Source: Gemmatimonadota bacterium
GTDB taxonomy: Bacteria; Latescibacterota; UBA2968
Assembly: GCA_009838845.1 (NCBI GenBank)
Contig: VXRD01000014.1
Coordinates: 1 to 64,000, forward strand
Direction of reading: 5' to 3'
DNA length: 64,000 nucleotides
In this document: piece by piece, positions 1-64,000 of the stretch
Layout: every line of letters begins with the position of its first letter
How positions within the stretch are numbered: position 1 is the first letter of the stretch
Translations under genes and position numbers: made by a program
Notes under the pieces: generated by a model
The model's input: the letters and a program-made list of their open reading frames with translations, nothing else
What the model was told of the DNA's origin: nothing
The model's database searches: none

Positions 1-67
1 ATCTATTTACGTGCAAGGTGCATGTTTGAATGTGGTTGTAGAGATTTTTTGGCGTACGGAGAAAAAT

Positions 68-787
68 ATGAACGAGCAGAAAGTTCTAATTGTAGATCGC
101 AATAGCTGCGTTATATCGACTCTTTGTGAATACTTGAGCGATGAACTTTACGATGTATTCACAGCGAGAGATGGCGTAGCAGGGTTTAAAACTTTGAGAC
201 GTGAAAAGATCGATCTCGCTGTGGTTGACAAAGATATAAGAGACCTTGATGCGATATCTCTTTTGACTTGTCTAAAGGTAGAGGAAATTCAAACACATGT
301 CCTGATCATGGGCGGGATGGAACGCCTGGAGTTAATGGAAAGGATGCTCAAGCTGGGTGCTGTAGGCGTGCTGGATAAACCGATCAGCAAGGATAAATTT
401 TTGGCAAAGGTTAAGAAGTGCATGCCTTCACAGGATTGGATAAAAAGGAGTCTGGTGTCGTTTTTGGAGGAGCATTACAGCGATCCAGGACTGAGCTTTG
501 ATGATCTCATGGCCCATTTTGGGTTTTCCAGGTCGCACGGTTGCAAGCTGTTCAAAAAACATGTGAGCAAGACGTTCTCAGAAAAATTGCGAGAGATCAG
601 GGTTGCACAGGCACAGCGTTTGATAAAAGAACCTTCGATATTCGTCTATGAGATTGCAAGTGCGTGCGGATTTCTTTCACCAAATCGTTTGCGCGAGGCT
701 TTCAAAACGATACACGGAATGCCTCCTACCCAGTACCGCACAAAAGTTATGCGCGGAGAAATTCAGACATCTTCGGAAGATGTCTGA
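68..787 (+). CDS. Response regulator-like protein: receiver domain plus AraC-type HTH
   Basis: A 239-residue regulator with a receiver domain (about 5-120) and a C-terminal AraC/XylS-type DNA-binding domain (about 125-230). The expected phosphoacceptor aspartate is D54 and the conserved lysine is K104 (DKPI). The acidic pair near the N-terminus is reduced to D10-R11, and the usual Thr/Ser after strand 4 reads MGG, so the phosphorylation site looks partly degenerate. The reading frame is open upstream to 11, but the ATG at 68 is preferred because GGAG lies 6 bases before it. It is followed 56 bases later by the HlyD gene and may control the export locus downstream; this is inferred from position only. 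No sensor kinase is visible. Confidence 0.82.
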   Translation: MNEQKVLIVDRNSCVISTLCEYLSDELYDVFTARDGVAGFKTLRREKIDLAVVDKDIRDLDAISLLTCLKVEEIQTHVLIMGGMERLELMERMLKLGAVGVLDKPISKDKFLAKVKKCMPSQDWIKRSLVSFLEEHYSDPGLSFDDLMAHFGFSRSHGCKLFKKHVSKTFSEKLREIRVAQAQRLIKEPSIFVYEIASACGFLSPNRLREAFKTIHGMPPTQYRTKVMRGEIQTSSEDV

Positions 788-843
788 GTTGAATGTTCAT
801 TTCTCTGGTCGAAATTCACTTTCAACAGTGGGCTGAATGAGTT

Positions 844-2115
844 ATGGTACACAGTGAACAGGTTGTAAGATTCAATGGCTATTCCCGAAAAGATGGGTCT
901 TTTGAAAACACAGAGGCGCGAGAAGCCCTCTCAACTTCGGGGATTGGCTTCCGGTTTGTGCGCTATTTCTTGCTCACCATTTTGTGCGTTGTGGGAAGCA
1001 TGGTCGCGTTTATCTGTCTTTTGGGATGGCATTTGGGCATGGAAATTACGGTTGCAGGACAAGGTCGCTTGCAGCCTACTGCGCGTTATGAAGTGAAAGC
1101 ACAGCGATCAGGCTTGATCCAGACGGTTCATGTGCAACACGGACAAGAGATTGCACAGGGTGATTTGATGCTGACTTTGGATGATATCGATTTACGCACG
1201 GAATTGGAGAAACTCGAACATGAACTGGCGATGAATCAACGTCGGCGTGTGGCTTTGGTGGCAGAATTGCAACGCGAGCGGGCTGTTTTGGAGGCAGAGA
1301 TTACACGGGCTGAAGTGGAATATGAGACCGCAAGGTTGCAGTTGGAACAGGTTCGGCAAGAATACCAGATCTACCGCAAATACGCGCCCTATCGCGAAGA
1401 TGGGAGTGTGCGACCACCTGTTGATACGTTGATTCCCATTCGGGTACACCAGACGCGGGTAGAGGGCGCAAAAGTAGAAATTGAACGGGTAAAACGACGG
1501 TTGGTCGCTCTGGACAATCGCAATCAGGAACACGAGATGCTAAAACAAACGTATGAAAAATTACAGGTCAGCCATCGCCTTGTCGAAACGCGTTTGGAAC
1601 AGATGAAGATCTATGCGCCTGTTTCTGGAACCGTGTTGACGCGCGACCTGGATAAACGCGAGGGAGACCGCATTGAGGCGGGTGAAGCCTTGATTGAACT
1701 GGCCGAATTGCACAGTTGGCAAGCTGAGGTACTGATTCAAGAAGTGGATATCCCAAAGGTGAAAGAGGGACATAAGGTGCGGATATATGTGAATGCATTT
1801 CCACACATGGAATACAAGATTTTTGAGGGCAGGGTGACAGATGTGCCGAGAAAACCCGAACCCATCACACCCCTGGGTGCCGGTCTCGTGCCGGGCAGTA
1901 TGAGTACTGTTTATCCTGTGAAGATCAGTGTGATAGATCCGCATTTATCTGATGGTGAGAAAGAATGTCCGCTTGCTTATGGCATGGGTGTAGAAGCTAA
2001 GATCGTGACAGAGCGCGGTCCCATTGTTGACTTGCTGTGGAAAAAGTTTTTGAAGACCGTGGGCAAAATTGGGCGCCCTGAGATTTATCGGTTGGAAGAT
2101 AGAGGTAATGGATAG
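844..2115 (+). CDS. HlyD-family membrane fusion (periplasmic adaptor) protein
   Basis: A 423-residue adaptor of the HlyD/EmrA type. It has a short cytoplasmic N-terminus, one membrane segment (about 38-60), a first lipoyl/barrel-sandwich half (GLIQTVHVQHGQEIAQGDLM region), a long alpha-helical coiled-coil hairpin (about 115-235) rich in Glu, Arg and Gln, a second lipoyl half (YAPVSGTVLTRD) and a beta-barrel domain. Such proteins bridge an inner-membrane ABC exporter to an outer-membrane channel in type I secretion. The likely partner is the ABC exporter at 3549-5264. No TolC-like outer-membrane factor is present in the window, so the system is either completed elsewhere or works without one. 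Confidence 0.88.
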   Translation: MVHSEQVVRFNGYSRKDGSFENTEAREALSTSGIGFRFVRYFLLTILCVVGSMVAFICLLGWHLGMEITVAGQGRLQPTARYEVKAQRSGLIQTVHVQHGQEIAQGDLMLTLDDIDLRTELEKLEHELAMNQRRRVALVAELQRERAVLEAEITRAEVEYETARLQLEQVRQEYQIYRKYAPYREDGSVRPPVDTLIPIRVHQTRVEGAKVEIERVKRRLVALDNRNQEHEMLKQTYEKLQVSHRLVETRLEQMKIYAPVSGTVLTRDLDKREGDRIEAGEALIELAELHSWQAEVLIQEVDIPKVKEGHKVRIYVNAFPHMEYKIFEGRVTDVPRKPEPITPLGAGLVPGSMSTVYPVKISVIDPHLSDGEKECPLAYGMGVEAKIVTERGPIVDLLWKKFLKTVGKIGRPEIYRLEDRGNG

Positions 2116-2116
2116 T

Positions 2117-2141
2117 GGGTAGGGGCGAGGCCTGCCTCGCC
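2117..2141. repeat. Short intergenic hairpin repeat (GTAGGGGC type)
   Basis: After the HlyD stop codon the sequence GGGTAGGGGCGAGG-CCTG-CCTCGCC forms a 7-bp perfect stem (2124-2130 with 2135-2141). A related element with the same TAGGGGC start lies at 21091-21116. There is no T-run after it, so it is not a classic terminator. It resembles small dispersed palindromes found between genes in many uncultured bacteria. Confidence 0.5.
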
Positions 2142-2191
2142 TTGGTGTTTAGTGACGCGAATCAAGTTCATCTTTTACACGCGAGAAGAAC

Positions 2192-2944
2192 ATGCAAGAT
2201 AGCAAAATAGATGTAGGCACTGATATGGAACTTAATAATGCTCAGCGATTACAACTCCCCTGGTCTATTAAAAAAGTAATCCTTTGGGGGATTTCATACA
2301 TGGTGATTGTGATTGTTGTTAGTTGGCTGTTTCACTTATTGATAATACATCTTAATCACTTCAATCAGTGGGATTTAAAATTCCGTGATCTACTGCATAT
2401 TACTGAGACATATCCCGTGCTAGTTTTGATATTTGCCTTTCTTGCCTTTCTAAAATGGCAGTGCAAGAAAGTGAATTTATCATTCAGGACAATTTGGGGG
2501 TCAATATACCATGTTACTCAAGTTCGATATATCCTTTTTGCCTTCGTCTTAGGTGCTATCAAGTCCCTGTTATGGGCCGGGAAAATCGTAAATTTTGGTA
2601 ATCCCCCCCAATATTCTTCTGCTGTGATAGTTTACGGCCAGATAATAGTTGGAGGCCTATTAGGTCCATTCAGAGAAGAATTGTACTTTCGAGGGGTATT
2701 GTATAGAATTTTACGCAAACGAAATGATAGCATTATCTCAACCTTGATTTCAGCCCTTATTTTTTCAGCATTCCATGTCTTGGGGACAGATCTTACAGGC
2801 CTCTTTTTTATATTTTTTTCTGGTGTTGTGACAGCATTCTTGGCAGAACACACAAATTCACTTACTGCCAGCTTTATATATCACAGTATTGGCAATTTAG
2901 TCTCTGTAGTGGTATTTCAGTATAGAGAATTTTTTATTTTATGA
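2192..2944 (+). CDS. CPBP-family intramembrane metalloprotease (first copy)
   Basis: A 250-residue, strongly hydrophobic protein with several membrane segments and the CPBP/Abi (CAAX protease and bacteriocin-processing) signature: paired glutamates E162-E163 followed by R167 in REELYFRG, H195 in SAFHVLG, and H231 in YHSIGNL. Family members are intramembrane proteases; bacterial relatives include proteins for bacteriocin maturation or self-immunity. A second, divergent copy lies at 5784-6551. The flanking small secreted-type proteins and ABC exporter suggest peptide processing or immunity. Base composition is visibly AT-richer than the catabolic genes later in the window. Confidence 0.88.
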   Translation: MQDSKIDVGTDMELNNAQRLQLPWSIKKVILWGISYMVIVIVVSWLFHLLIIHLNHFNQWDLKFRDLLHITETYPVLVLIFAFLAFLKWQCKKVNLSFRTIWGSIYHVTQVRYILFAFVLGAIKSLLWAGKIVNFGNPPQYSSAVIVYGQIIVGGLLGPFREELYFRGVLYRILRKRNDSIISTLISALIFSAFHVLGTDLTGLFFIFFSGVVTAFLAEHTNSLTASFIYHSIGNLVSVVVFQYREFFIL

Positions 2945-2983
2945 TCAGAGGTTATCAGCACTTTTCCAGAAAGGAGCAAAACA

Positions 2984-3310
2984 ATGCCTGAATTCGTTAC
3001 TACCCAACAGGATGCAACGTATGTTGCGCCTGAGATTCCAGAAGATCCAAGGGAGGCTGCAATCAACGAAGCGCATGACGATGCCCGTGCGAGCGTTGAA
3101 GTTATGACAGCTGCTACTATAGGAATAACAGCCGCAACGGGGAACGTGGAGCTTATCCCTGTCACTGGAGGAATCATGTATACAGCGAGATTATACCTTG
3201 ATTGCTATAGGAGTTGCCATGATCAAAGCCCTCCCAAGGAACCGCCTGTACCGGAAATAGAAACAGAGGATGAAGAGGAGGAAGAAAAGAAGAAGGATGA
3301 GGGTAATTAG
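2984..3310 (+). CDS. Small putative exported substrate A with acidic-lysine C-terminal tail
   Basis: A 108-residue protein of unknown family, preceded by a strong AAAGGAG site. It has a charged N-terminal third, a small-residue-rich hydrophobic centre (about 38-72) that contains a Gly-Gly at 62-63, two cysteines (C74, C78), and a proline-rich linker ending in an extreme tail of Glu/Asp then Lys (88-108, PVPEIETEDE...KKKDEGN). The tail closely resembles that of the protein at 5363-5758, although the bodies do not match. With an ABC exporter and HlyD adaptor beside it, I infer that this is a substrate or precursor and that the tail may be a recognition signal. The Gly-Gly recalls double-glycine leaders, but no C39 peptidase is encoded here. 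Confidence 0.7.
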   Translation: MPEFVTTQQDATYVAPEIPEDPREAAINEAHDDARASVEVMTAATIGITAATGNVELIPVTGGIMYTARLYLDCYRSCHDQSPPKEPPVPEIETEDEEEEEKKKDEGN

Positions 3311-3360
3311 CGGATGTCAAAAGATCAAATGAATTTCGGATTTGATCATTGATAGCCGCT
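3309..3360 (+). other. Extended interrupted hairpin across the stop codon of substrate A
   Basis: The segments AGCGG (3309-3313), TCAA (3317-3320) and GATCAAAT (3323-3330) pair in order with ATTTGATC (3340-3347), TTGA (3349-3352) and CCGCT (3356-3360) around a 9-base loop, giving one long interrupted stem. It begins within the TAG stop. With no following T-run it is not a canonical terminator; it may stabilise the upstream message or limit read-through into the ABC gene. Confidence 0.45.
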
Positions 3361-3391
3361 TAGAAGAACAAAATATATGACCTCTGATCAT

Positions 3392-3442
3392 TGGGTGTTC
3401 AATGCCTACCGAATTATCAATCAGGTAGGTGTTGAACACCCA
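3392..3442. repeat. 19-bp near-perfect inverted repeat upstream of the ABC exporter
   Basis: TGGGTGTTCAATGCCTACC (3392-3410) faces its near reverse complement at 3424-3442, with mismatches only in the middle and a 13-base loop. It sits in the 238-base space between substrate A and the ABC exporter. It could be an operator, an RNA hairpin that adjusts expression of the downstream gene, or the scar of a mobile element. Confidence 0.55.
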
Positions 3443-3548
3443 TAATAATTTCTCGATAAACGCATAAGCACAACGCCAGTCCTGATAGATGACACGCTTT
3501 CGACGTTTGTCATAGACCTTCTTTTGAAAATTACCACGGTACGATTCG

Positions 3549-5264
3549 ATGCGTCAGATATTCAAAATCATCAAAATGCTCAGACCCTACTGGCGGTTTA
3601 TCTTTCAATCCCTTCTCGTGGGCATCATGGTCATGTTTTTGCAAATCCCAGGACCATACATTACCAAGGTATTGATTGATGATGTGTATCCGCACAAAGA
3701 CTACACGCTCCTGACCTTTATTCTGATTTTGGGTGCTGTGCTCTCGACGGGATTGGGATTCACAAATCTGTTGAGCACTTATTTTGCGCGTTATGTGGGT
3801 GTCAACATGGGGTTGGATTTCAAATCCCGCTTCTATTCCCACATACAATCGCTGGACTTCAGCTTTTTTGACAACCGTCAGACGGGCGAAATTCTGTCTC
3901 GATTCAGAGATATGGATAGTTCTGTCAATAGTACCGTAGGGATGGTGAATAGCCTGATTATGAACTCGCTTCAATTGCTTATTTTTCCACCTATTTTGCT
4001 TTATATCAACTGGAAACTCGCGTTGATCAGTCTGGCGGTGCTGCCTTTTGATACCGTGTTGGTTATGATTTCAAAGAAATATCTCAGCAGAGTGTCTAAA
4101 AAACTGACCGAAGCATCTGCTGAATCATCGGCCACGTCCTACGAATCGCTTTCAGGCATTCGCACTGTACAGGCACTGGGACTGGAAGCCGCGTTTTACC
4201 ACAAGATCAGAGACATATTTATTGATGTTTCCAAATTGCGAATCCGATCAACTCATTTAAGTGGTGGATTTGGGTTTATGGGGTCGTTGGTGAAAACAGC
4301 GGGTACTTTGGCTTATGGCTGGTATGGCTGGACGCAAGTTCTGAATGGCAACCTCTCTCTGGGCAGTTATATGGCTTTTTCGGGGTATGTGGGCTATCTC
4401 TACGGTCCAATCGGCAATCTCATCGGTCTTGTGGGGCAGGTTGAAATGGCATTGGTTCGCATCAATCGTTTTTTTGAAGTCTATGACTTGAGTCCTGAAA
4501 TCCAGGATCGTCCAGATATGCCCACCTTGCCACAGGTTAGAGGTGAGATCGAGTTTCACGATGTGAGTTTTTCGTATCAAGAAGATCAACCCGTTTTGCG
4601 CGGCATCAACCTGCACGTCCCGGCGCAAGCCACCATTGCTCTGGTCGGCAAGAGTGGCTCAGGTAAATCAACACTTGCTAAATTGATCCCGAGATTTTAT
4701 GATCCGCAAGAGGGGTATCTGTCTATTGATGGGCACGATATTCGAAACTATCGCTTAAAGTCCATCCGGCAGCAGGTGGGATTTGCGATGCAAGGAAGCA
4801 CCTTGTTTCAAGGCAGTATTTTAGACAACCTGACCTTTGGACACGACATACCCTTGCGAGATGTTCAGGATGCGACACGAGGCGCGTACATTCACGACTT
4901 CATCGCGTCATTGTCCGAGGGATATGAAACACTGGTAGGAGAACAAGGGGCACAGATGTCGGAAGGACAGAAACAGCGCATTGCACTGGCTCGTGTGCTG
5001 TTAATGGACACGCCCATCTTGATTTTGGATGAACCCACCGCCGCGCTGGATATGGAATCCGAATATCACATTCAAGAAGCATTAAAAACCGTGCGACAAG
5101 GTAGAACCACAATTATCATCGCGCACAGACTCTCAACCATCCAAAATGCAGATGAGATTGTGGTATTGGATGAGGGACAGATCGCAGAGCAGGGCACGCA
5201 CGAGTGGTTAGCCATGCAAGATGGGGTTTATGCTCGCTTGTATGACAAAACGGCGAGGATATAA
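3549..5264 (+). CDS. ABC exporter, fused membrane and ATPase domains (type I secretion or peptide export)
   Basis: A 571-residue half-transporter with six predicted membrane segments (about 15-300) and a nucleotide-binding domain (about 330-565). Visible motifs are Walker A G367-T375 (GKSGSGKST), Q-loop Q415, Walker B ILILDEP (490-496) and switch H526. The signature reads MSEGQ (470-474) instead of LSGGQ. There is no N-terminal C39 peptidase domain, so it would not itself cleave a double-glycine leader. It lies between two small proteins with related tails and downstream of a HlyD adaptor, which makes it the likely motor of a type I-like export system. The start is the first ATG; the ribosome site is weak. 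Confidence 0.9.
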   Translation: MRQIFKIIKMLRPYWRFIFQSLLVGIMVMFLQIPGPYITKVLIDDVYPHKDYTLLTFILILGAVLSTGLGFTNLLSTYFARYVGVNMGLDFKSRFYSHIQSLDFSFFDNRQTGEILSRFRDMDSSVNSTVGMVNSLIMNSLQLLIFPPILLYINWKLALISLAVLPFDTVLVMISKKYLSRVSKKLTEASAESSATSYESLSGIRTVQALGLEAAFYHKIRDIFIDVSKLRIRSTHLSGGFGFMGSLVKTAGTLAYGWYGWTQVLNGNLSLGSYMAFSGYVGYLYGPIGNLIGLVGQVEMALVRINRFFEVYDLSPEIQDRPDMPTLPQVRGEIEFHDVSFSYQEDQPVLRGINLHVPAQATIALVGKSGSGKSTLAKLIPRFYDPQEGYLSIDGHDIRNYRLKSIRQQVGFAMQGSTLFQGSILDNLTFGHDIPLRDVQDATRGAYIHDFIASLSEGYETLVGEQGAQMSEGQKQRIALARVLLMDTPILILDEPTAALDMESEYHIQEALKTVRQGRTTIIIAHRLSTIQNADEIVVLDEGQIAEQGTHEWLAMQDGVYARLYDKTARI

Positions 5265-5277
5265 AACAGGAATTTTT

Positions 5278-5349
5278 ATGTTTCAAGCAGTAGAAGCACT
5301 CATAATCATAAAATCTGTAAATCCTTCGGGGTGTTCACGCTATTATTGA
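5278..5349 (+). CDS. Possible 23-codon leader or micro-ORF
   Basis: An ATG with AGGA a few bases upstream opens 23 codons ending ...NPSGCSRYY then TGA, in the 98-base gap between the ABC exporter and small protein B. No homology can be judged. It could be a leader peptide, a tiny gene or chance. It is listed because it lies in a locus of small putative secreted products. Confidence 0.2.
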   Translation: MFQAVEALIIIKSVNPSGCSRYY

Positions 5350-5362
5350 AAGGAGTTTTCAA

Positions 5363-5758
5363 ATGCCTAAATCTGAAGTAGAACAATGGAAAGACGATAT
5401 AGCCGCAGAAGATTATATCTGTGGTCCAAATCCGTCTTTGTGTGGTCCAGATTATGATCCAAATTGGGAAACCCAGAGGCTCACTATTGGACCAGATTTA
5501 TCTGTGGATAGCTCTGGGATTCACTTAACCACTACACATGTGGATACTATCCGGGGTAGTCATACGGAACGAACTAATATAACCGAGACAATGGGTCTCC
5601 CATTTTCCGGCTCGAGTACAACGACCACAGTATCTGCAGATAGTACGTACCAGGTAAATGTTCTTTCTACTCCTGTGGGATACACGCGTAAAACAGAAAC
5701 AGCGGTACCAGTGCCAGAAACTGACACCGATGATGAGAAAAAGGATACTGGCGATTAA
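5363..5758 (+). CDS. Small putative exported substrate B with acidic-lysine C-terminal tail
   Basis: A 131-residue protein of unknown family with a strong GAAAGGAG ribosome site. The N-terminus carries a CGP-x4-CGPD pair (C20, C27), the middle is rich in Thr and Ser (about 50-100), and the end is PVPETDTDDEKKDTGD (116-131), which lines up with the tail of the protein at 2984-3310. There is no ordinary signal peptide and no membrane segment. Its position between the ABC exporter and the second CPBP protease suggests an exported or processed product. The function of the body cannot be assigned from sequence alone. Confidence 0.7.
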   Translation: MPKSEVEQWKDDIAAEDYICGPNPSLCGPDYDPNWETQRLTIGPDLSVDSSGIHLTTTHVDTIRGSHTERTNITETMGLPFSGSSTTTTVSADSTYQVNVLSTPVGYTRKTETAVPVPETDTDDEKKDTGD

Positions 5759-5783
5759 TACCTGTAGATAGAGAGGAATAATC

Positions 5784-6551
5784 ATGGGCGTGAACATCCC
5801 TCGAAGGACCTGTTCTGCTAATTGGCCGGTATCACTATCACTCTCGCTACGCTCTGGTTTAATTCTGTTGCTCGTTGCGGTGCTCACCAACAGAATATGG
5901 ATCTACTCCCATATCGTTTTTCGTCCCCATATATCTTCCCATACAGCATTGGACTGGATCGTAGAAGTAGGGGTTGTAGGTCTCATAACCGTCGCAATGG
6001 GGGTTGCTGTACATTTTATTACAGGTGTGTCAATCACTAAAATTTTGGGTCTCCAAAAGTCCGATTCAAAAGACTTGCTCAAGTGGGGTTATGTTGCGCT
6101 TGCAGCAACTTCATTCAATCTGGCTTTGGAGATTCCTTCAGGTTTTGGACCACAGTATGAATCTGAGCTTTGGTTCATATTCATACGCATGATCAGATCT
6201 GTTCTTTTGATTCCATTTTACGAGGAACTCATTTATCGGTTTCTGATTTACGGTATAATAAGACCCCGGTTTGGTCGGTGGCCTGCAGCGATTATATCAA
6301 CGGTCATCTTTGTCTTCATTCACCAGTCAGTTCAGCGGGCATTGGTAGCATATTCCCTGACGATTGTCTTTCTCTTTTTCACTCATTTTTCTTTTGGTCT
6401 TTTAGCTGCCTATTTGTACGAAACCAGACGCACGCTTCTGCCATGTGTTGTAATCCATGCAGCAGTAAACCTGACCTATCACAGTGCGCCTCTGATTGGC
6501 TACCTCATAGGGGGAACAATAGCCAAGACAGAGCCGCCATTGCTGCCATGA
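5784..6551 (+). CDS. CPBP-family intramembrane metalloprotease (second copy)
   Basis: A 255-residue multi-pass membrane protein with the CPBP signature: E147-E148 and R152 in FYEELIYRF, H180 in FVFIHQS and H225 in VVIHAAVN. It is only distantly similar to the copy at 2192-2944, so it is probably not a recent duplicate. It starts 25 bases after small protein B with a GAGAGGA site. Its stop overlaps the start of the TPR protein (ATGA at 6548-6551), which implies translational coupling. A role in processing, or in immunity to, the small proteins is inferred from context. Confidence 0.87.
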   Translation: MGVNIPRRTCSANWPVSLSLSLRSGLILLLVAVLTNRIWIYSHIVFRPHISSHTALDWIVEVGVVGLITVAMGVAVHFITGVSITKILGLQKSDSKDLLKWGYVALAATSFNLALEIPSGFGPQYESELWFIFIRMIRSVLLIPFYEELIYRFLIYGIIRPRFGRWPAAIISTVIFVFIHQSVQRALVAYSLTIVFLFFTHFSFGLLAAYLYETRRTLLPCVVIHAAVNLTYHSAPLIGYLIGGTIAKTEPPLLP

Positions 6552-7921
6552 TAAAATTCTTCCTCAAATCTCCTATTGCGATCAGAATAGGATTCCTCCT
6601 TTTGCCCTGGATTTACTCCGCTGCATTCATGGCACTTGCTCTGCATAGCAATCCACACCACTATGCTGCTATCCTGAGAGTCCGCGGTCTCCACTATGCC
6701 AGGGAAGGGGATAACGACAAGGCTATGGAAGCATATAAGGCTGCAATTCGGATCCGATCTGACCATTACTTTGCCTGGGAGTCACTCGGTGCTTTGGAAG
6801 AGCAGTTAGGCAATATCAAGATGGCGGCGTATTGTTTTGATAGAGCCAGTGCGCTACTCCCAACGAATTCAGTTTACGCCTATCACTTGTCGCGTTTGCT
6901 TCTCAAGATGGAAGAGCACAAGGCGGCACTTCATCATATTGATCGCGCACTTGATGTGGTCTCCAAACCAGATGACCACAGGGTGATTCTGATTCTAAAG
7001 TCAGAGATACTCAAGGCAATGGGGCGAGAGCAAGAATCTCGAGAAATTCTGAATGTTGCTGAGACCGATCCGCATTTAAATAATGCAAATCCCAAATTTT
7101 GGCGTGATAAGGGGAAAGCTTTTTACAAAAAAAGATTATATGCACAAGCCTTGGAAGCATTTGATCAGGCGATAGATTTGGATCCAAAAGATACCACTGC
7201 TTGGCAGTGGAAAGCGGCAATTTACCTCGAACAAAAATTCTATGATCAAGCCATTGACGCCTATGATCAAATCCTTGCATACAGTCCTGATAATCCGAAC
7301 ATAGTGCTTCTGAAAGGACAGGCCTATGCCGAAGCGAAACAATTTGAAGCGGCACTCGAAATATTTGATCGGGCGATTGGCGCGGGATTAGATGGGCCAA
7401 CAAAAGCGTTGGATCGCAACGAGACTGCGTCTTCCTATCAGACTTTGTTGCTAAAACAAAAAGCCTCTGCATTGATAGATTTAGAGCGATATGACGAGGC
7501 CCTGGACGTATTTGAAACGGCAATTGAGAAATCACCTCAGGATGTCAGTCTGCAGAATAGCAAAGGTGTGGTATTACTGATGATGGAGCGATTTGAAGAT
7601 GCTATCAAATGTTTTGATGATGCACTTCGGATGGATCCGGATTCTACTCTCGCTGCTTTTGCCTGGAATAACAAAGGGTGGGCATTGTATTCACTAAAGC
7701 AATACGACGAGGCACTCACAGCTTTTGACCAGGCACTGATGCTGAAGGATGACTATCACCTGGCATTGTACAATCGCGCTCGTGTCTATGTCTTTTTGGG
7801 CAACCGAGATTCCGCTGTTTCTTCCTTGCAAAGAGCGATTGTATTGAATCCCGATTACAAAAAGGGTATGCAATCAGATGAAGCATTTCAAGTCTTGAAA
7901 GATTTGGAAGTTTTTAAATAG
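6548..7921 (+). CDS. Membrane-anchored TPR-repeat protein
   Basis: A 457-residue protein with an N-terminal membrane segment (about 8-33) followed by a run of tetratricopeptide repeats to the C-terminus, for example GLHYAREGDNDKAMEAYKAA, ALEAFDQAIDLDPKD and ALTAFDQALMLKDD. TPR arrays are protein-protein docking scaffolds; where the array sits relative to the membrane is not clear from sequence. The open frame extends back to 6170 inside the CPBP gene, but the ATG at 6548 overlaps that gene's stop as ATGA and is the natural start. It may assemble or recruit components of the export locus. A strong hairpin terminator follows at 8002. Confidence 0.85.
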   Translation: MIKFFLKSPIAIRIGFLLLPWIYSAAFMALALHSNPHHYAAILRVRGLHYAREGDNDKAMEAYKAAIRIRSDHYFAWESLGALEEQLGNIKMAAYCFDRASALLPTNSVYAYHLSRLLLKMEEHKAALHHIDRALDVVSKPDDHRVILILKSEILKAMGREQESREILNVAETDPHLNNANPKFWRDKGKAFYKKRLYAQALEAFDQAIDLDPKDTTAWQWKAAIYLEQKFYDQAIDAYDQILAYSPDNPNIVLLKGQAYAEAKQFEAALEIFDRAIGAGLDGPTKALDRNETASSYQTLLLKQKASALIDLERYDEALDVFETAIEKSPQDVSLQNSKGVVLLMMERFEDAIKCFDDALRMDPDSTLAAFAWNNKGWALYSLKQYDEALTAFDQALMLKDDYHLALYNRARVYVFLGNRDSAVSSLQRAIVLNPDYKKGMQSDEAFQVLKDLEVFK

Positions 7922-8001
7922 AATGCTATGGCGTGAGGTGTGATGTGACCATCTGATTTATCCGCATTCTAAAATATCTCAAATCACATAAGCTGAAAAA
8001 A

Positions 8002-8045
8002 AATCCCCCATTGCGCGTTATTGCAATGGGGGATTGATTTTTGGG
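8002..8045. terminator. Bidirectional intrinsic terminator
   Basis: AATCCCCCATTGC (8002-8014) pairs perfectly with GCAATGGGGGATT (8023-8035) around an 8-base loop. A T-run follows on the plus strand (8038-8042), and a longer A-run precedes it (7996-8003), giving a U-run on the minus strand. It separates the converging TPR and zinc-ribbon genes. Confidence 0.85.
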
Positions 8046-8066
8046 TTGGGCGGGGTGACCGCTTTC

Positions 8067-8846
8067 TCACACTTTCCCTTGTTCGAGCAATTTTAGGAAG
8101 GTCTCGTCTTCGCCCAGGTAGCGTTTGTTGCACAGGTCGCAATCGAGGCAGGAGCGTTCATAGCAATTTTTGTGAATGCGAATGGGATATTGTTTTTGGA
8201 AGGCTTCGTTGCATTTGTCCGAACAGAAGACATAGCGCTCCTGGGTGGAGCCGAAAGCCGCATAGACAATGATATTTTCATCACCATCATCGGCGAGGGA
8301 TTTTTCGCACCAGCTGCATATTCCCGTTTCCTCTTTTGCGCGGGATTCGCGTTTGCGCCGGACTTCTTCGTCGGTCCAGGAAAATTCGATGTATTCGACA
8401 TTTTCCTTGGGCACTTTGGCGCGAACCACACCGCTTGTGATGCCGAGTACAAAGTCGCCTTTGGTGTCAAATGTGGTGCCGCATTCGATGGTGCGCCCAC
8501 TTTGCAGGTGGATGTGAGATTTGCCTTCTTCAGGCGAGATAAAAGAAAACCAACCGCAACTGGAACACACAGTTGTAAAGAGAAATTGCCGCAGTGTTTT
8601 GTGGCCACAGGAGGGACAGTGGCCCTCTTGCATGAGTCTCAGGTCGCGCAGGGAGGCTCTGGCGGCTTCTCTTACGGTTTCATTAACTTCGTCAAGGGCT
8701 TCGTCGAGTTCATCTTGATCCTCTTGTGCGAGGAGGTCCATGGCTTCCTGAACGTGCTCGTCTTGCCCTTCGATGTGGATTTGTCTTTCTTTGCTTGTAC
8801 CATTATCTGGTTCTTCGTCATTTTTACTAAAAAAGCGTTTCAGCAT
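8067..8846 (-). CDS. Cysteine-rich multi-zinc-ribbon protein of unknown function
   Basis: A 259-residue cytoplasmic protein. The N-terminal 70 residues are very acidic and helical. A zinc ribbon follows with C77-x2-C80 and C94-x2-C97, then a beta-rich middle (about 105-160), C177-x2-C180 paired with C208-x3-C212, and a final cluster C228, C233, C236, C239. This suggests two or three structural zinc sites. I do not recognise a named family. The frame opens at a GTG at 8858, but ATG at 8846 is preferred because GTGAGGA just upstream serves as its ribosome site. Confidence 0.7.
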   Translation of the reverse strand: MLKRFFSKNDEEPDNGTSKERQIHIEGQDEHVQEAMDLLAQEDQDELDEALDEVNETVREAARASLRDLRLMQEGHCPSCGHKTLRQFLFTTVCSSCGWFSFISPEEGKSHIHLQSGRTIECGTTFDTKGDFVLGITSGVVRAKVPKENVEYIEFSWTDEEVRRKRESRAKEETGICSWCEKSLADDGDENIIVYAAFGSTQERYVFCSDKCNEAFQKQYPIRIHKNCYERSCLDCDLCNKRYLGEDETFLKLLEQGKV

Positions 8847-8895
8847 TTGGGTCCTCACTTGAAAGCGTCGAATACGATGTTTTATACTTATTTAT

Positions 8896-8924
8896 AAGGT
8901 AGGATATAAGGGCGAATATGTCAA
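8896..8924 (-). promoter_or_regulatory. Possible promoter for the zinc-ribbon gene
   Basis: A consensus -35 TTGACA (minus strand, 8924-8919) lies 17 bases from a weak TACCTT -10. The transcript would begin about 45 bases before the zinc-ribbon start codon. Confidence 0.35.
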
Positions 8925-8977
8925 CCTCGTACCCCAGAAAATTAAAGGCTAAATGGGGCTGTGTGCTGGCTACCAAA

Positions 8978-9745
8978 TCAGAGTCGGTGCATGTGGAATC
9001 CACCGTCAACCGGGATTGCCGCGCCGGTTGTGAAGTCGAAATAGCCGAGTCCAATGGCGGCTACGGCTTTGCCGATGTCTTCGGGTTGTCCCCACCTGCG
9101 GATGGGGGTCAGTCCATCGGCGATCAAATGGTCGTATTTTTCTTTTACGGGTCCTGTCATGTCGGTCTGGATGATGCCCGGCTGGATTTCATTGACGGGG
9201 ATGCCGTGTTCTGCGAGCCGGTCGGCAAATAGGCGCGTCATCATGCTCAGTCCGGCTTTTGAGACGCAGTATTCGCCGCGCGCTGTTGAAGAAGTGTAGG
9301 CAGATATGGAGGTGATGACGACGATGCGCGGTGTTTGTATTTTTCCCTGTTCTTTAAGTGTTATCATGTGGTTTGCCGCGTATTGGGTTAAAAAGTAGGG
9401 GCCTTTGAGGTTGGTGTTCATGACGTCTTCATAGCTTTCTGGCGTGGCTTCGAGGATGTCGGCGCGCACGCGGGGGGCAATGCCGGCGTTGTTGACGAGC
9501 ATGTCGAGGCGGCCAAAGGCATCGAGTGTGGTATCTACGAGGCGTTTGCCATCTTCTATGCGGGTTATGTCGCCCTGACATATATGGACGTTTTGTCCGC
9601 GTTCTCGAATACCTGTTGCGGTTTCTTCTGCTGCGGTTAGATTGCCCGCGTAGTTGACAAGGATGTCGTAGCCCGCGTCGGCAAGGCAGAACGCTATGCC
9701 TCTGCCGATGCCTCTGCTGGATCCGGTGACGAGTGCTGCTGGCAT
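8978..9745 (-). CDS. SDR-family NAD(P)-dependent oxidoreductase
   Basis: A 255-residue classical short-chain dehydrogenase. Cofactor-binding TGSSRGIGRG is at 7-16, NNAG at 85-88, catalytic Ser at 146/148, and Y159-x3-K163 (YCVSK). It resembles 3-oxoacyl-ACP reductase and sugar or polyol dehydrogenases; the substrate cannot be fixed. The start at 9745 has AGGAGG immediately upstream, and the longer frame to 9814 is unlikely. It is divergent from the MBL-fold hydrolase at 9831 with 85 bases between them, so the two may share a regulatory region. Confidence 0.88.
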   Translation of the reverse strand: MPAALVTGSSRGIGRGIAFCLADAGYDILVNYAGNLTAAEETATGIRERGQNVHICQGDITRIEDGKRLVDTTLDAFGRLDMLVNNAGIAPRVRADILEATPESYEDVMNTNLKGPYFLTQYAANHMITLKEQGKIQTPRIVVITSISAYTSSTARGEYCVSKAGLSMMTRLFADRLAEHGIPVNEIQPGIIQTDMTGPVKEKYDHLIADGLTPIRRWGQPEDIGKAVAAIGLGYFDFTTGAAIPVDGGFHMHRL

Positions 9746-9830
9746 GGTTCCTCCTGTTTTTTTGGTTTTGTATAGAGATAAGATAAGATATATAGGGGTA
9801 AGTGCGAAGTGCAAAGTTGGAGGTGCGAAT

Positions 9831-10673
9831 ATGGCGATTGTAGATTATAGACAAAGTGGTGGTTGCGATGTTTGGGTTTTATCTGCTGGATATGTGAGGA
9901 TGGATGGTGGCGCGATGTTTGGGGTTGTGCCCCGTCCGCTTTGGGAAAAGTGTTATCCGCCCGATGAGCGCAATCGCATTGGGTTGACGATGAATTGTTT
10001 GCTTGTGAGAGGGCAGGGGGAGACCGTGCTGATTGAGACCGGGTTTGGGGGTAAGGTGACGGAGAAGCTGCGAAAGATTTACGCGCTTGATGAGTCGGAT
10101 GGGCTTTTGGCGTCTCTGGAGACGTTGAATGTTGCGCCTGAGGAGATTACGCGGGTTGTGTTGACGCATTTGCACCAGGATCATGCCGGGGGTTGTACGG
10201 TGCACAAGGGGGGTGAATATGTGCCCGCTTTCCCAAATGCGACTTATTACGTGCAAGAGGGGGAATGGGAGGATGCGGAGAATGCCGATGGGCAGACTGT
10301 GAATGGGTATCGATACGACGAGGTGATGAGGCCGTTGGCATCTGTGCTCTCGCTGTTGGATGGAGATGAGCGTATTTGTCCTTTTATCGAGGTCATAGTT
10401 ACGCCAGGGCATACTCGCAGGCATCAATCTGTGCTGGTGCATACGGGCGAGGATACGTTCTGCTTTGTGGGGGATTTGATTCCTACTACGCATCACCTGA
10501 AGCCGATTTATGTGATGGCTTATGATCTGTATCCGCGGCAGACCTATCTGGTTAAGCAAGAGGTTATGGAGAGAGCAGTTGCCGAGAACTGGATTATGGT
10601 GTGGCCGCACGATCCGGATGTTGCATGGGGAAGATTGCGACGAGATGATGTGGGGGCTTATGAGGTGAGATAG
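9831..10673 (+). CDS. MBL-fold metallo-hydrolase
   Basis: A 280-residue metallo-beta-lactamase-fold hydrolase. The metal motif is H113-x-H115-x-D117-H118 (THLHQDHAGG), with H194 in TPGHT and D215 in FVGDLIP. It resembles quorum-quenching lactonases and related glyoxalase II-like enzymes, but the substrate is uncertain. The start ATG at 9831 has GGAGG at 9819-9823; the frame open back to 9696 overlaps the divergent SDR gene and is rejected. It is cytoplasmic with no signal peptide. Confidence 0.88.
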   Translation: MAIVDYRQSGGCDVWVLSAGYVRMDGGAMFGVVPRPLWEKCYPPDERNRIGLTMNCLLVRGQGETVLIETGFGGKVTEKLRKIYALDESDGLLASLETLNVAPEEITRVVLTHLHQDHAGGCTVHKGGEYVPAFPNATYYVQEGEWEDAENADGQTVNGYRYDEVMRPLASVLSLLDGDERICPFIEVIVTPGHTRRHQSVLVHTGEDTFCFVGDLIPTTHHLKPIYVMAYDLYPRQTYLVKQEVMERAVAENWIMVWPHDPDVAWGRLRRDDVGAYEVR

Positions 10674-10695
10674 AGAATCAGATTAGGGGATTAAG

Positions 10696-10723
10696 TTGAC
10701 AAACGTGGTTTTTGTGCTATACA
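10696..10723 (+). promoter_or_regulatory. Sigma70-like promoter for the HEPN/PIN/antitoxin operon
   Basis: TTGACA (10696-10701), a 16-base spacer and TATACA (10718-10723). Predicted transcription begins near 10730, about 35 bases before the ATG at 10765 that carries GGAGG. The good promoter argues that the longer frame from 10696 is not the real start. Confidence 0.6.
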
Positions 10724-10764
10724 TTTGTTTGATCAGGATTCAAAATAGCGGAAGGAGGATAGTG

Positions 10765-12555
10765 ATGAGCATTGATTTAGACCGAAAACGACTATCGCAA
10801 GCCAAGATGCTGGATTGGTTGCGACGCGATCTAAAAATGACTGAGATGGTCACCGTGTATCTATCTGATCACCGAGAGTCCCACAATTACGGCATTTATT
10901 GTGCTTTAATTCCATTGGATGGGATTGATCAAGTATTTTCTTCTCCGAGTTGGGACCTCCGTTGGGGTGGTGGTATGCCTGATGCATCTGTGTCTTATGA
11001 AGGCGGAGAAGAGAGAGTTGAATATCTCCGGTATGGAGGTACAACAAATAGAGTGGAACCTTTGGTTTTGGGGCGCGAATTCTCTGGTTTATATGATGCC
11101 TATATGGAAATATCTGAGGAGTTTCGCCTTTTTCACAATCTATATCACGACAGAAAGAAGGATAAATACATCAAGATTGATGACGAAGGTAATGAAGATG
11201 TAGTAGCTATTGTTGAGGCCAATCAGGTCCAGATAAGGCTCAAGGAGATTCGTCAGTTTTTGGCGATTAAGGAAATGTATTTATCAATTCAATTCGATTG
11301 TAGGGAGTACTCGGAGTACTCTCTGGAAGAACTTGGGCTTAAGGAAGGTGGAGGTGATCAGAGGGATGATCTTATATGTTGGGGGCATCACTATGGAGAT
11401 TTTGGCGTCTCCGGTAGCCACCAAGCATTTAGTCGGCTGCTGGGCAAGCGACTTATTAAACCTCTGCCGAAATCCAAAAGCGGGTTATGGGGATTTTCTG
11501 AGAAACCGGAAGAAGAGCATGTGGAATTTATCATTGATGTCGATGAGGACGGAGATGAAATTATCCATACATCTGATCCGGATGCTCTGGCAAATTATTT
11601 TGGAGCAAACCCCGACGCGCCCCATTATCTGACCCCTGTGCATTTTCGCAAACAGGTTTTAGACAAGTATTACCATGAGTCCAGTAAATATACCGTAGAG
11701 GATTCGCTTCTGCGCTGTGGTGACCTGTGGTGCATGGAGATTGACAGCTATCACGACGACAAAATCTGTGCGTGGTTAGGCGATCTGGGGCGAGACCTCC
11801 CTTATACAGAACAGCTATACTGGCGGTCTTACAATATCCCGCCCGAAGGCGGTGTAAGTAAGACCTATTTTAAGCGTCAAATCTTGAATCAGTCTGCAGA
11901 GTCAGATCGACCTGAGCACTTGTTTAGAGAACGTTATCAAAAGTTGCAAGATGCCTGTCAAGAATATCTGGGTTGGCAGTTGTTGTTGCCGCTGGGCACT
12001 GGTGACGAATACCATTTCCAAGGCTTGAGGATTCCAGCCACCGATGAGCAAAGCGATTTTGATGCGTTGGTTTTGAGTCTCACAAAGATACTCATTGATT
12101 CCCTAAACGAGAGGCGTCTAAACACGCTCATTTCTAAAGATCAAAAGGCAAAACTTAAAGGTAGCATTGCACGTCTGGAAGCTGTGCTTAGTGCCCATGA
12201 TGTTGAAGGTGCTGCCGAGCGTATCGCCTTTCTGCGGAAACTTCAGAGTTTACGTTCCAGTAGTGCCGCGCATCGCAAGGGTAACAAATATCGAAAAATT
12301 GCTAGGGACTTCGGCGTTGAGAGCCAGCATTTGCGCGATGTGTTCACCGGGATTATCTGGCGGGCATTAGACGTGCTGGATTATTTCATCTTTCTTGTGC
12401 GAAGTGGCCCTATTAATCCTGAAATCATTGAAAAAAATAAAATAGAAGAAGGCTACGCAATTCTCGATGAGATGGTTGGATTTGCGAAATCTGACCGAAC
12501 CGACGGGTCTGTCAATCATGATGAAAGCATCTATGAATTGCGATCAAAACCATGA
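10765..12555 (+). CDS. Large protein of unknown family with a C-terminal HEPN-like region
   Basis: A 596-residue soluble protein that I do not recognise as a named family. The central part (about 300-400) has a dense run of aromatic and acidic residues (LWCMEID, CAWLGDLGRDLPY, YWRSYNIPP) that looks conserved-domain-like. The C-terminal 160 residues are helical and contain R497-x5-H503 (RSSSAAH), fitting the R-x4-6-H motif of HEPN ribonucleases. The ATG at 10765 has GGAGG upstream. Its stop overlaps the PIN gene start as ATGA. Its place at the head of a PIN/antitoxin unit suggests an RNA-targeting or defence role, which is inferred. It is AT-richer than its neighbours. Confidence 0.7.
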   Translation: MSIDLDRKRLSQAKMLDWLRRDLKMTEMVTVYLSDHRESHNYGIYCALIPLDGIDQVFSSPSWDLRWGGGMPDASVSYEGGEERVEYLRYGGTTNRVEPLVLGREFSGLYDAYMEISEEFRLFHNLYHDRKKDKYIKIDDEGNEDVVAIVEANQVQIRLKEIRQFLAIKEMYLSIQFDCREYSEYSLEELGLKEGGGDQRDDLICWGHHYGDFGVSGSHQAFSRLLGKRLIKPLPKSKSGLWGFSEKPEEEHVEFIIDVDEDGDEIIHTSDPDALANYFGANPDAPHYLTPVHFRKQVLDKYYHESSKYTVEDSLLRCGDLWCMEIDSYHDDKICAWLGDLGRDLPYTEQLYWRSYNIPPEGGVSKTYFKRQILNQSAESDRPEHLFRERYQKLQDACQEYLGWQLLLPLGTGDEYHFQGLRIPATDEQSDFDALVLSLTKILIDSLNERRLNTLISKDQKAKLKGSIARLEAVLSAHDVEGAAERIAFLRKLQSLRSSSAAHRKGNKYRKIARDFGVESQHLRDVFTGIIWRALDVLDYFIFLVRSGPINPEIIEKNKIEEGYAILDEMVGFAKSDRTDGSVNHDESIYELRSKP

Positions 12556-12974
12556 TTTTTGTCGATAGCGGTGCCTGGATTGCTCTTACCAATCAAAGAG
12601 ATCGGAATCACACCGACGCTGTGACGATTTACGCGGACTTAAAACGGCAAAGAGCGCGATTTTTTACGACTGATTATGTGCTTGATGAAACCATAACTCG
12701 GCTCAGATATGACGTGAGCCACTCAGTAGCAGTACAGTTTCTCGATTTTATTGAACGCGCTGAAAAAATAGATGGTTTAACTGTCGCGGAAATTGATAAG
12801 ACCCTATTTCAAGAAGCCAAGCGGCTTTTTCGGCAATACGATTCCGCAAAGTTATCATTTACAGATTGCACCAGTTTCGCGGTTTGTCAGAAGCATAACA
12901 TTTCTGAGACCTATGCTTTTGATGAGCATTTTGCGATGATGGGGATAACTGTGCTCAAAACGGTTGAACAATGA
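12552..12974 (+). CDS. PIN-domain ribonuclease (VapC-like toxin)
   Basis: A 140-residue PIN domain with its acidic metal-binding set: D5 (FVDSGAW), E46 (VLDETIT), D105 (SFTDCTS) and D124 (AFDEHF). PIN toxins cleave tRNA, rRNA or mRNA. The start overlaps the upstream stop (ATGA) and the stop overlaps the next start (ATGA), so the three genes are coupled. The toxin precedes the antitoxin, the reverse of the usual vapBC order. Confidence 0.88.
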   Translation: MIFVDSGAWIALTNQRDRNHTDAVTIYADLKRQRARFFTTDYVLDETITRLRYDVSHSVAVQFLDFIERAEKIDGLTVAEIDKTLFQEAKRLFRQYDSAKLSFTDCTSFAVCQKHNISETYAFDEHFAMMGITVLKTVEQ

Positions 12975-13177
12975 TGCTCAATATCAAACCAAAATATGTC
13001 GTGGATGAAAAGGGGCGGAAGACCGCAGTCGTACTGTCAATCAAAGATTATTGCGCTTTGATGCAACGACTTGAGGATTTAGAAGACGCTTTAGATCTGG
13101 ATCGGGCGGTTGAATCGGCAACGGGCTTTCGGCCATACTCTGAAATACGAGCAGAATTACAAGTAGATTCTTGTTGA
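12971..13177 (+). CDS. Phd/YefM- or RelB-like antitoxin
   Basis: A 68-residue protein with a beta-strand start (PKYVVDEKGRKTAVVLSIKDY) typical of Phd/YefM-type antitoxins, followed by an acidic helix (LMQRLEDLEDALDLDRAVE). It would bind DNA through its N-terminus and neutralise the PIN protein through the helix. It starts inside the last codon of the PIN gene (ATGATG at 12971). The call rests on size, composition and position. Confidence 0.7.
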   Translation: MMLNIKPKYVVDEKGRKTAVVLSIKDYCALMQRLEDLEDALDLDRAVESATGFRPYSEIRAELQVDSC

Positions 13178-13190
13178 GAAAGGGAAACGG

Positions 13191-13928
13191 ATGCCTCGTG
13201 GGCGATGTCATTTTGCGCTGGTGCTCGGGTTGCAGGAACTGCTCGAGCGCGATTTGCCAGAAGTAGGTGCTCTAAGCGGGCGGTATTTGCCGGAGCTTGT
13301 GGCGGGTTCTATGGCGCCGGATGCGATGCGTTTGTTGGGGAAGATGGGGAAGTACGGATCACATTTTTATACGGAGGATCGGCGCGAGACGTGGGGCAAA
13401 TCCGTTTCGGGTATGTTTGAAGCGCATCCCAATCTGGCAGATTATCAGAATATGGATCCACGAGATCGCGTTTTGTTGATGGGGTATATCGCACATTTGA
13501 CGACGGATGAAGCATTTCGCGATGAGGTGACGATTTATGTACACGGTATTGAAGACTGGCGACCCATTATTTACGGGTTGTGGTCTTATGTAGATGAATT
13601 GCCCATTAATTATCCAGGCGTCGGGGGGGTGCTGGATCAGTTTGAAGGGCGTGGAGAGGTGGGGTTTATTGATCGCGCGACAGTATCCCGATTTGTGAGG
13701 CGTGCGCGGGGGTGGGCAGAGAATACAGACCCCGTTGTTCTCGAGCAGATATTTCTCAAGATGATAGGTCGCCCCCTGCCTGATGATATGGAAAAGCATC
13801 TTGCTGAGAACAGAAGACGGGCAGATGCGTTTTTTGATGAGGATATAAAAGCGCGTTTTGTCGATGAAGCTATTGCGCGGGGGCGGGATGAGATTGAGAA
13901 GTTTGTCAGTGGGGCATATAGTAGATGA
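13191..13928 (+). CDS. Zinc-dependent phospholipase C-like protein
   Basis: A 245-residue mainly helical protein. The spacing of CHFALVLG near the start, SMAPDAMR (about 46-53), HFYTEDR and GYIAHLTTDEAFRDE (about 102-116) recalls the metal-binding His/Asp pattern of the zinc-dependent phospholipase C/S1-P1 nuclease fold. There is no signal peptide, so a cytoplasmic hydrolase or a non-catalytic relative is possible. It lies 13 bases upstream of the peptide ABC importer operon and may be its first gene. Confidence 0.5.
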   Translation: MPRGRCHFALVLGLQELLERDLPEVGALSGRYLPELVAGSMAPDAMRLLGKMGKYGSHFYTEDRRETWGKSVSGMFEAHPNLADYQNMDPRDRVLLMGYIAHLTTDEAFRDEVTIYVHGIEDWRPIIYGLWSYVDELPINYPGVGGVLDQFEGRGEVGFIDRATVSRFVRRARGWAENTDPVVLEQIFLKMIGRPLPDDMEKHLAENRRRADAFFDEDIKARFVDEAIARGRDEIEKFVSGAYSR

Positions 13929-13940
13929 GGTATTATCCGT

Positions 13941-16037
13941 ATGGGAATTAAAGTGTGGATCGCGCTTATCGGTGTTTTTGCCAGTTTTGTGCTTCTGGTG
14001 CAGGGGATGGGATATGTCGCGTTTTACCTTTCGCCACGCGATCCGGATGCTATACAACGGGCATCGGAATTTGAGGCTGTGATGGGCAGTCTGGTGCGTG
14101 CGCCCGAGGATGGTGTTGTGCCTGTGGTGCAGGCAGATGGGGCGCGGGACCTTGAAGCAGTGATGGCGGATGTTGAGATTCCCAATCGCCATCCCGAGGC
14201 AACGGGGGCGGTGCATCGGGTGGTAGAATGGTCGGGTGGACGATTGGGTGAAGCGCCTATGCTCGCCCAGCGGGTGCGAGAAGGGATCCTGCCGCCGGTA
14301 CCGGAACGCCTGCCGGAAGATCCTCTTGTTATTGTACCGCCGCAACAGCATGGGCCTTATGGTGGGACGTGGACGCGGTTTGCCACTGGTCCCCGCGATG
14401 TGGGTATTGTCGAAGCCCGGTTTGCGTATGAAGGGTTGGTGCGGTGGGATGCGATGGCGCAGGAGGTGATCCCCAATCTGGCAGTGCGGTGGGAGATTGC
14501 CGATGGGGGGCGCAGTTTTATATTTTTTTTGCGAAAAGGGGTCAGGTGGTCAGACGGGCATCCGTTTACGGTTGATGATTTGATTTTCTGGTATGAGGAT
14601 GTGTTGCAAAATGAGGAGATAACGCCTGTTGTTCCGCGCGATTTTAAACGGGGTGGCCGGGTGATGGGGTTGGAGAAGGTCGATGATTATACGGTGCGGT
14701 TCACGTTTTTGGAACCCAATGGGTTGTTTGTTGTGAAGTTGGCGTCGGGGCGCGGTTATGAGATGTTGCGCTATCCCGCCCATTATATGAAGCAATTTCA
14801 TCCGAAGTACACGTCTTTGGAAAAGCTTGAGGCGATGAGTGAGGCTGCGGGATTTGATTTGTGGAAGCAGCTTTTTGAAGATATGCGCGATTGGCGCAAT
14901 CCGGATATCCCGCGTTTGTGGCCATGGATTGTGGTTGCGCCACCGCCTGCGCGCCCGGCAGTTCTGGAGCGCAATCCCTATTATTGGAAGGTCGATCCCG
15001 ATGGAAATCAACTGCCGTACATCGACCGCATGACCTTTGAGATTTTTGATCCTGAAACGATTAATCTCAAGGCGATCAACGGGGAAATAGGCATGCAGGG
15101 GCGGCACCTTCAGTTCCAGAATTATCCGCTGTTTATGGAGGGGAGAAAGAAGGGCGATTATCGGGTTGTGCATTGGATCAATGGATCGGCGGGGTCAAAT
15201 ATCCTGGCGTTGAATTTGAATCACCGCGATCCGGAAATGAAGAGGATTATCGGGGATCATCGCTTTCGAAAAGCCCTATCACTCGCGCTGAATCGCGATG
15301 AATTAAACGAGGCGGATTATTTTGGGATTGGGAAGCCGCGACAAGTGTGTCCGCCGCCATCGTCGCCGTTTTACGATGCGGATTACGAGCGTGCATATAT
15401 CGAATACGATCCGGACCGCGCAAATGTATTGCTCGACGAGATGGGTTTGAAGCGCGGGAGAAATGGCATGCGACTGCGGGCAGATGGGGCACCTATTAAG
15501 CTCTATATTGAGACGACGTCTCTGAACAATCGCATTCTGGAACTGGTGGCGAGTTATTGGACTGCGGTGGGGGTGCATTCAGAAGTCAAGGAAGAAGCGC
15601 GGCAGTTATTTTACGAGCGCAAAAAGGGTTTGTTGCACGATGTTGGCGTGTGGGGCGGGTCAGATGAGCAGATCGCTGTTCTGGATCCGCGCTGGCTCGT
15701 TCCATTTAGCGATGAGTCTGTACACGCGGTGGATTATGCGCGCTGGTATCGCACGGAAAAAAAACGCGGCGAAGAACCCCCCAGAGATATGCGGCGGTGT
15801 ATTGAGTTGTTTTGGGAGATTGAGAAGACGATTGACGAAGAGGAACAGATCAGGCTTATGGGAGAAATTATCGATTTGAATCGGAAGAATTTATGGGTTA
15901 TCGGCACGGTGGGGGCATTGCCCTCGTTTTATCTGGTCAAAAATTCATTTCGCAATGTGCCCGAGGTCGCGATGTCCGGCTGGGCATTTCGCACGCCCGG
16001 TAATACGGCGGTTGAGTGTTATGCGATTGAGGAATAG
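13941..16037 (+). CDS. ABC importer solute-binding protein (SBP family 5, oligopeptide type)
   Basis: A 698-residue extracytoplasmic binding protein of the DppA/OppA family. An N-terminal hydrophobic anchor or signal (6-29) has no clear lipobox, so the protein may stay membrane-tethered. A mature region of about 150 residues precedes the family 5 core (GTWTRFATGP, LVRWDAMAQEVIPNLAVRWEI, RKGVRWSDGHPFTVDDLIFWYEDV), which makes the protein longer than the usual 500-600. The ligand could be peptides, opines or oligosaccharides. Permease and ATPase genes follow on the same strand. Confidence 0.9.
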   Translation: MGIKVWIALIGVFASFVLLVQGMGYVAFYLSPRDPDAIQRASEFEAVMGSLVRAPEDGVVPVVQADGARDLEAVMADVEIPNRHPEATGAVHRVVEWSGGRLGEAPMLAQRVREGILPPVPERLPEDPLVIVPPQQHGPYGGTWTRFATGPRDVGIVEARFAYEGLVRWDAMAQEVIPNLAVRWEIADGGRSFIFFLRKGVRWSDGHPFTVDDLIFWYEDVLQNEEITPVVPRDFKRGGRVMGLEKVDDYTVRFTFLEPNGLFVVKLASGRGYEMLRYPAHYMKQFHPKYTSLEKLEAMSEAAGFDLWKQLFEDMRDWRNPDIPRLWPWIVVAPPPARPAVLERNPYYWKVDPDGNQLPYIDRMTFEIFDPETINLKAINGEIGMQGRHLQFQNYPLFMEGRKKGDYRVVHWINGSAGSNILALNLNHRDPEMKRIIGDHRFRKALSLALNRDELNEADYFGIGKPRQVCPPPSSPFYDADYERAYIEYDPDRANVLLDEMGLKRGRNGMRLRADGAPIKLYIETTSLNNRILELVASYWTAVGVHSEVKEEARQLFYERKKGLLHDVGVWGGSDEQIAVLDPRWLVPFSDESVHAVDYARWYRTEKKRGEEPPRDMRRCIELFWEIEKTIDEEEQIRLMGEIIDLNRKNLWVIGTVGALPSFYLVKNSFRNVPEVAMSGWAFRTPGNTAVECYAIEE

Positions 16038-16046
16038 GAAAGATAG

Positions 16047-17042
16047 ATGCTAAATTTGGTGATTAAACGCCTGTTGTGGATGATTCCCACGATGGTAATC
16101 ATCTCATTTATTTCGTTTTCAATTATCCAGCTTCCTCCGGGGGATTATCTCACGTCGTATATTGCTGCGCTGGGTGAGACGGGGGAGACGGTGGATGAGG
16201 CACAGGCTGCGGCACTGCGGGCGCGGTACAATCTCGATCAGCCCTTTATGGTGCAATACTGGCGGTGGTTGAAAGGTATGGTGCAGGGCGATTTGGGGAT
16301 GTCGTTTGAGTGGAATCGCCCCGTGACAGAGCTGATTGGCGAACGCATTTTGCTGACGTCTATTATTTCGATTGTGACGCTACTGGTGACGTGGGCACTG
16401 GCGATTCCGGTTGGGATTTATTCGGCTGTGAAGCAGTATTCACTGCCGGATTATTGTTTTACGTTTTTGGGCTTTATCGGGCTTGCAACGCCCAATTTTT
16501 TGCTCGCGCTCATTTTTATGTACATCGGGTATTCCGTGTTTGGGGTGAGTGCAGGCGGTCTGTTTTCACCGGAGTATCAGAGTGCGGCGTGGTCCTTTGG
16601 CAAATTTCTCGATTTGCTCTGGCATTTGTGGATCCCTGTGATTGTGATTGGCACGTCGGGTACGGCGGGGTTGATACGGGTGATGCGGGGCAATTTGCTG
16701 GATGAATTGCGGAAACAATACGTGATGACTGCCCGCGCCAAAGGCGTGCGCTACTGGGTGTTGCTGATGCGGTATCCGGTGCGTGTGGCGCTCAATCCGC
16801 TCGTCAGTACTGTGGGATGGGTTTTGCCGGGTATTGTGTCTGGGGCGACGATTACGTCGGTGGTGTTGGGGTTGCCGACGACGGGACCGCTGTTATTGCG
16901 CGCGCTTATGAATCAGGATATGTATCTGGCGGGCAGTATGGTGATGATGTTGAGCCTGTTGACGCTTGTCGGTACGCTCATTTCAGACATTTTGTTGTTG
17001 TGGCTCGATCCGCGCATTCGATACGAAGAGGGAGAGCATTAG
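16047..17042 (+). CDS. ABC importer permease, DppB/OppB type
   Basis: A 331-residue inner-membrane permease with six membrane segments. It has the N-terminal signature IKRLLWMIPTMVIISFISFSI and the cytoplasmic EAA-type loop (VMTARAKGVRYWVLLMRYPVRVALNP, about 226-250). It pairs with the permease that starts at the next base after its stop (17043). It forms the transmembrane channel of the importer encoded by 13941-21094. Confidence 0.93.
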   Translation: MLNLVIKRLLWMIPTMVIISFISFSIIQLPPGDYLTSYIAALGETGETVDEAQAAALRARYNLDQPFMVQYWRWLKGMVQGDLGMSFEWNRPVTELIGERILLTSIISIVTLLVTWALAIPVGIYSAVKQYSLPDYCFTFLGFIGLATPNFLLALIFMYIGYSVFGVSAGGLFSPEYQSAAWSFGKFLDLLWHLWIPVIVIGTSGTAGLIRVMRGNLLDELRKQYVMTARAKGVRYWVLLMRYPVRVALNPLVSTVGWVLPGIVSGATITSVVLGLPTTGPLLLRALMNQDMYLAGSMVMMLSLLTLVGTLISDILLLWLDPRIRYEEGEH

Positions 17043-18179
17043 ATGGCTATGCCCAGACGAGAAGAGGTGGTCGAGCAAGATGTGCTGACCGGGGAAACGG
17101 AGGCTTATGCCGCGTCTCAGTGGCAGTTGATGTGGTGGAAGTTTCGCAAGCACCACCTGGCGATGGCTGCGGGTATGGTTATTGTCGCGCTTTATGTGGT
17201 GGCTGTGTTTTGCGAGTTTTTGGCGCCTTATACGCTCAATCATCGGCAGGTTGCCTATGCGTTTGCTCCGCCCCAGCGTTTGCAATTTGTGTCGGATGAG
17301 GGCGTGCATTTCTGGCCGTTTGTGTATGGGATCAAGGGCGTGCGACATCCGGAAACGCTTCGGAAGTTCTATATCGAAGACCGCTCGCAACGCTATGCCG
17401 TACGGTTGTTTGTGCGAGGCGCACCCTATCGGTTCTGGGGCTTGTTTGAGACGGATATCCATCTTTTTGGCGTTGATGATGGGGGGACGCTTTTTCTGTT
17501 GGGTACGGATCATCTCGGGCGGGATTTGCTTTCGAGGATTATTTACGGTTCGCGCATTTCGCTGACGATAGGGCTGGTGGGGGTGACACTGAGTTTTGTG
17601 TTTGGTCTGGTGATCGGCGTGGTGTCCGGGTACTACGGGGGTTGGATCGACAATCTCATTCAGCGCGGGATTGAGATTCTCAGGTCTTTTCCGTCTATTC
17701 CGCTGTGGATGGCTCTGGCCGCGGCGCTGCCTTCATCGTGGTCGCCCTTGCAAATCTATATGGGCATTACGGTTGTGTTGTCCTTTATTGGGTGGACGGG
17801 TTTGGCGCGGCAGGTGCGCGGGAAAATTTTGTCGTTGCGCGAAGAGGATTTTGCAACTGCTGCGCTGCTTGCCGGCGCGAGTCGCTGGCGGATTATGACG
17901 CGGCATTTGCTGCCTTCGTTTATGAGCCATATTATCGTGAGTTTGACGCTCGCTGTGCCGGGTATGATTTTGGGCGAGACTTCGCTGAGTTTTCTCGGTC
18001 TTGGGCTGCGTCCGCCGGTGACGAGTTGGGGCGTGCTGTTGAAAGAGGCGCAAAATGTTCAGGCTGTGGCTTTTCAGCCGTGGCTTTTGACGCCTGTGAT
18101 TTTTGTAATTATTACTGTGCTCGCATTTAATTTTGTCGGCGACGGTCTGCGCGACGCCGCCGATCCTTATTCACGTTAG
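17043..18179 (+). CDS. ABC importer permease, DppC/OppC type, with enlarged periplasmic insert
   Basis: A 378-residue permease. The N-terminal cytoplasmic stretch and first membrane segment (about 40-62) are followed by a periplasmic insert of about 85 residues before the conserved LLGTDHLGRDLLSRIIYGSR motif and five more membrane segments. The EAA loop reads REEDFATAALLAGASRWRI. This large insert occurs in a subset of OppC-like proteins and probably contacts the binding protein. It starts directly after the DppB-type stop codon. Confidence 0.92.
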   Translation: MAMPRREEVVEQDVLTGETEAYAASQWQLMWWKFRKHHLAMAAGMVIVALYVVAVFCEFLAPYTLNHRQVAYAFAPPQRLQFVSDEGVHFWPFVYGIKGVRHPETLRKFYIEDRSQRYAVRLFVRGAPYRFWGLFETDIHLFGVDDGGTLFLLGTDHLGRDLLSRIIYGSRISLTIGLVGVTLSFVFGLVIGVVSGYYGGWIDNLIQRGIEILRSFPSIPLWMALAAALPSSWSPLQIYMGITVVLSFIGWTGLARQVRGKILSLREEDFATAALLAGASRWRIMTRHLLPSFMSHIIVSLTLAVPGMILGETSLSFLGLGLRPPVTSWGVLLKEAQNVQAVAFQPWLLTPVIFVIITVLAFNFVGDGLRDAADPYSR

Positions 18180-18191
18180 GGGATTAGACTT

Positions 18192-18944
18192 ATGGAACTT
18201 CGACAGAATCGGGTAAAACACAAGTTGCGACGAGGCGAACAGGCGTATATCGCCGGTGGATTTACGCACGCGGATGATATCGACGCATTTGGTCCCGCAA
18301 ATTTTGATGGGATATGGATTGAGGGTGAGCACGGCCCTATGGCTTTTGACGAGTTGGGCAATCTCACGCGCGCCTGTGATCTGTGGGGCATGACGTCGAT
18401 TGTGCGCGTGAATCGCAATGATCAGACGCTTATTTATCGCACCCTGGACAGGGGGGCGCAGGGTATTGTGGTGCCGCATGTGAATACGCGCGAAGAAGCG
18501 GAAAATGTCGTGGCGGGCGGGCGGTTCGCGCCCATTGGTCAGCGCGGTATGTTCACGAGTCGGCAGGGCTATGGGGTTGCGGATTATTTTGCTAAGGCGA
18601 ATGACGAAGTATTGCTCACCATTTTGATTGAAGATATTGTCGCGGTGGAGAATCTGGATGAGATTCTGACTGTGGGTCAGATCGATGTGTTTTTTGTCGC
18701 GCCTTCAGATCTGGGGGCGTCGATGGGGTATATTGACGATTTAGAAAATAAAGTGGTGCAAAAGACGATTGACGACGCGCTTGCAAAGATCATCGCGTCG
18801 GGACGTATAGCGGGTACGATGACTTCCTCAGACAATGTCGGGAAATTCGCCGCTGCCGGGGTGCAGATGATGCTGGTGAATAGCACCGGGTGGTTGCAAG
18901 AGGGTGCGAAGGCGTTTATAGCGCGGGCAAAAGGGGTTGTGTGA
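18192..18944 (+). CDS. HpcH/HpaI-family class II aldolase
   Basis: A 250-residue TIM-barrel aldolase of the HpcH/HpaI family (2-keto-3-deoxy acid or 4-hydroxy-2-oxo-acid aldolase). Visible family features are FDGIWIEGEHGP (metal-site region), the arginine-containing IVRVNRND strand, RGAQGIVVPHVNTREEAE and the phosphate/carboxylate region FVAPSDLGASMGY. It cleaves 4-hydroxy-2-oxo acids to pyruvate and an aldehyde. It sits between the permease and ATPase genes of the importer, suggesting the imported solute is degraded to such an intermediate. Confidence 0.87.
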   Translation: MELRQNRVKHKLRRGEQAYIAGGFTHADDIDAFGPANFDGIWIEGEHGPMAFDELGNLTRACDLWGMTSIVRVNRNDQTLIYRTLDRGAQGIVVPHVNTREEAENVVAGGRFAPIGQRGMFTSRQGYGVADYFAKANDEVLLTILIEDIVAVENLDEILTVGQIDVFFVAPSDLGASMGYIDDLENKVVQKTIDDALAKIIASGRIAGTMTSSDNVGKFAAAGVQMMLVNSTGWLQEGAKAFIARAKGVV

Positions 18945-18945
18945 T

Positions 18946-19935
18946 TTGGACCATGTGTTGACCATAAATAATTTGAAGACGCACTTTTTTCTCGATGAGG
19001 GAACGGTTCGCGCTGTGGATGGCGTGACGATGGATATTCCCCGGGGAAAGACGATGGGTATTGTGGGGGAGAGTGGGTGCGGGAAGAGTGTGACGGCTTT
19101 TTCGGCATTGCGCCTGGTGTCATCACCCGGGCGGATTGTGGAGGGCGAGATTGTTTTGCATCGTCCCGACCGCGAGATTTATTTGACGGATCTGGACGAG
19201 GAGGGCGAGGATATTCGCGCGATTCGCGGGCACGAGATTGCGATGATTTTTCAGGAGCCGATGACGTCGCTGAGTCCGGTGCATACGGTGGGGTTTCAAA
19301 TTGTGGAGGCGATTCGGCTGCATCTCGATTTGCGGGGTGAAGAAGCGCGGTCACTCGCCGTAAATATGCTGGATCGGGTTGGGATTCCGGATGCGGAGCG
19401 GCGGTTTGCACAATATCCGCACGAGATGAGCGGTGGGATGCGACAGCGCGTGATGATTGCCATGGCGCTTTCGTGCCGTCCATCACTGTTGATTGCCGAT
19501 GAACCCACGACGGCATTAGATGTCACGATTCAGGCACAGATACTGGATTTGATGCGCGATTTGCAAGACGAATTTCAGATGTCGATTATGTTGATTACAC
19601 ACGATTTGGGTGTGGTCGCAGAGATGTCAGATGAGGTTGCGGTGATGTATATGGGGCGCATTGTGGAACACGCGGCGACAGAGGAGATTTTTGAAAATCC
19701 CAAACACCCCTATACACAGGCGCTGATGCAATCTATCCCGGGAATGACCCGGGCGAGAAAGACGCGGTTGCAGACGATCAGGGGGTCCGTGCCCGATCCC
19801 TATACGCAATTGCAGGGGTGTCCTTTTCATCCGCGATGTGAAGTGGCGCAGGATGGGGTGTGCAATGCGGGCGATAGGCCAGAATTGCTCGCTGTTGGAG
19901 ATGGGCATGGGGTTGCGTGTGTGTTGTACGAATAG
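18946..19935 (+). CDS. ABC importer ATPase, DppD/OppD type
   Basis: A 329-residue ATPase with Walker A GESGCGKS, signature MSGGMRQR, Walker B LLIADEPTTALD and the C-terminal oligopeptide-transporter domain with its CPFHPRCEVA...C cysteines. No ATG start exists: TTG at 18946 is chosen because GGGG at 18933-18936 is correctly spaced; TTG at 18937 is an alternative overlapping the aldolase stop. The TAG stop and the preceding bases belong to the 8-base tandem repeat that begins at 19929. Confidence 0.9.
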   Translation: MDHVLTINNLKTHFFLDEGTVRAVDGVTMDIPRGKTMGIVGESGCGKSVTAFSALRLVSSPGRIVEGEIVLHRPDREIYLTDLDEEGEDIRAIRGHEIAMIFQEPMTSLSPVHTVGFQIVEAIRLHLDLRGEEARSLAVNMLDRVGIPDAERRFAQYPHEMSGGMRQRVMIAMALSCRPSLLIADEPTTALDVTIQAQILDLMRDLQDEFQMSIMLITHDLGVVAEMSDEVAVMYMGRIVEHAATEEIFENPKHPYTQALMQSIPGMTRARKTRLQTIRGSVPDPYTQLQGCPFHPRCEVAQDGVCNAGDRPELLAVGDGHGVACVLYE

Positions 19936-20058
19936 ACGAATAGACGAATAGACGAATGGCGATACACACTGATACTGACTTACATCATGTCAGCACATGC
20001 TTTGGGAGGATGGGCGGGGTTCGTTGATTCGTTGATTCGCTGATTCGTTGATTCGCTG
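19929..20058. repeat. Composite intergenic repeat element, copy A
   Basis: Left arm: three GAATAGAC units from 19930 plus a partial unit. Centre: a short palindrome (CTGAC-TTACATCAT-GTCAG). Core: TTTGGGAGGATGGGCGGGG (20001-20019). Right arm: four GATTCGYT units (20026-20057), similar to the reverse complement of the left units. The element shares its core and both unit types with 29411-29540. It supplies the TAG stop of the DppD-type gene and lies directly before the DppF-type gene. Confidence 0.8.
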
Positions 20059-20080
20059 TTTTGCCGAGAGGATGTGCGCG

Positions 20081-21094
20081 ATGCGTGAACAGAATGCCCT
20101 GTTGCGGGTGCGCGATCTAAGAAAGCATTTTCCTATTACGCGTGGTTTTTTCAATACGGTTGTCGGCCAGGTCAAAGCCGTAGATGGCGTGAGTTTTGAT
20201 TTGTTTGAGGGTGAGTGCCTGGGACTGGTAGGGGAAAGTGGATCGGGTAAAACAACGGTTGGGCGCACGATTTTGCGGGCGATAGCCCCCACGGCTGGCG
20301 AGGTGTGGTTCCGCAAGGATAGCGAGGAGGTCGATGTTGCACGGGCGCCTCACGATGTGCTCAAGTCATTGCGCCGAGATATGCAGATGATTTTTCAAGA
20401 TCCCTATGCTTCTTTGAATCCGCGTATGACGGTGCTCGATATTATTGGTGAACCGCTGCTGGTCAATGGGGTCGCAGATCGCCACGAACGGGAGACGCGC
20501 GTGCGGGAATTGCTCGCTCAGGTGGGGTTGAATCCCCATTTTTTGCGGCGGTATCCACACGCTTTTAGCGGGGGGCAGCGGCAGCGTATTGGCATTGCGA
20601 GGGCACTGGCATTGCATCCCAGGTTGATCGTGGCGGATGAACCCGTTTCCGCGCTGGATGTCTCTGTGCAGGCGCAGGTGCTCAATTTGCTTCAGGAGTT
20701 GCAAGAAAAGTTCGGGTTGACGTATTTGTTTGTCGCGCACGATTTGAGTGTGGTGCGCCATATTTCCGACCGCGTGGCGGTGATGTATGTGGGTAAGGTT
20801 GTGGAATTGGCTCCGGTTGATCAGCTTTTTCAAAGTCCGGCGCATCCCTATACCGAGGCACTTTTGTCGGCGGTGCCCAATCCAGATCCCAAACGAAAGA
20901 AGAAGCGCGTTTTGCTGTCTGGCGAGGTAGCGGATCCCGGGAATACGCCTTCGGGATGCGCGTTTCATCCGCGCTGTCCTTATGCTGAGGATCAATGTAA
21001 GGAGGAAGTTCCAGAATTGCGCGAGATCGCGCCAGGGCATGCGGTGCGCTGTCATTTGAGCGATGTATTGCAGTTGGAAGGTATGGCTGGGTAG
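20081..21094 (+). CDS. ABC importer ATPase, DppF/OppF type
   Basis: A 337-residue ATPase with Walker [10 protein letters not shown], signature FSGGQRQR, Walker [13 protein letters not shown] and the C-terminal oligopeptide/dipeptide domain ([14 protein letters not shown]). It works as a heterodimer with the protein encoded at 18946. The start ATG at 20081 has GAGAGG upstream; the frame open to 20048 runs through repeat sequence and is rejected. It ends the importer operon. Confidence 0.92.
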
Positions 21095-21116
21095 GGGCAG
21101 ACCCATGAATCTGCCC
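21091..21116. repeat. Short intergenic hairpin repeat (GTAGGGGC type)
   Basis: GTAGGGGCAGA then an 8-base loop then TCTGCCC forms a 7-bp stem (21095-21101 with 21110-21116). The TAG inside the element is the stop codon of the upstream ATPase gene. It is related to the element at 2117-2141. Confidence 0.5.
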
Positions 21117-21139
21117 ATCATTCGTAAAAGGAGAAAGAG

Positions 21140-21526
21140 ATGAAGGTTGAACACATTGCTTTTGTGGTTGATGATCCCGATGTGGTTGCAAAGTGGTATT
21201 GCGATAATCTGGGTATGCGCGTTGTGCGCCAGGGGCCACCACCCATCAAGATGACGTTTGTGGCGGATTCGGAAGGGGAGACGATGTACGAGCTTTATCA
21301 CCAGCCAGAGGTGGAGACGCCAGATTATGCTTCGATGCACCATCTGGCACTGCATTTTGCTTATGCGACCGAGGATATTGAGGCCGATTTCGCGCGATTG
21401 AAAGCCGCGGGTGCAACGGTTGTGCAGGAACCCGAACCCACGGATGCAGGGGATACGCTGGCGATGCTGCGCGATCCCTGGGGCGTTTGCGTGCAACTGG
21501 TGCATCGCAAAGAGAAGATGCTTTGA
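21140..21526 (+). CDS. VOC-family protein (glyoxalase/bleomycin-resistance fold)
   Basis: A 128-residue single vicinal-oxygen-chelate domain with two beta-alpha-beta3 halves. It begins VEHIAFVVDDPDVVAKWYCDNLGM and continues to MHHLALHFA and MLRDPWGVCVQLVHR. H5, H70 (HHLALHF) and a late Glu/Gln position could bind metal. Substrate classes range from methylglyoxal adducts to aromatic diols, so none is assigned. It has an AAAGGAGAAAG ribosome site. Confidence 0.83.
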   Translation: MKVEHIAFVVDDPDVVAKWYCDNLGMRVVRQGPPPIKMTFVADSEGETMYELYHQPEVETPDYASMHHLALHFAYATEDIEADFARLKAAGATVVQEPEPTDAGDTLAMLRDPWGVCVQLVHRKEKML

Positions 21527-21610
21527 GGGGTGAGAAATTAGACTCAATTATTGACCATTATGCTCGTTAATGGTAGATTATGGCCCGATTGCGATTTGGG
21601 AGGAGAGTGT

Positions 21611-22657
21611 ATGCCTGTTCTGGATGTTGAGAGGCTCAAAGGGGCCTGTACACAGGTGTTTGAAGGCGCGGGTCTGGGCGCGGAAGAAGCGCGCCAGATT
21701 GCGCATTCGCTGGTGTTGTCCAATTTGATGGGGCACGATTCCCACGGTGTGATTCGCCTGGTGCAATACGTTCAGGCACTCGAGGAAGGGCGCGTGCATG
21801 CAGGGCAAGAGATCGCGGTTGTGCGCGAGGCCGATGCTTCGGCGGTTGTCGATGGTGGTTGGGGGTTTGGACAAACGGTTTGCCATCAGGCTATGGCACT
21901 GGCAATGGAGAAAGCAAAACAGCGGTCGGTTGCCGTGGTCGAACTTTTCAATAGCGGGCATATTGGACGTTTGGGCGAATATGTGGAGGTCGCTGCCGAG
22001 GCCGAGATGATTGGCATTGTGATGTGCAACAATCACGGCGGGGGATTGCTTCAGCATCCGTTTGGCGGCATTGACGCGCGCATGTCGCCCAATCCCATTG
22101 CCGTGGGCATTCCCACGGGGGGCGATTTTCCAATTGTCGTGGATTTGACCACGAGTGTTGTCGCGGAGGGGAAAATTCGGGTGAAGCGCAATTTGGGGGA
22201 ATCGCTGCCCGAAGGCTGGGTTATTGATGCAGAGGGTGATCCGACGACGGATCCGGCAAAGTTTTACGGTCCTCCCAGAGGGGTTATTTTGCCTTTTGGC
22301 GGGATTTCCGCGCATAAGGGCTACGCGCTCTCTGTGGTGGTCGATGTTTTGTCTGGCGCACTCGGTGGCGGTGGTTGCAGTCGCGAAGGTGGACTTTCCG
22401 GTGGCAATGGGGTGTTTATTATGGCGCTGGATATTGGGGCTTTTGTCGGACGCGATCAATTTCGCGATGAGATGCAATCATTTGTTCAGTTTTTGAAGAG
22501 TGCCCGGCTCGCGCCCGGGTTTGATGAAATTTTGATGCCAGGTGAGATGGAAGCGCGCATGCGGCGGGAGAAAGAAGCCCGTGGTGTAGATATAGATGAT
22601 GAGACCTGGCGACAGATTTGCGAAACAGGACAGGCAGTTGGTATAACCTTAGCTTAA
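21611..22657 (+). CDS. Ldh-family (malate/L-lactate/sulfolactate-type) NAD(P) dehydrogenase
   Basis: A 348-residue member of the Ldh_2 family, distinct from classical lactate or malate dehydrogenases. The catalytic-histidine motif is LMGHDSHGVIRL (about 38-49); glycine-rich cofactor regions and the conserved MSPNPIAVGIPT stretch follow. It likely reduces or oxidises a 2-hydroxy acid. The start at 21611 has GGAGA upstream; an earlier ATG at 21560 adds residues not typical of the family. Confidence 0.88.
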   Translation: MPVLDVERLKGACTQVFEGAGLGAEEARQIAHSLVLSNLMGHDSHGVIRLVQYVQALEEGRVHAGQEIAVVREADASAVVDGGWGFGQTVCHQAMALAMEKAKQRSVAVVELFNSGHIGRLGEYVEVAAEAEMIGIVMCNNHGGGLLQHPFGGIDARMSPNPIAVGIPTGGDFPIVVDLTTSVVAEGKIRVKRNLGESLPEGWVIDAEGDPTTDPAKFYGPPRGVILPFGGISAHKGYALSVVVDVLSGALGGGGCSREGGLSGGNGVFIMALDIGAFVGRDQFRDEMQSFVQFLKSARLAPGFDEILMPGEMEARMRREKEARGVDIDDETWRQICETGQAVGITLA

Positions 22658-22667
22658 GGAGGGTGGT

Positions 22668-23486
22668 TTGCCGAAGGATGAACTCAATGCCGTTGTGACA
22701 CAACGTCTCGAAGTGACCCCCGATTTGATTATTCTTCGCGTTGTGCCCGACGGATGGGAATTGCCAGCTTTTGAAGCCGGACAATTTGGCGTGATCGGAT
22801 TGCCTCCCGAGGCACCCCGCACAGAGTATTCAGATCCTGTCGAAGATTATGAGAAGCCGCAGAGAGGTTTGATCCGGCGGGCGTATTCTATTGCATCTTC
22901 TTCGGTGGCAACAGAGTACCTCGAGTTTTATATCACCCTGGTGAGGTCGGGGGCGTTGACGCCCAGGTTATTCGCACTCGAAATTGGCGATCGCCTCTGG
23001 TTGGGGCCAAAAATTACGGGTATGTTTACGCTGCAAGATGTTCCGCCAAATAAAAATGTCGTGATGGTGGCGACGGGTACGGGCTTGGCGCCTTATATGA
23101 GTATGTTGCGGACTTATTTGAAAGAAAACACAGAGCGGCGTTTTGTGGTGTTGCACGGGGCGCGACATTCATGGGACTTGGGGTATCGATCAGAGTTGGA
23201 GATGATGCAGGATTTATGCGCTAATTTTATTTATATCCCCCAGATTAGCCGTCCGGCAAATGAGCATGTGGCGTGGAGCGGATATACGGGTTATGTGCAG
23301 AATTTGTGGACAGATGGTCCGCTCGATGAGGTCTGGGGGGGACATCCCACACCGGAAGATACGCATGTGTTTGTATGCGGTAATCCCTATATGTGCGATG
23401 ATGTGACAGAAATTTTGATTTCAGAGGGTTTTAAGGAGCATAAACGGAGAGATCCCGGGCAGATACATATAGAACGCTATTGGTGA
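22668..23486 (+). CDS. Ferredoxin/flavodoxin--NADP reductase
   Basis: A 272-residue FAD enzyme of the bacterial Fpr type. The FAD motif is RRAYSIASS (about 65-73); the NADP-binding segment is VMVATGTGLAPYMSML; the C-terminus ends in an aromatic residue (HIERYW), as in this family. The start is TTG at 22668 with AAGGAGG upstream and no in-frame ATG nearby. It lies 3 bases upstream of the FAD oxidoreductase gene and may supply or remove its electrons. Confidence 0.88.
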   Translation: MPKDELNAVVTQRLEVTPDLIILRVVPDGWELPAFEAGQFGVIGLPPEAPRTEYSDPVEDYEKPQRGLIRRAYSIASSSVATEYLEFYITLVRSGALTPRLFALEIGDRLWLGPKITGMFTLQDVPPNKNVVMVATGTGLAPYMSMLRTYLKENTERRFVVLHGARHSWDLGYRSELEMMQDLCANFIYIPQISRPANEHVAWSGYTGYVQNLWTDGPLDEVWGGHPTPEDTHVFVCGNPYMCDDVTEILISEGFKEHKRRDPGQIHIERYW

Positions 23487-23489
23487 GAT

Positions 23490-25097
23490 ATGGGAGAGGA
23501 TATAACGACTGATGCGATTGTGCTGGGTGCCGGGCACAATGGCCTCATTTTGCAGGCGTATTTGTGTCGCGCAGGACTCGATGTGATTTGCCTGGAGCGA
23601 ACGGATAAACCCGGAGGCGGGCTGGCGACTGTTGAAGACCCCCGTTATCCGGGTTTTTTGCACAATACGCATTCTTTTTTTCATCGCGCCATCACGCAAA
23701 TGCCGTGGTTTGACGATTTGCACCTGGAACGGTATGGCGCGCGCTATATTGAACCCGAACTGAATGTGGCGCTTGTGCTGCGAAATGGCGATGTGCTGAA
23801 ATGGTACACGGATTTTGAACGCACTGAAGACAGTTTTGCACGGTTTAGCAAAAGGGATGCACAGACACTTCGGCGATGGCGCAATGCGTTTGACCCCGTT
23901 GTGAGAAATATTCTGTCTGTAGAGGCACAGGCGCCGCCTTTGCCGCAGGCGTTGAGGCGAAAAATTTTGTCGCAGTCCCGAGAGGGGAAGATGTTGCTCG
24001 AAGTCAGCGCGCTTTCTCCGCTGGAGTTTGTGAATCGGGAATTTGAACACCCGGTTATTCGGGCTGGATTGTTGTTTTTCAATGGTCTGCGCGAAGTGGA
24101 TTTGCGCGCCGCGGGATTTGGACACCATATACCGGCTTTGCTGGCGAGCAAGGGGAAAGCTCAGATGTGTGTGGGTGGATCCGCGGGGCTGGCGCGCGCA
24201 CTAATTGCTGCTATTTCTGAGATGGGTGGGGAGATATGGTTGCAAACTGTACCCGGGCGCATTGTGGTGGAGGATAATCGCGTTAGAGGTGTTGAAACGA
24301 CGGATGGGAAGTATATTAAAGCGCCTGTGGTTGTGTCCAGCTTGAATCCCCATCAGACGTTTCTCGATTTGATTGACCGCGAGGCATTGCCCGGGATGTG
24401 GCAAAACCGGGTCGAGAGATTTCAGTACAATGTGCTGGCTCCGCTGTTCGCACTCCATTTGAATTTGGGTGAATCGCCGCGTTATCGCGCTGTGGAAAAA
24501 CATCCGGAGGTGGCGGATTCGCTGATGGTTATTCTGGGGCTGGAACACGCGGATCAATATGGGGATATTGTTGCCCACCACGAAAAGGGAACGATTCCGC
24601 CGACTGTGATGTGGGGCGCGTGTCCAACGCATTTTGACACAACGCAGGCTCCTTTGGGAAAACACACGGCGTTTATGTGGCAGAAGTTGCCGTTTCACCT
24701 GTATGGCGATTCTGCAAACTGGGATAGTCAGCGGGATGTGGTTGGTCGCGATATGCTGGATATGTGGTCTGAATACGCGCCTAATTTGAAGGATTGCGTG
24801 ATCGATTCTTTTGTTCGCAGTCCGCTGGATGTCGAACGCGCATTGCCCAATATGCGGGATGGGGATTTGCTCGTGGGTGCGTTTACAAATGGGCAGACGG
24901 GTTATAACCGTCCTTTTCCCGGTGCCGGGCATTATCGGGGATATTTTGAAGGGCTGTATCTTTGCGGGTCGTGCTGTCATCCCGGTGGCAATGTGACCGG
25001 TTTGCCGGGTTATAATGCAGCACAGGTTATTCACAGCGATCTGGGTATTACTGCTTCCTGGATACCTGAGCCTGTGGATGTGAGATTGGGGGGATAA
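23490..25097 (+). CDS. FAD-dependent oxidoreductase of the phytoene-desaturase-like group
   Basis: A 535-residue flavoprotein. The dinucleotide-binding start is AIVLGAGHNGLILQAYLCRAG (about 9-29), followed by ERTDKPGGG and a C-terminal FAD-contact region (LCGSCCHPGGNVTGLPGYNAA). It belongs to the wide NAD(P)/FAD oxidoreductase family with carotenoid desaturases and COG1233 proteins. No carotenoid genes are nearby, so the substrate is unknown. It probably works with the reductase just upstream. Confidence 0.85.
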   Translation: MGEDITTDAIVLGAGHNGLILQAYLCRAGLDVICLERTDKPGGGLATVEDPRYPGFLHNTHSFFHRAITQMPWFDDLHLERYGARYIEPELNVALVLRNGDVLKWYTDFERTEDSFARFSKRDAQTLRRWRNAFDPVVRNILSVEAQAPPLPQALRRKILSQSREGKMLLEVSALSPLEFVNREFEHPVIRAGLLFFNGLREVDLRAAGFGHHIPALLASKGKAQMCVGGSAGLARALIAAISEMGGEIWLQTVPGRIVVEDNRVRGVETTDGKYIKAPVVVSSLNPHQTFLDLIDREALPGMWQNRVERFQYNVLAPLFALHLNLGESPRYRAVEKHPEVADSLMVILGLEHADQYGDIVAHHEKGTIPPTVMWGACPTHFDTTQAPLGKHTAFMWQKLPFHLYGDSANWDSQRDVVGRDMLDMWSEYAPNLKDCVIDSFVRSPLDVERALPNMRDGDLLVGAFTNGQTGYNRPFPGAGHYRGYFEGLYLCGSCCHPGGNVTGLPGYNAAQVIHSDLGITASWIPEPVDVRLGG

Positions 25098-25104
25098 GCC
25101 TGCG

Positions 25105-25929
25105 TCAGGACAGGAGGAGTGGGAAGTATTCTAAGATTGAGAGGACAAAGCCGAGGACGGTGAGCAAAAGACAGATCAGGGCTATGAGAATGGTGATGCG
25201 TCCTTCGCGGTATTCTGCACTTGAAACGAGGATTTGCGCTGCGATCCAGCCGCCGATAAAACCGCCCAGATGCGCCCAGTTGTTGACGCCGCTCATGAGA
25301 AAGCCCAGGACAAATAGCATGATGGCCCATTGCCACATCTGCCGCGTCATTAGGGACATCATCTGCGTTTTCTGCTTGCGGCCGTACACAATGATGGCGG
25401 CAAAAAGTCCAAAAATAGCCCCTGAAGCGCCTACGGTGGGGTAGCCTGAGATGAGATTGGATAGGATGAAGCCGATAGCTCCCGCGACGGTGTAGATGAT
25501 AAAATAGCGCGCCGGACCGAAGAATTGCCCGACCTCAGGACCGAGTTGCCGGATCCACAGGACGTTGAACAGTATGTGGAGGAGGCTGCCGTGAAGATAT
25601 GTCGCGGTGAGCACGGTCCACCAGGGGGCTTCGCCATGGGTCATACCGAGAACGATCAGCGGGATATTGCCAGGGCTTAGCATGCCAAAAAGCCCGCCGC
25701 CCATAGACAGTGCGGCGCCGAGGTCGAGCAATAGACTGACTGCGTAAAGGGCAATACACGCGGTGGGTATCAGGGTGAGGACGTCGATGCGACCGCCGAA
25801 AAGTCGGTTCAGCGCGGGACCGACACCCCAGAGACTGGGATTATAAGCGCCGCAATGTGGGCATCTTTTCTCATCGGTATTGATGAGGTAGCCACAGCCT
25901 GGGCAGATCATGGAGGTGGGAGGTGGCAT
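25105..25929 (-). CDS. Rhomboid-family intramembrane serine protease with N-terminal zinc ribbon
   Basis: A 274-residue protein. The N-terminus is a small zinc ribbon (C9-x2-C12, C23-x2-C26). Six membrane segments follow with the rhomboid catalytic dyad: S169 in GASGAIFG and H220 in NWAHLGGFIGG, plus the HxxxH-N region around N122. Rhomboids cleave transmembrane helices. The long frame to 26142 overlaps the upstream aminotransferase and is rejected; ATG at 25929 fits the family start. Its stop lies 7 bases from the converging oxidoreductase. Confidence 0.9.
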   Translation of the reverse strand: MPPPTSMICPGCGYLINTDEKRCPHCGAYNPSLWGVGPALNRLFGGRIDVLTLIPTACIALYAVSLLLDLGAALSMGGGLFGMLSPGNIPLIVLGMTHGEAPWWTVLTATYLHGSLLHILFNVLWIRQLGPEVGQFFGPARYFIIYTVAGAIGFILSNLISGYPTVGASGAIFGLFAAIIVYGRKQKTQMMSLMTRQMWQWAIMLFVLGFLMSGVNNWAHLGGFIGGWIAAQILVSSAEYREGRITILIALICLLLTVLGFVLSILEYFPLLLS

Positions 25930-25933
25930 GGGA

Positions 25934-27073
25934 TTACTCGAGTTTTGACCAGTTGTTGAGGATGAGGGAGATGCCCCTGAGTACGCGTCGCATATCGCAT
26001 TCTGACGTGTGGCCCATAGCCGCAATGCGGAAGGCTTTGTCTCTGGTGTCGCCATAGCCCGGGGCGAGTTGTACATTGAGCAATTTTTTTGCGCGATCGA
26101 CGAAATCAGAGCCCGAGATGTAGTCTGGTAAGAGGATGGCATTTACGGTCAGGCTCTCGTATCCCGGTTTGGCTATGAGGTTCAGGCCATGTTTTCTCGC
26201 CCATTCGCGTTGCATGTGGGCGAGGCTCTGGTGGCGTTTGAAGCGCTGGTCGCCTTCTCGTTTCATTTCTTCGAGACGCGCATTCAGACATTGTAGGGTC
26301 AGGTCGGCTACGGTCATGGGGGTTTGGGCTGTTTTTGCGCGCGTTCGCCATTCGATCAAGTCGAGGACATAACCGCGGTTTGGCGTGTTGGCTGCGATGT
26401 CAAACGCGCGGTCGGATACAATCATGACAGAGCCGATGGTAGGGCACGCGAAATCTTTTTGCAGGCTCCAGAGATAGTAGTCGGGGCGCAGGGTCTCAAT
26501 CGGCGTATCTGATGCCCCTGCTATGCTGACTGCATCGATGGCAATCAGGGTTTTGGGAGATGTGTTGCGGACGGTGTCACACATTTCCTGTACGGGTAGC
26601 ATAACACCGGTAGATGTTTCGTTGTGGGTTAAAAGGGCAAGGTCGTAATTTTTTGCAATGGCATTGGACCATGTCCGAGCGCAGATGCCGTCGCCCCAGG
26701 CTGCTTTTAAGATGTCGATGTTGCGTCCGTGACTTGTGAAGATCTGTGCCCATTTTTTGGAAAAAGCACCGATGTCCATGCCCAGTGTCGCGCTATTGCA
26801 GGGCGTATTGGTGACGACCATTTCCCAGTTGTAGCTGCCGGTGTGACCGAAGATGAGCGGCGTAAATCCGCGTGGAATTTGAAAGACTTCGCGCAGCAAA
26901 TCTACAGTTTTTTGATAGCAAGCTTGAAATGCAGCGGATCGGTGGGAATAGGTCGTCTGATATGTTTGCAAGACCCGGCGAACCGCAGGGGTGAGCATGT
27001 GCGGTCCAGGTGCCCAAAGGGCAAGTGCGGGCAGGCGAAGGTTGGCTATTTCTCGGGCAAGAGCTGATGACAA
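25934..27073 (-). CDS. Class V aminotransferase (alanine-glyoxylate/serine-pyruvate type)
   Basis: A 379-residue PLP enzyme. The family N-terminus WAPGPHMLTPAVRRVLQTY and the HRSAAF substrate region are present, and the PLP lysine lies in SLQKDFACP. It likely converts glyoxylate or 3-hydroxypyruvate with an amino donor. No suitable ATG exists: TTG at 27073 has ATGGAGC upstream and gives the right length. The frame that continues upstream translates the tRNA gene and is spurious. The start lies just after the tRNA terminator. Confidence 0.85.
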   Translation of the reverse strand: MSSALAREIANLRLPALALWAPGPHMLTPAVRRVLQTYQTTYSHRSAAFQACYQKTVDLLREVFQIPRGFTPLIFGHTGSYNWEMVVTNTPCNSATLGMDIGAFSKKWAQIFTSHGRNIDILKAAWGDGICARTWSNAIAKNYDLALLTHNETSTGVMLPVQEMCDTVRNTSPKTLIAIDAVSIAGASDTPIETLRPDYYLWSLQKDFACPTIGSVMIVSDRAFDIAANTPNRGYVLDLIEWRTRAKTAQTPMTVADLTLQCLNARLEEMKREGDQRFKRHQSLAHMQREWARKHGLNLIAKPGYESLTVNAILLPDYISGSDFVDRAKKLLNVQLAPGYGDTRDKAFRIAAMGHTSECDMRRVLRGISLILNNWSKLE

Positions 27074-27086
27074 GCGGTTTGCTCCA

Positions 27087-27114
27087 TAAAAAAAACCCGT
27101 TAATTTAACGGGTT
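27087..27114 (-). terminator. Intrinsic terminator after tRNA-Gly
   Basis: On the minus strand AACCCGTTAA faces TTAACGGGTT (27114-27094), followed by eight T residues (to 27087). It ends the tRNA transcript 8 bases after the CCA and lies only 14 bases before the TTG start of the aminotransferase. Confidence 0.8.
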
Positions 27115-27121
27115 GGATTAA

Positions 27122-27198
27122 TGGAGCGGGAAACGGGATTCGAACCCGCGACCTTCTGCATGGCAAGCAGATGCTCTAGCCAGCTGAGCTATTCCCGC
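27122..27198 (-). tRNA. tRNA-Gly (anticodon GCC)
   Basis: A complete cloverleaf of 77 bases including an encoded CCA. The acceptor GCGGGAA pairs with TTCCCGC, the D-arm has AGCTCAGCTGG, the anticodon loop reads TTGCCAT with GCC in the centre, and the T-arm has GGTTCGAATCC. A promoter lies upstream and a terminator directly follows. Confidence 0.96.
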
Positions 27199-27215
27199 TC
27201 GTTGTGAGGACTCAA

Positions 27216-27244
27216 AAATTACAAAAAGGATCATGGCTTGTCAA
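27216..27244 (-). promoter_or_regulatory. Promoter for tRNA-Gly
   Basis: On the minus strand TTGACA (27244-27239), a 17-base spacer and TAATTT (27221-27216; an overlapping TGTAAT at 15 bases also exists). Transcription would start about 8-12 bases before the mature tRNA. Confidence 0.55.
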
Positions 27245-27319
27245 GGTCAATTTTGTCTTTGTTGGTAAAGGGGCTGTTCTTTATTTTTGAGATGAAGAAG
27301 AAAAATAAATGCAAAGGAG

Positions 27320-29425
27320 ATGATGGTGAGCGACGAGGCATACACGCTTGCAATAGATATTGGCGGCACATTCACAGATGTTGTGTTGAGAGAACACGCT
27401 TCGGGTGTTTTGTCTGTGGCGAAGGTGTTGACGCAGTCTCCAGACCCTTCGGTCAGTGTGCTGGAGGGCGTGAAAGAGGTGCTCGATGGGGTATCGCCAG
27501 GCGCGATTTCCCGAGCGGTTCACGGCACGACGCTGGTGACAAACGCGCTGATTGAGCGCAGGGGGGCTAAGACCGGGCTGATTGCGACAGCGGGTTTTCG
27601 AGACGCGCTGGAAATCGGGCGCGAAGGACGTTACGATATCTACGATTTGTTTTTAAAATTGCCTGAACCCCTCGTTGAGAGGCGGTTGCGCGTTGAGGTG
27701 CGGGAGCGGCTGTACGCGCGTGGCGAGGTGATGACGCCATTAAATGAAGATGATGTGGTCAAAGCCTGCGAGGCGTTGCGCGAAGCCGGGGTGGAGGCGG
27801 TCGCCATTGTGTTTTTGCACGCTTATGTCAATCCCGATCACGAGCGTCGTGCAGAGGAGATTGTGCGTTTTCTTATGCCCGATGCAGGCATTTCGGTTTC
27901 GCACAGGGTTGCCGCCGAACTTCGAGAATTTGAGCGCACTTCCACGACTGTGGCAAATGCTTATGTGCAGCCTATGGTGGAAAAATATCTCGCGCGTTTG
28001 GAAGATGGGTTGAAGGCGCTGGGGATTTTGGCACCGCTGCATATTATGCTGTCAAACGGTGGGTCGTGTTCTGTGCAGACCGCAATGCGTTTTCCCGTGC
28101 GTCTCGTAGAATCCGGTCCTTGCGGCGGCGCGCTTGCCGCGGCGCATTACGGCAATCGGTCGGGGTATCGGCAGATTCTCGCATTTGATATGGGGGGCAC
28201 GACGGCAAAGGCCATTTTGAGCGAAAATGGGGCGTTTCCCATTACGACTGAATCAGAGGTCGCACGGGTTTATCGCTTCAAGCGCGGCAGCGGATTGCCC
28301 TTGCTCGTACCCGTGCTCGATATGATCGAGATTGGAGCAGGTGGAGGCAGTATCGCGCATGCGAGTGAATTGGGTTTGCCCACGGTTGGGCCGCAAAGTG
28401 CGGGGGCAGATCCCGGTCCTGCCTGTTATGCGCGTGGTGGACAGTTACCCACGGTGACGGATGCCGATCTCTTGTTGGGCTATTTAAATGCCGGGTATTT
28501 TTTGGGCGGACAAATGGATCTGGATGTGGGTCGCGCTGCGGATGCGGTCGATGAATTTGCGCGATTTATCGGGCTGGATCGCGTGCGCGCCGCACAGGGT
28601 ATTCACGATTTGGTGAATGAAAATATGGCCAATGCCGCGCGGGTTCACGCTGCCGAGCGCGGGATTGATTTGAATGGATACGCGCTTGTTGCAACGGGTG
28701 GGGCTGGGCCTGTACACGCATGCGGGGTTGCGATGCGATTGGGGATTGACCGGGTGATTGTGCCGCCAGCTGCGGGTGTGGGATCGGCTTTTGGTTTGAT
28801 GCTCGCGCCGATTGCTTTTGATTATGTGCGGAGTTTTGTGTCGCGGATCGCCGCGTTGGATCGCGAGGTTGTCAATAAGCTCTATGGGGAGATGGAAGAC
28901 GAAGGCCGTGCGCTTGTGCGAGAGGCGGGGATTGATGATTCTGAGATCCGCGTGGTACGCACGGCAGATATGCGATATGTGGGGCAAGGGCACGAGATAA
29001 GCGTTCCCGTACCTTTGGGAGAATTCACAGAAAGTTCCGATGGCGCGCTTCAAGCGGCTTTTGATGCATCGTATAAAAAATTATACGGACGCCTGTGTGA
29101 GGGAGTTCCCGTTGAGGCCATCCACTGGCGCGTGACGGTTTCGGGGCCAGAGCCGGAAATTTGCGATGTTGGGTCCTTTGGGGAAGTCGCGGGCGATCAG
29201 GTGTCTGAGGGACAGCGCGACGTTCTTTTTTCGGAAGGGAAATACGGGACTTCGGTTTACAGGCGAGAGGAACTTGGAAGAAGGGTTGTTTTGCAAGGTC
29301 CCGCTATTGTCGAGGAGGTTGAATCCACTACGGTACTGCCGCCCGGATGGGTGTTGCAGGTCGATGATACGGGTAATCTGATTCTCATCAGGGAGGATGT
29401 AGGAAAAGCGCGAATAGACGAATAG
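27320..29425 (+). CDS. Hydantoinase/oxoprolinase family subunit A (HyuA-like)
   Basis: A 701-residue subunit with the N-terminal ATP-binding hydantoinase A fold (AIDIGGTFTDVVL at about 9-21, VHGTTLVTNALIERRGAKTGLI), the central hydantoinase/oxoprolinase core (LAFDMGGTTAK, IGAGGGSIA) and a C-terminal acetophenone-carboxylase-like domain. The pair with the B subunit performs ATP-dependent ring opening of hydantoins or oxoproline, or carboxylation of ketones. Three adjacent start codons (ATG, ATG, GTG) follow AAGGAG; the third is best spaced. The last four residues (RIDE) and the TAG stop are encoded by the repeat element. Confidence 0.92.
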   Translation: MMVSDEAYTLAIDIGGTFTDVVLREHASGVLSVAKVLTQSPDPSVSVLEGVKEVLDGVSPGAISRAVHGTTLVTNALIERRGAKTGLIATAGFRDALEIGREGRYDIYDLFLKLPEPLVERRLRVEVRERLYARGEVMTPLNEDDVVKACEALREAGVEAVAIVFLHAYVNPDHERRAEEIVRFLMPDAGISVSHRVAAELREFERTSTTVANAYVQPMVEKYLARLEDGLKALGILAPLHIMLSNGGSCSVQTAMRFPVRLVESGPCGGALAAAHYGNRSGYRQILAFDMGGTTAKAILSENGAFPITTESEVARVYRFKRGSGLPLLVPVLDMIEIGAGGGSIAHASELGLPTVGPQSAGADPGPACYARGGQLPTVTDADLLLGYLNAGYFLGGQMDLDVGRAADAVDEFARFIGLDRVRAAQGIHDLVNENMANAARVHAAERGIDLNGYALVATGGAGPVHACGVAMRLGIDRVIVPPAAGVGSAFGLMLAPIAFDYVRSFVSRIAALDREVVNKLYGEMEDEGRALVREAGIDDSEIRVVRTADMRYVGQGHEISVPVPLGEFTESSDGALQAAFDASYKKLYGRLCEGVPVEAIHWRVTVSGPEPEICDVGSFGEVAGDQVSEGQRDVLFSEGKYGTSVYRREELGRRVVLQGPAIVEEVESTTVLPPGWVLQVDDTGNLILIREDVGKARIDE

Positions 29426-29540
29426 ACGAATAGACGAATAGACGAATAGACGAATAGACGAATAGACGAATGGAAATATATACTGGTTTTGGGAGGATGG
29501 GCGGGGTTCGTAGATTCGCTGATTCGTAGATTCGCTGATT
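29411..29540. repeat. Composite intergenic repeat element, copy B
   Basis: Left arm: seven GAATAGAC units (29412-29467) plus GAAT. Core: TTTGGGAGGATGGGCGGGG (29488-29506). Right arm: three GATTCGCT/GATTCGTA units from 29513. It matches the core and arms of 19929-20058 but has more left units and a different linker. It overlaps the end of hyuA and lies 16 bases before the hyuB start. Confidence 0.82.
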
Positions 29541-29556
29541 TTTATATGGAGGATGT

Positions 29557-31260
29557 ATGACGGGGCGCGAGATCGATGCGGTTGAGCTGGAAGTGCTTTG
29601 GAATCGCCTTATTTCTATTGTGAATGAGCAGGCAGCAGCGCTGATGCACGCTTCTTTTACAACGGTGGTGCGCGAGGCCGGTGATTTGTCTGCGGGGGTG
29701 TTTGACCGCGGGGGTAACATGTTGGCGCAAGCGGTGACGGGGACGCCGGGGCATATCAATACAATGGCGAATTGCGTGCGGCATTTCGTGAAAGCGTATC
29801 CGATTGATACGCTGAACCCCGGCGATAGTTTGCTCACCAATGATCCGTGGATGGGGTCGGGGCATTTGCACGATATTACAGTTGTCACACCGGTTTTTTA
29901 TCGGGGCAGGGGCGTGGGGTGGTTTGCCAATACTTGCCATGCCATGGATATTGGTGGCCGCACGCTGGGGGCCGGTGCACGTCAGGTGTATGAAGAGGGC
30001 CTGAATATCCCGATTATGAAATTGTTTAGCGAGGGAGAGATCAATCGCGATTTGATCGCAATTGTGCGGGCAAATGTGCGCGAGCCAGATCAGGTTGTCG
30101 GCGATTTGTACGCGCAGCAGGCAGGGAATGATGTGGGGGCTGTCAAGTTGCTTCAGGCGCTGGAACATTACGATCTCGTGGATCTGGAGGGTTTGTCGGA
30201 ACTGATTTTGGATCGGTCAGAAGCGGCAACCCGAGAGGCGATTTCGGAGATTGCAAATGGTGTTTATGAGGATGAGGTGAAACTCGATGGGTACGACAGA
30301 CCGCTGGTTATTCGCGCAAAAGTTATTGTCAAAGATCGCAGTTTGATCGTTGATTATACGGGCACGTCGCCACAGGTCGATCGCGGGATCAATGTGGTGT
30401 ACAATTACACGCATGCCTATACGACTTATCCCTTGAAATGCGCCGTTAGCCCGCATATTCCCAATAATGAAGGCAGTTTTCGTCCCATAACAGTTACGGC
30501 ACCCGAGGGATGTATCTTAAATGCACAATTTCCATGTGCTGTGGGCGCGCGGCATCTGGTTGGGCATTTTCTTTCGCAGCCGCTATTGGGAGCGCTTTCT
30601 CAGGCGATTCCCGATCGCGTGATTGCCGATGGGTCGGCTGGGCTTTGGAATACGCAGTTGGAGGGGATAGGTCGCACGGGTGAACGCTTTGCGTATATCT
30701 TTTTTTCCGCAGGAGGTATGGGTGCGCGTCCCGGCGATGATGGGATTTCGGCGACGGCTTTTCCCAGTGGGATTAAGGGCGTGCCTGCCGAAGCGATTGA
30801 GTCCGTGTCGCCCGTGATTATGCACAGGCGCGCGTTGATTCCCGATTCTGGCGGTGCGGGTACTTTTCGGGGTGGTTTGGGGCAGGAGATGGTTTTGTCT
30901 GTTGACTCCGATCATCCCACGCTGCATTCGTGTATGTACGATCGCACGCGCTATGCACCGCGCGGTTTTTTGGGGGGAGGCGATGGCAGGCGCGGCGAAC
31001 TTTTTTTGTCGGATGGCACTGTTCTGCCGCCAAAGGGGCGCTATGACCTCCAACCCGGGCAGTCGGTGACGTTGCGCATTCCGGGCGGTGGGGGCTATGG
31101 GTCGCCTTTTGAACGCGATCCCAAAAGGGTGGTGGAGGATGTCAAACAGGAGCGGCTATCGCACGAAGCCGCGCGAGACGCTTATGGCGTGGCGATTACG
31201 GCTGATCTCGAGGTAGATGTTGAAGAGACCGCTGTTTTGAGGAGAAAAATGAATGGCTGA
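29557..31260 (+). CDS. Hydantoinase/oxoprolinase family subunit B (HyuB-like)
   Basis: A 567-residue B subunit. Landmarks are VELEVLWNRLISIVNEQAAAL at the start, DPWMGSGHLHDITVV, HAMDIGGRTLGAGA, the substrate-site region AVGARHLVGHF and the C-terminal glycine-rich IPGGGGYGSPFERDP. It forms the active complex with the subunit encoded just upstream, separated by the repeat element. The start has GGAGGA. Its stop overlaps the ABC transporter start by 8 bases. Confidence 0.92.
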   Translation: MTGREIDAVELEVLWNRLISIVNEQAAALMHASFTTVVREAGDLSAGVFDRGGNMLAQAVTGTPGHINTMANCVRHFVKAYPIDTLNPGDSLLTNDPWMGSGHLHDITVVTPVFYRGRGVGWFANTCHAMDIGGRTLGAGARQVYEEGLNIPIMKLFSEGEINRDLIAIVRANVREPDQVVGDLYAQQAGNDVGAVKLLQALEHYDLVDLEGLSELILDRSEAATREAISEIANGVYEDEVKLDGYDRPLVIRAKVIVKDRSLIVDYTGTSPQVDRGINVVYNYTHAYTTYPLKCAVSPHIPNNEGSFRPITVTAPEGCILNAQFPCAVGARHLVGHFLSQPLLGALSQAIPDRVIADGSAGLWNTQLEGIGRTGERFAYIFFSAGGMGARPGDDGISATAFPSGIKGVPAEAIESVSPVIMHRRALIPDSGGAGTFRGGLGQEMVLSVDSDHPTLHSCMYDRTRYAPRGFLGGGDGRRGELFLSDGTVLPPKGRYDLQPGQSVTLRIPGGGGYGSPFERDPKRVVEDVKQERLSHEAARDAYGVAITADLEVDVEETAVLRRKMNG

Positions 31261-33043
31261 AAAAAGTAACCAGACATATTCTCCTGTGGCATTATGGCTG
31301 GCGTGGAAGCGCATTTTTGCTTTTGCCCGGCCATACTTGTTGCGGCTCGTTCTGGGGCTGGTATTTACCGCGTTTTCTTCAGGTGTGTGGCTGCTGATTC
31401 CGCTGGGCTTGCGGTCGCTTTTGGATTCTGTGTTCGAGCAGGGCGATCGACAGCAGTTGGATTTGCTGGCGCTTGGCATGCTGGTGCTGTTTGTGCTTCA
31501 GTCGCTATTGCACGTTGGCAGCCATTACTGGATTTCCTGGGTGGGTGAGCGCGTGGTGACAGATCTGCGAAAGAAGGTTTACGCGCATTTGCACCTTTTG
31601 GGGCTTCGCTTTTATGCCGATCACAGGTTGGGCGAACTCATGTCGCGTTTGACCAATGATGTGGGGGCTATCAGAAATGCCGCGACGGGGGCTATTTCGC
31701 AGGTTTTGATGACGGGGATTATGACTGTTGGCTCTGTGGCGGCTATGGTTGCTCTCAATTGGCGATTGAGTCTGGTAGTGTTTGCCGCTGCGCCGGTTGC
31801 TGCTGTTGGGACGCGCTATTTTGGACAGCGCATCCGCGAATTATCTCGCACGGTGCAGGATCGGTTGGGCGATACGACTGCGATTGCCGAAGAAGCCCTG
31901 TCGGCTGTGCGGGTTGTTAAGGCGTTTGCACGCGAAGTTTTTGAGGTGAATCGGTTTGGCAAGGCAAACGAAGATTTGTTTCGCACATCGCGCTATCGCG
32001 TGATTATGGAGGCGGTTTTTTCGGCTTGTATTGCATTTCTTTTTATGCTGGCACTGGTGGTAATTTTCTGGTATGGGGGCACGGAGGTGCTGGCCGGGCG
32101 CTTGTCGGCGGGCGATCTGGTGGCGTTTATCTTTTACGCGATGAATATTTCCCGGTCTGTGATGGGGATTTCGCGTCTTTATGCGTCCTTAAATTCTGCT
32201 GTGGGTGCGTCAGAACACATTTTTGAGTTGCTGGAGACGCGACCGGAGATTGCCGATGGCGAGGGTGCGTTTCCGCTTGCAGATGTTCGCGGTGCCGTGG
32301 CGTTTGAAGATGTTTGGTTTGGATACCAGTCCGCCCGCCCGGTAATCAAGGGGGTTTCATTTGAGACCCTGCCTGGGCAAACAATAGCACTTGTGGGGGC
32401 GAGCGGCGCGGGTAAGACGACGCTGATGAATCTGATTCCGAGATTTTACGATGCGACCTCTGGGGTTGTGCGTGTGGATGGGGTGGATGTGCGCGATGTG
32501 CAGATTGTATCGCTGCGCGAACAGATCGCGCTGGTATCACAGGATGTGGATTTGTTCGGTACTTCCATTGGCGAAAATATCCGATATGGGCGATTGGATG
32601 CGGCGGATGAAGAGGTTGAGCAGGCGGCGCGAGATGCGAATGCCCACGATTTTATTGTGGAATTGCCAGATGGATATGGCGCGTTGGTTGGGGAAAAGGG
32701 CGTGAAATTGAGTGGGGGACAACGGCAGAGGGTTGCAATTGCGCGTGCTCTGTTGAGAGATGCACGTATTTTGTTGCTGGATGAAGCGACTTCATCGCTG
32801 GATTCGGCTTCAGAGGCGCAGGTGCAGCAGGCATTGGAACGGTTGATGGCGGGGCGCACGACATTTATTATTGCACATCGGTTGTCAACAGTACAACATG
32901 CGGATTGCATTCTGGTGCTGGATCAAGGGGAGATCGCGCAGTGCGGAACTCATGAGGCTTTGTTTGATAGGGGTGGGCTTTATCGCGAGTTGTGCGATTT
33001 GCAATTTCGGAATATGGAGATTGGCAAAGATAAGGCTATCTGA
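31253..33043 (+). CDS. ABC exporter, MsbA/MDR type
   Basis: A 596-residue fused half-transporter: six membrane segments (about 25-310) then an ATPase domain with Walker A GASGAGKTT, signature LSGGQ, Walker B LLLDEATSSLD and switch IIAHRLST. MsbA-like exporters move lipids, lipid-linked molecules or drugs. The start overlaps hyuB, so it is in the same transcript, but a functional link to the hydantoinase is not obvious. It converges with the FGGY kinase and the two coding ends overlap by 8 bases. Confidence 0.92.
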   Translation: MAEKSNQTYSPVALWLAWKRIFAFARPYLLRLVLGLVFTAFSSGVWLLIPLGLRSLLDSVFEQGDRQQLDLLALGMLVLFVLQSLLHVGSHYWISWVGERVVTDLRKKVYAHLHLLGLRFYADHRLGELMSRLTNDVGAIRNAATGAISQVLMTGIMTVGSVAAMVALNWRLSLVVFAAAPVAAVGTRYFGQRIRELSRTVQDRLGDTTAIAEEALSAVRVVKAFAREVFEVNRFGKANEDLFRTSRYRVIMEAVFSACIAFLFMLALVVIFWYGGTEVLAGRLSAGDLVAFIFYAMNISRSVMGISRLYASLNSAVGASEHIFELLETRPEIADGEGAFPLADVRGAVAFEDVWFGYQSARPVIKGVSFETLPGQTIALVGASGAGKTTLMNLIPRFYDATSGVVRVDGVDVRDVQIVSLREQIALVSQDVDLFGTSIGENIRYGRLDAADEEVEQAARDANAHDFIVELPDGYGALVGEKGVKLSGGQRQRVAIARALLRDARILLLDEATSSLDSASEAQVQQALERLMAGRTTFIIAHRLSTVQHADCILVLDQGEIAQCGTHEALFDRGGLYRELCDLQFRNMEIGKDKAI

Positions 33044-34583
33044 CCGTTGTCATCTGGATCTGGTCTATCTGGTGGTGGAGATCTTGTACTGCCGGATAAA
33101 TTTGTTTGTGTACGCGGTTGTAAATTCTGTTGTAATGGACGACCTGTTCAGGTATGGGGTGAATGGTCTGCAGGGGGATATCGAGCGTGTGCAGGGCATC
33201 GGTGATGTCCGCGTAAACACCTGTGCCCAATCCCGCGAGTACTGCCGCGCCCAGGGCTGTTGCTTCATCCATTTCAGCGAGGGCGATGGGCTGGTTCAGA
33301 ACAGTGGCTTTGATTTGCATGAGGAGTTGGTTGCGGATACCTCCGCCGATTGCGACAATATTTTTTGTTTCGGGCACGCCGGGATGAGATTTGGACGCGT
33401 CGATAATATGGCGCATTTCCAGAGATAGACCTTCGAGGATTGCGCGAAAGAGCGTACCTCGGTTGGCATCGGGGGTCAGGCCAATAAATGTTCCGCGTGC
33501 TATGGCTTCTGCATGGGGTGGGTTGGTAAAGCGCAGTTGTGGGAGAAAGCCAACACCCAGACTACCGGGGGGCGATTCGCTCGCTTCGGAAATTAAGGTG
33601 TTATAATCTGCGTCTTCGCCAAATAAACTGCGGAACCACTCGATGCTCGCTCCGCTTGTAAACAATCCGCCGAGGAAGTAATATTGGTCGGGTGCGACGT
33701 GCGCGCCTATGGTGAAGTTTTGGCGGCCTATTTGCGGGTCTGTAAGCGGCTGAGAAATGGGCAGGCACATGGCTTCTGCGGTGCCCAGAGAATTGAGCAT
33801 TGTTCCCGGTTCTGTAACACCAACGGCAAGTGCGCCACAAATATGGTCGTGTCCACCAGCGCATATTCGCGTGTGCAGGGGCAGGCCGGTTTCGCGTGCG
33901 ATGTTGGGAAGAATGGTGCCCAGGTCTGTTCCTGCATTGCAAAGCGGTGCGAAGAGATTTGGCGAAAGACGGAGTTCACTGAGGATATCGTTTGCCCATT
34001 GCCGCCTATGGAGGTCAAAGGCAAGGGTGCGAGAGGCGAGGGAATAGTCGGTGGCGGGTATGCCCGATAATCGAAAGGCAATATAATCGGCTGTGTTGAG
34101 CCAGGTGGCGGTTCGCGCAAAGGCTTCGGGCTGATGTTCGCGTATCCAGAGGATTTTGCACAGGCTGGAAATGGGTTGTAGTGGAAGCCCTGTAAGCGAG
34201 AAGAGTTCGTCGCGGTCAAAGGTTTTTCGCAATTGCTCGCGTTGCGGGCGGGTGCGCTGGTCAAACCACGCAATTGCATGGCCCGTTGGATTTCCGCTTC
34301 TGTCGATTGGGACGCCTGTTTCTCCAATGCTCGCGGTGGCTATGCCCGCGATGTTGGCGGGGTTGTCGATTTGTGCAACAGTATCTTTCAGGACGTTGCT
34401 CACGGTTTTCCAGAGTTCATCGGGTTTGTAATACGCCCATTCTGGCTGTGGATGATGCGTGGGCGTTTTGGCCTGTGCGCGGGCGATTTCGCGACCTCGA
34501 GGATCAAAGATCAAGGCTTTGATGTTGGTGGTTCCAACGTCGATGCCGATGAGTAAAGGGGCGGAGGATTTTTTTGTGTTCAT
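33036..34583 (-). CDS. FGGY-family carbohydrate kinase (gluconokinase/xylulokinase-like)
   Basis: A 515-residue two-lobed sugar kinase. The N-terminal phosphate motif is LIGIDVGTTNIKALIFD; substrate-lobe features include IAWFDQRT and the C-terminal adenosine motif VAIGGGIRNQLLMQI followed by DEATALGAA. The family includes glucono-, xylulo- and glycerol kinases; gluconokinase-like enzymes are the nearest by feel, without certainty. A good promoter lies upstream at 34622-34650. It is divergent from the GarR-type reductase, which would suit a shared sugar-acid pathway. Confidence 0.88.
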   Translation of the reverse strand: MNTKKSSAPLLIGIDVGTTNIKALIFDPRGREIARAQAKTPTHHPQPEWAYYKPDELWKTVSNVLKDTVAQIDNPANIAGIATASIGETGVPIDRSGNPTGHAIAWFDQRTRPQREQLRKTFDRDELFSLTGLPLQPISSLCKILWIREHQPEAFARTATWLNTADYIAFRLSGIPATDYSLASRTLAFDLHRRQWANDILSELRLSPNLFAPLCNAGTDLGTILPNIARETGLPLHTRICAGGHDHICGALAVGVTEPGTMLNSLGTAEAMCLPISQPLTDPQIGRQNFTIGAHVAPDQYYFLGGLFTSGASIEWFRSLFGEDADYNTLISEASESPPGSLGVGFLPQLRFTNPPHAEAIARGTFIGLTPDANRGTLFRAILEGLSLEMRHIIDASKSHPGVPETKNIVAIGGGIRNQLLMQIKATVLNQPIALAEMDEATALGAAVLAGLGTGVYADITDALHTLDIPLQTIHPIPEQVVHYNRIYNRVHKQIYPAVQDLHHQIDQIQMTTVR

Positions 34584-34596
34584 GGTTGGCTCTTTA

Positions 34597-34625
34597 TTGG
34601 ATGATAGGGTAGGTTGTGGTTATAT
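34597..34625 (+). promoter_or_regulatory. Possible promoter for the GarR-type reductase
   Basis: TTGGAT (34597-34602), a 17-base spacer and TTATAT (34620-34625). It overlaps the divergent kinase promoter, so one regulator could control both directions. Confidence 0.35.
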
Positions 34626-34650
34626 TATATTGAAGTATTTCAGTTGTCAA
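34622..34650 (-). promoter_or_regulatory. Sigma70-like promoter for the FGGY kinase
   Basis: On the minus strand TTGACA (34650-34645), a 17-base spacer and TAATAT (34627-34622), with TATAAT overlapping at a 15-base spacing. The expected 5' leader is about 30 bases. Confidence 0.6.
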
Positions 34651-34687
34651 AGACAAATGGATGTTTTACCAGAGAAGGAGTGATGAG

Positions 34688-35587
34688 ATGGACAAGATAG
34701 GGTTTGTCGGTTTGGGAATTATGGGTAAGCCTATGTGTCACAATTTATTGAAGGCGGGTTTTGATGTGACATTTTATGCTCGGCGAGATGAGATTGTGGC
34801 CGAGATGGAGGGCGCGGGGGCGACTTATGTGTCTTCGTCACAGGCGGTGGGCAAGGCAACGGATATTATTATTACGATTGTGACGGCTGATCCCGAGGTG
34901 CGCGAGGTCATTTTGGGCGATCAGGGGGTTTTGGCCGGGGCATCTGAAGGCGATCTCATTGTGGATATGAGTACGATTTCGCCGTTGACGATTCAGGATG
35001 TGGCAGAGGAGGCATCGCAAAAAGGGGTTCGCGTGATGGATGCGCCAGTGAGTGGCGGAGATATTGGGGCGATTAACGGCACGCTGACTATTATTGCGGG
35101 TGGGGCAAAGGCCGATTTTGATCGTTGTCAGGGGATTTTTGACGCGATGGGCAATAGCGAGAATATTTTTCATGTGGGTGATGTTGGGGTGGGGCAAACG
35201 GTTAAAATTGTCAATCAGTTGCTCGGCGGTATTTCGATGGCGGCGATTGCAGAGGGGCTTACATTGGGCGTTAAAGCGGGTGCTGATCCCGAGGTGATGC
35301 GGCAGGTGATTAGCGTGAGTTCGGGCGATTCGTCGGCTTTTCAGGCGCGCGTTGCAGATTTTGTGTTTAAGGACGAGTATGCGCCGGGGTTTATGCTCGA
35401 TTTGATGAAGAAGGATATCGGTATTGGCGTGGAGATGGGGCGTGCGATGAATGTGCCTGTGCCGCTGGGGGCTGTGGCCTATCAAATGTATGCGGCCGCC
35501 AGTAGCCTGGGTGCTGGCGCACTCGATTTTTCAGCCGTGACAAAGACTATTGAGACCCTGTCGGGTATCAAGATAAGCGATGCGTAA
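34688..35587 (+). CDS. 3-hydroxyisobutyrate/tartronate-semialdehyde reductase family (GarR-like)
   Basis: A 299-residue beta-hydroxyacid dehydrogenase. The Rossmann motif is GFVGLGIMGKPMCHNLL (about 4-20); MDAPVSGGDIGA is the substrate-binding signature, and the catalytic lysine region is VGQTVKIVNQLL. It probably reduces tartronate semialdehyde or a related 2-hydroxy-3-oxo acid with NAD(P)H. ATG at 34688 has AAGGAG upstream. A hairpin terminator overlaps the stop codon. Confidence 0.9.
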   Translation: MDKIGFVGLGIMGKPMCHNLLKAGFDVTFYARRDEIVAEMEGAGATYVSSSQAVGKATDIIITIVTADPEVREVILGDQGVLAGASEGDLIVDMSTISPLTIQDVAEEASQKGVRVMDAPVSGGDIGAINGTLTIIAGGAKADFDRCQGIFDAMGNSENIFHVGDVGVGQTVKIVNQLLGGISMAAIAEGLTLGVKAGADPEVMRQVISVSSGDSSAFQARVADFVFKDEYAPGFMLDLMKKDIGIGVEMGRAMNVPVPLGAVAYQMYAAASSLGAGALDFSAVTKTIETLSGIKISDA

Positions 35588-35628
35588 TTAAAGACTGGAC
35601 AGGGGGCGAGGTCTTAATTATTTTTTTT
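35586..35628 (+). terminator. Intrinsic terminator after the GarR-type gene
   Basis: AATTAAAGAC (35586-35595) pairs with GTCTTAATT (35611-35619) with one bulged base, followed by eight T residues (35621-35628). The stem begins within the TAA stop codon. Confidence 0.6.
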
Positions 35629-35641
35629 GAGAAGGAGTTAG

Positions 35642-35911
35642 ATGAGTCCGAGGATTCTCAGAGAAGGTAGTCTCATTTTTTGGTTTCACAGTTTTGATGC
35701 GCTTCATGAAAATCGAGCCAGTGTTCATGTGGGAAAGGGTATGCAAAATGATACTCATGATGCTAAAGTCTGGATCGAACCCACTATTCAAGTTGCGCGT
35801 TCTGGTCGTACGTTGAGAGCGCCTGAATTAAATCGAGCTTTGAAGATTATTGAACAAAATCAAGCATTTTTATTGGAGGCATGGTATGAGTATAGAGGTA
35901 GAACAAACTGA
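35642..35911 (+). CDS. DUF4160 family protein
   Basis: An 89-residue protein that follows the DUF4160 pattern: PRILREGSLIFWFHSF at the start, a central HVGKG region and AKVWIEP, and a closing helix ALKIIEQNQAFLLEAWYEY. GAGAAGGAG precedes the ATG. The family is widespread, often beside DUF2442 as here, and suspected to form toxin-antitoxin-like pairs; function is not established. Its 3' end overlaps the next gene by 26 bases. Confidence 0.82.
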   Translation: MSPRILREGSLIFWFHSFDALHENRASVHVGKGMQNDTHDAKVWIEPTIQVARSGRTLRAPELNRALKIIEQNQAFLLEAWYEYRGRTN

Positions 35912-36218
35912 AGAACGGATTGAAGTGAAATGGTATGATATTCCATATCCAGTTTCTGCCTATACCTTTCCTCAAGAAGCCCTTATTCATCAGGTGCGTT
36001 TTGATGAGGTGCATATCCATATCGAATTAACGGATGGACGCATTCTGTCTGTGCCCTTGAAATGGATTCCGACGCTTTATCACGCATCTTCCGATGAACG
36101 CGAAAAGTACGAGATCTCTCCAGGTCGCACAGAACTCTTATGGGATCCGGATAAGTGCGCTATCAATGATGAACTCCGTATTGCAGACTATCTCGGTTCT
36201 GGCAGTGTCAAGAAATGA
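35886..36218 (+). CDS. DUF2442 family protein
   Basis: A 110-residue protein with the DUF2442 pattern: VRFDEVHIHIELTDGRILSVPL followed by WIPTLYHASSDEREKYE. The middle segment is a small beta domain; the C-terminus (DLLWDP-like ELLWDPDKCAINDELRI) is acidic. ATG at 35886 has GGAGG upstream and lies inside the DUF4160 gene, so the two are co-translated. It is likely the partner of that protein. Confidence 0.82.
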   Translation: MSIEVEQTEERIEVKWYDIPYPVSAYTFPQEALIHQVRFDEVHIHIELTDGRILSVPLKWIPTLYHASSDEREKYEISPGRTELLWDPDKCAINDELRIADYLGSGSVKK

Positions 36219-36296
36219 TCAAAGACGCGTCGCTTAGTTGTTTTGATTACAAATTTTCGAAAATGTATTTCTGATACAAACTCACAGGAGGAATAA

Positions 36297-38597
36297 ATGG
36301 CGATTCCACAGGAAGATTATTTGGGCATTACGGATTATAAGGTCGTGGGGACGCGGCCCGTGCGGCACGATGGCGCAGATAAGGTGACGGGCAGGGCGAT
36401 TTACGGTACGGACCTCAATTTGCCCGATATGTTGCATGCCAGAGTTTTGCGAAGCCCGCATGCGCACGCTCGGATTAAGTCGATTGATACGAGCAAGGCC
36501 GAAGCGCTCGAAGGCGTGCGCGCGGTTGTTACGGGGCAGGATTTGGCGCTCAATGCCGAGGAGCAGTTGGCCGATTTAGGCGAAGAGGTGGTGCGCGTTA
36601 AAGATATGTGTGCGGCAGTGTTGGCACGCGAGAAGGTGCTCTATCAGGGGTATCCCGTGGCGGCGGTGGCAGCGACCAATGTCCATATTGCCGAAGAAGC
36701 GCTGGATTTGATTGAGGTAGAGTACGAGGTGCTGCCCCATGTGCTGGATGTGCGGGAGGCGATGAAGGATGATGCCCCTCTGGTACATGAAGACCAGAGA
36801 ACCAATTCGATGGGCGAGAGGAGCGAGAATTTTAGCAATGTGGCGTCGCATTTTCGCACGGAATTGGGCGATATCGAGCAGGGATTTGACGAAGCCGATG
36901 TGATTGTGGAGCGCGAGTTTCTCACGGATATGGTGCATCAGGGCTATATCGAACCGCAAAATGCCACGGTGTTGTGGAATGCCGATGGCGTGGTGACGAT
37001 CTGGTGCAGCAATCAAGGTGCGTTTGGCGTGCGGGATCAGACTGCGAGAATTTTGGGCATCCCCGTGTCGCAAATTAAGGTTGTGCCCCTGGAGATTGGC
37101 GGGGGATTTGGCGGGAAGATCAAAGCGTATTTGGAACCGATTGCCGCGCTGTTGTCGAGAAAGACCGGGCATCCGGTGAAAATGATTATGACCCGCACTG
37201 AGGTCTTGCAGGCGACTGGCCCGACGTCGGGTTCGTGGATCCGGGTGAAGATGGGCGCGACCAATGACGGCAAGCTCGTCGCTGCCGAGAGCGAACTGGT
37301 CTATGAGGCGGGGGCTTTTTCTGGCAGTCCCGTGGGCGCGGGCGCGCGCAATATGCTGGCGCCTTATATTATCCCGCATGTTCTGGTGGATGGTTATGAT
37401 GTGGTGAACAACAAGCCCTCCTCTTCGGCTTATCGCGCGCCGGGCACGACGAATGCGGCTTTTGCCGTTGAAACTGTGGTGGATGAACTCGCCGAGAAAT
37501 TGGAGGTCGATCCGCTGGAATTTCGGTTGAGCAATTCTGCAAAAGAAGGCACGCGCCGCGCAGATGGGCCTGTGAATAAGCGCATTGGGCACGAGGAATG
37601 CGTTCGCGCTGCGGTCTCTTCTGATCACTATCAGACAGTGCTCAATGGAAAATATCGTGGTCGCGGTGTGGCGTCTGGTTTTTGGGGCAATGGGGGCGGT
37701 GTTTCGAGTGCGGCTGCGAGTGTGAATGACGATGGCACGATCAATCTGGTGGAGGGATCGACAGATATTGGGGGTACGCGTACGTCGGTTGCGATGCAGA
37801 TGGCAGAAGTGCTGGGTATTTCAGAGCAGCAGATTCGTCCGCAGGTGGGCGATACGGATTCGATTGGTTATACGGGTGTGACGGGTGGTTCGCGCACGAC
37901 ATTTGCGACGGGTTGGGCGGCTTATAAATGCGCGCAGGATATCAAAGAGCAGATGATGGCGCGTGCGGCGATTTTGTGGGAGATTTCTGAGGATGATGTC
38001 GAGTTCGATCAGGCTGTGTTCCGCTCGAAGTCCGATCCGTCGAAGTCGATTACGTTTAAAGATTTGGCGGCCAAGCTCGATTCAACGGGTGGGCCAGTGA
38101 TGGGGCGCGCCACGGCAAAACCCACAGGTGTTGGAGGGGCTTATGCGGTGGCGATTGTGGATGTGGAGGTCGATCCCGATACGGGTAAGGTCGATATTTT
38201 GCGCGCGTCGATTTTCCAGGATGCGGGAAAAGCGATTTATCCGCCTTATGTGGAGGGGCAGATGCAGGGCGGCGTGGCGCAGGCGATTGGTTGGGCGCTC
38301 AACGAAGAGTATGTGTATGATGAAGATGGCATTTTGCGGAATAGCAGCTTGTTGGATTATCGGATGCCAACGTGTTTGGATTTGCCGATGATTGATGCGC
38401 ATATTGTCGAGGTTCCCAATCCGGGGCATCCATACGGTGTGCGCGGGGTGGGAGAGGTGCCGATTGTGCCACCCACAGCAGCAGTTGCCAATGCGATTTA
38501 CGATGCCATTGGCCTGCGTCTGACAGAGTTGCCCATGTCGCCTCCGCGCGTGCTGGAAGCCTGGTGGGATAAAAACGGTGGAAACGGCTCGGCCTGA
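36297..38597 (+). CDS. Molybdenum hydroxylase large subunit (xanthine dehydrogenase/CoxL family)
   Basis: A 766-residue molybdopterin-binding subunit, full length for the family. Landmarks: RHDGADKVTGRAIYGTDL, the cofactor loop GGGFGGK, SAYRAPGTTNAAFAVE, the second domain with STDIGGTRTSVAMQ, and the catalytic glutamate in VRGVGEVP near the C-terminus. Such enzymes hydroxylate heterocycles or oxidise aldehydes. The usual FAD (CoxM) and 2Fe-2S (CoxS) subunits are not adjacent; a MoaD-like protein follows instead. A good AGGAGG site precedes ATG. Confidence 0.93.
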   Translation: MAIPQEDYLGITDYKVVGTRPVRHDGADKVTGRAIYGTDLNLPDMLHARVLRSPHAHARIKSIDTSKAEALEGVRAVVTGQDLALNAEEQLADLGEEVVRVKDMCAAVLAREKVLYQGYPVAAVAATNVHIAEEALDLIEVEYEVLPHVLDVREAMKDDAPLVHEDQRTNSMGERSENFSNVASHFRTELGDIEQGFDEADVIVEREFLTDMVHQGYIEPQNATVLWNADGVVTIWCSNQGAFGVRDQTARILGIPVSQIKVVPLEIGGGFGGKIKAYLEPIAALLSRKTGHPVKMIMTRTEVLQATGPTSGSWIRVKMGATNDGKLVAAESELVYEAGAFSGSPVGAGARNMLAPYIIPHVLVDGYDVVNNKPSSSAYRAPGTTNAAFAVETVVDELAEKLEVDPLEFRLSNSAKEGTRRADGPVNKRIGHEECVRAAVSSDHYQTVLNGKYRGRGVASGFWGNGGGVSSAAASVNDDGTINLVEGSTDIGGTRTSVAMQMAEVLGISEQQIRPQVGDTDSIGYTGVTGGSRTTFATGWAAYKCAQDIKEQMMARAAILWEISEDDVEFDQAVFRSKSDPSKSITFKDLAAKLDSTGGPVMGRATAKPTGVGGAYAVAIVDVEVDPDTGKVDILRASIFQDAGKAIYPPYVEGQMQGGVAQAIGWALNEEYVYDEDGILRNSSLLDYRMPTCLDLPMIDAHIVEVPNPGHPYGVRGVGEVPIVPPTAAVANAIYDAIGLRLTELPMSPPRVLEAWWDKNGGNGSA

Positions 38598-38635
38598 TCC
38601 GCTGATCTGAGGGCCAGAGATACAGGAGTTTGACT

Positions 38636-38902
38636 ATGCCTGAAGTGTGGATTCCTTCGCTGATGCGCAAATTGACCGATGGTCAGGAAAAAGTGGTTGT
38701 TGGTGGCAATACGCTGCGCGAGGTGATCGAAAATCTGGATGCACAATTTCCCGGTATTAAAGATCGGGTGGTGTACGAGGATTATCGGATTGCACCTGGA
38801 CTGGCTGTTGCGATTGATGGCGTTGTCACCGAAGAGGGTTTGCGGACACAAATATCCCCCGATAGCGAGGTTCATTTCGTGACGTCGATTGCGGGTGGGT
38901 AG
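38636..38902 (+). CDS. MoaD/ThiS-family ubiquitin-like sulfur carrier
   Basis: An 88-residue beta-grasp protein ending in Gly-Gly (TSIAGG), the site normally adenylated and thiocarboxylated. The middle VGGNTLREVIENLDAQFPGIKDRV is typical of MoaD. It follows the molybdenum hydroxylase gene by 38 bases, so it may supply molybdopterin sulfur for that enzyme or act in another thiolation. A CAGGAG site precedes the ATG at 38636; the frame opens 6 bases earlier at TTG. Confidence 0.85.
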   Translation: MPEVWIPSLMRKLTDGQEKVVVGGNTLREVIENLDAQFPGIKDRVVYEDYRIAPGLAVAIDGVVTEEGLRTQISPDSEVHFVTSIAGG

Positions 38903-38929
38903 AGGTTCGCGCCGGTCCGATTACACATG

Positions 38930-38965
38930 AAAAAGCCCTGTGATTGAGAGATCACGGGGCTTTTT
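38930..38965. terminator. Bidirectional intrinsic terminator
   Basis: AAAAAGCCCTGTGAT (38930-38944) pairs with ATCACGGGGCTTTTT (38951-38965), one G-T pair, 6-base loop. Runs of A on the left and T on the right make it active in both directions, between the MoaD-like gene and the converging M20 peptidase. Confidence 0.87.
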
Positions 38966-38984
38966 TATATTTGGAAGAGAGTAC

Positions 38985-40097
38985 CTAACTACAAAACCGC
39001 CGCACCATTTCCGAGAAGGTATCCACCGCTTGATGGAGTTGTTCGATTTCGATCCATTCGTCAATAGTGTGTGCCTGTTGGATATTGCCGGGACCGAGTA
39101 CGACGAGTTCCATGGTTTTGCCAAAGATCATGCCATCGGTGCCATAAGCTACGGTTTTGGGTTCGCTCTTGTTTGCAACGGAGAGGGCTTCTTGCACGAT
39201 GCGAGATTCTACGGGGGTATGGAGTGGAGCGAGTCCGTCGTAGATATCGACGTGGACTCCGCGTTCTTTGGCCAGTGTCCTGATTTTGTCGAGCAGGGGC
39301 GCGAAGTCTTGCCCAGGCATGGGGCGCATGTTGAGGGTTGCCCCGCTTTTTGGCGTGGTGATGTTCGATGCTTGTTCACCCCCGTGTATGACGGTGTTGA
39401 GGGTGGCGTGTGGGGGTGTAAAGGCATTGTTGAGGTATTTTTCGTCGGTTTTGAGTTCGCGGTCTATGGCGAGCATGTCGTTGAGGAAGGGGATGAGTTT
39501 GTGATTGGCGTTGATGCCTGTTCCCGTGCTGCTGTGTGTGGCTTTTCCCGTGGCTGTGACGCTGATTTTGACCGAGCCTTTGTGGGCATGTACCACGTCG
39601 AGCAGGGTCGGTTCGCCAATAATGCCGTAGCGCACATCGGATTCTTTTAATACCCCGGATTTTTGGGCGACGACATCGGCACCTCCGCAGTTGATTTCTT
39701 CATCTCCGGTGACGACCACGTAGATGGGGTGTTTAAGTTCGTCGATGGAGAAACGGCTTGCCGTGGCGATCATGCAGGCGACCGAACCTTTCATGTCGGC
39801 TACGCCGCGTCCGTAAATGCGGGAGCCCTTTTCGACGACTTCAAAGGGGTCCCAGGCCCACCCTTCGGCGGGTACGACGTCGTTGTGTCCCATCAGGGCG
39901 AGGCCACCGGTGCCATTTCCTTTTTTTCCGACGAGGTTCAGTTTGGGAACGCCGCTGGGGTCTGTGTAGGGGATGCGTTCGACCGCGAGGCCAGCTTTGC
40001 GCATACTTTCTGCCATGGCGTTTGAGCAATCTACGTTGCTCAAATAGCTGGTTGAGTTGAAGGATACAAATTCGCGCGTGAGTTGTACGGGGTCCAT
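38985..40097 (-). CDS. M20-family metallopeptidase (ArgE/DapE/CPG2-like)
   Basis: A 370-residue two-domain zinc amidohydrolase. Metal-site motifs: GHNDVVPAEG (His), GVADMKG (Asp), GDEEINCGG (Glu pair), GEPT, and the distal AHTIDEW histidine. The dimerisation domain lies between about 170 and 290 (ATHSSTGTGINA). The family removes acyl or amino-acid groups (N-acetylornithine, succinyl-diaminopimelate, C-terminal Glu); which one is unclear. No signal peptide. Confidence 0.9.
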   Translation of the reverse strand: MDPVQLTREFVSFNSTSYLSNVDCSNAMAESMRKAGLAVERIPYTDPSGVPKLNLVGKKGNGTGGLALMGHNDVVPAEGWAWDPFEVVEKGSRIYGRGVADMKGSVACMIATASRFSIDELKHPIYVVVTGDEEINCGGADVVAQKSGVLKESDVRYGIIGEPTLLDVVHAHKGSVKISVTATGKATHSSTGTGINANHKLIPFLNDMLAIDRELKTDEKYLNNAFTPPHATLNTVIHGGEQASNITTPKSGATLNMRPMPGQDFAPLLDKIRTLAKERGVHVDIYDGLAPLHTPVESRIVQEALSVANKSEPKTVAYGTDGMIFGKTMELVVLGPGNIQQAHTIDEWIEIEQLHQAVDTFSEMVRRFCS

Positions 40098-40221
40098 AAG
40101 GTTTCTTTCCAGATTATGGATGAATGGGATAGTGGATGGGCAATATACGTTGGTGCGGCGATTGGGGCAATAGATTCTGCAACAATAATCGCTATGACTC
40201 TACGGTTGCCAATTTTTTTTC

Positions 40222-40250
40222 TTGGACGTAGATTATACCGATCTTAATTC
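40222..40250 (+). promoter_or_regulatory. Possible promoter for the gamma-glutamyltransferase operon
   Basis: TTGGAC (40222-40227), a 17-base spacer and TAATTC (40245-40250), 42 bases before the ATG at 40292. The rest of the 194-base gap up to the M20 gene shows no other clear feature. Confidence 0.4.
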
Positions 40251-40291
40251 GGCCTATTGTGGCGTGAAATCAAACTATCAGGAGCAGTGTT

Positions 40292-41917
40292 ATGGCTTTT
40301 TCAGCACATGGTGTGACACATAGACCAACGGTTACGGGTACGCGCGGGATGGTTGCGTGCGCACATCCGCTGGCCGCGCTATCTGGCGCGCGGATGTTGC
40401 TTGAAGGGGGCAATGCGTTTGATGCTGCGGTGGCGGTTGCTGCCGCGCTCAATGTTGTGGAACCCTATATGTCTGGTATTGCGGGGGTGGGGTATGCGAT
40501 TGTGTATGATGCGAAAAACGACCACAGGCGCGTGCTGGATTATTGTGGGCGAACACCGTATCAAGCGCGTGCCGAGTTGTTTGATGGACCGGCGGATAAA
40601 GATGCTGGGCCGCGTTCGTGTTTGACGCCGGGTGCTTGTGGTGGCTGGTTGGAATTGTTGGAGCGCTATGGCACGATGACACCAGCAGATGTATTTGCGC
40701 CTGCGATTGATCTGGCGGAGAACGGGTATGCCGTGACGGTGAGGAATAGCCAATCGATGACCAGTGGCGGAAAGATGAACGACAGGGCCGAACACGTTAT
40801 TCTGTCGCGTGGGCGCGGACCTCTGCCGGGGGAGATTTTAATTCAAAAGGATTTGGCGCGGACGTTTCGAAGGGTCGCTGAAGGGGGAGCGGAGGTTTTT
40901 TATCGCGGAGATCTCGCGCGCGAAATGGCGGAATATATTCAGGGTGAAGGGGGCTGGTTGTCCGAGCGCGATTTGGCGGATTTTGAACCGGAATGGGTCG
41001 ATCCATTGGTGACGACTTATCACGGCTATGAGGTATTTTGTCCGCCGCCACCGAGTGCGGGATTTCAGATCCTTGAAACGCTCAATATGCTGGAGGGATA
41101 CGATCTGGCTGAGATGGAACACCATTCGGAGCAGACATTGCATCTGTTCATCGAAGCTGTGAAGTTGGGCAATGCAGATCGGATCGAATACGCGGCAGCC
41201 CCGCAGGCTCCTGTTGAAGGATTGCTGGCGAAGGGGTATGCAGAAGAACGCCGAAAGCTGATTGGAAATCGCGCGGGCGTGCATCGGGGCGAGTGGTATC
41301 CGGCGACGAAGTTGCCGGGCGAGGTTGACCCGGGCGATCCAAAGGCCTGGCTCAATGAATGCACGACACATTTCGATGTGGTCGATGGTGATGGCAATGC
41401 CGTGGCTATAACTCAGAGTTTGGGGTCGGGTTTTGGGTCGGGGGTGATGATGGGCGATACGGGCATGTTTTTGAACAATTTTATTCGATGGGGCGATCTT
41501 GTGCCCAATAGCCCAAATTGTATTGCGCCTCACAAAAAAGTGGATATGTGTTTGTCGCCGATGCTGGTGTTTCGAGATGGCGCGCTTTTTTCTGCTCTGG
41601 GTACGCCGGGTAGCTGGGGTATTCAACAAACGTCGGTGCAATTTTTGACCAATGTGCTGGATTACGGCATGAATATACAGGCGGCGATTGAAGCACCCCG
41701 GTTCCGCATTGAGAGTGCAGGTACTAATGTGTCTATTGAAGGGCGGGTGTCGAAGTCTATTCGGCGCGCACTGAAAGCGCGTGGGCACGATGTGAAGGTG
41801 TTGCCCGATTATTCACCCGTTTGCGGGGGTGCGCAGGGTATTGTGGTAGATGCAGAATCGGGCGCGCTGATGGGCGGTGCAGATCCGAGACGCGATGGCT
41901 ATGCGATAGGAGTTTAA
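40292..41917 (+). CDS. Gamma-glutamyltransferase family protein
   Basis: A 541-residue Ntn-hydrolase proenzyme. The large-subunit start includes MVACAHPLAALSGARMLLEGGNAFDAAVAV; the autoprocessing threonine lies in CTTHFDVVDGDGNAVA (about 366), followed by the LGSGFGSGVM oxyanion region. It hydrolyses or transfers gamma-glutamyl groups (glutathione, gamma-glutamyl compounds) or acts on related amides. There is no signal peptide, unlike classical periplasmic GGT, so a cytoplasmic paralogue is likely. A CAGGAG site precedes ATG. Confidence 0.9.
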   Translation: MAFSAHGVTHRPTVTGTRGMVACAHPLAALSGARMLLEGGNAFDAAVAVAAALNVVEPYMSGIAGVGYAIVYDAKNDHRRVLDYCGRTPYQARAELFDGPADKDAGPRSCLTPGACGGWLELLERYGTMTPADVFAPAIDLAENGYAVTVRNSQSMTSGGKMNDRAEHVILSRGRGPLPGEILIQKDLARTFRRVAEGGAEVFYRGDLAREMAEYIQGEGGWLSERDLADFEPEWVDPLVTTYHGYEVFCPPPPSAGFQILETLNMLEGYDLAEMEHHSEQTLHLFIEAVKLGNADRIEYAAAPQAPVEGLLAKGYAEERRKLIGNRAGVHRGEWYPATKLPGEVDPGDPKAWLNECTTHFDVVDGDGNAVAITQSLGSGFGSGVMMGDTGMFLNNFIRWGDLVPNSPNCIAPHKKVDMCLSPMLVFRDGALFSALGTPGSWGIQQTSVQFLTNVLDYGMNIQAAIEAPRFRIESAGTNVSIEGRVSKSIRRALKARGHDVKVLPDYSPVCGGAQGIVVDAESGALMGGADPRRDGYAIGV

Positions 41918-41943
41918 TCCGTAAAATACACGAGGAGAATAAA

Positions 41944-43122
41944 TTGTCAGATTCATTTGAGCTTGAAGTTGAGCAGATCACGTATGGTCCCAAACATCAC
42001 TTTTTTGGTTATATCGGTCAGTCGCAGACCATTCCCTGGAATCAGAGCGGTCGCTATATCGTCGCGTTGCGGAATGGTTTTCAGGATCATATGCCCGGAC
42101 CTGGCGAGGCAGCGGATGTGATTTTGATCGATACTGAGAATGAGTATTCGATCCAGATAGTTGATCAGTCGCAGGGATGGAATCCGCAGCAGGGTACGAT
42201 GTTTTATTGGAATCCCGAATCGCCGGAGATGCAGTTTTTTTTCAATGATCGCGATCCAGAGACGCAGAAGGTTTTTACGGTTTTATTTGATATTTCCAGG
42301 GGGAAAAGGATCCGCGAGTATCGCTATGAAGATACGTCGTTTGGCAACAGCGGTGTGGCGCAAAATGGCGGCTATTTTCTGGGATTAAATTACGCGCGCA
42401 TGGCGCGTCTGCGGTTGGTGACGGGATATCTCGGCGCGGCGGACTGGACTGAAGGGGTTGTACATCCCGAGGACGATGGGATTTTTAAGGTTGATGTGAA
42501 TACGGGTCAAAAAGAGTTGATTGTATCTTTTGCCCAATTGGGAGATGCATTGCGGGATTACCACCCGGGAGTTGAGAGCAAGGAGATGTTTATCAACCAT
42601 ACGCTGTGGAACCGGGATGATGATCGGATTTATTTTTATGCGCGAGGCAATTTCGGTGGGCGAGGGGATCGGCTCAATGTGCCTTTTACCGTGAATTCCG
42701 ATGGCAGTGATTTGACCATACAGAAGGTTTTTATTGGTGGTCATCCCGAGTGGTTGGAAGGGCATGAGATTCTCGGTCACAATGCAGATGATCTGGTAGT
42801 GTACGATACCGATGAGCAGAAAATTGTACGGACTTTGGGAGATCAGTCTGTTTTTCCGGAGCCTGGCGGAGACAATGCGTTTTCCCCAGATGGGAAGTGG
42901 GTCATCAATGGTTCGGGACCAAAGCGCGGAACGGTTTATGTGATGTATCGCATGGCTGACGGGGCATGGGCGCGAACCGAGCGATACGATCAGGGGGCGT
43001 GGATATCGGGGGATTTGAGGAGCGATCCCGCGCCGTGCTGGAATCGCACGAGTGATCAGGTGCTTTTTCCATCGATTTCCAGAGATGGGACGCGCCAGTT
43101 GTTTGTGATTACACGAAGATAG
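41944..43122 (+). CDS. Beta-propeller protein (PD40/oligogalacturonide-lyase-like)
   Basis: A 392-residue repeat protein with blades such as ADVILIDTENEYSIQIVD, KVFTVLFDISRG, GIFKVDVNTGQKEL and DDRIYFYARGN, each ending in an aspartate-rich turn like WD40/PD40 propellers. It resembles proteins annotated as TolB-like or oligogalacturonate lyase. No signal peptide. The frame extends to 41821 inside the upstream gene, but TTG at 41944 with GAGGAG upstream gives a plausible start (SDSFELEVEQITYGP). It lies between a GGT and a ROK kinase, suggesting sugar or glycopeptide catabolism. Confidence 0.7.
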   Translation: MSDSFELEVEQITYGPKHHFFGYIGQSQTIPWNQSGRYIVALRNGFQDHMPGPGEAADVILIDTENEYSIQIVDQSQGWNPQQGTMFYWNPESPEMQFFFNDRDPETQKVFTVLFDISRGKRIREYRYEDTSFGNSGVAQNGGYFLGLNYARMARLRLVTGYLGAADWTEGVVHPEDDGIFKVDVNTGQKELIVSFAQLGDALRDYHPGVESKEMFINHTLWNRDDDRIYFYARGNFGGRGDRLNVPFTVNSDGSDLTIQKVFIGGHPEWLEGHEILGHNADDLVVYDTDEQKIVRTLGDQSVFPEPGGDNAFSPDGKWVINGSGPKRGTVYVMYRMADGAWARTERYDQGAWISGDLRSDPAPCWNRTSDQVLFPSISRDGTRQLFVITRR

Positions 43123-43132
43123 GAATGGGATT

Positions 43133-44155
43133 ATGGGAGAGAGCGATACGCGCTGTTTTGTGGGTTTGGACGTCGGTGGGACGAGTGTGAAGTCCATTCT
43201 CGTCGATACTTCAGGCAATTTATTGGGCGATATGGTGGAGGTGCCCAGTCGCGTCAAAGAAGGGTATGAGGCGACGTTTGCACAGCTTGAGGAAGCGCTG
43301 TTGTTATTGACGGATCGCGCTGGAAGGCGTCAATCGGATATCGCGGGTATTGGTCTGGATGTGCCTGCGCCGAGTAGCAATGGCGTGATTCGGGTGCAGG
43401 CCAATCTGGGGGCGGATTGGGTGGGGACGAATATTCGCGACGAGTTTTCTGCGCGTGCGGGTGTGCCCGTGTATATGACGAATGATGGCAATGCCGCGGC
43501 GGCGGGTGAATACGCTGCGCGTCCGGATTGCGACACGGGTCTTTTGCTTGTCGCACCGGGAACGGGTTTGGGCGGTGGATTGGTTTTACCCGGTGGGCAG
43601 ATTTACGAGGGGGCAAATGGTCTCGCGCTGGAAGTGGGGCATGCTTCGGTTCCGTTTCGGGAGGCGAATGGAGCGTTGCCAGCTTGTTCGTGTGGTTTGA
43701 CGGGATGTACGGAGGCCTGGGTGTCGCTTATGGCATTGCGACGCAGGCTTGAGATTGAATTGGCGAGGGATAAATGGAAGGATCACGCACTGAATGCTTC
43801 TGATGCGTCAATTGAGGAAAAAGCGTATCAACTCCGCGATTACGCGGAAAATGACGATCCGCTCGCGGTGTCGCTTTTTAAGGAGCAGGCATTTATTCTG
43901 GGTTATGCGATCGCGAATTGGGTGCGGTTATTCGACCCCGGGCTTGTGGTGATCGGCGGAGGGCTTTCAGAAGCGTCTTTTCGCGATCGGTATATGGCGT
44001 GGGTAATCGAAGGATTTAAGGATGGGTCGTGGCCGATCTATCTCGAAAATCCCTTTGATACGCAGGCTGTTTCAACGCAGTTTGAATGGGCGCGCGGCGG
44101 CGATTCTGCTGCTGCACTGGGTATGGCTTTTGTCGCGAGTGAGGTGTTTGGATAG
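43133..44155 (+). CDS. ROK-family protein (sugar kinase)
   Basis: A 340-residue ROK protein without an N-terminal HTH, so a kinase rather than a repressor. ATP motif: GLDVGGTSVKSILVD; catalytic region: TNDGNAAAAGEYA; zinc motif C-x-C-G-x2-G-C (CSCGLTGCTEAW); second nucleotide motif: VVIGGGLSEAS. It likely phosphorylates glucose, mannose, N-acetylhexosamine or a similar sugar. It ends at a strong terminator. Confidence 0.92.
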   Translation: MGESDTRCFVGLDVGGTSVKSILVDTSGNLLGDMVEVPSRVKEGYEATFAQLEEALLLLTDRAGRRQSDIAGIGLDVPAPSSNGVIRVQANLGADWVGTNIRDEFSARAGVPVYMTNDGNAAAAGEYAARPDCDTGLLLVAPGTGLGGGLVLPGGQIYEGANGLALEVGHASVPFREANGALPACSCGLTGCTEAWVSLMALRRRLEIELARDKWKDHALNASDASIEEKAYQLRDYAENDDPLAVSLFKEQAFILGYAIANWVRLFDPGLVVIGGGLSEASFRDRYMAWVIEGFKDGSWPIYLENPFDTQAVSTQFEWARGGDSAAALGMAFVASEVFG

Positions 44156-44181
44156 GTGATATGAGGCCTGTGGATAAGACG

Positions 44182-44223
44182 CAAGAAGCGAGGGATTGTT
44201 TGGCCCTCGCTTCTTGTTTTTTT
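44182..44223 (+). terminator. Intrinsic terminator after the ROK gene
   Basis: CAAGAAGCGAGGG (44182-44194) pairs perfectly with CCCTCGCTTCTTG (44204-44216) around a 9-base loop and is followed by seven T residues (44217-44223). Confidence 0.9.
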
Positions 44224-44225
44224 GA

Positions 44226-44771
44226 TTAAAAGAAGAATTTGAGACCTGCGTAAATCCGGTCCATGTCGGTGGTGCGGTTGTCGGTAAAGATAAAGTCGTG
44301 TTTGTAGTCGAGTCCGATACGCACCCTTTTGTGGAGGACGATGTCTATGCCTGCGCCAGGTGCCAGACCAAAGTTGCGGCTGCCTTCATTGGGCGCATAT
44401 AGCCCGGCGTTGAGCGAGACGTGGTACACAAAGGGGTCAAAGGCGTAGGCAAAACGCGAGCCGAGGCTGAAGATGGACATGTCGCGGTCGGAAAGATAAT
44501 TATAGCTCGCCTGAATGCCGAGCCACTGGTCCATTTCGACGCCGAGGTCAACCCCATAGAGAAAACCCGTGCGCGTTTTGTTGACGTCCGTCAGGTCAAA
44601 AAAACCAGAGCCAAAGGCGGTGTTGAGATAGACGCGATGGCTCGGGCCGCCAAACGGGTATCCCCCTTTGCCGAATTCGCTTTCTTCTGCCCCATCAGTG
44701 CGGCCAGTTTGCGCGCTGGCACTACTCCCCAGAAGTATAGCGATTGCGAGTGTGAATAACAGGTGTTTCAT
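44226..44771 (-). CDS. Outer-membrane beta-barrel protein
   Basis: A 181-residue protein. The signal peptide (1-19, cleavage after ASA) is followed by alternating amphipathic strands and ends in aromatic residues (GLKFFF), the normal outer-membrane insertion signal. Small barrels of this sort (OmpW/OmpX-like size) have diverse roles. The start at 44771 has AGGAGC upstream; the frame open to 44840 is rejected. It follows the LpoB-like gene and probably belongs to the same transcript. Confidence 0.8.
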   Translation of the reverse strand: MKHLLFTLAIAILLGSSASAQTGRTDGAEESEFGKGGYPFGGPSHRVYLNTAFGSGFFDLTDVNKTRTGFLYGVDLGVEMDQWLGIQASYNYLSDRDMSIFSLGSRFAYAFDPFVYHVSLNAGLYAPNEGSRNFGLAPGAGIDIVLHKRVRIGLDYKHDFIFTDNRTTDMDRIYAGLKFFF

Positions 44772-44840
44772 GGTTTTGCTCCTTTCTGGATCAGGATTAT
44801 CCGTAAACCCCAACCTAATAATCCCAGGTCTTCTGCGCAA

Positions 44841-45428
44841 TTACAATCCGATGCTGCGCTTTTTGTAGGCTTTGCGGATTTCTTTTTCGTCTGTCCATAT
44901 AATTTCTGATGAGACCAGATCCGTGAGTTGGAAAGTGGCTTTGTAGTAGATGAGTTTGTCTTTGCCCACTTCCTGCACGTTCGCGCTGAGTGTGCCTGTG
45001 AGGATCAGGTCTGATCCGGTCTGTTTGCCCGGTGCTTTGGCCTGTGTGGGATCGACGTAGCCCGATTGTTGATAGTCGTATTCTGTGGCGATGTCTTTGC
45101 GGTTGGTGACATCGACAAAGCGCACTTTGCCGCTCTGGATCAATGCGGTTTTGATTTTGTCGGAGAGGGCTACCATGTCGATGTGTTCGGTAGTGCGATT
45201 GCGCATTTTGCCGAGCATGATGGCGGGTTCAGGTCTGTTCAATGGGGCTTTGAGGATTGAATCGACGACTTTTTTGGCGATGAGTTGCATGTCGTTTTCG
45301 TTAAAGCGGTCGTCGAGCAAGGCGATGGTTTTGGGATCTTCATACGTCCCTTTTGTAAAGGCTCTGGGCCCAGCGCATCCAGTTGTGATACCGATCAGGG
45401 CGATTGCTATCCAGGTGATGAGTTTCAT
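44841..45428 (-). CDS. LpoB-like penicillin-binding-protein activator lipoprotein
   Basis: A 195-residue lipoprotein with a lipobox (GITTGC, C18) and the LpoB fold: ALLDDRFNENDMQLIAKKVVDSIL, the MLGKMRNRTTEHIDM strand-helix and GSDLILTGTLSANVQEV. LpoB proteins reach from the outer membrane through the cell wall to stimulate a bifunctional peptidoglycan synthase. It sits with a COG3014-like lipoprotein, a pairing known from other bacteria. The target synthase is not in the window. Confidence 0.88.
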   Translation of the reverse strand: MKLITWIAIALIGITTGCAGPRAFTKGTYEDPKTIALLDDRFNENDMQLIAKKVVDSILKAPLNRPEPAIMLGKMRNRTTEHIDMVALSDKIKTALIQSGKVRFVDVTNRKDIATEYDYQQSGYVDPTQAKAPGKQTGSDLILTGTLSANVQEVGKDKLIYYKATFQLTDLVSSEIIWTDEKEIRKAYKKRSIGL

Positions 45429-45463
45429 GGCTTAACTCCTTGTTGAGAGGTGAAAGGCGTGTC

Positions 45464-46279
45464 TTATCGCCATTCGCATTCCATGCGCGTGTCAATCATG
45501 TGCCATTTGTCCGGCAGCACTACATCCTGTTTGTAGCGGATATAGGCGCGGCAGTCTTGAATGGGTGAACTGACTGGATAATCCATTTGATATGTTTGAA
45601 CCCGCGAGAGGTCTATCGCTGGTATCTCGTCGATTTGATGGATTCCCGGGCGCGAGGATGTGAAAATTCGTACGGTTTTGCTGCCGTGTGTTTTGAGTGG
45701 GATTGTTCCCGAGAAGGTGACGCGCCGAATTTTTCGCGGGATCAAGGGGTCTGTGGCATCGATCAGGGTGTCTCTTTTCCACTGTCCGGCGAGCACTGTG
45801 TTTAAGTCGGCAGTGAAGACGCGCTGGATCTCGTCGTCGGGAATGATGACGTAGAGAAAGCGATGGCGCACTGTTTGGGAATGCCCGTCAAAGGTCAGGT
45901 AAATGGTGAGGTTGAGCGATTGATTGGGCGCGAGCGCGTGTTTGGAGATGGCCTGTATAACGACGGGTGCAAGACCGGCTTCCTTCAGTGCAATCAGACC
46001 TTCAGCAGATGCATCGCCCGCATATCGCCGCTCGGAAACCATCTGTGCGATTTGGTCGGGTTTAAAGTCGCTTTGTACCAATTGCAACAGGTCCTCACGG
46101 GTGAAGGGTAGCTGGTCCGTGCGTTCATAAACGGCGGGCAATTCTCCGCCGTCCCATTCGACGAGGTTGACGACGATGCCCCGCGTGGGCGGCAGGTCTG
46201 ATTGCGCCGCGTTTGCCGTTGACATGACCAGCAGGACGAGAGCGATTATCGACAAAAGACTTCGATGTGAAAGTTTCAT
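45464..46279 (-). CDS. Periplasmic protein of unknown function
   Basis: A 271-residue protein with a signal peptide (1-24, TANA/AQSD). The mature part has a basic-acidic helix region (LLQLVQSDFKPDQIAQMVSERRY, about 65-87) and a later beta-sandwich-like half with hydrophobic strands (LNLTIYLTF, RHRFLYVIIP, VRIFTSS). I do not recognise the family. It lies between COG3014-like and LpoB-like genes, so a role in envelope assembly is likely. Confidence 0.65.
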   Translation of the reverse strand: MKLSHRSLLSIIALVLLVMSTANAAQSDLPPTRGIVVNLVEWDGGELPAVYERTDQLPFTREDLLQLVQSDFKPDQIAQMVSERRYAGDASAEGLIALKEAGLAPVVIQAISKHALAPNQSLNLTIYLTFDGHSQTVRHRFLYVIIPDDEIQRVFTADLNTVLAGQWKRDTLIDATDPLIPRKIRRVTFSGTIPLKTHGSKTVRIFTSSRPGIHQIDEIPAIDLSRVQTYQMDYPVSSPIQDCRAYIRYKQDVVLPDKWHMIDTRMECEWR

Positions 46280-46298
46280 TGTGTTCCTCCTTGTGTAA

Positions 46299-47657
46299 TT
46301 ATTGATAGATCCTGTGATTTAAAAACGTGCGTTGGCCGGGTTTGATTTCGATGTTGGTAAAGGTTTCGGTTTCGATAATGCGCCCGTTGGCGTCGAGTGC
46401 TTCGAGCGTGATGGTGTGAATACCGGGTGGCAGTTCGAGGCGGCCGATTTGTATATTGTGGGGCAAGGAGACCCAACTGCGGGTGTCGGCGATTTCGGTT
46501 GAGATGTTGAACAGGTTGACGAAGAAACCGAGGACTTCATTTTCGTCTTTGGCCTCTCGGTGGGCTATGTATTTCACAAGCCCGCGTGCAATTGTTCTGA
46601 TCATAATCCTCGGGTAGTGATCCCGGAGCGATGTTTTTGCAATTGCGGCGTAATTTTGGGCGATCTGCGTTTGGATGGTGCGATTTCCTGCGCGGATGAG
46701 AATGTGCTTTGTGCGCGGGGCAACGGCCTCGTATTTGGGAAGGGTAACGCGCAACCAGTATTCGACATCGCGAATGGGATATACGCGGTGACGGCGGTGT
46801 GAGATTTCGGCGGCGATGGTAGATACTTTGTCGCCTTTGCTGTGTTTGATGTCTTCTTCGTAAACGGGCAGATCTATTTCCTCCTGGACTTTGCGGGGGA
46901 TAAAGCCGATTTCAGAAAAGATCACGAGTTCGCCATTGCCCACAGGCGGTACAAAGGGCGGGATGTTGAGCGAGGCAAAGCGCATGTCGGATTCCTTGCC
47001 GTTGAGAATGTCATCTACCTGTTTGAGGTCTTCGGCGATGGTTTGAGGTGGGGCGGTATAGAACTTTTTTTCGTAGTATGAATAGGCGTCTTGTGCGTGC
47101 TGATAGGAGACACGTGCGTCGTTGAATTCGCCTGTGGCTTCGTAGAACAGGCCGGTGATGTAGTGAATAAAGGCGTCATTTTTGTAACTCGTCTGTCCAT
47201 TGTGGATGGCGTATTGGTCGAGTTTCAAATTGGCTTTGCGACATTCGACAAGGGCGTCTTCAGGGAGGCCCAGATACCAGTAGTTCAACGCGCGATAGTA
47301 GTGTACGGCAACCATTTCAAAGCTGTCGCCGCGGTAGTTGCGTATGGCGTCGTTGGTCAAAAATGCGGCGGCTTCTCGGGAAACCGAGCGGGTATAGAGT
47401 CGATCTGATAACCGCTCGGCTTCGGCAAAATAGCGGTTGGATGTTTCGTAGTGACCCTGATAGTGGGTTAAGAGGCCATTTTCGAGGAGATAGAGCAATT
47501 GGTTGCCTCTTTTTCTCGACTTTTTGATTTTTGCACGGGCGTCTTCGTAATTGCGCGCGCGCAGGCTCGTGCGAAAGTCGCCCGAAAAGTGAGAATAGGT
47601 GGCGCAGCCGTGTAGCGAGACGGTTAGCAAAAGCACTGTGTAGTAAATTGTTTTCAC
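46299..47657 (-). CDS. COG3014-like lipoprotein with TPR-like helices
   Basis: A 452-residue lipoprotein with a lipobox (VSLHGC, C18). The N-terminal half is helical and TPR-like (NYEDARAKIKKS, HYETSNRYFAEAERLSD, NYWYLGLPEDALVECRKANLK). The middle (GNGELVIFSEIGFIPRKVQ) and the C-terminal beta region (RLELPPGIHTITLEAL) match the COG3014 pattern. It is the first gene of the LpoB-like cluster. The 174 bases upstream to the next gene contain only AT-rich sequence. Confidence 0.8.
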   Translation of the reverse strand: MKTIYYTVLLLTVSLHGCATYSHFSGDFRTSLRARNYEDARAKIKKSRKRGNQLLYLLENGLLTHYQGHYETSNRYFAEAERLSDRLYTRSVSREAAAFLTNDAIRNYRGDSFEMVAVHYYRALNYWYLGLPEDALVECRKANLKLDQYAIHNGQTSYKNDAFIHYITGLFYEATGEFNDARVSYQHAQDAYSYYEKKFYTAPPQTIAEDLKQVDDILNGKESDMRFASLNIPPFVPPVGNGELVIFSEIGFIPRKVQEEIDLPVYEEDIKHSKGDKVSTIAAEISHRRHRVYPIRDVEYWLRVTLPKYEAVAPRTKHILIRAGNRTIQTQIAQNYAAIAKTSLRDHYPRIMIRTIARGLVKYIAHREAKDENEVLGFFVNLFNISTEIADTRSWVSLPHNIQIGRLELPPGIHTITLEALDANGRIIETETFTNIEIKPGQRTFLNHRIYQ

Positions 47658-47831
47658 CGCACATTTCTCCGTTGAGGTTTTTGTGTGCGGTAAAAGTGTT
47701 ATGCAAACAGCGTGCCAATTGAGATGAATTGTTTTAAGTTGTTGAATTACAACATGATATAATCAGGATAGAAAAGGCGGGATATGTGACGCTATGGCAC
47801 AGGTGTGAATTTTTACAACAGTTTGAAAATT

Positions 47832-49955
47832 TTACAAAGCCAAAATTTTCAGTTGCTTAACTGTTGTTTTCACAGGATAGAGATTTTCTATTTTGACTGA
47901 AACGCGCTGGTTTTTTTCGAGCGAAAAAAAGGCGTCCATTTGAGCGAAGTTCTCTGTTGGGATGAATATTTGTTGTGTTAAGAGCGTCTGGTCTGCAAAG
48001 ATTGAGACCTTGATGCTCGCATGTTCGCGGAATGCGTTCAGGCGTTTTACGGTGATTTTTGTTTCGTATTCTCTAAAAATAAAGCTTTTAGAGCGTTCTG
48101 GTGTCGCAGATTTGTTTGCTTGAAATGTGAACAGGTATCTCCCGCGTTTCAGGTGGTAAGACGGGGTTGTTATTACGCCATCGCGGAGTGTTGCGGTATT
48201 GCGGATGTTGATTTGCACGCCCGTGGGAGATAGCTTGCAGGTATCAAATGCAATAGTGCTGGGGTGCAATGGTTCGTGCGGTATCTGATTTGCGATGATC
48301 AGCGAAGGACTCGTGGAAAATACATCGAGCATGGTTGCGGCATTTTGTTTGATGTAATCTTTGCCAATATTTTGTCCGATGTAATTGTTGTCGATGTATT
48401 GCAGAATATGCTCGTCGGGGATTTTGTTGATGATTGCTTGTTTTGTCTGTATTTCCCCCTGGTGATAAGTGTAAATCTGAGATATTTCGACTGGCAAGAC
48501 ATAGTGTGTGCGGTCTCTATTTTGCTCCGCGCTCATTATTTCTATGGGCTGTATCGCATAGTCGTATTTTAATCTGTCGAGGTCTTGTTTGTGAATACGC
48601 AGTTCTCTGGCAAAGACGACTTTTTGCACATTTTCCATTGCGTTGAGCGTATCTATGACTGTGCTTCTGGTATCTCTGGTGTTGTGCAATACTATGCCCG
48701 TTTGATAAGCGTCATAAGCTCGTGGCAGTAAAACGAGCATGGCTGCGAGGCATACAATCAGAATTGGCTTTTTGAGCTTTGGATAAAAGCGCGTCAATGC
48801 TGCATGCAGATTGTAAAACGCGACACCAGTAAAGACGGCGATGAATGGGTACACCTGTATAAAGTTTCTGTGAAAGTTGACGGTCATGCCGCTCATAAAT
48901 ACAAGATAGCTCGCGGGAAATAATAAGATCAGGAGCAATACAGGGCGGGAAATTGTCCCCGCCAGACCGATTGCAAACAGGATGGTGCCTGTTAGCCCTA
49001 TGTTTTGGTAAAATTCCCGTATCTGAAATGCAAAATAATCCCATCCAGGGCTGATTGTTGCGCCGGGGTGTCCCGTGGTTTTGTAGTAATTAATTTGGTG
49101 TAAAACATCCTTAATAAAATTTGGAAAGTCGAGAATTGCGTAGGGCATCATAAAAAAGAAAGTCACCGCTGGCAGGCAGGGGATCGCAAGCCAATAAAAT
49201 TTTTGGCGCGAGAGTTCATCCCGGTAAGACATCCAAATCAGCGATGCAATGGGGAGCAAAATTACCAGGCACGAATTGTATTTTATCGCTGTGGCAAAGC
49301 CGACGCATATTAAACCCAATATGAAATAGATGATTTTTTTTTGGTCGATAAACAAAATGGAGAATAGGGCGACAAGCGAGACAAACAGGGCGACTGGCGC
49401 GTCCATTGTTACAAAACCCGAATGAACTATGTGGATCGGGAGAACAGATAAAAAAAGGGCCGATATGATGCCTGTCCATCTGTTGCATATCGACCTGCTG
49501 ATTAAATAGGCGATAAATACTGTTGCGATGCCCATTGTGGCGGTCAAAAAACGATTCCAAAAATAAAAGCTCGGATGAGATATCGTCCAGTGCCAACCGG
49601 TGTCGGCTCCAATGCGTATATTTTCTACGCTTGCCAAATCGCCCGTGAGTGAGAGATAAATACGGTATAACTGATCGATCAGCAGGTTCAAATAAATCAT
49701 CAGAGAACCGTACTTAAAAAAATGGGGGTTGTAATCCCCCGTTTTTATCATCTGAAGCGCGTTGCTGGCTGTAAGGGGTTCATCCCAAAAATACAAATAG
49801 GGCAAACCGACGTTTAATTGGAAATATCGAAGGATAAATGCAAAGAAGATGATCAGGATGATGATAGATGTGAAATAGTGTTTCACTATCGCATGGTGGA
49901 TACCCGGGTACCGCTCATTAAAATTGGCTTTAATGGACGCGATAAAATCACTCAT
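47832..49955 (-). CDS. GT39/ArnT-like membrane glycosyltransferase
   Basis: A 707-residue protein with about 12 membrane segments in the first 430 residues. The GT-C catalytic motif is FWDEPLTASNALQM (about 57-70), and the second extracytoplasmic region includes HWTISHPSFYFWNRF. The C-terminal 270 residues are soluble and beta-rich. It transfers a sugar from a polyprenyl-phosphate donor to lipid, glycan or protein in the periplasm. It is the last gene of the polysaccharide operon, overlapping the preceding gene by 8 bases. Confidence 0.87.
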   Translation of the reverse strand: MSDFIASIKANFNERYPGIHHAIVKHYFTSIIILIIFFAFILRYFQLNVGLPYLYFWDEPLTASNALQMIKTGDYNPHFFKYGSLMIYLNLLIDQLYRIYLSLTGDLASVENIRIGADTGWHWTISHPSFYFWNRFLTATMGIATVFIAYLISRSICNRWTGIISALFLSVLPIHIVHSGFVTMDAPVALFVSLVALFSILFIDQKKIIYFILGLICVGFATAIKYNSCLVILLPIASLIWMSYRDELSRQKFYWLAIPCLPAVTFFFMMPYAILDFPNFIKDVLHQINYYKTTGHPGATISPGWDYFAFQIREFYQNIGLTGTILFAIGLAGTISRPVLLLILLFPASYLVFMSGMTVNFHRNFIQVYPFIAVFTGVAFYNLHAALTRFYPKLKKPILIVCLAAMLVLLPRAYDAYQTGIVLHNTRDTRSTVIDTLNAMENVQKVVFARELRIHKQDLDRLKYDYAIQPIEIMSAEQNRDRTHYVLPVEISQIYTYHQGEIQTKQAIINKIPDEHILQYIDNNYIGQNIGKDYIKQNAATMLDVFSTSPSLIIANQIPHEPLHPSTIAFDTCKLSPTGVQINIRNTATLRDGVITTPSYHLKRGRYLFTFQANKSATPERSKSFIFREYETKITVKRLNAFREHASIKVSIFADQTLLTQQIFIPTENFAQMDAFFSLEKNQRVSVKIENLYPVKTTVKQLKILAL

Positions 49956-51552
49956 GGGATAAAACCTTTGCGCGCTTTTGTGCGATGAGTAGAAAATTCC
50001 ACGCTTCGCTCTCTACGCGGTGCAAGCGATCCAAAAATAGTGCGCCGAGTTGGATGACAAAAAATCCAATGCGCGCAAAGGGGATTAGAGGACCGCGTTC
50101 AAAACGCGCCAAATAATAACAGAATCGCGTCCCGGCTGTGACCCAAAATCCCGCAAGCGCGTGCGTTGTATGGACGGTTAGCCCCGATTTTTCAGCGAGA
50201 TGGCGCAAGCCATAAGGCGTAAAACGAAAATAATCGTGGGGGATTTCGTGCAAGCCCCAAATATGGGGTGCGGTGAGAATTAAATAGCCACCCGGTCGCA
50301 ATACGCGCGCCATTTCGTCAATTGCCAATTGGGGCTGCGGCACATGTTCTAAGACCTGATTGCATAACACGGTACCGCAGGTTTGGTCGCGGATGGGGAG
50401 GGCCAGCACATCGCCCCATACGTCGGCGCGTTCATACCGCTCGCGCCCTTTTTCCAGGCCGATGTATTGTTGCACGCGCGTCTCAAAAATGCTGGCATAG
50501 GGTTTATTGCCACACCCCACATCCAGCAATTTTCCACTTACCATCTCCTTTACTTTGTCCATTGTCTGGCGCATTGTGCGGTGAATCAACCAGTTTTTGC
50601 CAAATAGACCGACCGGGCGTCCATCACATCCATCGCCTTCCATATCCACGCGCGACAATCCCCACCACGCACCAATGGCGAGGCACGCAACGCCAACCAA
50701 ACTGATCCAATGCCCTAACGCGAACACGAGTGCCAGGCCACCCAAAACAATGCCTGCCAACCACATCAGAGCGACTGCTGCACGCACTGGTAGCCCCCAT
50801 TGTATCAATCGCTGTGCAACGTGATCCCGGCTGGGTCGGACAATAGAGCGGCCTTTGGCAAATCGGATCGCACTGATAAATACCGCTTCAAAGATGGGCA
50901 GGCCCAGAACGATCAAAGGTCCGATAACGCCTATGAGACCATCAATATGGTTTGAGACAACAATAGCCATACCACTCAGCAGAAAGCCAATTAACAGGCT
51001 TCCAGTATCGCCCATGAGGATGCGGGCGGGATGAAAATTGTGTAGCAAATATCCCGTGAGTGCGCCCGCTGTTACGAGTGCCCAATCGCCTGCATTTATC
51101 ACCCACAAACTCAATGAAGCAATGGTTCCACTACCCGAGGAAAGACCGTCTTCCATGTCCAGAACATTGAACGCATGGCACATCCAGACCATCCACAGCG
51201 CAGTCAGGGGGCCATCTATCCAGATAATATTTGTGAGATGGATACACGGGCCGAGGTAGGCGGCAATGCCTGCAGCTACAAGGGTCAACGCAAATTTGTG
51301 TAGCGGTGCAAAAGGCTTCCAGTCGTCTAAAATGCCTATGAGTGCCATTCCCACAGCACCGATGACGAGGCCCAAAGGGAGCGATTGAGGCAAAAACCAA
51401 AAGCCACAAAAAAGAGCGGCCAGCAAAGCTGTACCGCCCAGAGTTGAAACAGGCGCGTCGGGCGCATTAAAACGGCGAGCCATCAGGCGCGCAACCGCTG
51501 TGAATAAAGCCGATAGAATTGCGGTAATACCGAATAAGATAACGGGCGTCAA
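49948..51552 (-). CDS. Fusion of polyprenyl-phosphate sugar-1-P transferase (GT4/WecA/MraY type) and SAM methyltransferase
   Basis: A 534-residue two-part protein. Residues about 1-300 are a ten-helix GT4-type transferase: GGTALLAALF, ILDDWKPF, NVLDMEDGLSSG, MGDTGSLLIGF and the histidine loop SRDHVAQRL. Residues about 340-534 are a class I methyltransferase: LLDVGCGNKPY, VLCNQVLEHVPQP, RVLRPGGYLILTAPH. The first half starts polymer synthesis on the lipid carrier; the second could methylate the sugar or lipid product. Start: TTG at 51552 with AAGG upstream. Confidence 0.8.
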   Translation of the reverse strand: MTPVILFGITAILSALFTAVARLMARRFNAPDAPVSTLGGTALLAALFCGFWFLPQSLPLGLVIGAVGMALIGILDDWKPFAPLHKFALTLVAAGIAAYLGPCIHLTNIIWIDGPLTALWMVWMCHAFNVLDMEDGLSSGSGTIASLSLWVINAGDWALVTAGALTGYLLHNFHPARILMGDTGSLLIGFLLSGMAIVVSNHIDGLIGVIGPLIVLGLPIFEAVFISAIRFAKGRSIVRPSRDHVAQRLIQWGLPVRAAVALMWLAGIVLGGLALVFALGHWISLVGVACLAIGAWWGLSRVDMEGDGCDGRPVGLFGKNWLIHRTMRQTMDKVKEMVSGKLLDVGCGNKPYASIFETRVQQYIGLEKGRERYERADVWGDVLALPIRDQTCGTVLCNQVLEHVPQPQLAIDEMARVLRPGGYLILTAPHIWGLHEIPHDYFRFTPYGLRHLAEKSGLTVHTTHALAGFWVTAGTRFCYYLARFERGPLIPFARIGFFVIQLGALFLDRLHRVESEAWNFLLIAQKRAKVLSHE

Positions 51553-51560
51553 AACACACC

Positions 51561-52673
51561 TTAGGGTTGAAAGTCGCACACGGCTGCGATGACTTGTCCA
51601 ATTTCGTTTTCGGTCATGCTTGGGAACAGGGGCAGCGTGACCAGATCGCGCCACACGGCATCGGTGATGGGCAGGTCTGTGCGATAGGGTTTGTACACTT
51701 CAAATAAATGGCAGGGCTTGTAGTGTACGCCCGCATCGATGTTGTGTTGCCCCAGATGATCTATCAATTCATCGCGCTGGGATACGCGTGCCACATAAGC
51801 GTGCATTGCACTGCGGACCTGGGGTTTTTCTACAGGTATTTGCATCCAGTCGAGGGCGGCAAATGCACGTCCGTACTGCAAAAAAATCTCTCGGCGTTGT
51901 GCATTGGCTGACTCCAATTTGCCCAATTGCACCAGACCAATTGCCGCATTGAGATCGTTCATATAGCATTTATAGCCGAGTTCGCCCACTTCGTATTCCC
52001 ATCGGCGCTCTGCGCCATTTTTTCGAAACCGATCATAAGTTCCGCGCGAGATGCCCATCCAGCGCAGTTTTCGCGCGCGCTCGGCAAGGCCTGAATTGTT
52101 GGTGGTCAACATCCCACCGTCACATGTTGACAAATTTTTACGCGCATCAAAACTAAAACATGTCACTGTGCCCATTCCGCCGACCATTTGGCCTTTGTAA
52201 CGCGCGCCGCTGGCGTGTGCGGCGTCTTCTACGACTGGAATTCCGTGCTGGTTTGCGATGGATAGAATCTCATCCATGTCGCAAGGGTGCCCGGCAAAAT
52301 GCACCACCATAATCGCTCGGGTGCGCGCCGTGATTTTGGCGGCAATTGCTTTTGGATCGATATTGAGTGTTTCGGGATCTATGTCACAAAAAACCGGCGT
52401 GGCTCCGTTTTGCAAAATTGCGTGATTGGTCGATACAAAGGTCAAGGGTGTGGTAATGACCTCTCCCCCTTCTATATCCAGTGTTTTCAAAGCCAGCAGA
52501 AGGGCCGCCGAGCACGAGTTCAGAGATACCGCGTGCTGTGCTCCCACATAATGGGCGAATCTCGCTTCGAGTTCTTCGACCTTTTCCCCGGGTCCGACCC
52601 AACCGGACATCAATACCTCGCGCACAGCTTCGACTTCTGCGTTGTCAAACCAGGGACGAAAAATAGGAATCAT
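51561..52673 (-). CDS. DegT/DnrJ/EryC1/StrS-family sugar aminotransferase
   Basis: A 370-residue PLP enzyme for nucleotide-sugar amination. Opening IPIFRPWFDNAEVEAVREVL; PLP region VVEDAAHASGARYKG; the catalytic lysine in CFSFDARKNLSTCDGGML (about 186); substrate region GYKCYMNDLNAAIG. It makes an amino-deoxy sugar for the surface glycan. ATG at 52673 has GGAGGAAGG upstream and overlaps the GT2 stop (ATGA); the longer frame is rejected. Confidence 0.9.
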   Translation of the reverse strand: MIPIFRPWFDNAEVEAVREVLMSGWVGPGEKVEELEARFAHYVGAQHAVSLNSCSAALLLALKTLDIEGGEVITTPLTFVSTNHAILQNGATPVFCDIDPETLNIDPKAIAAKITARTRAIMVVHFAGHPCDMDEILSIANQHGIPVVEDAAHASGARYKGQMVGGMGTVTCFSFDARKNLSTCDGGMLTTNNSGLAERARKLRWMGISRGTYDRFRKNGAERRWEYEVGELGYKCYMNDLNAAIGLVQLGKLESANAQRREIFLQYGRAFAALDWMQIPVEKPQVRSAMHAYVARVSQRDELIDHLGQHNIDAGVHYKPCHLFEVYKPYRTDLPITDAVWRDLVTLPLFPSMTENEIGQVIAAVCDFQP

Positions 52674-53590
52674 GGACCTTCCTCCACAGCGCCGTGAGTT
52701 AAGATAAACCAGTAAGCCCGCAAACGCGCTCGCGCCTCTGTGCGATGCTTTCGGACGAGTAAAAACACACTTCCCCAGAGCAATGCGCGCAATGTCATTT
52801 CGATGGGACGCAGGAGCCGGAGCAAGCGCGCGGCCCATTGTCCCAGGTGTTTGGCAATAAAATAGGCATAAGACGCTTCACTGACCACGAGCATCCGCGT
52901 CAATGCCTGTTTGGAACTTTCGCCCCCAATATGTATGCCTTCGGCGTGGGGCAAATACATGACCTGCCAGCCCGCACGGTTGATGCTCAGGCCGAGATCT
53001 ACATCTTCGTAATACATAAAAATGGCCTCGTCCAACCCGTTGACTGCGTCCAGAACGCGGCGACGAACCGCGAAACACGCTCCGGTTACCCAGGCCACGG
53101 CTTCGGGTTTGGAGGGGCTTCGTCGCCGAAATTTAAGCAATGGAAATATTAGATGCAATAGGAATTTACGACAGATTTCGTCTCTGAGTCTGGGTGCTTC
53201 GCCGCATGAGGCCAGTACCTGTTCATCCGCGTCTTTCAACTTTGGCCCTACCATGCCCACATTGGCGTGAGTGTTCAAAAATTCGACCATTGTATTCACA
53301 GCATCTGGCTGCAACACAACATCGGGATTCATGGCTACGACAATTGCGCTATGCGAGACAGCCACACCGCGGTTCACTGCGCGTCCAAAGCCCAGATTTT
53401 CGCCGGTTTGAATCACGCGCACGCGGTCGCCATAAGTTTTCAATGCCTCCAGACTGTTGTCCGACGATGCGTTATCGACTACGATCACATCGAGATCAAT
53501 TCCACACTGATTGATCAATGCGGCAACGCATTGCGCCAGATGTTTTCCGGCATTCCAATTGACCACTATTGCTGTCACGCGCTCAGGCAT
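52670..53590 (-). CDS. GT2-family glycosyltransferase (rhamnosyltransferase-like)
   Basis: A 306-residue GT-A enzyme. Motifs: VTAIVVNWNAGKHLAQCVAAL at the start, DVIVVDNASSDNS, MNPDVVLQPDA (DxD-like), and the acceptor-site YYEDVDLGLSINRAGW typical of WbbL-type rhamnosyltransferases. A hydrophobic C-terminal segment may anchor it. It adds a sugar during polysaccharide assembly. It overlaps both neighbouring genes. Confidence 0.9.
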   Translation of the reverse strand: MPERVTAIVVNWNAGKHLAQCVAALINQCGIDLDVIVVDNASSDNSLEALKTYGDRVRVIQTGENLGFGRAVNRGVAVSHSAIVVAMNPDVVLQPDAVNTMVEFLNTHANVGMVGPKLKDADEQVLASCGEAPRLRDEICRKFLLHLIFPLLKFRRRSPSKPEAVAWVTGACFAVRRRVLDAVNGLDEAIFMYYEDVDLGLSINRAGWQVMYLPHAEGIHIGGESSKQALTRMLVVSEASYAYFIAKHLGQWAARLLRLLRPIEMTLRALLWGSVFLLVRKHRTEARARLRAYWFILTHGAVEEGP

Positions 53591-54977
53591 TATTTTTTTC
53601 CTCTGCTACCAGCCGCGCAATAAGCCCCAAAAATGTCGCATGGATGAAGATCAACCGATTGGCAAAGAGGGTTGCGTCTGCCATGCCATAGACCAGTAGC
53701 GCAGCGTAAATGGCGATAAATGCCGCGCAGAACAGACGCACGCGGGTATCAGAACTTTGCTGGAATAATAGATATGCACGCCACAGAGCAAAGCCGAAGA
53801 CCCACAAAAATGCTGCGACGCCAACCAGCCCCATTCGCATCCCAATCGTTAAATAAACGTTGTCAACTGCACCTACTGTCAATATCTGTGGCGGTGGTGG
53901 AAATGTCACCAAAGACGTCACGGTTTCACCGTGTCCGCCGCCGAGCAAAGGGCGCTGACGAATTTTTTCCAGTGCTTTGCCATAAGATATCAACCGCCCA
54001 CTTATGGCTTCAACGCTGCGCGTCACGCGGTCCAATGCGATATCACTGACGGCAGCACGGGTTTGTTGCTGGAAAATATAACCCATCGCCAATAGCAGCA
54101 GGGGAACCAATGCCACTATAAAAAGACGCGACAGGCGTCGGGGGGCGGCCTGCTTGTCCAGCACAGTCAACGCGGCGAGGCTGCCCAGCCCTACGAATAG
54201 CGAAATCCACATGCCCCGCCCCATTGTCAAAACCAGGGCCAGCCCGATAGGCAATATCGCGCCCCACGCCCATGCTCGTCTGTATGCCCGTGCTTCAAAT
54301 AACAAAATGGCGGCAATAATGAGTATGCCCATCGGCAACACAATGCCTTCGAGCCGTGCGACCCGAACAAAACCGCCCGCAATGTTCGCATCTACCTGTA
54401 AAAGAAATTCAAGCAAGTACTCGATGCCGACAATTGCGGCGATGAAGAGAAATAAATGCAGGAATGTGGAGAATCTCCGTATATCAAAAAACCACGTTAT
54501 CACAAAGAACAACGTGTAGTATAATGGATAGCGCACATCGCGCAACATTTGCGAGACCGACTGTCCGTAGATCAACCCCAACAAGCATGAAAATACGACC
54601 AGCCCCAGCAATACGCGCATTGGTTGATCCAAAAAAGTATGCCGTCGCCAATTCCATCGGCCTTCTAACAAATAGTTGAGCGCGGCAATGCCCATCACCA
54701 CTACGAGAAGACCTTCATAAAATTTGAAGTCCAGAGGCAAGGTCAGATAGTCTTCGTAAAACCAGGAAGGCACAACCGCGGCGGTGAAACACAAATAGAG
54801 CACTGACAGCGTGAGAGAGCCAAAAAGTGCGATTGCCGACAACAAGCTCAAGACGAAAATCGCCGCAAGCGCGTCATTTACTAAAAACGGCAGTGCAATC
54901 AACAATATCTGCCCAAAACACACCAGAACCAGCAGGTGAGGTTTTGCAGGGTCAAAAAAATCTGCTCGAAGTATCAC
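53583..54977 (-). CDS. O-antigen ligase/Wzy-type polymerase family membrane protein
   Basis: A 464-residue protein with about 12 membrane segments and a large periplasmic loop (about 330-385) containing SGRLISYGKALEKIRQRPLLGGGHGETV, the signature of the O-antigen ligase/Wzy fold. It polymerises repeat units or ligates polymer to the lipid core. The start codon is GTG at 54977, overlapping the upstream stop (GTGA), and the end overlaps the GT2 gene by 8 bases. Confidence 0.88.
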   Translation of the reverse strand: MILRADFFDPAKPHLLVLVCFGQILLIALPFLVNDALAAIFVLSLLSAIALFGSLTLSVLYLCFTAAVVPSWFYEDYLTLPLDFKFYEGLLVVVMGIAALNYLLEGRWNWRRHTFLDQPMRVLLGLVVFSCLLGLIYGQSVSQMLRDVRYPLYYTLFFVITWFFDIRRFSTFLHLFLFIAAIVGIEYLLEFLLQVDANIAGGFVRVARLEGIVLPMGILIIAAILLFEARAYRRAWAWGAILPIGLALVLTMGRGMWISLFVGLGSLAALTVLDKQAAPRRLSRLFIVALVPLLLLAMGYIFQQQTRAAVSDIALDRVTRSVEAISGRLISYGKALEKIRQRPLLGGGHGETVTSLVTFPPPPQILTVGAVDNVYLTIGMRMGLVGVAAFLWVFGFALWRAYLLFQQSSDTRVRLFCAAFIAIYAALLVYGMADATLFANRLIFIHATFLGLIARLVAEEKNNA

Positions 54978-56146
54978 GCCCTTCGCCCTATTCGGTTAAT
55001 CCACTGCACACATACCCAGGCCGCAGGCGCGCACAAAACCGCGTCAACAGGTAGCCGAAAGCGCGTGTGAGCAAAGAATACCATGTGCAATAGTGACATG
55101 CAAATTATCAGTAGAATAAGTGCCAGACCTTCGGACCTCTGGCGTTGGATAAATGTGCCGGCAAGTCCCAGGGTTAGCAATGGGGTACAGGAAAGCACGG
55201 CAATTGCGTTGTATAATGGCGGCTCTCCCGGCACCCAGGGGCACCAAAAATAGAGCAGTTTGTCAATGCTCAAACTCAGATAGTGCAGTGGTTGCGCGAT
55301 TATCCATCCCAACACAATGCCCGCGATGCGGCGGTCGGCCGCTGTGCCCTGAGATGTGTCGGCCAGTGTGTGATAAAGTGCCAGATAATCGATGTGGTTG
55401 TCGTAAACGCCGCGTCCTTCTAGGTGTGCTCCCACCAGCAAGTTGATCCCCAAATTAGTCGAGATAGGCACAAATTCGCCCGAGACGATATGATTGCGCG
55501 CTGTCCAGGGCAAAATAATCAGGCAGAGTGCGCCGACTACGGTTAGCACGCGCGATGCTTTTTGTACAGGTGCCAGGCGAGATTTTTGCCACCAAAAAAA
55601 GAGAACAAGAGGTAACCAGGGCAATAAAACGGGCTTGCAAAGTGCGGATAGTCCCACAATTCCACCAAATATCATCGCCATCGTAAAGGTGTTTTTTTCC
55701 CAGAATTGGACACAGCACAAAAAGCTAATAGTTGTCAAAAAAATCAGAATGGTTTCGGCCATCAACACGCCGGAAAAAAATATAAATAACGGATAAATAG
55801 CGAACAAACCAGTAGCGATCAGACCGACCAATACCCTGCCCATTCTACAGCCCAGAACATAGATGAAATAGCAGGTGATTGTGCCCAAGATGGCCTGGGC
55901 AATCCGCACCAGGACGGGTTTGTGACCAAAGGTATGATAAATGCCGGCCAGAAATAAGCTGTATAATGGGGGGCGGTACATTCCGGTATCGGGGTGCAAA
56001 ACGCCCAGCGCGACATAAGCCTGTCCCAAACGATCCCAATGTACCTCATCAGATGCATTGGTCAAATCGGATTGCGACAACCCAAACCCTACGCGCAATA
56101 ATAATGCGAATGCGAGCAAGCCCCACAGGTACTGGCGATGACTCAT
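54974..56146 (-). CDS. GT39/ArnT-like membrane glycosyltransferase (second)
   Basis: A 390-residue protein of about ten membrane helices, shorter than the copy at 47832 and lacking its soluble C-terminal domain. The GT-C motif region is ASDEVHWDRLGQAYVALG with PLYSLFLAGIYHTFG. It uses a polyprenyl-phosphate sugar on the periplasmic face. It follows the Wzi gene by 13 bases. Confidence 0.85.
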   Translation of the reverse strand: MSHRQYLWGLLAFALLLRVGFGLSQSDLTNASDEVHWDRLGQAYVALGVLHPDTGMYRPPLYSLFLAGIYHTFGHKPVLVRIAQAILGTITCYFIYVLGCRMGRVLVGLIATGLFAIYPLFIFFSGVLMAETILIFLTTISFLCCVQFWEKNTFTMAMIFGGIVGLSALCKPVLLPWLPLVLFFWWQKSRLAPVQKASRVLTVVGALCLIILPWTARNHIVSGEFVPISTNLGINLLVGAHLEGRGVYDNHIDYLALYHTLADTSQGTAADRRIAGIVLGWIIAQPLHYLSLSIDKLLYFWCPWVPGEPPLYNAIAVLSCTPLLTLGLAGTFIQRQRSEGLALILLIICMSLLHMVFFAHTRFRLPVDAVLCAPAAWVCVQWINRIGRRA

Positions 56147-56159
56147 TTCTCTTTCCCGC

Positions 56160-57779
56160 TTAATAGAAGTTCACAGCTATTGTCGCTGTCCACTCATGCC
56201 CTGTTACCCTGCTTTGCTGTGTTGTGATGCGATGGTGTTGATATTGCATTTGTAAAGTCCAATTTCTCACGGGTGCGAATAACACGTGGCCACCTATTTT
56301 TTTTAGTGTCTCTATATTGCCCGACATAAAGTTTCGCGTAGTTGGGTCCTCTAATCGACGCCCCAGTTGTGCATTGCCGCCTACATTGACAATTGTTCCA
56401 TCTGGATTTACTGGATTTTCACCTTGTCGCTCTCTTTCAAAAGTTAAAGACGCATTCAGGCTCGGCGAAAAGCGGTGTGTCACTCGTGCAAAATATCGGT
56501 CTGCATTTGGTCCGGTTGGATAGCCCAACAGCGCGTCGTAGTGTTCATACGTATTGATGTGGAAATTGTGTGCGTACACATAAGGTTCCACACGCACATA
56601 TTCGGCGCGCACGTCAGTATCTCGCAAGCCCAGGGGATCGACCCAGAATGCGCCCAATTGAAAGGCAAATTGATTGGAAAACGCATTGGGATCGAATTTG
56701 ACCATATCGTCGAAAAAACACGCGCCATAAAGTGTTAGTCCCGTCAGGATGTGAGCTGATATATCGGCTCCAATTACGAGATTGTCGCGATTTCCCAGGT
56801 GGTTTTGCGTTCCAGCAAATACGGCGACTGGCAAAACGTAGAGCAGTTCAAATCCTCGGTCGCCATATACCACTGCCTCGTGCAATCCTATTCTCACTTT
56901 TGAGAACGCAATCTCCAGTCGGTGCGCGGCAAGTCGCTTCTGCCTTAAAAAAATACGCACATGCCCATTGTCGATCCACCGTCGCGTTGTGTCGATTAAT
57001 CCCGGGCGTGCGCGCAGTGATGAAGCGATATGGGTATAGCGCAATCGCCCATGTGATGTTCGCAACCGGAACAAGCCATAAGATGGCGCATTGTTGGAGA
57101 GCAATAAATTTCCCGTGCGCCCGGGGCCCCAACTGAGGCTTCCTTTACCCACATCTACACGCATCCATGTATTTGCCCAGGCCAGTTGAAACGCGCTTTC
57201 GCGGAAATCCACTTTTTTGCCTTTGAGTTGCACGTCTTCAAGGGGATGGGCCAGCACATCTTCTCGGCGAAGGCGCGGTTGGTCGCTCCACTCGCGGGCC
57301 TCAAAGTGGCGTGCATAAAATCCCAATATGTGGAATCGCCCGCGCATAGAACCACCAATATAGGTTTGCGACGCGGTCTCGTTCAAAAATCCATCGCCCC
57401 TGCGCGCAATCACCTGTTGCCGTGCCAGCGGTTCGAGGATGACGGACGCCGCAGAGTCGTGCCAGGTCCATCGGGGTTCGCGTGCAAAGGCCGCGCGATT
57501 TTCCAATTCTGCGATATATCGGTTGATGAGGCCACGCTCGGTTGCCGACATAGATTGACTGGACACGGCGGACAGCATCCGCACAACTTGTATCCGGGTC
57601 AAGGGACGCGTATCGGGCACGGCGACCCAGTCTCGTGCATTCAGGCGATCCAATAAGGGATACACGGGATGATACAGTGGAATATCGGGTGAGGCATCTT
57701 CGCTGATTGCCGGGCTGGCTATATAGAAAAACAGCAGGATGCACATGAGCGATCTAAGTAGCAAGTGTATATTTCTCAT
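56160..57779 (-). CDS. Wzi-family capsule assembly outer-membrane protein
   Basis: A 539-residue protein with a signal peptide (1-27) and an N-terminal helical bundle that recalls Wzi (YPLLDRLNARDWVAVPDTRPLTRIQVVRML), followed by an outer-membrane beta-barrel to the end (final strand WTATIAVNFY). Wzi attaches exported capsule or exopolysaccharide to the cell surface. It is first in the polysaccharide operon. Confidence 0.88.
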   Translation of the reverse strand: MRNIHLLLRSLMCILLFFYIASPAISEDASPDIPLYHPVYPLLDRLNARDWVAVPDTRPLTRIQVVRMLSAVSSQSMSATERGLINRYIAELENRAAFAREPRWTWHDSAASVILEPLARQQVIARRGDGFLNETASQTYIGGSMRGRFHILGFYARHFEAREWSDQPRLRREDVLAHPLEDVQLKGKKVDFRESAFQLAWANTWMRVDVGKGSLSWGPGRTGNLLLSNNAPSYGLFRLRTSHGRLRYTHIASSLRARPGLIDTTRRWIDNGHVRIFLRQKRLAAHRLEIAFSKVRIGLHEAVVYGDRGFELLYVLPVAVFAGTQNHLGNRDNLVIGADISAHILTGLTLYGACFFDDMVKFDPNAFSNQFAFQLGAFWVDPLGLRDTDVRAEYVRVEPYVYAHNFHINTYEHYDALLGYPTGPNADRYFARVTHRFSPSLNASLTFERERQGENPVNPDGTIVNVGGNAQLGRRLEDPTTRNFMSGNIETLKKIGGHVLFAPVRNWTLQMQYQHHRITTQQSRVTGHEWTATIAVNFY

Positions 57780-57810
57780 GATGGTTAGAAAAAATAAAAC
57801 AGTCTCTCTG

Positions 57811-57839
57811 AATTTGGTTCAAAGCGCGGTACTTGTCAA
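57811..57839 (-). promoter_or_regulatory. Possible promoter for the polysaccharide operon
   Basis: On the minus strand a perfect TTGACA (57839-57834) lies 17 bases from CAAATT, a weak -10 (57816-57811), about 32 bases before the wzi ATG. It is divergent from the microcompartment promoter. Confidence 0.32.
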
Positions 57840-57869
57840 GCATGGCGCTTTTTACGGCGTGTTTAGCTC

Positions 57870-57898
57870 TTGACTTTACAGCAGGCATGGGCTATTTT
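57870..57898 (+). promoter_or_regulatory. Sigma70-like promoter for the microcompartment operon
   Basis: TTGACT (57870-57875), a 17-base spacer and TATTTT (57893-57898). Transcription would start near 57905, about 33 bases before the PduL start at 57938. No operator palindrome was recognised. Confidence 0.55.
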
Positions 57899-57937
57899 TC
57901 GCCCTTTGTAAACAGCACCTGATACAGAACTTTGACA

Positions 57938-58645
57938 ATGTTTCCAATGCGAAAAAATGCCTCTGTGTGCGATGACTGCGGGCTTTGTTCTTTCGGGCAA
58001 AACAGCGGGGAAAGCGATGCGATTGATCGCATCGCACGAGAAGTCGTGCTCCAAATACGCGGTGGAGATGACGCAGAAATTTCCATTTCTGCAGGTGTGT
58101 CTGCCCGGCATGCACATGTTGACGACGAAACTCTGGAGATCCTTTTTGGTGCGGGTCACACCTTAACGCCTTATCGAGAACTCTATCAGCCGGGTGCTTT
58201 TGCCGCCGAGGAAGTCATATCTGTTGTTGGCCCCCGGTTGCGCGCGATTGAGCGCGTGCGAATTCTCGGTCCCAGTCGCGACTATAATCAGGTCGAACTC
58301 GCCCGAACCGATGCCATCTATATCGGTGTTGACCCGCCTGTGAGGGATTCGGGAGACCTGAGAGATGCGCCACCTGTTACTTTTATCGGTCCCAAGGGGT
58401 CGGTCACGGTCAACGCAGCCATTCGCGCTACGCGTCATATCCACCTGCGTCCATCTGATGTAATAGATTATGGCTTTCAAGGGCGGGAATCTGTCAGGGT
58501 GCGCGTGGGAGGCGAAAAAGGCGTTATATATGATAATGTGCGCCTCAAGATTGACGAAAGCTATTTGCCCGAACTCCATTTGGATACCGACGACGCCAAC
58601 GCAGCCGATCTCGTCTGTGGAGATACGGTGTTTATGATAAAATGA
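57938..58645 (+). CDS. pduL: PduL-type phosphate acyltransferase (microcompartment)
   Basis: A 235-residue enzyme that converts acyl-CoA to acyl-phosphate and recycles CoA inside the compartment. The two zinc-binding repeats show as SARHAHV (H58, H60) and ATRHIHL. The N-terminus has an unusual Cys triad (C11, C14, C17, CDDCGLC) followed by an amphipathic helix (DAIDRIAREVVLQIRGG, about 28-44) that could be an encapsulation peptide. The ATG at 57938 is chosen; 57947 is also possible, and no strong ribosome site is seen. Its stop overlaps the first shell gene (ATGA). Confidence 0.9.
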   Translation: MFPMRKNASVCDDCGLCSFGQNSGESDAIDRIAREVVLQIRGGDDAEISISAGVSARHAHVDDETLEILFGAGHTLTPYRELYQPGAFAAEEVISVVGPRLRAIERVRILGPSRDYNQVELARTDAIYIGVDPPVRDSGDLRDAPPVTFIGPKGSVTVNAAIRATRHIHLRPSDVIDYGFQGRESVRVRVGGEKGVIYDNVRLKIDESYLPELHLDTDDANAADLVCGDTVFMIK

Positions 58646-58914
58646 ATGCTCTTGGTATGATTGAAACACTCGGCGTTATTGGCACAACAGAAGCTGCCGA
58701 TGCCATGGTTAAGACGGCTCTCGTCACGATTGAAAAGTACGAAAAAATCGGTGCGGGATATACCACCACACTCGTACGCGGCGATGTGGGCGCGGTTCGC
58801 GTAGCTATCGAAGCGGGAATAGAAGCTGCCGAGCGCGTTGGCGATCTCGTTGCCGCTCACGTTATCCCAAATCTCGATCCACAGGTAGAGACAGTTATTT
58901 TCAGTACACAATGA
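58642..58914 (+). CDS. BMC-H hexameric shell protein (first)
   Basis: A 90-residue single BMC domain: [24 protein letters not shown] at the start, [23 protein letters not shown] in the middle. Six copies form a flat hexagonal tile of the compartment facet; the pore loop lies near the end of the first helix region. It overlaps pduL (ATGA). Confidence 0.95.
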
Positions 58915-58936
58915 TCATTTTTCAGGAGGACACAAC

Positions 58937-59221
58937 ATGGGTGAAGCCCTCGGCATGATTGAAACCAAAGGTCTCGTAGCTATGATTGAGGCTGCAGATG
59001 CGATGGTCAAAGCCGCCAATGTCCAATTTGTCAATTGGGAACGCATTGGCGCGGGATATGTCACTGCTATTGTGCGCGGCGATGTGGCAGCTGTTAAAGC
59101 TGCAACGGAAGCCGGTGCTGCTGCCGCTGGCAAAATTGGAGAACTCGTTTCCGTACACGTCATTCCGCGACCACATGGTAGCCTTGAAAATATTCTGCCT
59201 ATCGGCTCTTCAGACGGCTAA
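58937..59221 (+). CDS. BMC-H hexameric shell protein (second)
   Basis: A 94-residue BMC domain closely related to the first ([44 protein letters not shown]), with a strong AGGAGG 7 bases before ATG. Differences from the first copy around the pore and the C-terminus ([13 protein letters not shown]) suggest that the two tiles have different permeability or packing. The strong ribosome site suggests this is the major tile. Confidence 0.95.
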
Positions 59222-59224
59222 ACT

Positions 59225-59515
59225 ATGACCCTCGGCAAGGTGGTGGGAACGGTGGTTGCCACCCAAAAAGACAGCGGTCTGGCGGGTTTTAAGCTCCAGA
59301 TCGTCCAAACGCTCGATTTGCCCGCATTCGAACTCAAAGAAAGTTTTTTGGTCGCCGTAGATGCTGTTGGTGCAGGCGATAGCGAAGTCGTGCTCTGTTG
59401 TAGTGGAAGTTCCGCCCGCATGACGAGTGTGACTGAAGATCGCCCTGTCGATGCTGTGATTGTCGCTATTATCGACACGGCAGAAATCGAAGGTGAAGCG
59501 GTTTATCAGAAGTGA
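59225..59515 (+). CDS. BMC-P pentameric vertex protein, EutN/CcmL family (first)
   Basis: A 96-residue beta-barrel vertex protein: LGKVVGTVVATQKDSGLAGFKLQIVQ, then FLVAVDAVGAGDSEVVLCCSGSSAR and a closing DAVIVAIIDTAEI strand. Pentamers cap the vertices of the icosahedral shell. It lies 3 bases after the second BMC-H gene. Confidence 0.95.
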   Translation: MTLGKVVGTVVATQKDSGLAGFKLQIVQTLDLPAFELKESFLVAVDAVGAGDSEVVLCCSGSSARMTSVTEDRPVDAVIVAIIDTAEIEGEAVYQK

Positions 59516-59532
59516 GACGTGCGAAGTGAGAT

Positions 59533-60969
59533 ATGAACTTAGACGAAATTCAAATCCAATCGGTGGTTGAGCAGGTCGTACGTCGCCTTGTGGCTGAGCG
59601 CGAAGCCCCTGCTGTTATTGCACCGCCCGCGCGCTATGAAAACAAAGGCGACGATGGCCTTTTTGATGATCTCGAAGAAGCTATTGCTGCAGCTTCAGAA
59701 GCCCAGCGTGCCCTTGAAGCAATGAGTCTGGAGCAACGCCGCGAGCTTATTTCTGCGATCCGCCGCGAATCTATGGCGCATTCAAAGGGTATCGCGCAAA
59801 AAACCGTTGAAGAAACCGGCATGGGTAAGGTGCCGCACAAAATTCGCAAACTCGAGGTTGTTGTACAACACACGCCTGGCGTTGAAGATTTGCAACCCAC
59901 GGCGTGGACGGGCGACAATGGTTTGACGGTTGTTGAAATGGCGCCCTTTGGCGTGATAGCAGCGGTCACGCCATCCACGCACCCGGTGCCCACGATGGTC
60001 AACAATGCAATTAGCTTTGTCGCTGCGGGCAATAGTGCGGTTTTTGCGCCCCATCCGAGCGCGAAAGATGTTTCGGCTCTGGGTCTTCAGATGCTCAATC
60101 GCGCCATTGTCGGCGCGGGCGGTCCACCAAATCTGCTCGTCGCTGTGCGCGAACCATCCATAGAAACGGCGCAGAGCCTTTTTGTGCATCCCGTCATTGA
60201 TCTCGTTCTCGTCACCGGTGGGGGCGGTGTTGTCAAAGCGGCCATGCAAGCACCCAAGCGCGTGATCGCAGCAGGACCTGGCAATCCTCCTGTAGTCGTA
60301 GATGAGACCGCCGATATCGAAAAGGCCGCCCTCGGCATTATTGAAGGCGGCGGTTTTGACAATAATATTTTGTGTATTGGCGAAAAGGAAGTGTTTGCAG
60401 TTCAATCCGTGGCCGATGAACTAATGCGCCACTTGAAGGCAAATAATTGTGTGGAACTCGACCGGTCACAAATTGATGCACTGACCAAAATCGCGTTTCC
60501 CCGCGACGAAAAAGGCGATTGGATGCTCAATCGGGACCTCGTTGGTCGCAGCGCGCATGTGCTTGCTGCCCAAATTGGTCTCAATATTTCGCCCGATACA
60601 GAGCTTTTGATTGGCGAGGTTGAAAATGAGCACGATTTTGTTCAACACGAGCAGATGATGCCGTTTGTCCCCATTGTTCGCACACCCGATGTACACAGGG
60701 CAATTGACTGGGCTATTCGGGCCGAACAGGGGTATCGCCACACGGCGGTCATGCATTCGAAAAATGTCGAGAATATGACGGTTATGGCTCGCCGGTGTAA
60801 GTGTACGATTTTTGTGAAAAACGGCGCGTCATCTGCGGGATTGGGCGCAGGTGGCGAAGGCTATACGTCTTTCTCTATTGCCACACCCACCGGCGAAGGC
60901 TGCACGTCTGCCCGCACATTTACCCGCCAGCGCCGCTGTGCCCTCATCGACTATTTTAGAATTGTATAA
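59533..60969 (+). CDS. CoA-acylating aldehyde dehydrogenase (PduP/EutE-like)
   Basis: A 478-residue enzyme that oxidises an aldehyde to acyl-CoA with NAD+. Residues 1-22 (MNLDEIQIQSVVEQVVRRLV...) form an amphipathic helix typical of encapsulation peptides, joined by a flexible linker (25-40) to the ALDH fold. Catalytic cysteine C281 is in FDNNILCIGE; the NAD site includes VTPSTHPVPTMVNNAI. In a PVM-type compartment the aldehyde would be L-lactaldehyde from deoxy-sugar cleavage. Confidence 0.93.
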   Translation: MNLDEIQIQSVVEQVVRRLVAEREAPAVIAPPARYENKGDDGLFDDLEEAIAAASEAQRALEAMSLEQRRELISAIRRESMAHSKGIAQKTVEETGMGKVPHKIRKLEVVVQHTPGVEDLQPTAWTGDNGLTVVEMAPFGVIAAVTPSTHPVPTMVNNAISFVAAGNSAVFAPHPSAKDVSALGLQMLNRAIVGAGGPPNLLVAVREPSIETAQSLFVHPVIDLVLVTGGGGVVKAAMQAPKRVIAAGPGNPPVVVDETADIEKAALGIIEGGGFDNNILCIGEKEVFAVQSVADELMRHLKANNCVELDRSQIDALTKIAFPRDEKGDWMLNRDLVGRSAHVLAAQIGLNISPDTELLIGEVENEHDFVQHEQMMPFVPIVRTPDVHRAIDWAIRAEQGYRHTAVMHSKNVENMTVMARRCKCTIFVKNGASSAGLGAGGEGYTSFSIATPTGEGCTSARTFTRQRRCALIDYFRIV

Positions 60970-60992
60970 GTCCCGTATCTCGCGAGGTAAAA

Positions 60993-61256
60993 ATGTTCCT
61001 CGGCCGCGTCATTGGAAAAATTTGGGCGACGCGCAAAGATGCCTCGCTCAAAGGTTTTAGACTGCTTGTCGTTGAACCGATTGATCACGAGCACAATAAA
61101 GCGGGTGATGCTTTTGTCGCGGTTGATGTGGTCAATGCCAGCGATGGCGAGACCATCTACTGGGTCGGTTCACGAGAAGCGCCCAACGCCCTGCCCGATA
61201 AATACGGCCCGGTTGATGCGGCAGTTGTTGGCATTGTCGATCAGGTCGATGCATGA
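60993..61256 (+). CDS. BMC-P pentameric vertex protein, EutN/CcmL family (second)
   Basis: An 87-residue vertex protein: FLGRVIGKIWATRKDASLKGFRLLVVEPID, then FVAVDVVNASDGETIYWVGSREA and AAVVGIVDQVDA. The GSREA loop is the family's conserved tip. It is distinct from the other two copies, so vertices may be of mixed or alternative types. Confidence 0.95.
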   Translation: MFLGRVIGKIWATRKDASLKGFRLLVVEPIDHEHNKAGDAFVAVDVVNASDGETIYWVGSREAPNALPDKYGPVDAAVVGIVDQVDA

Positions 61257-61272
61257 GGTAGCCTACCCTCCG

Positions 61273-61294
61273 GCTCCCCTCAGAAGAAGGGGAG
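61273..61294. repeat. Short intergenic hairpin between BMC-P genes
   Basis: CTCCCCT (61274-61280) pairs with AGGGGAG (61288-61294) around a 7-base loop, in the only gap of any size (64 bases) in the microcompartment operon. No T-run follows. It could be an mRNA processing or stability element or a dispersed repeat. Confidence 0.45.
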
Positions 61295-61320
61295 ACTAAA
61301 CCCCGAATCCCAAATTCTAT

Positions 61321-61593
61321 ATGTTCCTGGCCCGCGTTCTCGGTAGCGTCACATCGACTATTAAACACAGCGATTACAACAGCGCCAAACTCATGGTCGT
61401 GCAACCCATTACGCCCGATGGCAAAGATGACGGCGCATCGGCTCTGGCAGTTGACGCTACAGGCGTTGGTCGCGGCGAAATTGTCCTCGTGATCCGTCAA
61501 GGAGTCGCGGCAGGTCTCGTCCTCAATGTGGAATTGCCTGCGGTGCGTTCCGTTATCGTCGGCGTTGTAGATGATATTGATATGAAGGGGTGA
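61321..61593 (+). CDS. BMC-P pentameric vertex protein, EutN/CcmL family (third)
   Basis: A 90-residue vertex protein: FLARVLGSVTSTIKHSDYNSAKLMVVQPI, ALAVDATGVGRGEIVLVIRQG and SVIVGVVDDIDM. Three BMC-P genes with two BMC-H genes and no trimeric BMC-T in the window is the shell set known for PVM-type compartments. Confidence 0.94.
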   Translation: MFLARVLGSVTSTIKHSDYNSAKLMVVQPITPDGKDDGASALAVDATGVGRGEIVLVIRQGVAAGLVLNVELPAVRSVIVGVVDDIDMKG

Positions 61594-61601
61594 GATATAA
61601 A

Positions 61602-62411
61602 ATGAATCTCCATCAAGCCAAACTCGATATTGTTGAAGCTGGACGTCGCGTGTACGAACGCGGCTTTGTCGCTTCTAACGATGGCAATATTTCCTGCCGG
61701 ATTGAAGAAGACCGCATTCTCACTACGCCAACGGGGATGTCCAAGGGATTTCTCAAGGTCGAAGATCTCTGTATTACTGACATGGATGGCACGCTTGTGA
61801 GTGGGCAAACGCGGCCTTCGTCGGAAATTGGGATGCACATTTTTCTCTATCGCGAGCGTCCCGATGTGCGCGCTGTGGTACACGCGCATCCGCCAACGGC
61901 TACGGGTTTTGCGGTGGCTGGCGTTCCCCTTACTATGTGTGTTTTGCCCGAGGTGATTATCACTCTCGGCGCTATACCTATTGTGGAATACGGTACGCCG
62001 GGAGGACCAGAGATATCTGAACCGATCAGGCAATACGTCAAAGATTACGACGCCTATTTGCTCGAAAATCACGGTGCGACTACGATCGGTGCCGATGTGA
62101 TGAATGCCTATTACAAGATGGAAACGTTGGAGCATTTTGCGAAAATACTTTTTGTGGCACAACAACTCGGCGGGTATAACGAACTCAATGCGGAACAGGT
62201 GGAAAAACTGGTCGCGATTCGAAACCGCATGGGCCTTCGCGGCCCCGATCCAGCGTGTGATATCCCCGATGCACCCACAACGCAACCTGAGACCAATGGT
62301 GGCATTCCCACGATTCGCACGTTGAGCGCTGGCGGTACACCTCCTGCCCAAACTTCCCAGGACGATCTCATCGCGGAAATTACTCGCAGAGTTATGGAAG
62401 AGTTAAAATAA
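61602..62411 (+). CDS. Class II aldolase (fuculose/rhamnulose-1-phosphate type) with C-terminal encapsulation peptide
   Basis: A 269-residue aldolase. Zinc ligands are H94 and H96 (VVHAHPPTATG) and H157 (ENHGATTIG), with E75 as a likely catalytic acid. It splits a deoxy-ketose 1-phosphate to dihydroxyacetone phosphate and lactaldehyde. After the fold ends near 215, a Pro/Gly/Thr-rich linker (222-250) leads to the amphipathic tail SQDDLIAEITRRVMEELK, an encapsulation peptide that puts the aldolase in the compartment. ATG at 61602 is preferred to GTG at 61590. Confidence 0.92.
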   Translation: MNLHQAKLDIVEAGRRVYERGFVASNDGNISCRIEEDRILTTPTGMSKGFLKVEDLCITDMDGTLVSGQTRPSSEIGMHIFLYRERPDVRAVVHAHPPTATGFAVAGVPLTMCVLPEVIITLGAIPIVEYGTPGGPEISEPIRQYVKDYDAYLLENHGATTIGADVMNAYYKMETLEHFAKILFVAQQLGGYNELNAEQVEKLVAIRNRMGLRGPDPACDIPDAPTTQPETNGGIPTIRTLSAGGTPPAQTSQDDLIAEITRRVMEELK

Positions 62412-63703
62412 TGAAAGCAATGCCCAATATTATCTACATCCTCTCGGACGATCTCGGCTATGGCGATCTGGGTTGTTTTGGACAGGAGTTTATTTATACG
62501 CCCAATATTGACCGCATCGCAGCAGAGGGTATTCGGTTTACGGATCACTATGCCGGGTCTTCGGTGTGCGCGCCTTCGCGGTGTGTGCTTATGACGGGTC
62601 TGCATACGGGGCATTGTTATGTGCGGGACAATCGCGCTTTGTCCATTGAGGGCAATGTGCCCATTCCCGGGGAGACACAGACGGTTGCCAAATTGCTCAA
62701 AAAGGGCGGTTATGCCACTGCTTGTATTGGCAAATGGGGATTGGGGTATCCGGGATCGGAAGGCGATCCCAACAATCAGGGGTTTGATCACTTTTTTGGG
62801 TATAATTGCCAGCGCGAAGCCCACACGTATTATCCTCAGCACCTCTGGCGCAACGATCAGAAAATCATGCTCTACGGCAAATCGTATTCACACGATCTGC
62901 TCACGGCTGAGGCTTTACAATTTGTGCGCGATCAGCAATCCAATCCCTTTTTCCTTTATTTGGCCTATACCATTCCACACACCAGATTCGAAATTCCATC
63001 TCTCGATATTTACAAAGACAAACCCTGGACGGAAAATCAGAAGACGCAGGCGGCTATGATTACGCGCATGGACCGCGATATTGGCACGCTTTTGGATATG
63101 CTCGATGAGCTTGGAATTGCTGAGAATACGCTTGTTGTCTTTACGAGCGACAACGGTCCCCACGGCAGTGGCAATACGCTTGGACATTTCAACGCTGCTG
63201 GACCACTTCGCGCAAAAAAGGGGAGCCTCTACGAAGGTGGTATCCGCGTGCCCTTTGTCGCCCGGTGGCCGGGAACGATTCAACCCGGTACTGTGAGCGC
63301 ACATTATTCGGGTTTTCAGGATATGTTGCCCACGTTCTGCGAATTGGCTGATACGTCCATCCCGGAACCGGTTGATGGCATTTCTATGTTGCCTGCGCTC
63401 CTGGACCGCGATACCCAACAAGCTCACGAATTTCTCTACTGGGAGCGGCGCGGGGTCAGTGCTGTTCGCATGGGCGATTGGAAGGCGTATTTACCCGAGG
63501 GTCATACCAATCCCGAAGGTGTTGTTGAACTCTACGATTTGGCAGCGGATATCGGCGAACAAAATGATCTCGCAACTGAATATCCAGATATTGTTTCAGA
63601 AATTCGAACCATTGTTCGGGAATCGCACCGAGATACGCCCTGGGAAACTTGGGAATACGACGGACCAATTCCCAATGAATATGGGACAGTAGTTCAAGGA
63701 TGA
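62411..63703 (+). CDS. Sulfatase (arylsulfatase/carbohydrate sulfatase family), cytoplasmic
   Basis: A 430-residue type I sulfatase. The formylglycine site is C53-A-P-S-R57 followed by MTGLHTG; calcium ligands D13-D14 (LSDDLGYGD) and FTSDNGPHG are present. It has no signal peptide, so it acts on imported sulfated substrate. Its ATG overlaps the aldolase stop (TAATG at 62409) and its stop overlaps the MFS start, which places it in the microcompartment transcript. De-sulfation of fucose-sulfate or rhamnose-sulfate is inferred. Confidence 0.9.
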   Translation: MKAMPNIIYILSDDLGYGDLGCFGQEFIYTPNIDRIAAEGIRFTDHYAGSSVCAPSRCVLMTGLHTGHCYVRDNRALSIEGNVPIPGETQTVAKLLKKGGYATACIGKWGLGYPGSEGDPNNQGFDHFFGYNCQREAHTYYPQHLWRNDQKIMLYGKSYSHDLLTAEALQFVRDQQSNPFFLYLAYTIPHTRFEIPSLDIYKDKPWTENQKTQAAMITRMDRDIGTLLDMLDELGIAENTLVVFTSDNGPHGSGNTLGHFNAAGPLRAKKGSLYEGGIRVPFVARWPGTIQPGTVSAHYSGFQDMLPTFCELADTSIPEPVDGISMLPALLDRDTQQAHEFLYWERRGVSAVRMGDWKAYLPEGHTNPEGVVELYDLAADIGEQNDLATEYPDIVSEIRTIVRESHRDTPWETWEYDGPIPNEYGTVVQG

Positions 63704-64000
63704 GGTGGGATCGGAAAGTGCCCAATCGCAAAGCGGCTATTGTCATATTTTGTAGTGCCCTGATTGTGTTTGTCAGCATGGGCATTCGCCAATCCTTTGG
63801 CCTTTTTTTGTCACCGATCAGCCAGGATCTCGGCATTGGACGCGAAGTCTTTAGCCTGGCCATTGCCTGGCAAAACCTCATTTTTGGTTTGCCCGTAGTG
63901 GGCATTTTAGCAGATCATTTTGGGCCGCGATGGGTTGTTGCTGTCGGCGCGTTGCTCTATGCAGTCTGTTTTTTTCTTTTGTCTTCTGTCAGCACGCCGC
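63700..64000 (+). CDS. MFS transporter (partial, runs off the window)
   Basis: The first 100 residues of a major-facilitator protein. After a short basic N-terminus come three membrane segments; the segment-1 region is IVIFCSALIVFVSMGIRQSFGLFLSPISQDLG, and the segment 2-3 loop is LADHFGPRW, matching the G-x3-D-x2-G-x-R motif loosely. The start ATG overlaps the sulfatase stop (ATGA). It probably imports the sugar acid or sulfated sugar used by the compartment; the C-terminal part is outside. Confidence 0.88.
   Translation, partial: MRWDRKVPNRKAAIVIFCSALIVFVSMGIRQSFGLFLSPISQDLGIGREVFSLAIAWQNLIFGLPVVGILADHFGPRWVVAVGALLYAVCFFLLSSVSTP

Follow-up and report, generated by a model that had tools for sequence, protein, structure and literature searches.

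A three-gene locus under purifying selection

Why does a gene for a large protein overlap the gene for a PIN ribonuclease, and which protein of such a locus would hold the ribonuclease in check? The question is raised by a locus in the 64,000-nucleotide stretch of DNA analyzed here (the window). An earlier note on the window had described three open reading frames joined by 4-base ATGA junctions, and the coordinates and both overlaps (12552-12555 between P0001 and P0002, 12971-12974 between P0002 and P0003) were borne out. The locus comprises the following features.

10696..10723, + strand: near-consensus sigma-70-type promoter (TTGACA at 10696-10701, TATACA at 10718-10723), resident at the site
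10765..12555, + strand: P0001 gene, 596 aa; defense-type core with a fused VapB toxin-docking tail
12037..12408, + strand: likely HEPN-type domain of P0001, residues 425-548; invariant R/H, AF2 all-alpha model, Abi_C profile match
12253-12255 and 12271-12273, + strand: codons of R497 and H503, within the HEPN-type domain
12418..12552, + strand: VapB-type toxin-docking tail of P0001, residues ~552-596 (..EEGYAILDEMVGFAKSDRTDGSVNHDESIYELRSKP); motif common to small antitoxins before homologous PINs
12552..12974, + strand: P0002 gene, 140 aa; predicted VapC20-like PIN ribonuclease toxin with acids D5, E46, D105 and D124
12971..13177, + strand: P0003 gene, 68 aa; orphan RelB/Phd-type antitoxin, accessory and probably outside the PIN module

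Orthologs of all three genes are present in related genomes. Candidatus Latescibacterota MAGs are the closest relatives with a name, and the window accordingly derives from a Latescibacterota-like genome. Compared with the window, dN/dS was 0.11-0.28 for the P0001 core (0.09-0.19 in its HEPN region) and 0.02-0.22 for the tail; the PIN gave 0.08-0.23 and P0003 0.15-0.27. Since orthologs exist and dN/dS is ~0.02-0.28 in every part, the three open reading frames are real genes, and all parts of the locus are kept under purifying selection. The P0001 fusion, with all of its parts, is conserved across two phyla.

A VapC20-like PIN toxin preceded by a VapB-type tail

P0002 clearly matches the Pfam PIN profile (E 8e-12), and its closest solved relative is VapC20 of M. 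tuberculosis (E 1.1e-11). The four acids D5, E46, D105 and D124 are conserved, leaving the active site intact; with the PIN profile match and the catalytic acids in place, the earlier assignment of the second gene as a PIN ribonuclease holds as a prediction, and P0002 classes as a VapC. VapC20 cuts 23S rRNA in the sarcin-ricin loop. In two other phyla, the PIN was sought in nine genomes and in one genome, samples that are uninformative on generality.

Genes for homologous PINs in other bacteria nearly always have the gene of a small antitoxin immediately before them. The N-terminal halves of these antitoxins vary and appear by inspection to be ribbon-helix-helix, AbrB-like or Phd-like (one gave a weak RHH profile match), but most share a C-terminal motif with the tail of P0001, for example DGSINHDHYLYG. 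When a profile of the fused tails was used for scoring, ten small VapB-like antitoxins, all encoded upstream of homologous PINs, outscored every one of 1513 control C-termini; for three of the ten, E was ~1e-8 or better. The HD..[LIVY] motif occurs in 10 of 14 antitoxins compared to 3 of the 1513 control C-termini. The closest stand-alone tail belongs to a 75-aa protein of G031, with its C-terminal 35 residues aligning to the tail of P0001. Searching the class and phylum for the tail yielded one further small antitoxin only, in G013.

P0001 is thus a fusion, in which residues 1-548 represent an undescribed family and residues ~552-596 a VapB toxin-docking tail that ends directly before the overlapping PIN gene. 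Because P0001 has 596 residues and profile searches found no DNA-binding family in it, it is a carrier of a VapB tail and not itself a VapB, which would be small. The tail is very probably the antitoxin of the PIN, in canonical antitoxin-first order, which it would bind and neutralize. At one locus (L091) the tail is present and the PIN absent. In G102, we also observed a small VapB-like open reading frame ending in DASVNHDDVIYELQSKK (L021 reverse strand, ~6000-6500 after reversal), followed closely, in a different frame, by what may be the decayed start of a PIN.

A likely HEPN-type domain in the P0001 core

The earlier note had proposed a profile search of the 596-residue protein; searched against Pfam, NCBIfam, PADLOC and PDB sequences, P0001 matched nothing and so falls in no known family. 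Members of the core family likewise gave no meaningful match in Pfam or PADLOC, and no Pfam HEPN profile matches any of them. The R-x5-H motif noted in the helical C-terminal region lies exactly as placed, at R497 and H503. Both residues, whose conservation the earlier note had made a test of its reading, are invariant across the 15 aligned members of the family, as they are in distant homologs that have no toxin partner. The spacing between them is 4-6 in the aligned homologs, as in the Rx4-6H motif of the HEPN superfamily.

An AF2 model of residues 425-548 consists of helices only (pLDDT 84.4, pTM 0.79), as expected of the all-alpha HEPN fold, and in it the longest central helix holds R497, with H503 following directly after that helix. 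The confident model came from this segment; full-length P0001, modeled with 4 sequences, reached a pLDDT of 35. In a profile comparison this domain aligned to Abi_C, which we take to be a HEPN family of abortive-infection proteins, with a score of 28.3, a pairwise E of 3e-4 and a probability of 38%, with R and H in register. None of 300 column shuffles reached this match, and circular alignment shifts were useless as a control because the local match stays intact under them. Profile comparison showed no kinship of the core to ApeA. Foldseek searches against PDB and BFVD returned nothing significant and no PDB match with E<1; the noise-level matches include a weak one to HepS (9oij, TM 0.34) and 2q00. 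Hence the HEPN-like character of the C-terminus is upheld by the R/H pair, the all-alpha model and the Abi_C link, but not by any significant Foldseek HEPN match or Pfam match. We regard the assignment of the domain as HEPN as likely but remote, since Foldseek gave no fold confirmation, and by profile comparison the core appears remotely related to Abi_C.

The core family and its defense context

Full-length homologs of P0001 number seven, namely those of the window, G003, G004/L002, G005/L003, G008, G046 and L004, the last a Caldilineaceae MAG. All seven carry residues 549-596 followed by an overlapping PIN gene. About 12 further homologs lack the tail, ending at about residue 547, and none of these has an adjacent PIN. 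They are found on Pseudomonas, Rhodococcus, Streptomyces, Fusobacteria, Halobacterium, Agrobacterium and Moraxella plasmids, in G119, as a paralog in G002 and in E. coli prophages. The earlier note had tied the first gene to its PIN and antitoxin neighbors; for the core this did not hold, as it is mostly without a PIN and occurs by itself outside this lineage. Only core proteins that bear the tail have a PIN joined to them (7/7), and the tail therefore explains the exception.

The suggested defense context was corroborated, with the core in type I RM operons, a Type ISP neighborhood, a GMT island and a P2-like prophage. The distant core paralog of G002 (L020:4458-14690) sits in a type I RM operon in the order HsdR, core, HsdS, HsdM and overlaps HsdS, and a Fusobacteria plasmid carries a core homolog among type I RM genes. 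A homolog on a Pseudomonas syringae plasmid (L058:3161-7821) is preceded by gmtY, a VPA1269-family gene and gmtX of the gamma-mobile-trio, consistent with it being cargo of a gamma-mobile-trio island. Among 5426 E. coli genomes, 11 have a tail-less core homolog in a P2-like prophage, where it is the single gene separating V from S; P2 itself keeps fun in this interval. A second defense-enriched locus of P2 was described by Vassallo et al. as holding fun and three of their systems (PMC9519451). The E. coli representative is as follows.

L117:6001-7632 (NZ_CP010236.1), also L095:5001-6632: E. coli homolog WP_052318713.1, unannotated defense candidate

The phage collection that we searched contained no match, and scans of viral contigs with P0001 and the Rhodococcus homolog found nothing, whereas a scan with the Pseudomonas homolog found one contig. 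Within an incomplete coverage of the literature, we found no paper naming the plasmid or E. coli homologs by accession. The core is an undescribed defense-associated family that reaches E. coli prophages, and it probably has an antiviral and RNase function.

The tail on other defense proteins and exchange of the cargo

The VapB tail is also grafted onto other proteins. In G034 (C234 contig end; L022 reverse strand, 13-725 after reversal), a Type ISP-like enzyme, of which the contig end leaves just the last part visible, ends in a VapB tail and its gene overlaps that of a PIN by ATGA. In G002, at the chromosomal site that the cassette occupies in the window (L024:1113-10841), the gene order is Type ISP enzyme, SIR2 protein, NACHT protein (a PADLOC PDC-M54A match) and a DUF2806 protein that ends in a VapB tail. 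Comparison of the G002 and G004 DNA revealed homology up to and including the Type ISP gene, a stretch with none, and homology again from tail residue ~552. By this alignment, the cargo between the Type ISP gene and the tail has been exchanged in G002 in such a way that translation still runs in frame into the tail.

G002 has since lost its PIN gene to an in-frame deletion, which fuses codon 5 of that gene to the gene for the 68-aa protein; in G008 the PIN carries frame breaks and the tail is retained. Loss of the toxin with retention of the antitoxin part is as expected of a toxin-antitoxin pair. In the part of the literature that we covered, no restriction or HEPN defense protein is described as carrying a fused type II antitoxin tail.

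A promoter that belongs to the site

The cassette is flanked by a metallo-beta-lactamase gene and a zinc-phospholipase-C-like gene. The earlier note had credited it with its own promoter, and a near-consensus promoter is indeed present, but it belongs to the site. An identical TTGACAAAC..TATACAT stretch is found at the empty sites L088, L089 and L090 and also in L024, L026 and L027. Genomes with the empty site and this promoter are G001, G006 and G007. As the promoter is also found at cassette-free sites, the cassette borrows it. At this site G004 has Type ISP, core-tail and PIN genes and G005 a Type ISP remnant; a Type ISP gene also adjoins the cassette in L004, besides being fused to the tail in G034. 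No Type ISP gene was found beside the window cassette or elsewhere in the window's own genome.

A proposed coupling of immunity to a suicide toxin

Taken as a whole, P0001 is quite probably a HEPN-type antiviral protein that doubles as the VapC antitoxin, with the toxin as a backup suicide layer. A defense protein takes the place of the DNA-binding half of VapB, and the C-terminal 45 residues are the toxin-binding tail, which would dock on the VapC20-like PIN from the overlapping gene and block its ribonuclease; the promoter resident at the site would serve all genes. Were P0001 destroyed, shut off or engaged by a phage, or the cassette lost, the PIN toxin would be set free and would cleave an essential RNA (to go by its closest relative, the sarcin-ricin loop of 23S rRNA), bringing the cell to a halt. 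We infer, at only just short of even chances, that the toxin is released on attack, as opposed to being passively neutralized or serving addiction.

The VapB tail and the VapC20-like toxin may also form a portable socket, which would make any defense protein plugged into it the antitoxin of the toxin; we put this forward tentatively, as somewhat short of even. The HEPN protein, the Type ISP enzyme or the DUF2806 protein behind SIR2/NACHT would be interchangeable cargo, and the RNA-cutting toxin would be freed when immunity is lost, inhibited or activated.

The main rival to the coupled scheme is a passive fusion with PIN addiction, and the sequence data do not separate the two. Here, defense genes would have landed beside vapBC and become fused to vapB in frame through deletions; the tail would do no more than silence the PIN, with no signaling, and the PIN would be an addiction module that retains the defense gene. 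This is a serious possibility, although on balance a doubtful one. The toxin is easily lost while the rest stays, as the G002 deletion and the G008 frame breaks attest, the core stands alone elsewhere and addiction is a known role of toxin-antitoxin systems. However, the tail is present on at least two, probably three, unrelated defense proteins, the cargo was exchanged exactly at the tail boundary and every part of the fusion is conserved across two phyla. Several unrelated fusions together with exchange at the tail boundary suggest more than one accident.

It is less probable, indeed unlikely, that the core is no longer an effector and that P0001 serves chiefly as a large antitoxin or as a regulator, its helical domain binding nucleic acid or partners and the PIN being the sole nuclease. 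P0001 does occupy the antitoxin position, and RNase activity of the core is a prediction for which the fold search returned no confirmed HEPN match. Against this stand the invariance of R497/H503 even where distant homologs have no toxin partner and the low dN/dS of the HEPN region (~0.1-0.2).

Relation to known systems

In the coupled scheme, the locus would combine parts that are already known (HEPN proteins, VapBC and RM islands), as is the restraint of toxins by immune proteins (PrrC; PMC3506569). It resembles VapBC of the VapC20 branch in its PIN toxin with four conserved acids, its overlapping antitoxin-first gene order and its VapB-type C-terminal tail, and differs from it in that a ~548-residue defense protein takes the place of the VapB DNA-binding half and no autoregulatory domain was recognized in P0001. 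PrrC with its type I restriction system EcoprrI is similar to the proposed scheme, with a latent RNase toxin silenced by an immunity protein at a restriction-linked locus (PMC3506569); for the cassette, a restriction link is seen in some genomes (G004, L004, G005 and G034) and not in the window's own. In PrrC/EcoprrI, separate subunits restrain the toxin by protein-protein contact. Here the immunity protein itself carries a type II antitoxin tail, and a VapC PIN takes the place of the PrrC anticodon nuclease.

Like P0001, Abi_C/AbiJ-type HEPN proteins and ApeA have a large N-terminal part and a C-terminal helical domain with an invariant R..H. HEPN families occur in R-M operons and prophages (PMC3710099), contexts that the core shares, but unlike the known HEPN Abi proteins the core is undetected by Pfam, NCBIfam and PADLOC and bears an antitoxin tail in this lineage. 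In the Panacea network, antitoxin parts are likewise exchanged modularly and toxin-antitoxin pairs are evolutionarily linked to phage defense (PMC10440598); there one antitoxin domain meets many toxins, whereas here one toxin and tail meet several defense proteins.

Coupling of immune systems to suicide toxins was proposed in 2012 by Makarova and colleagues, who noted that immunity loci seem to be without the antitoxins of typical toxin-antitoxin systems and that immune proteins may therefore restrain the toxins (PMC3506569). A defense protein with an antitoxin tail such as P0001 would tie immunity to a built-in suicide switch, and the portable socket, if true, would be a genetically explicit form of that proposal. 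With the antitoxin tail on P0001 and on two other defense-operon proteins, the coupling idea becomes testable with a few plasmids, and the presence of the core family in E. coli prophages makes it assayable in standard strains.

The third gene

P0003 matches a RelB-like profile (E 1e-7). Its homologs with 74-75% identity lie, with a 4-base overlap, before a ParE-family toxin gene, and no such gene was found next to P0003. P0003 persists without the PIN in G002. Nor is it the fixed third member of a unit, as the earlier note had it, being absent after the PIN in G008, G046 and L004. Its antitoxin-like, Phd/RelB-type nature was upheld, and the proposed pairing with the PIN in reversed order was rejected. 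That the PIN is restrained by P0003 and simply follows an unrelated HEPN gene is highly improbable despite the ATGA overlap of the two genes and the antitoxin-like character of P0003, given the ParE-family partners of its close homologs, its absence beside those three PINs and the HD-motif antitoxin found upstream of related PINs. The notion of an RNA-based defense or abortive-infection unit accordingly keeps its HEPN-type domain, its PIN and its defense context and loses the pairing of PIN and P0003. From its homologs, P0003 is best read as an orphan ParE-type antitoxin, one that accompanies the cassette within this genus.
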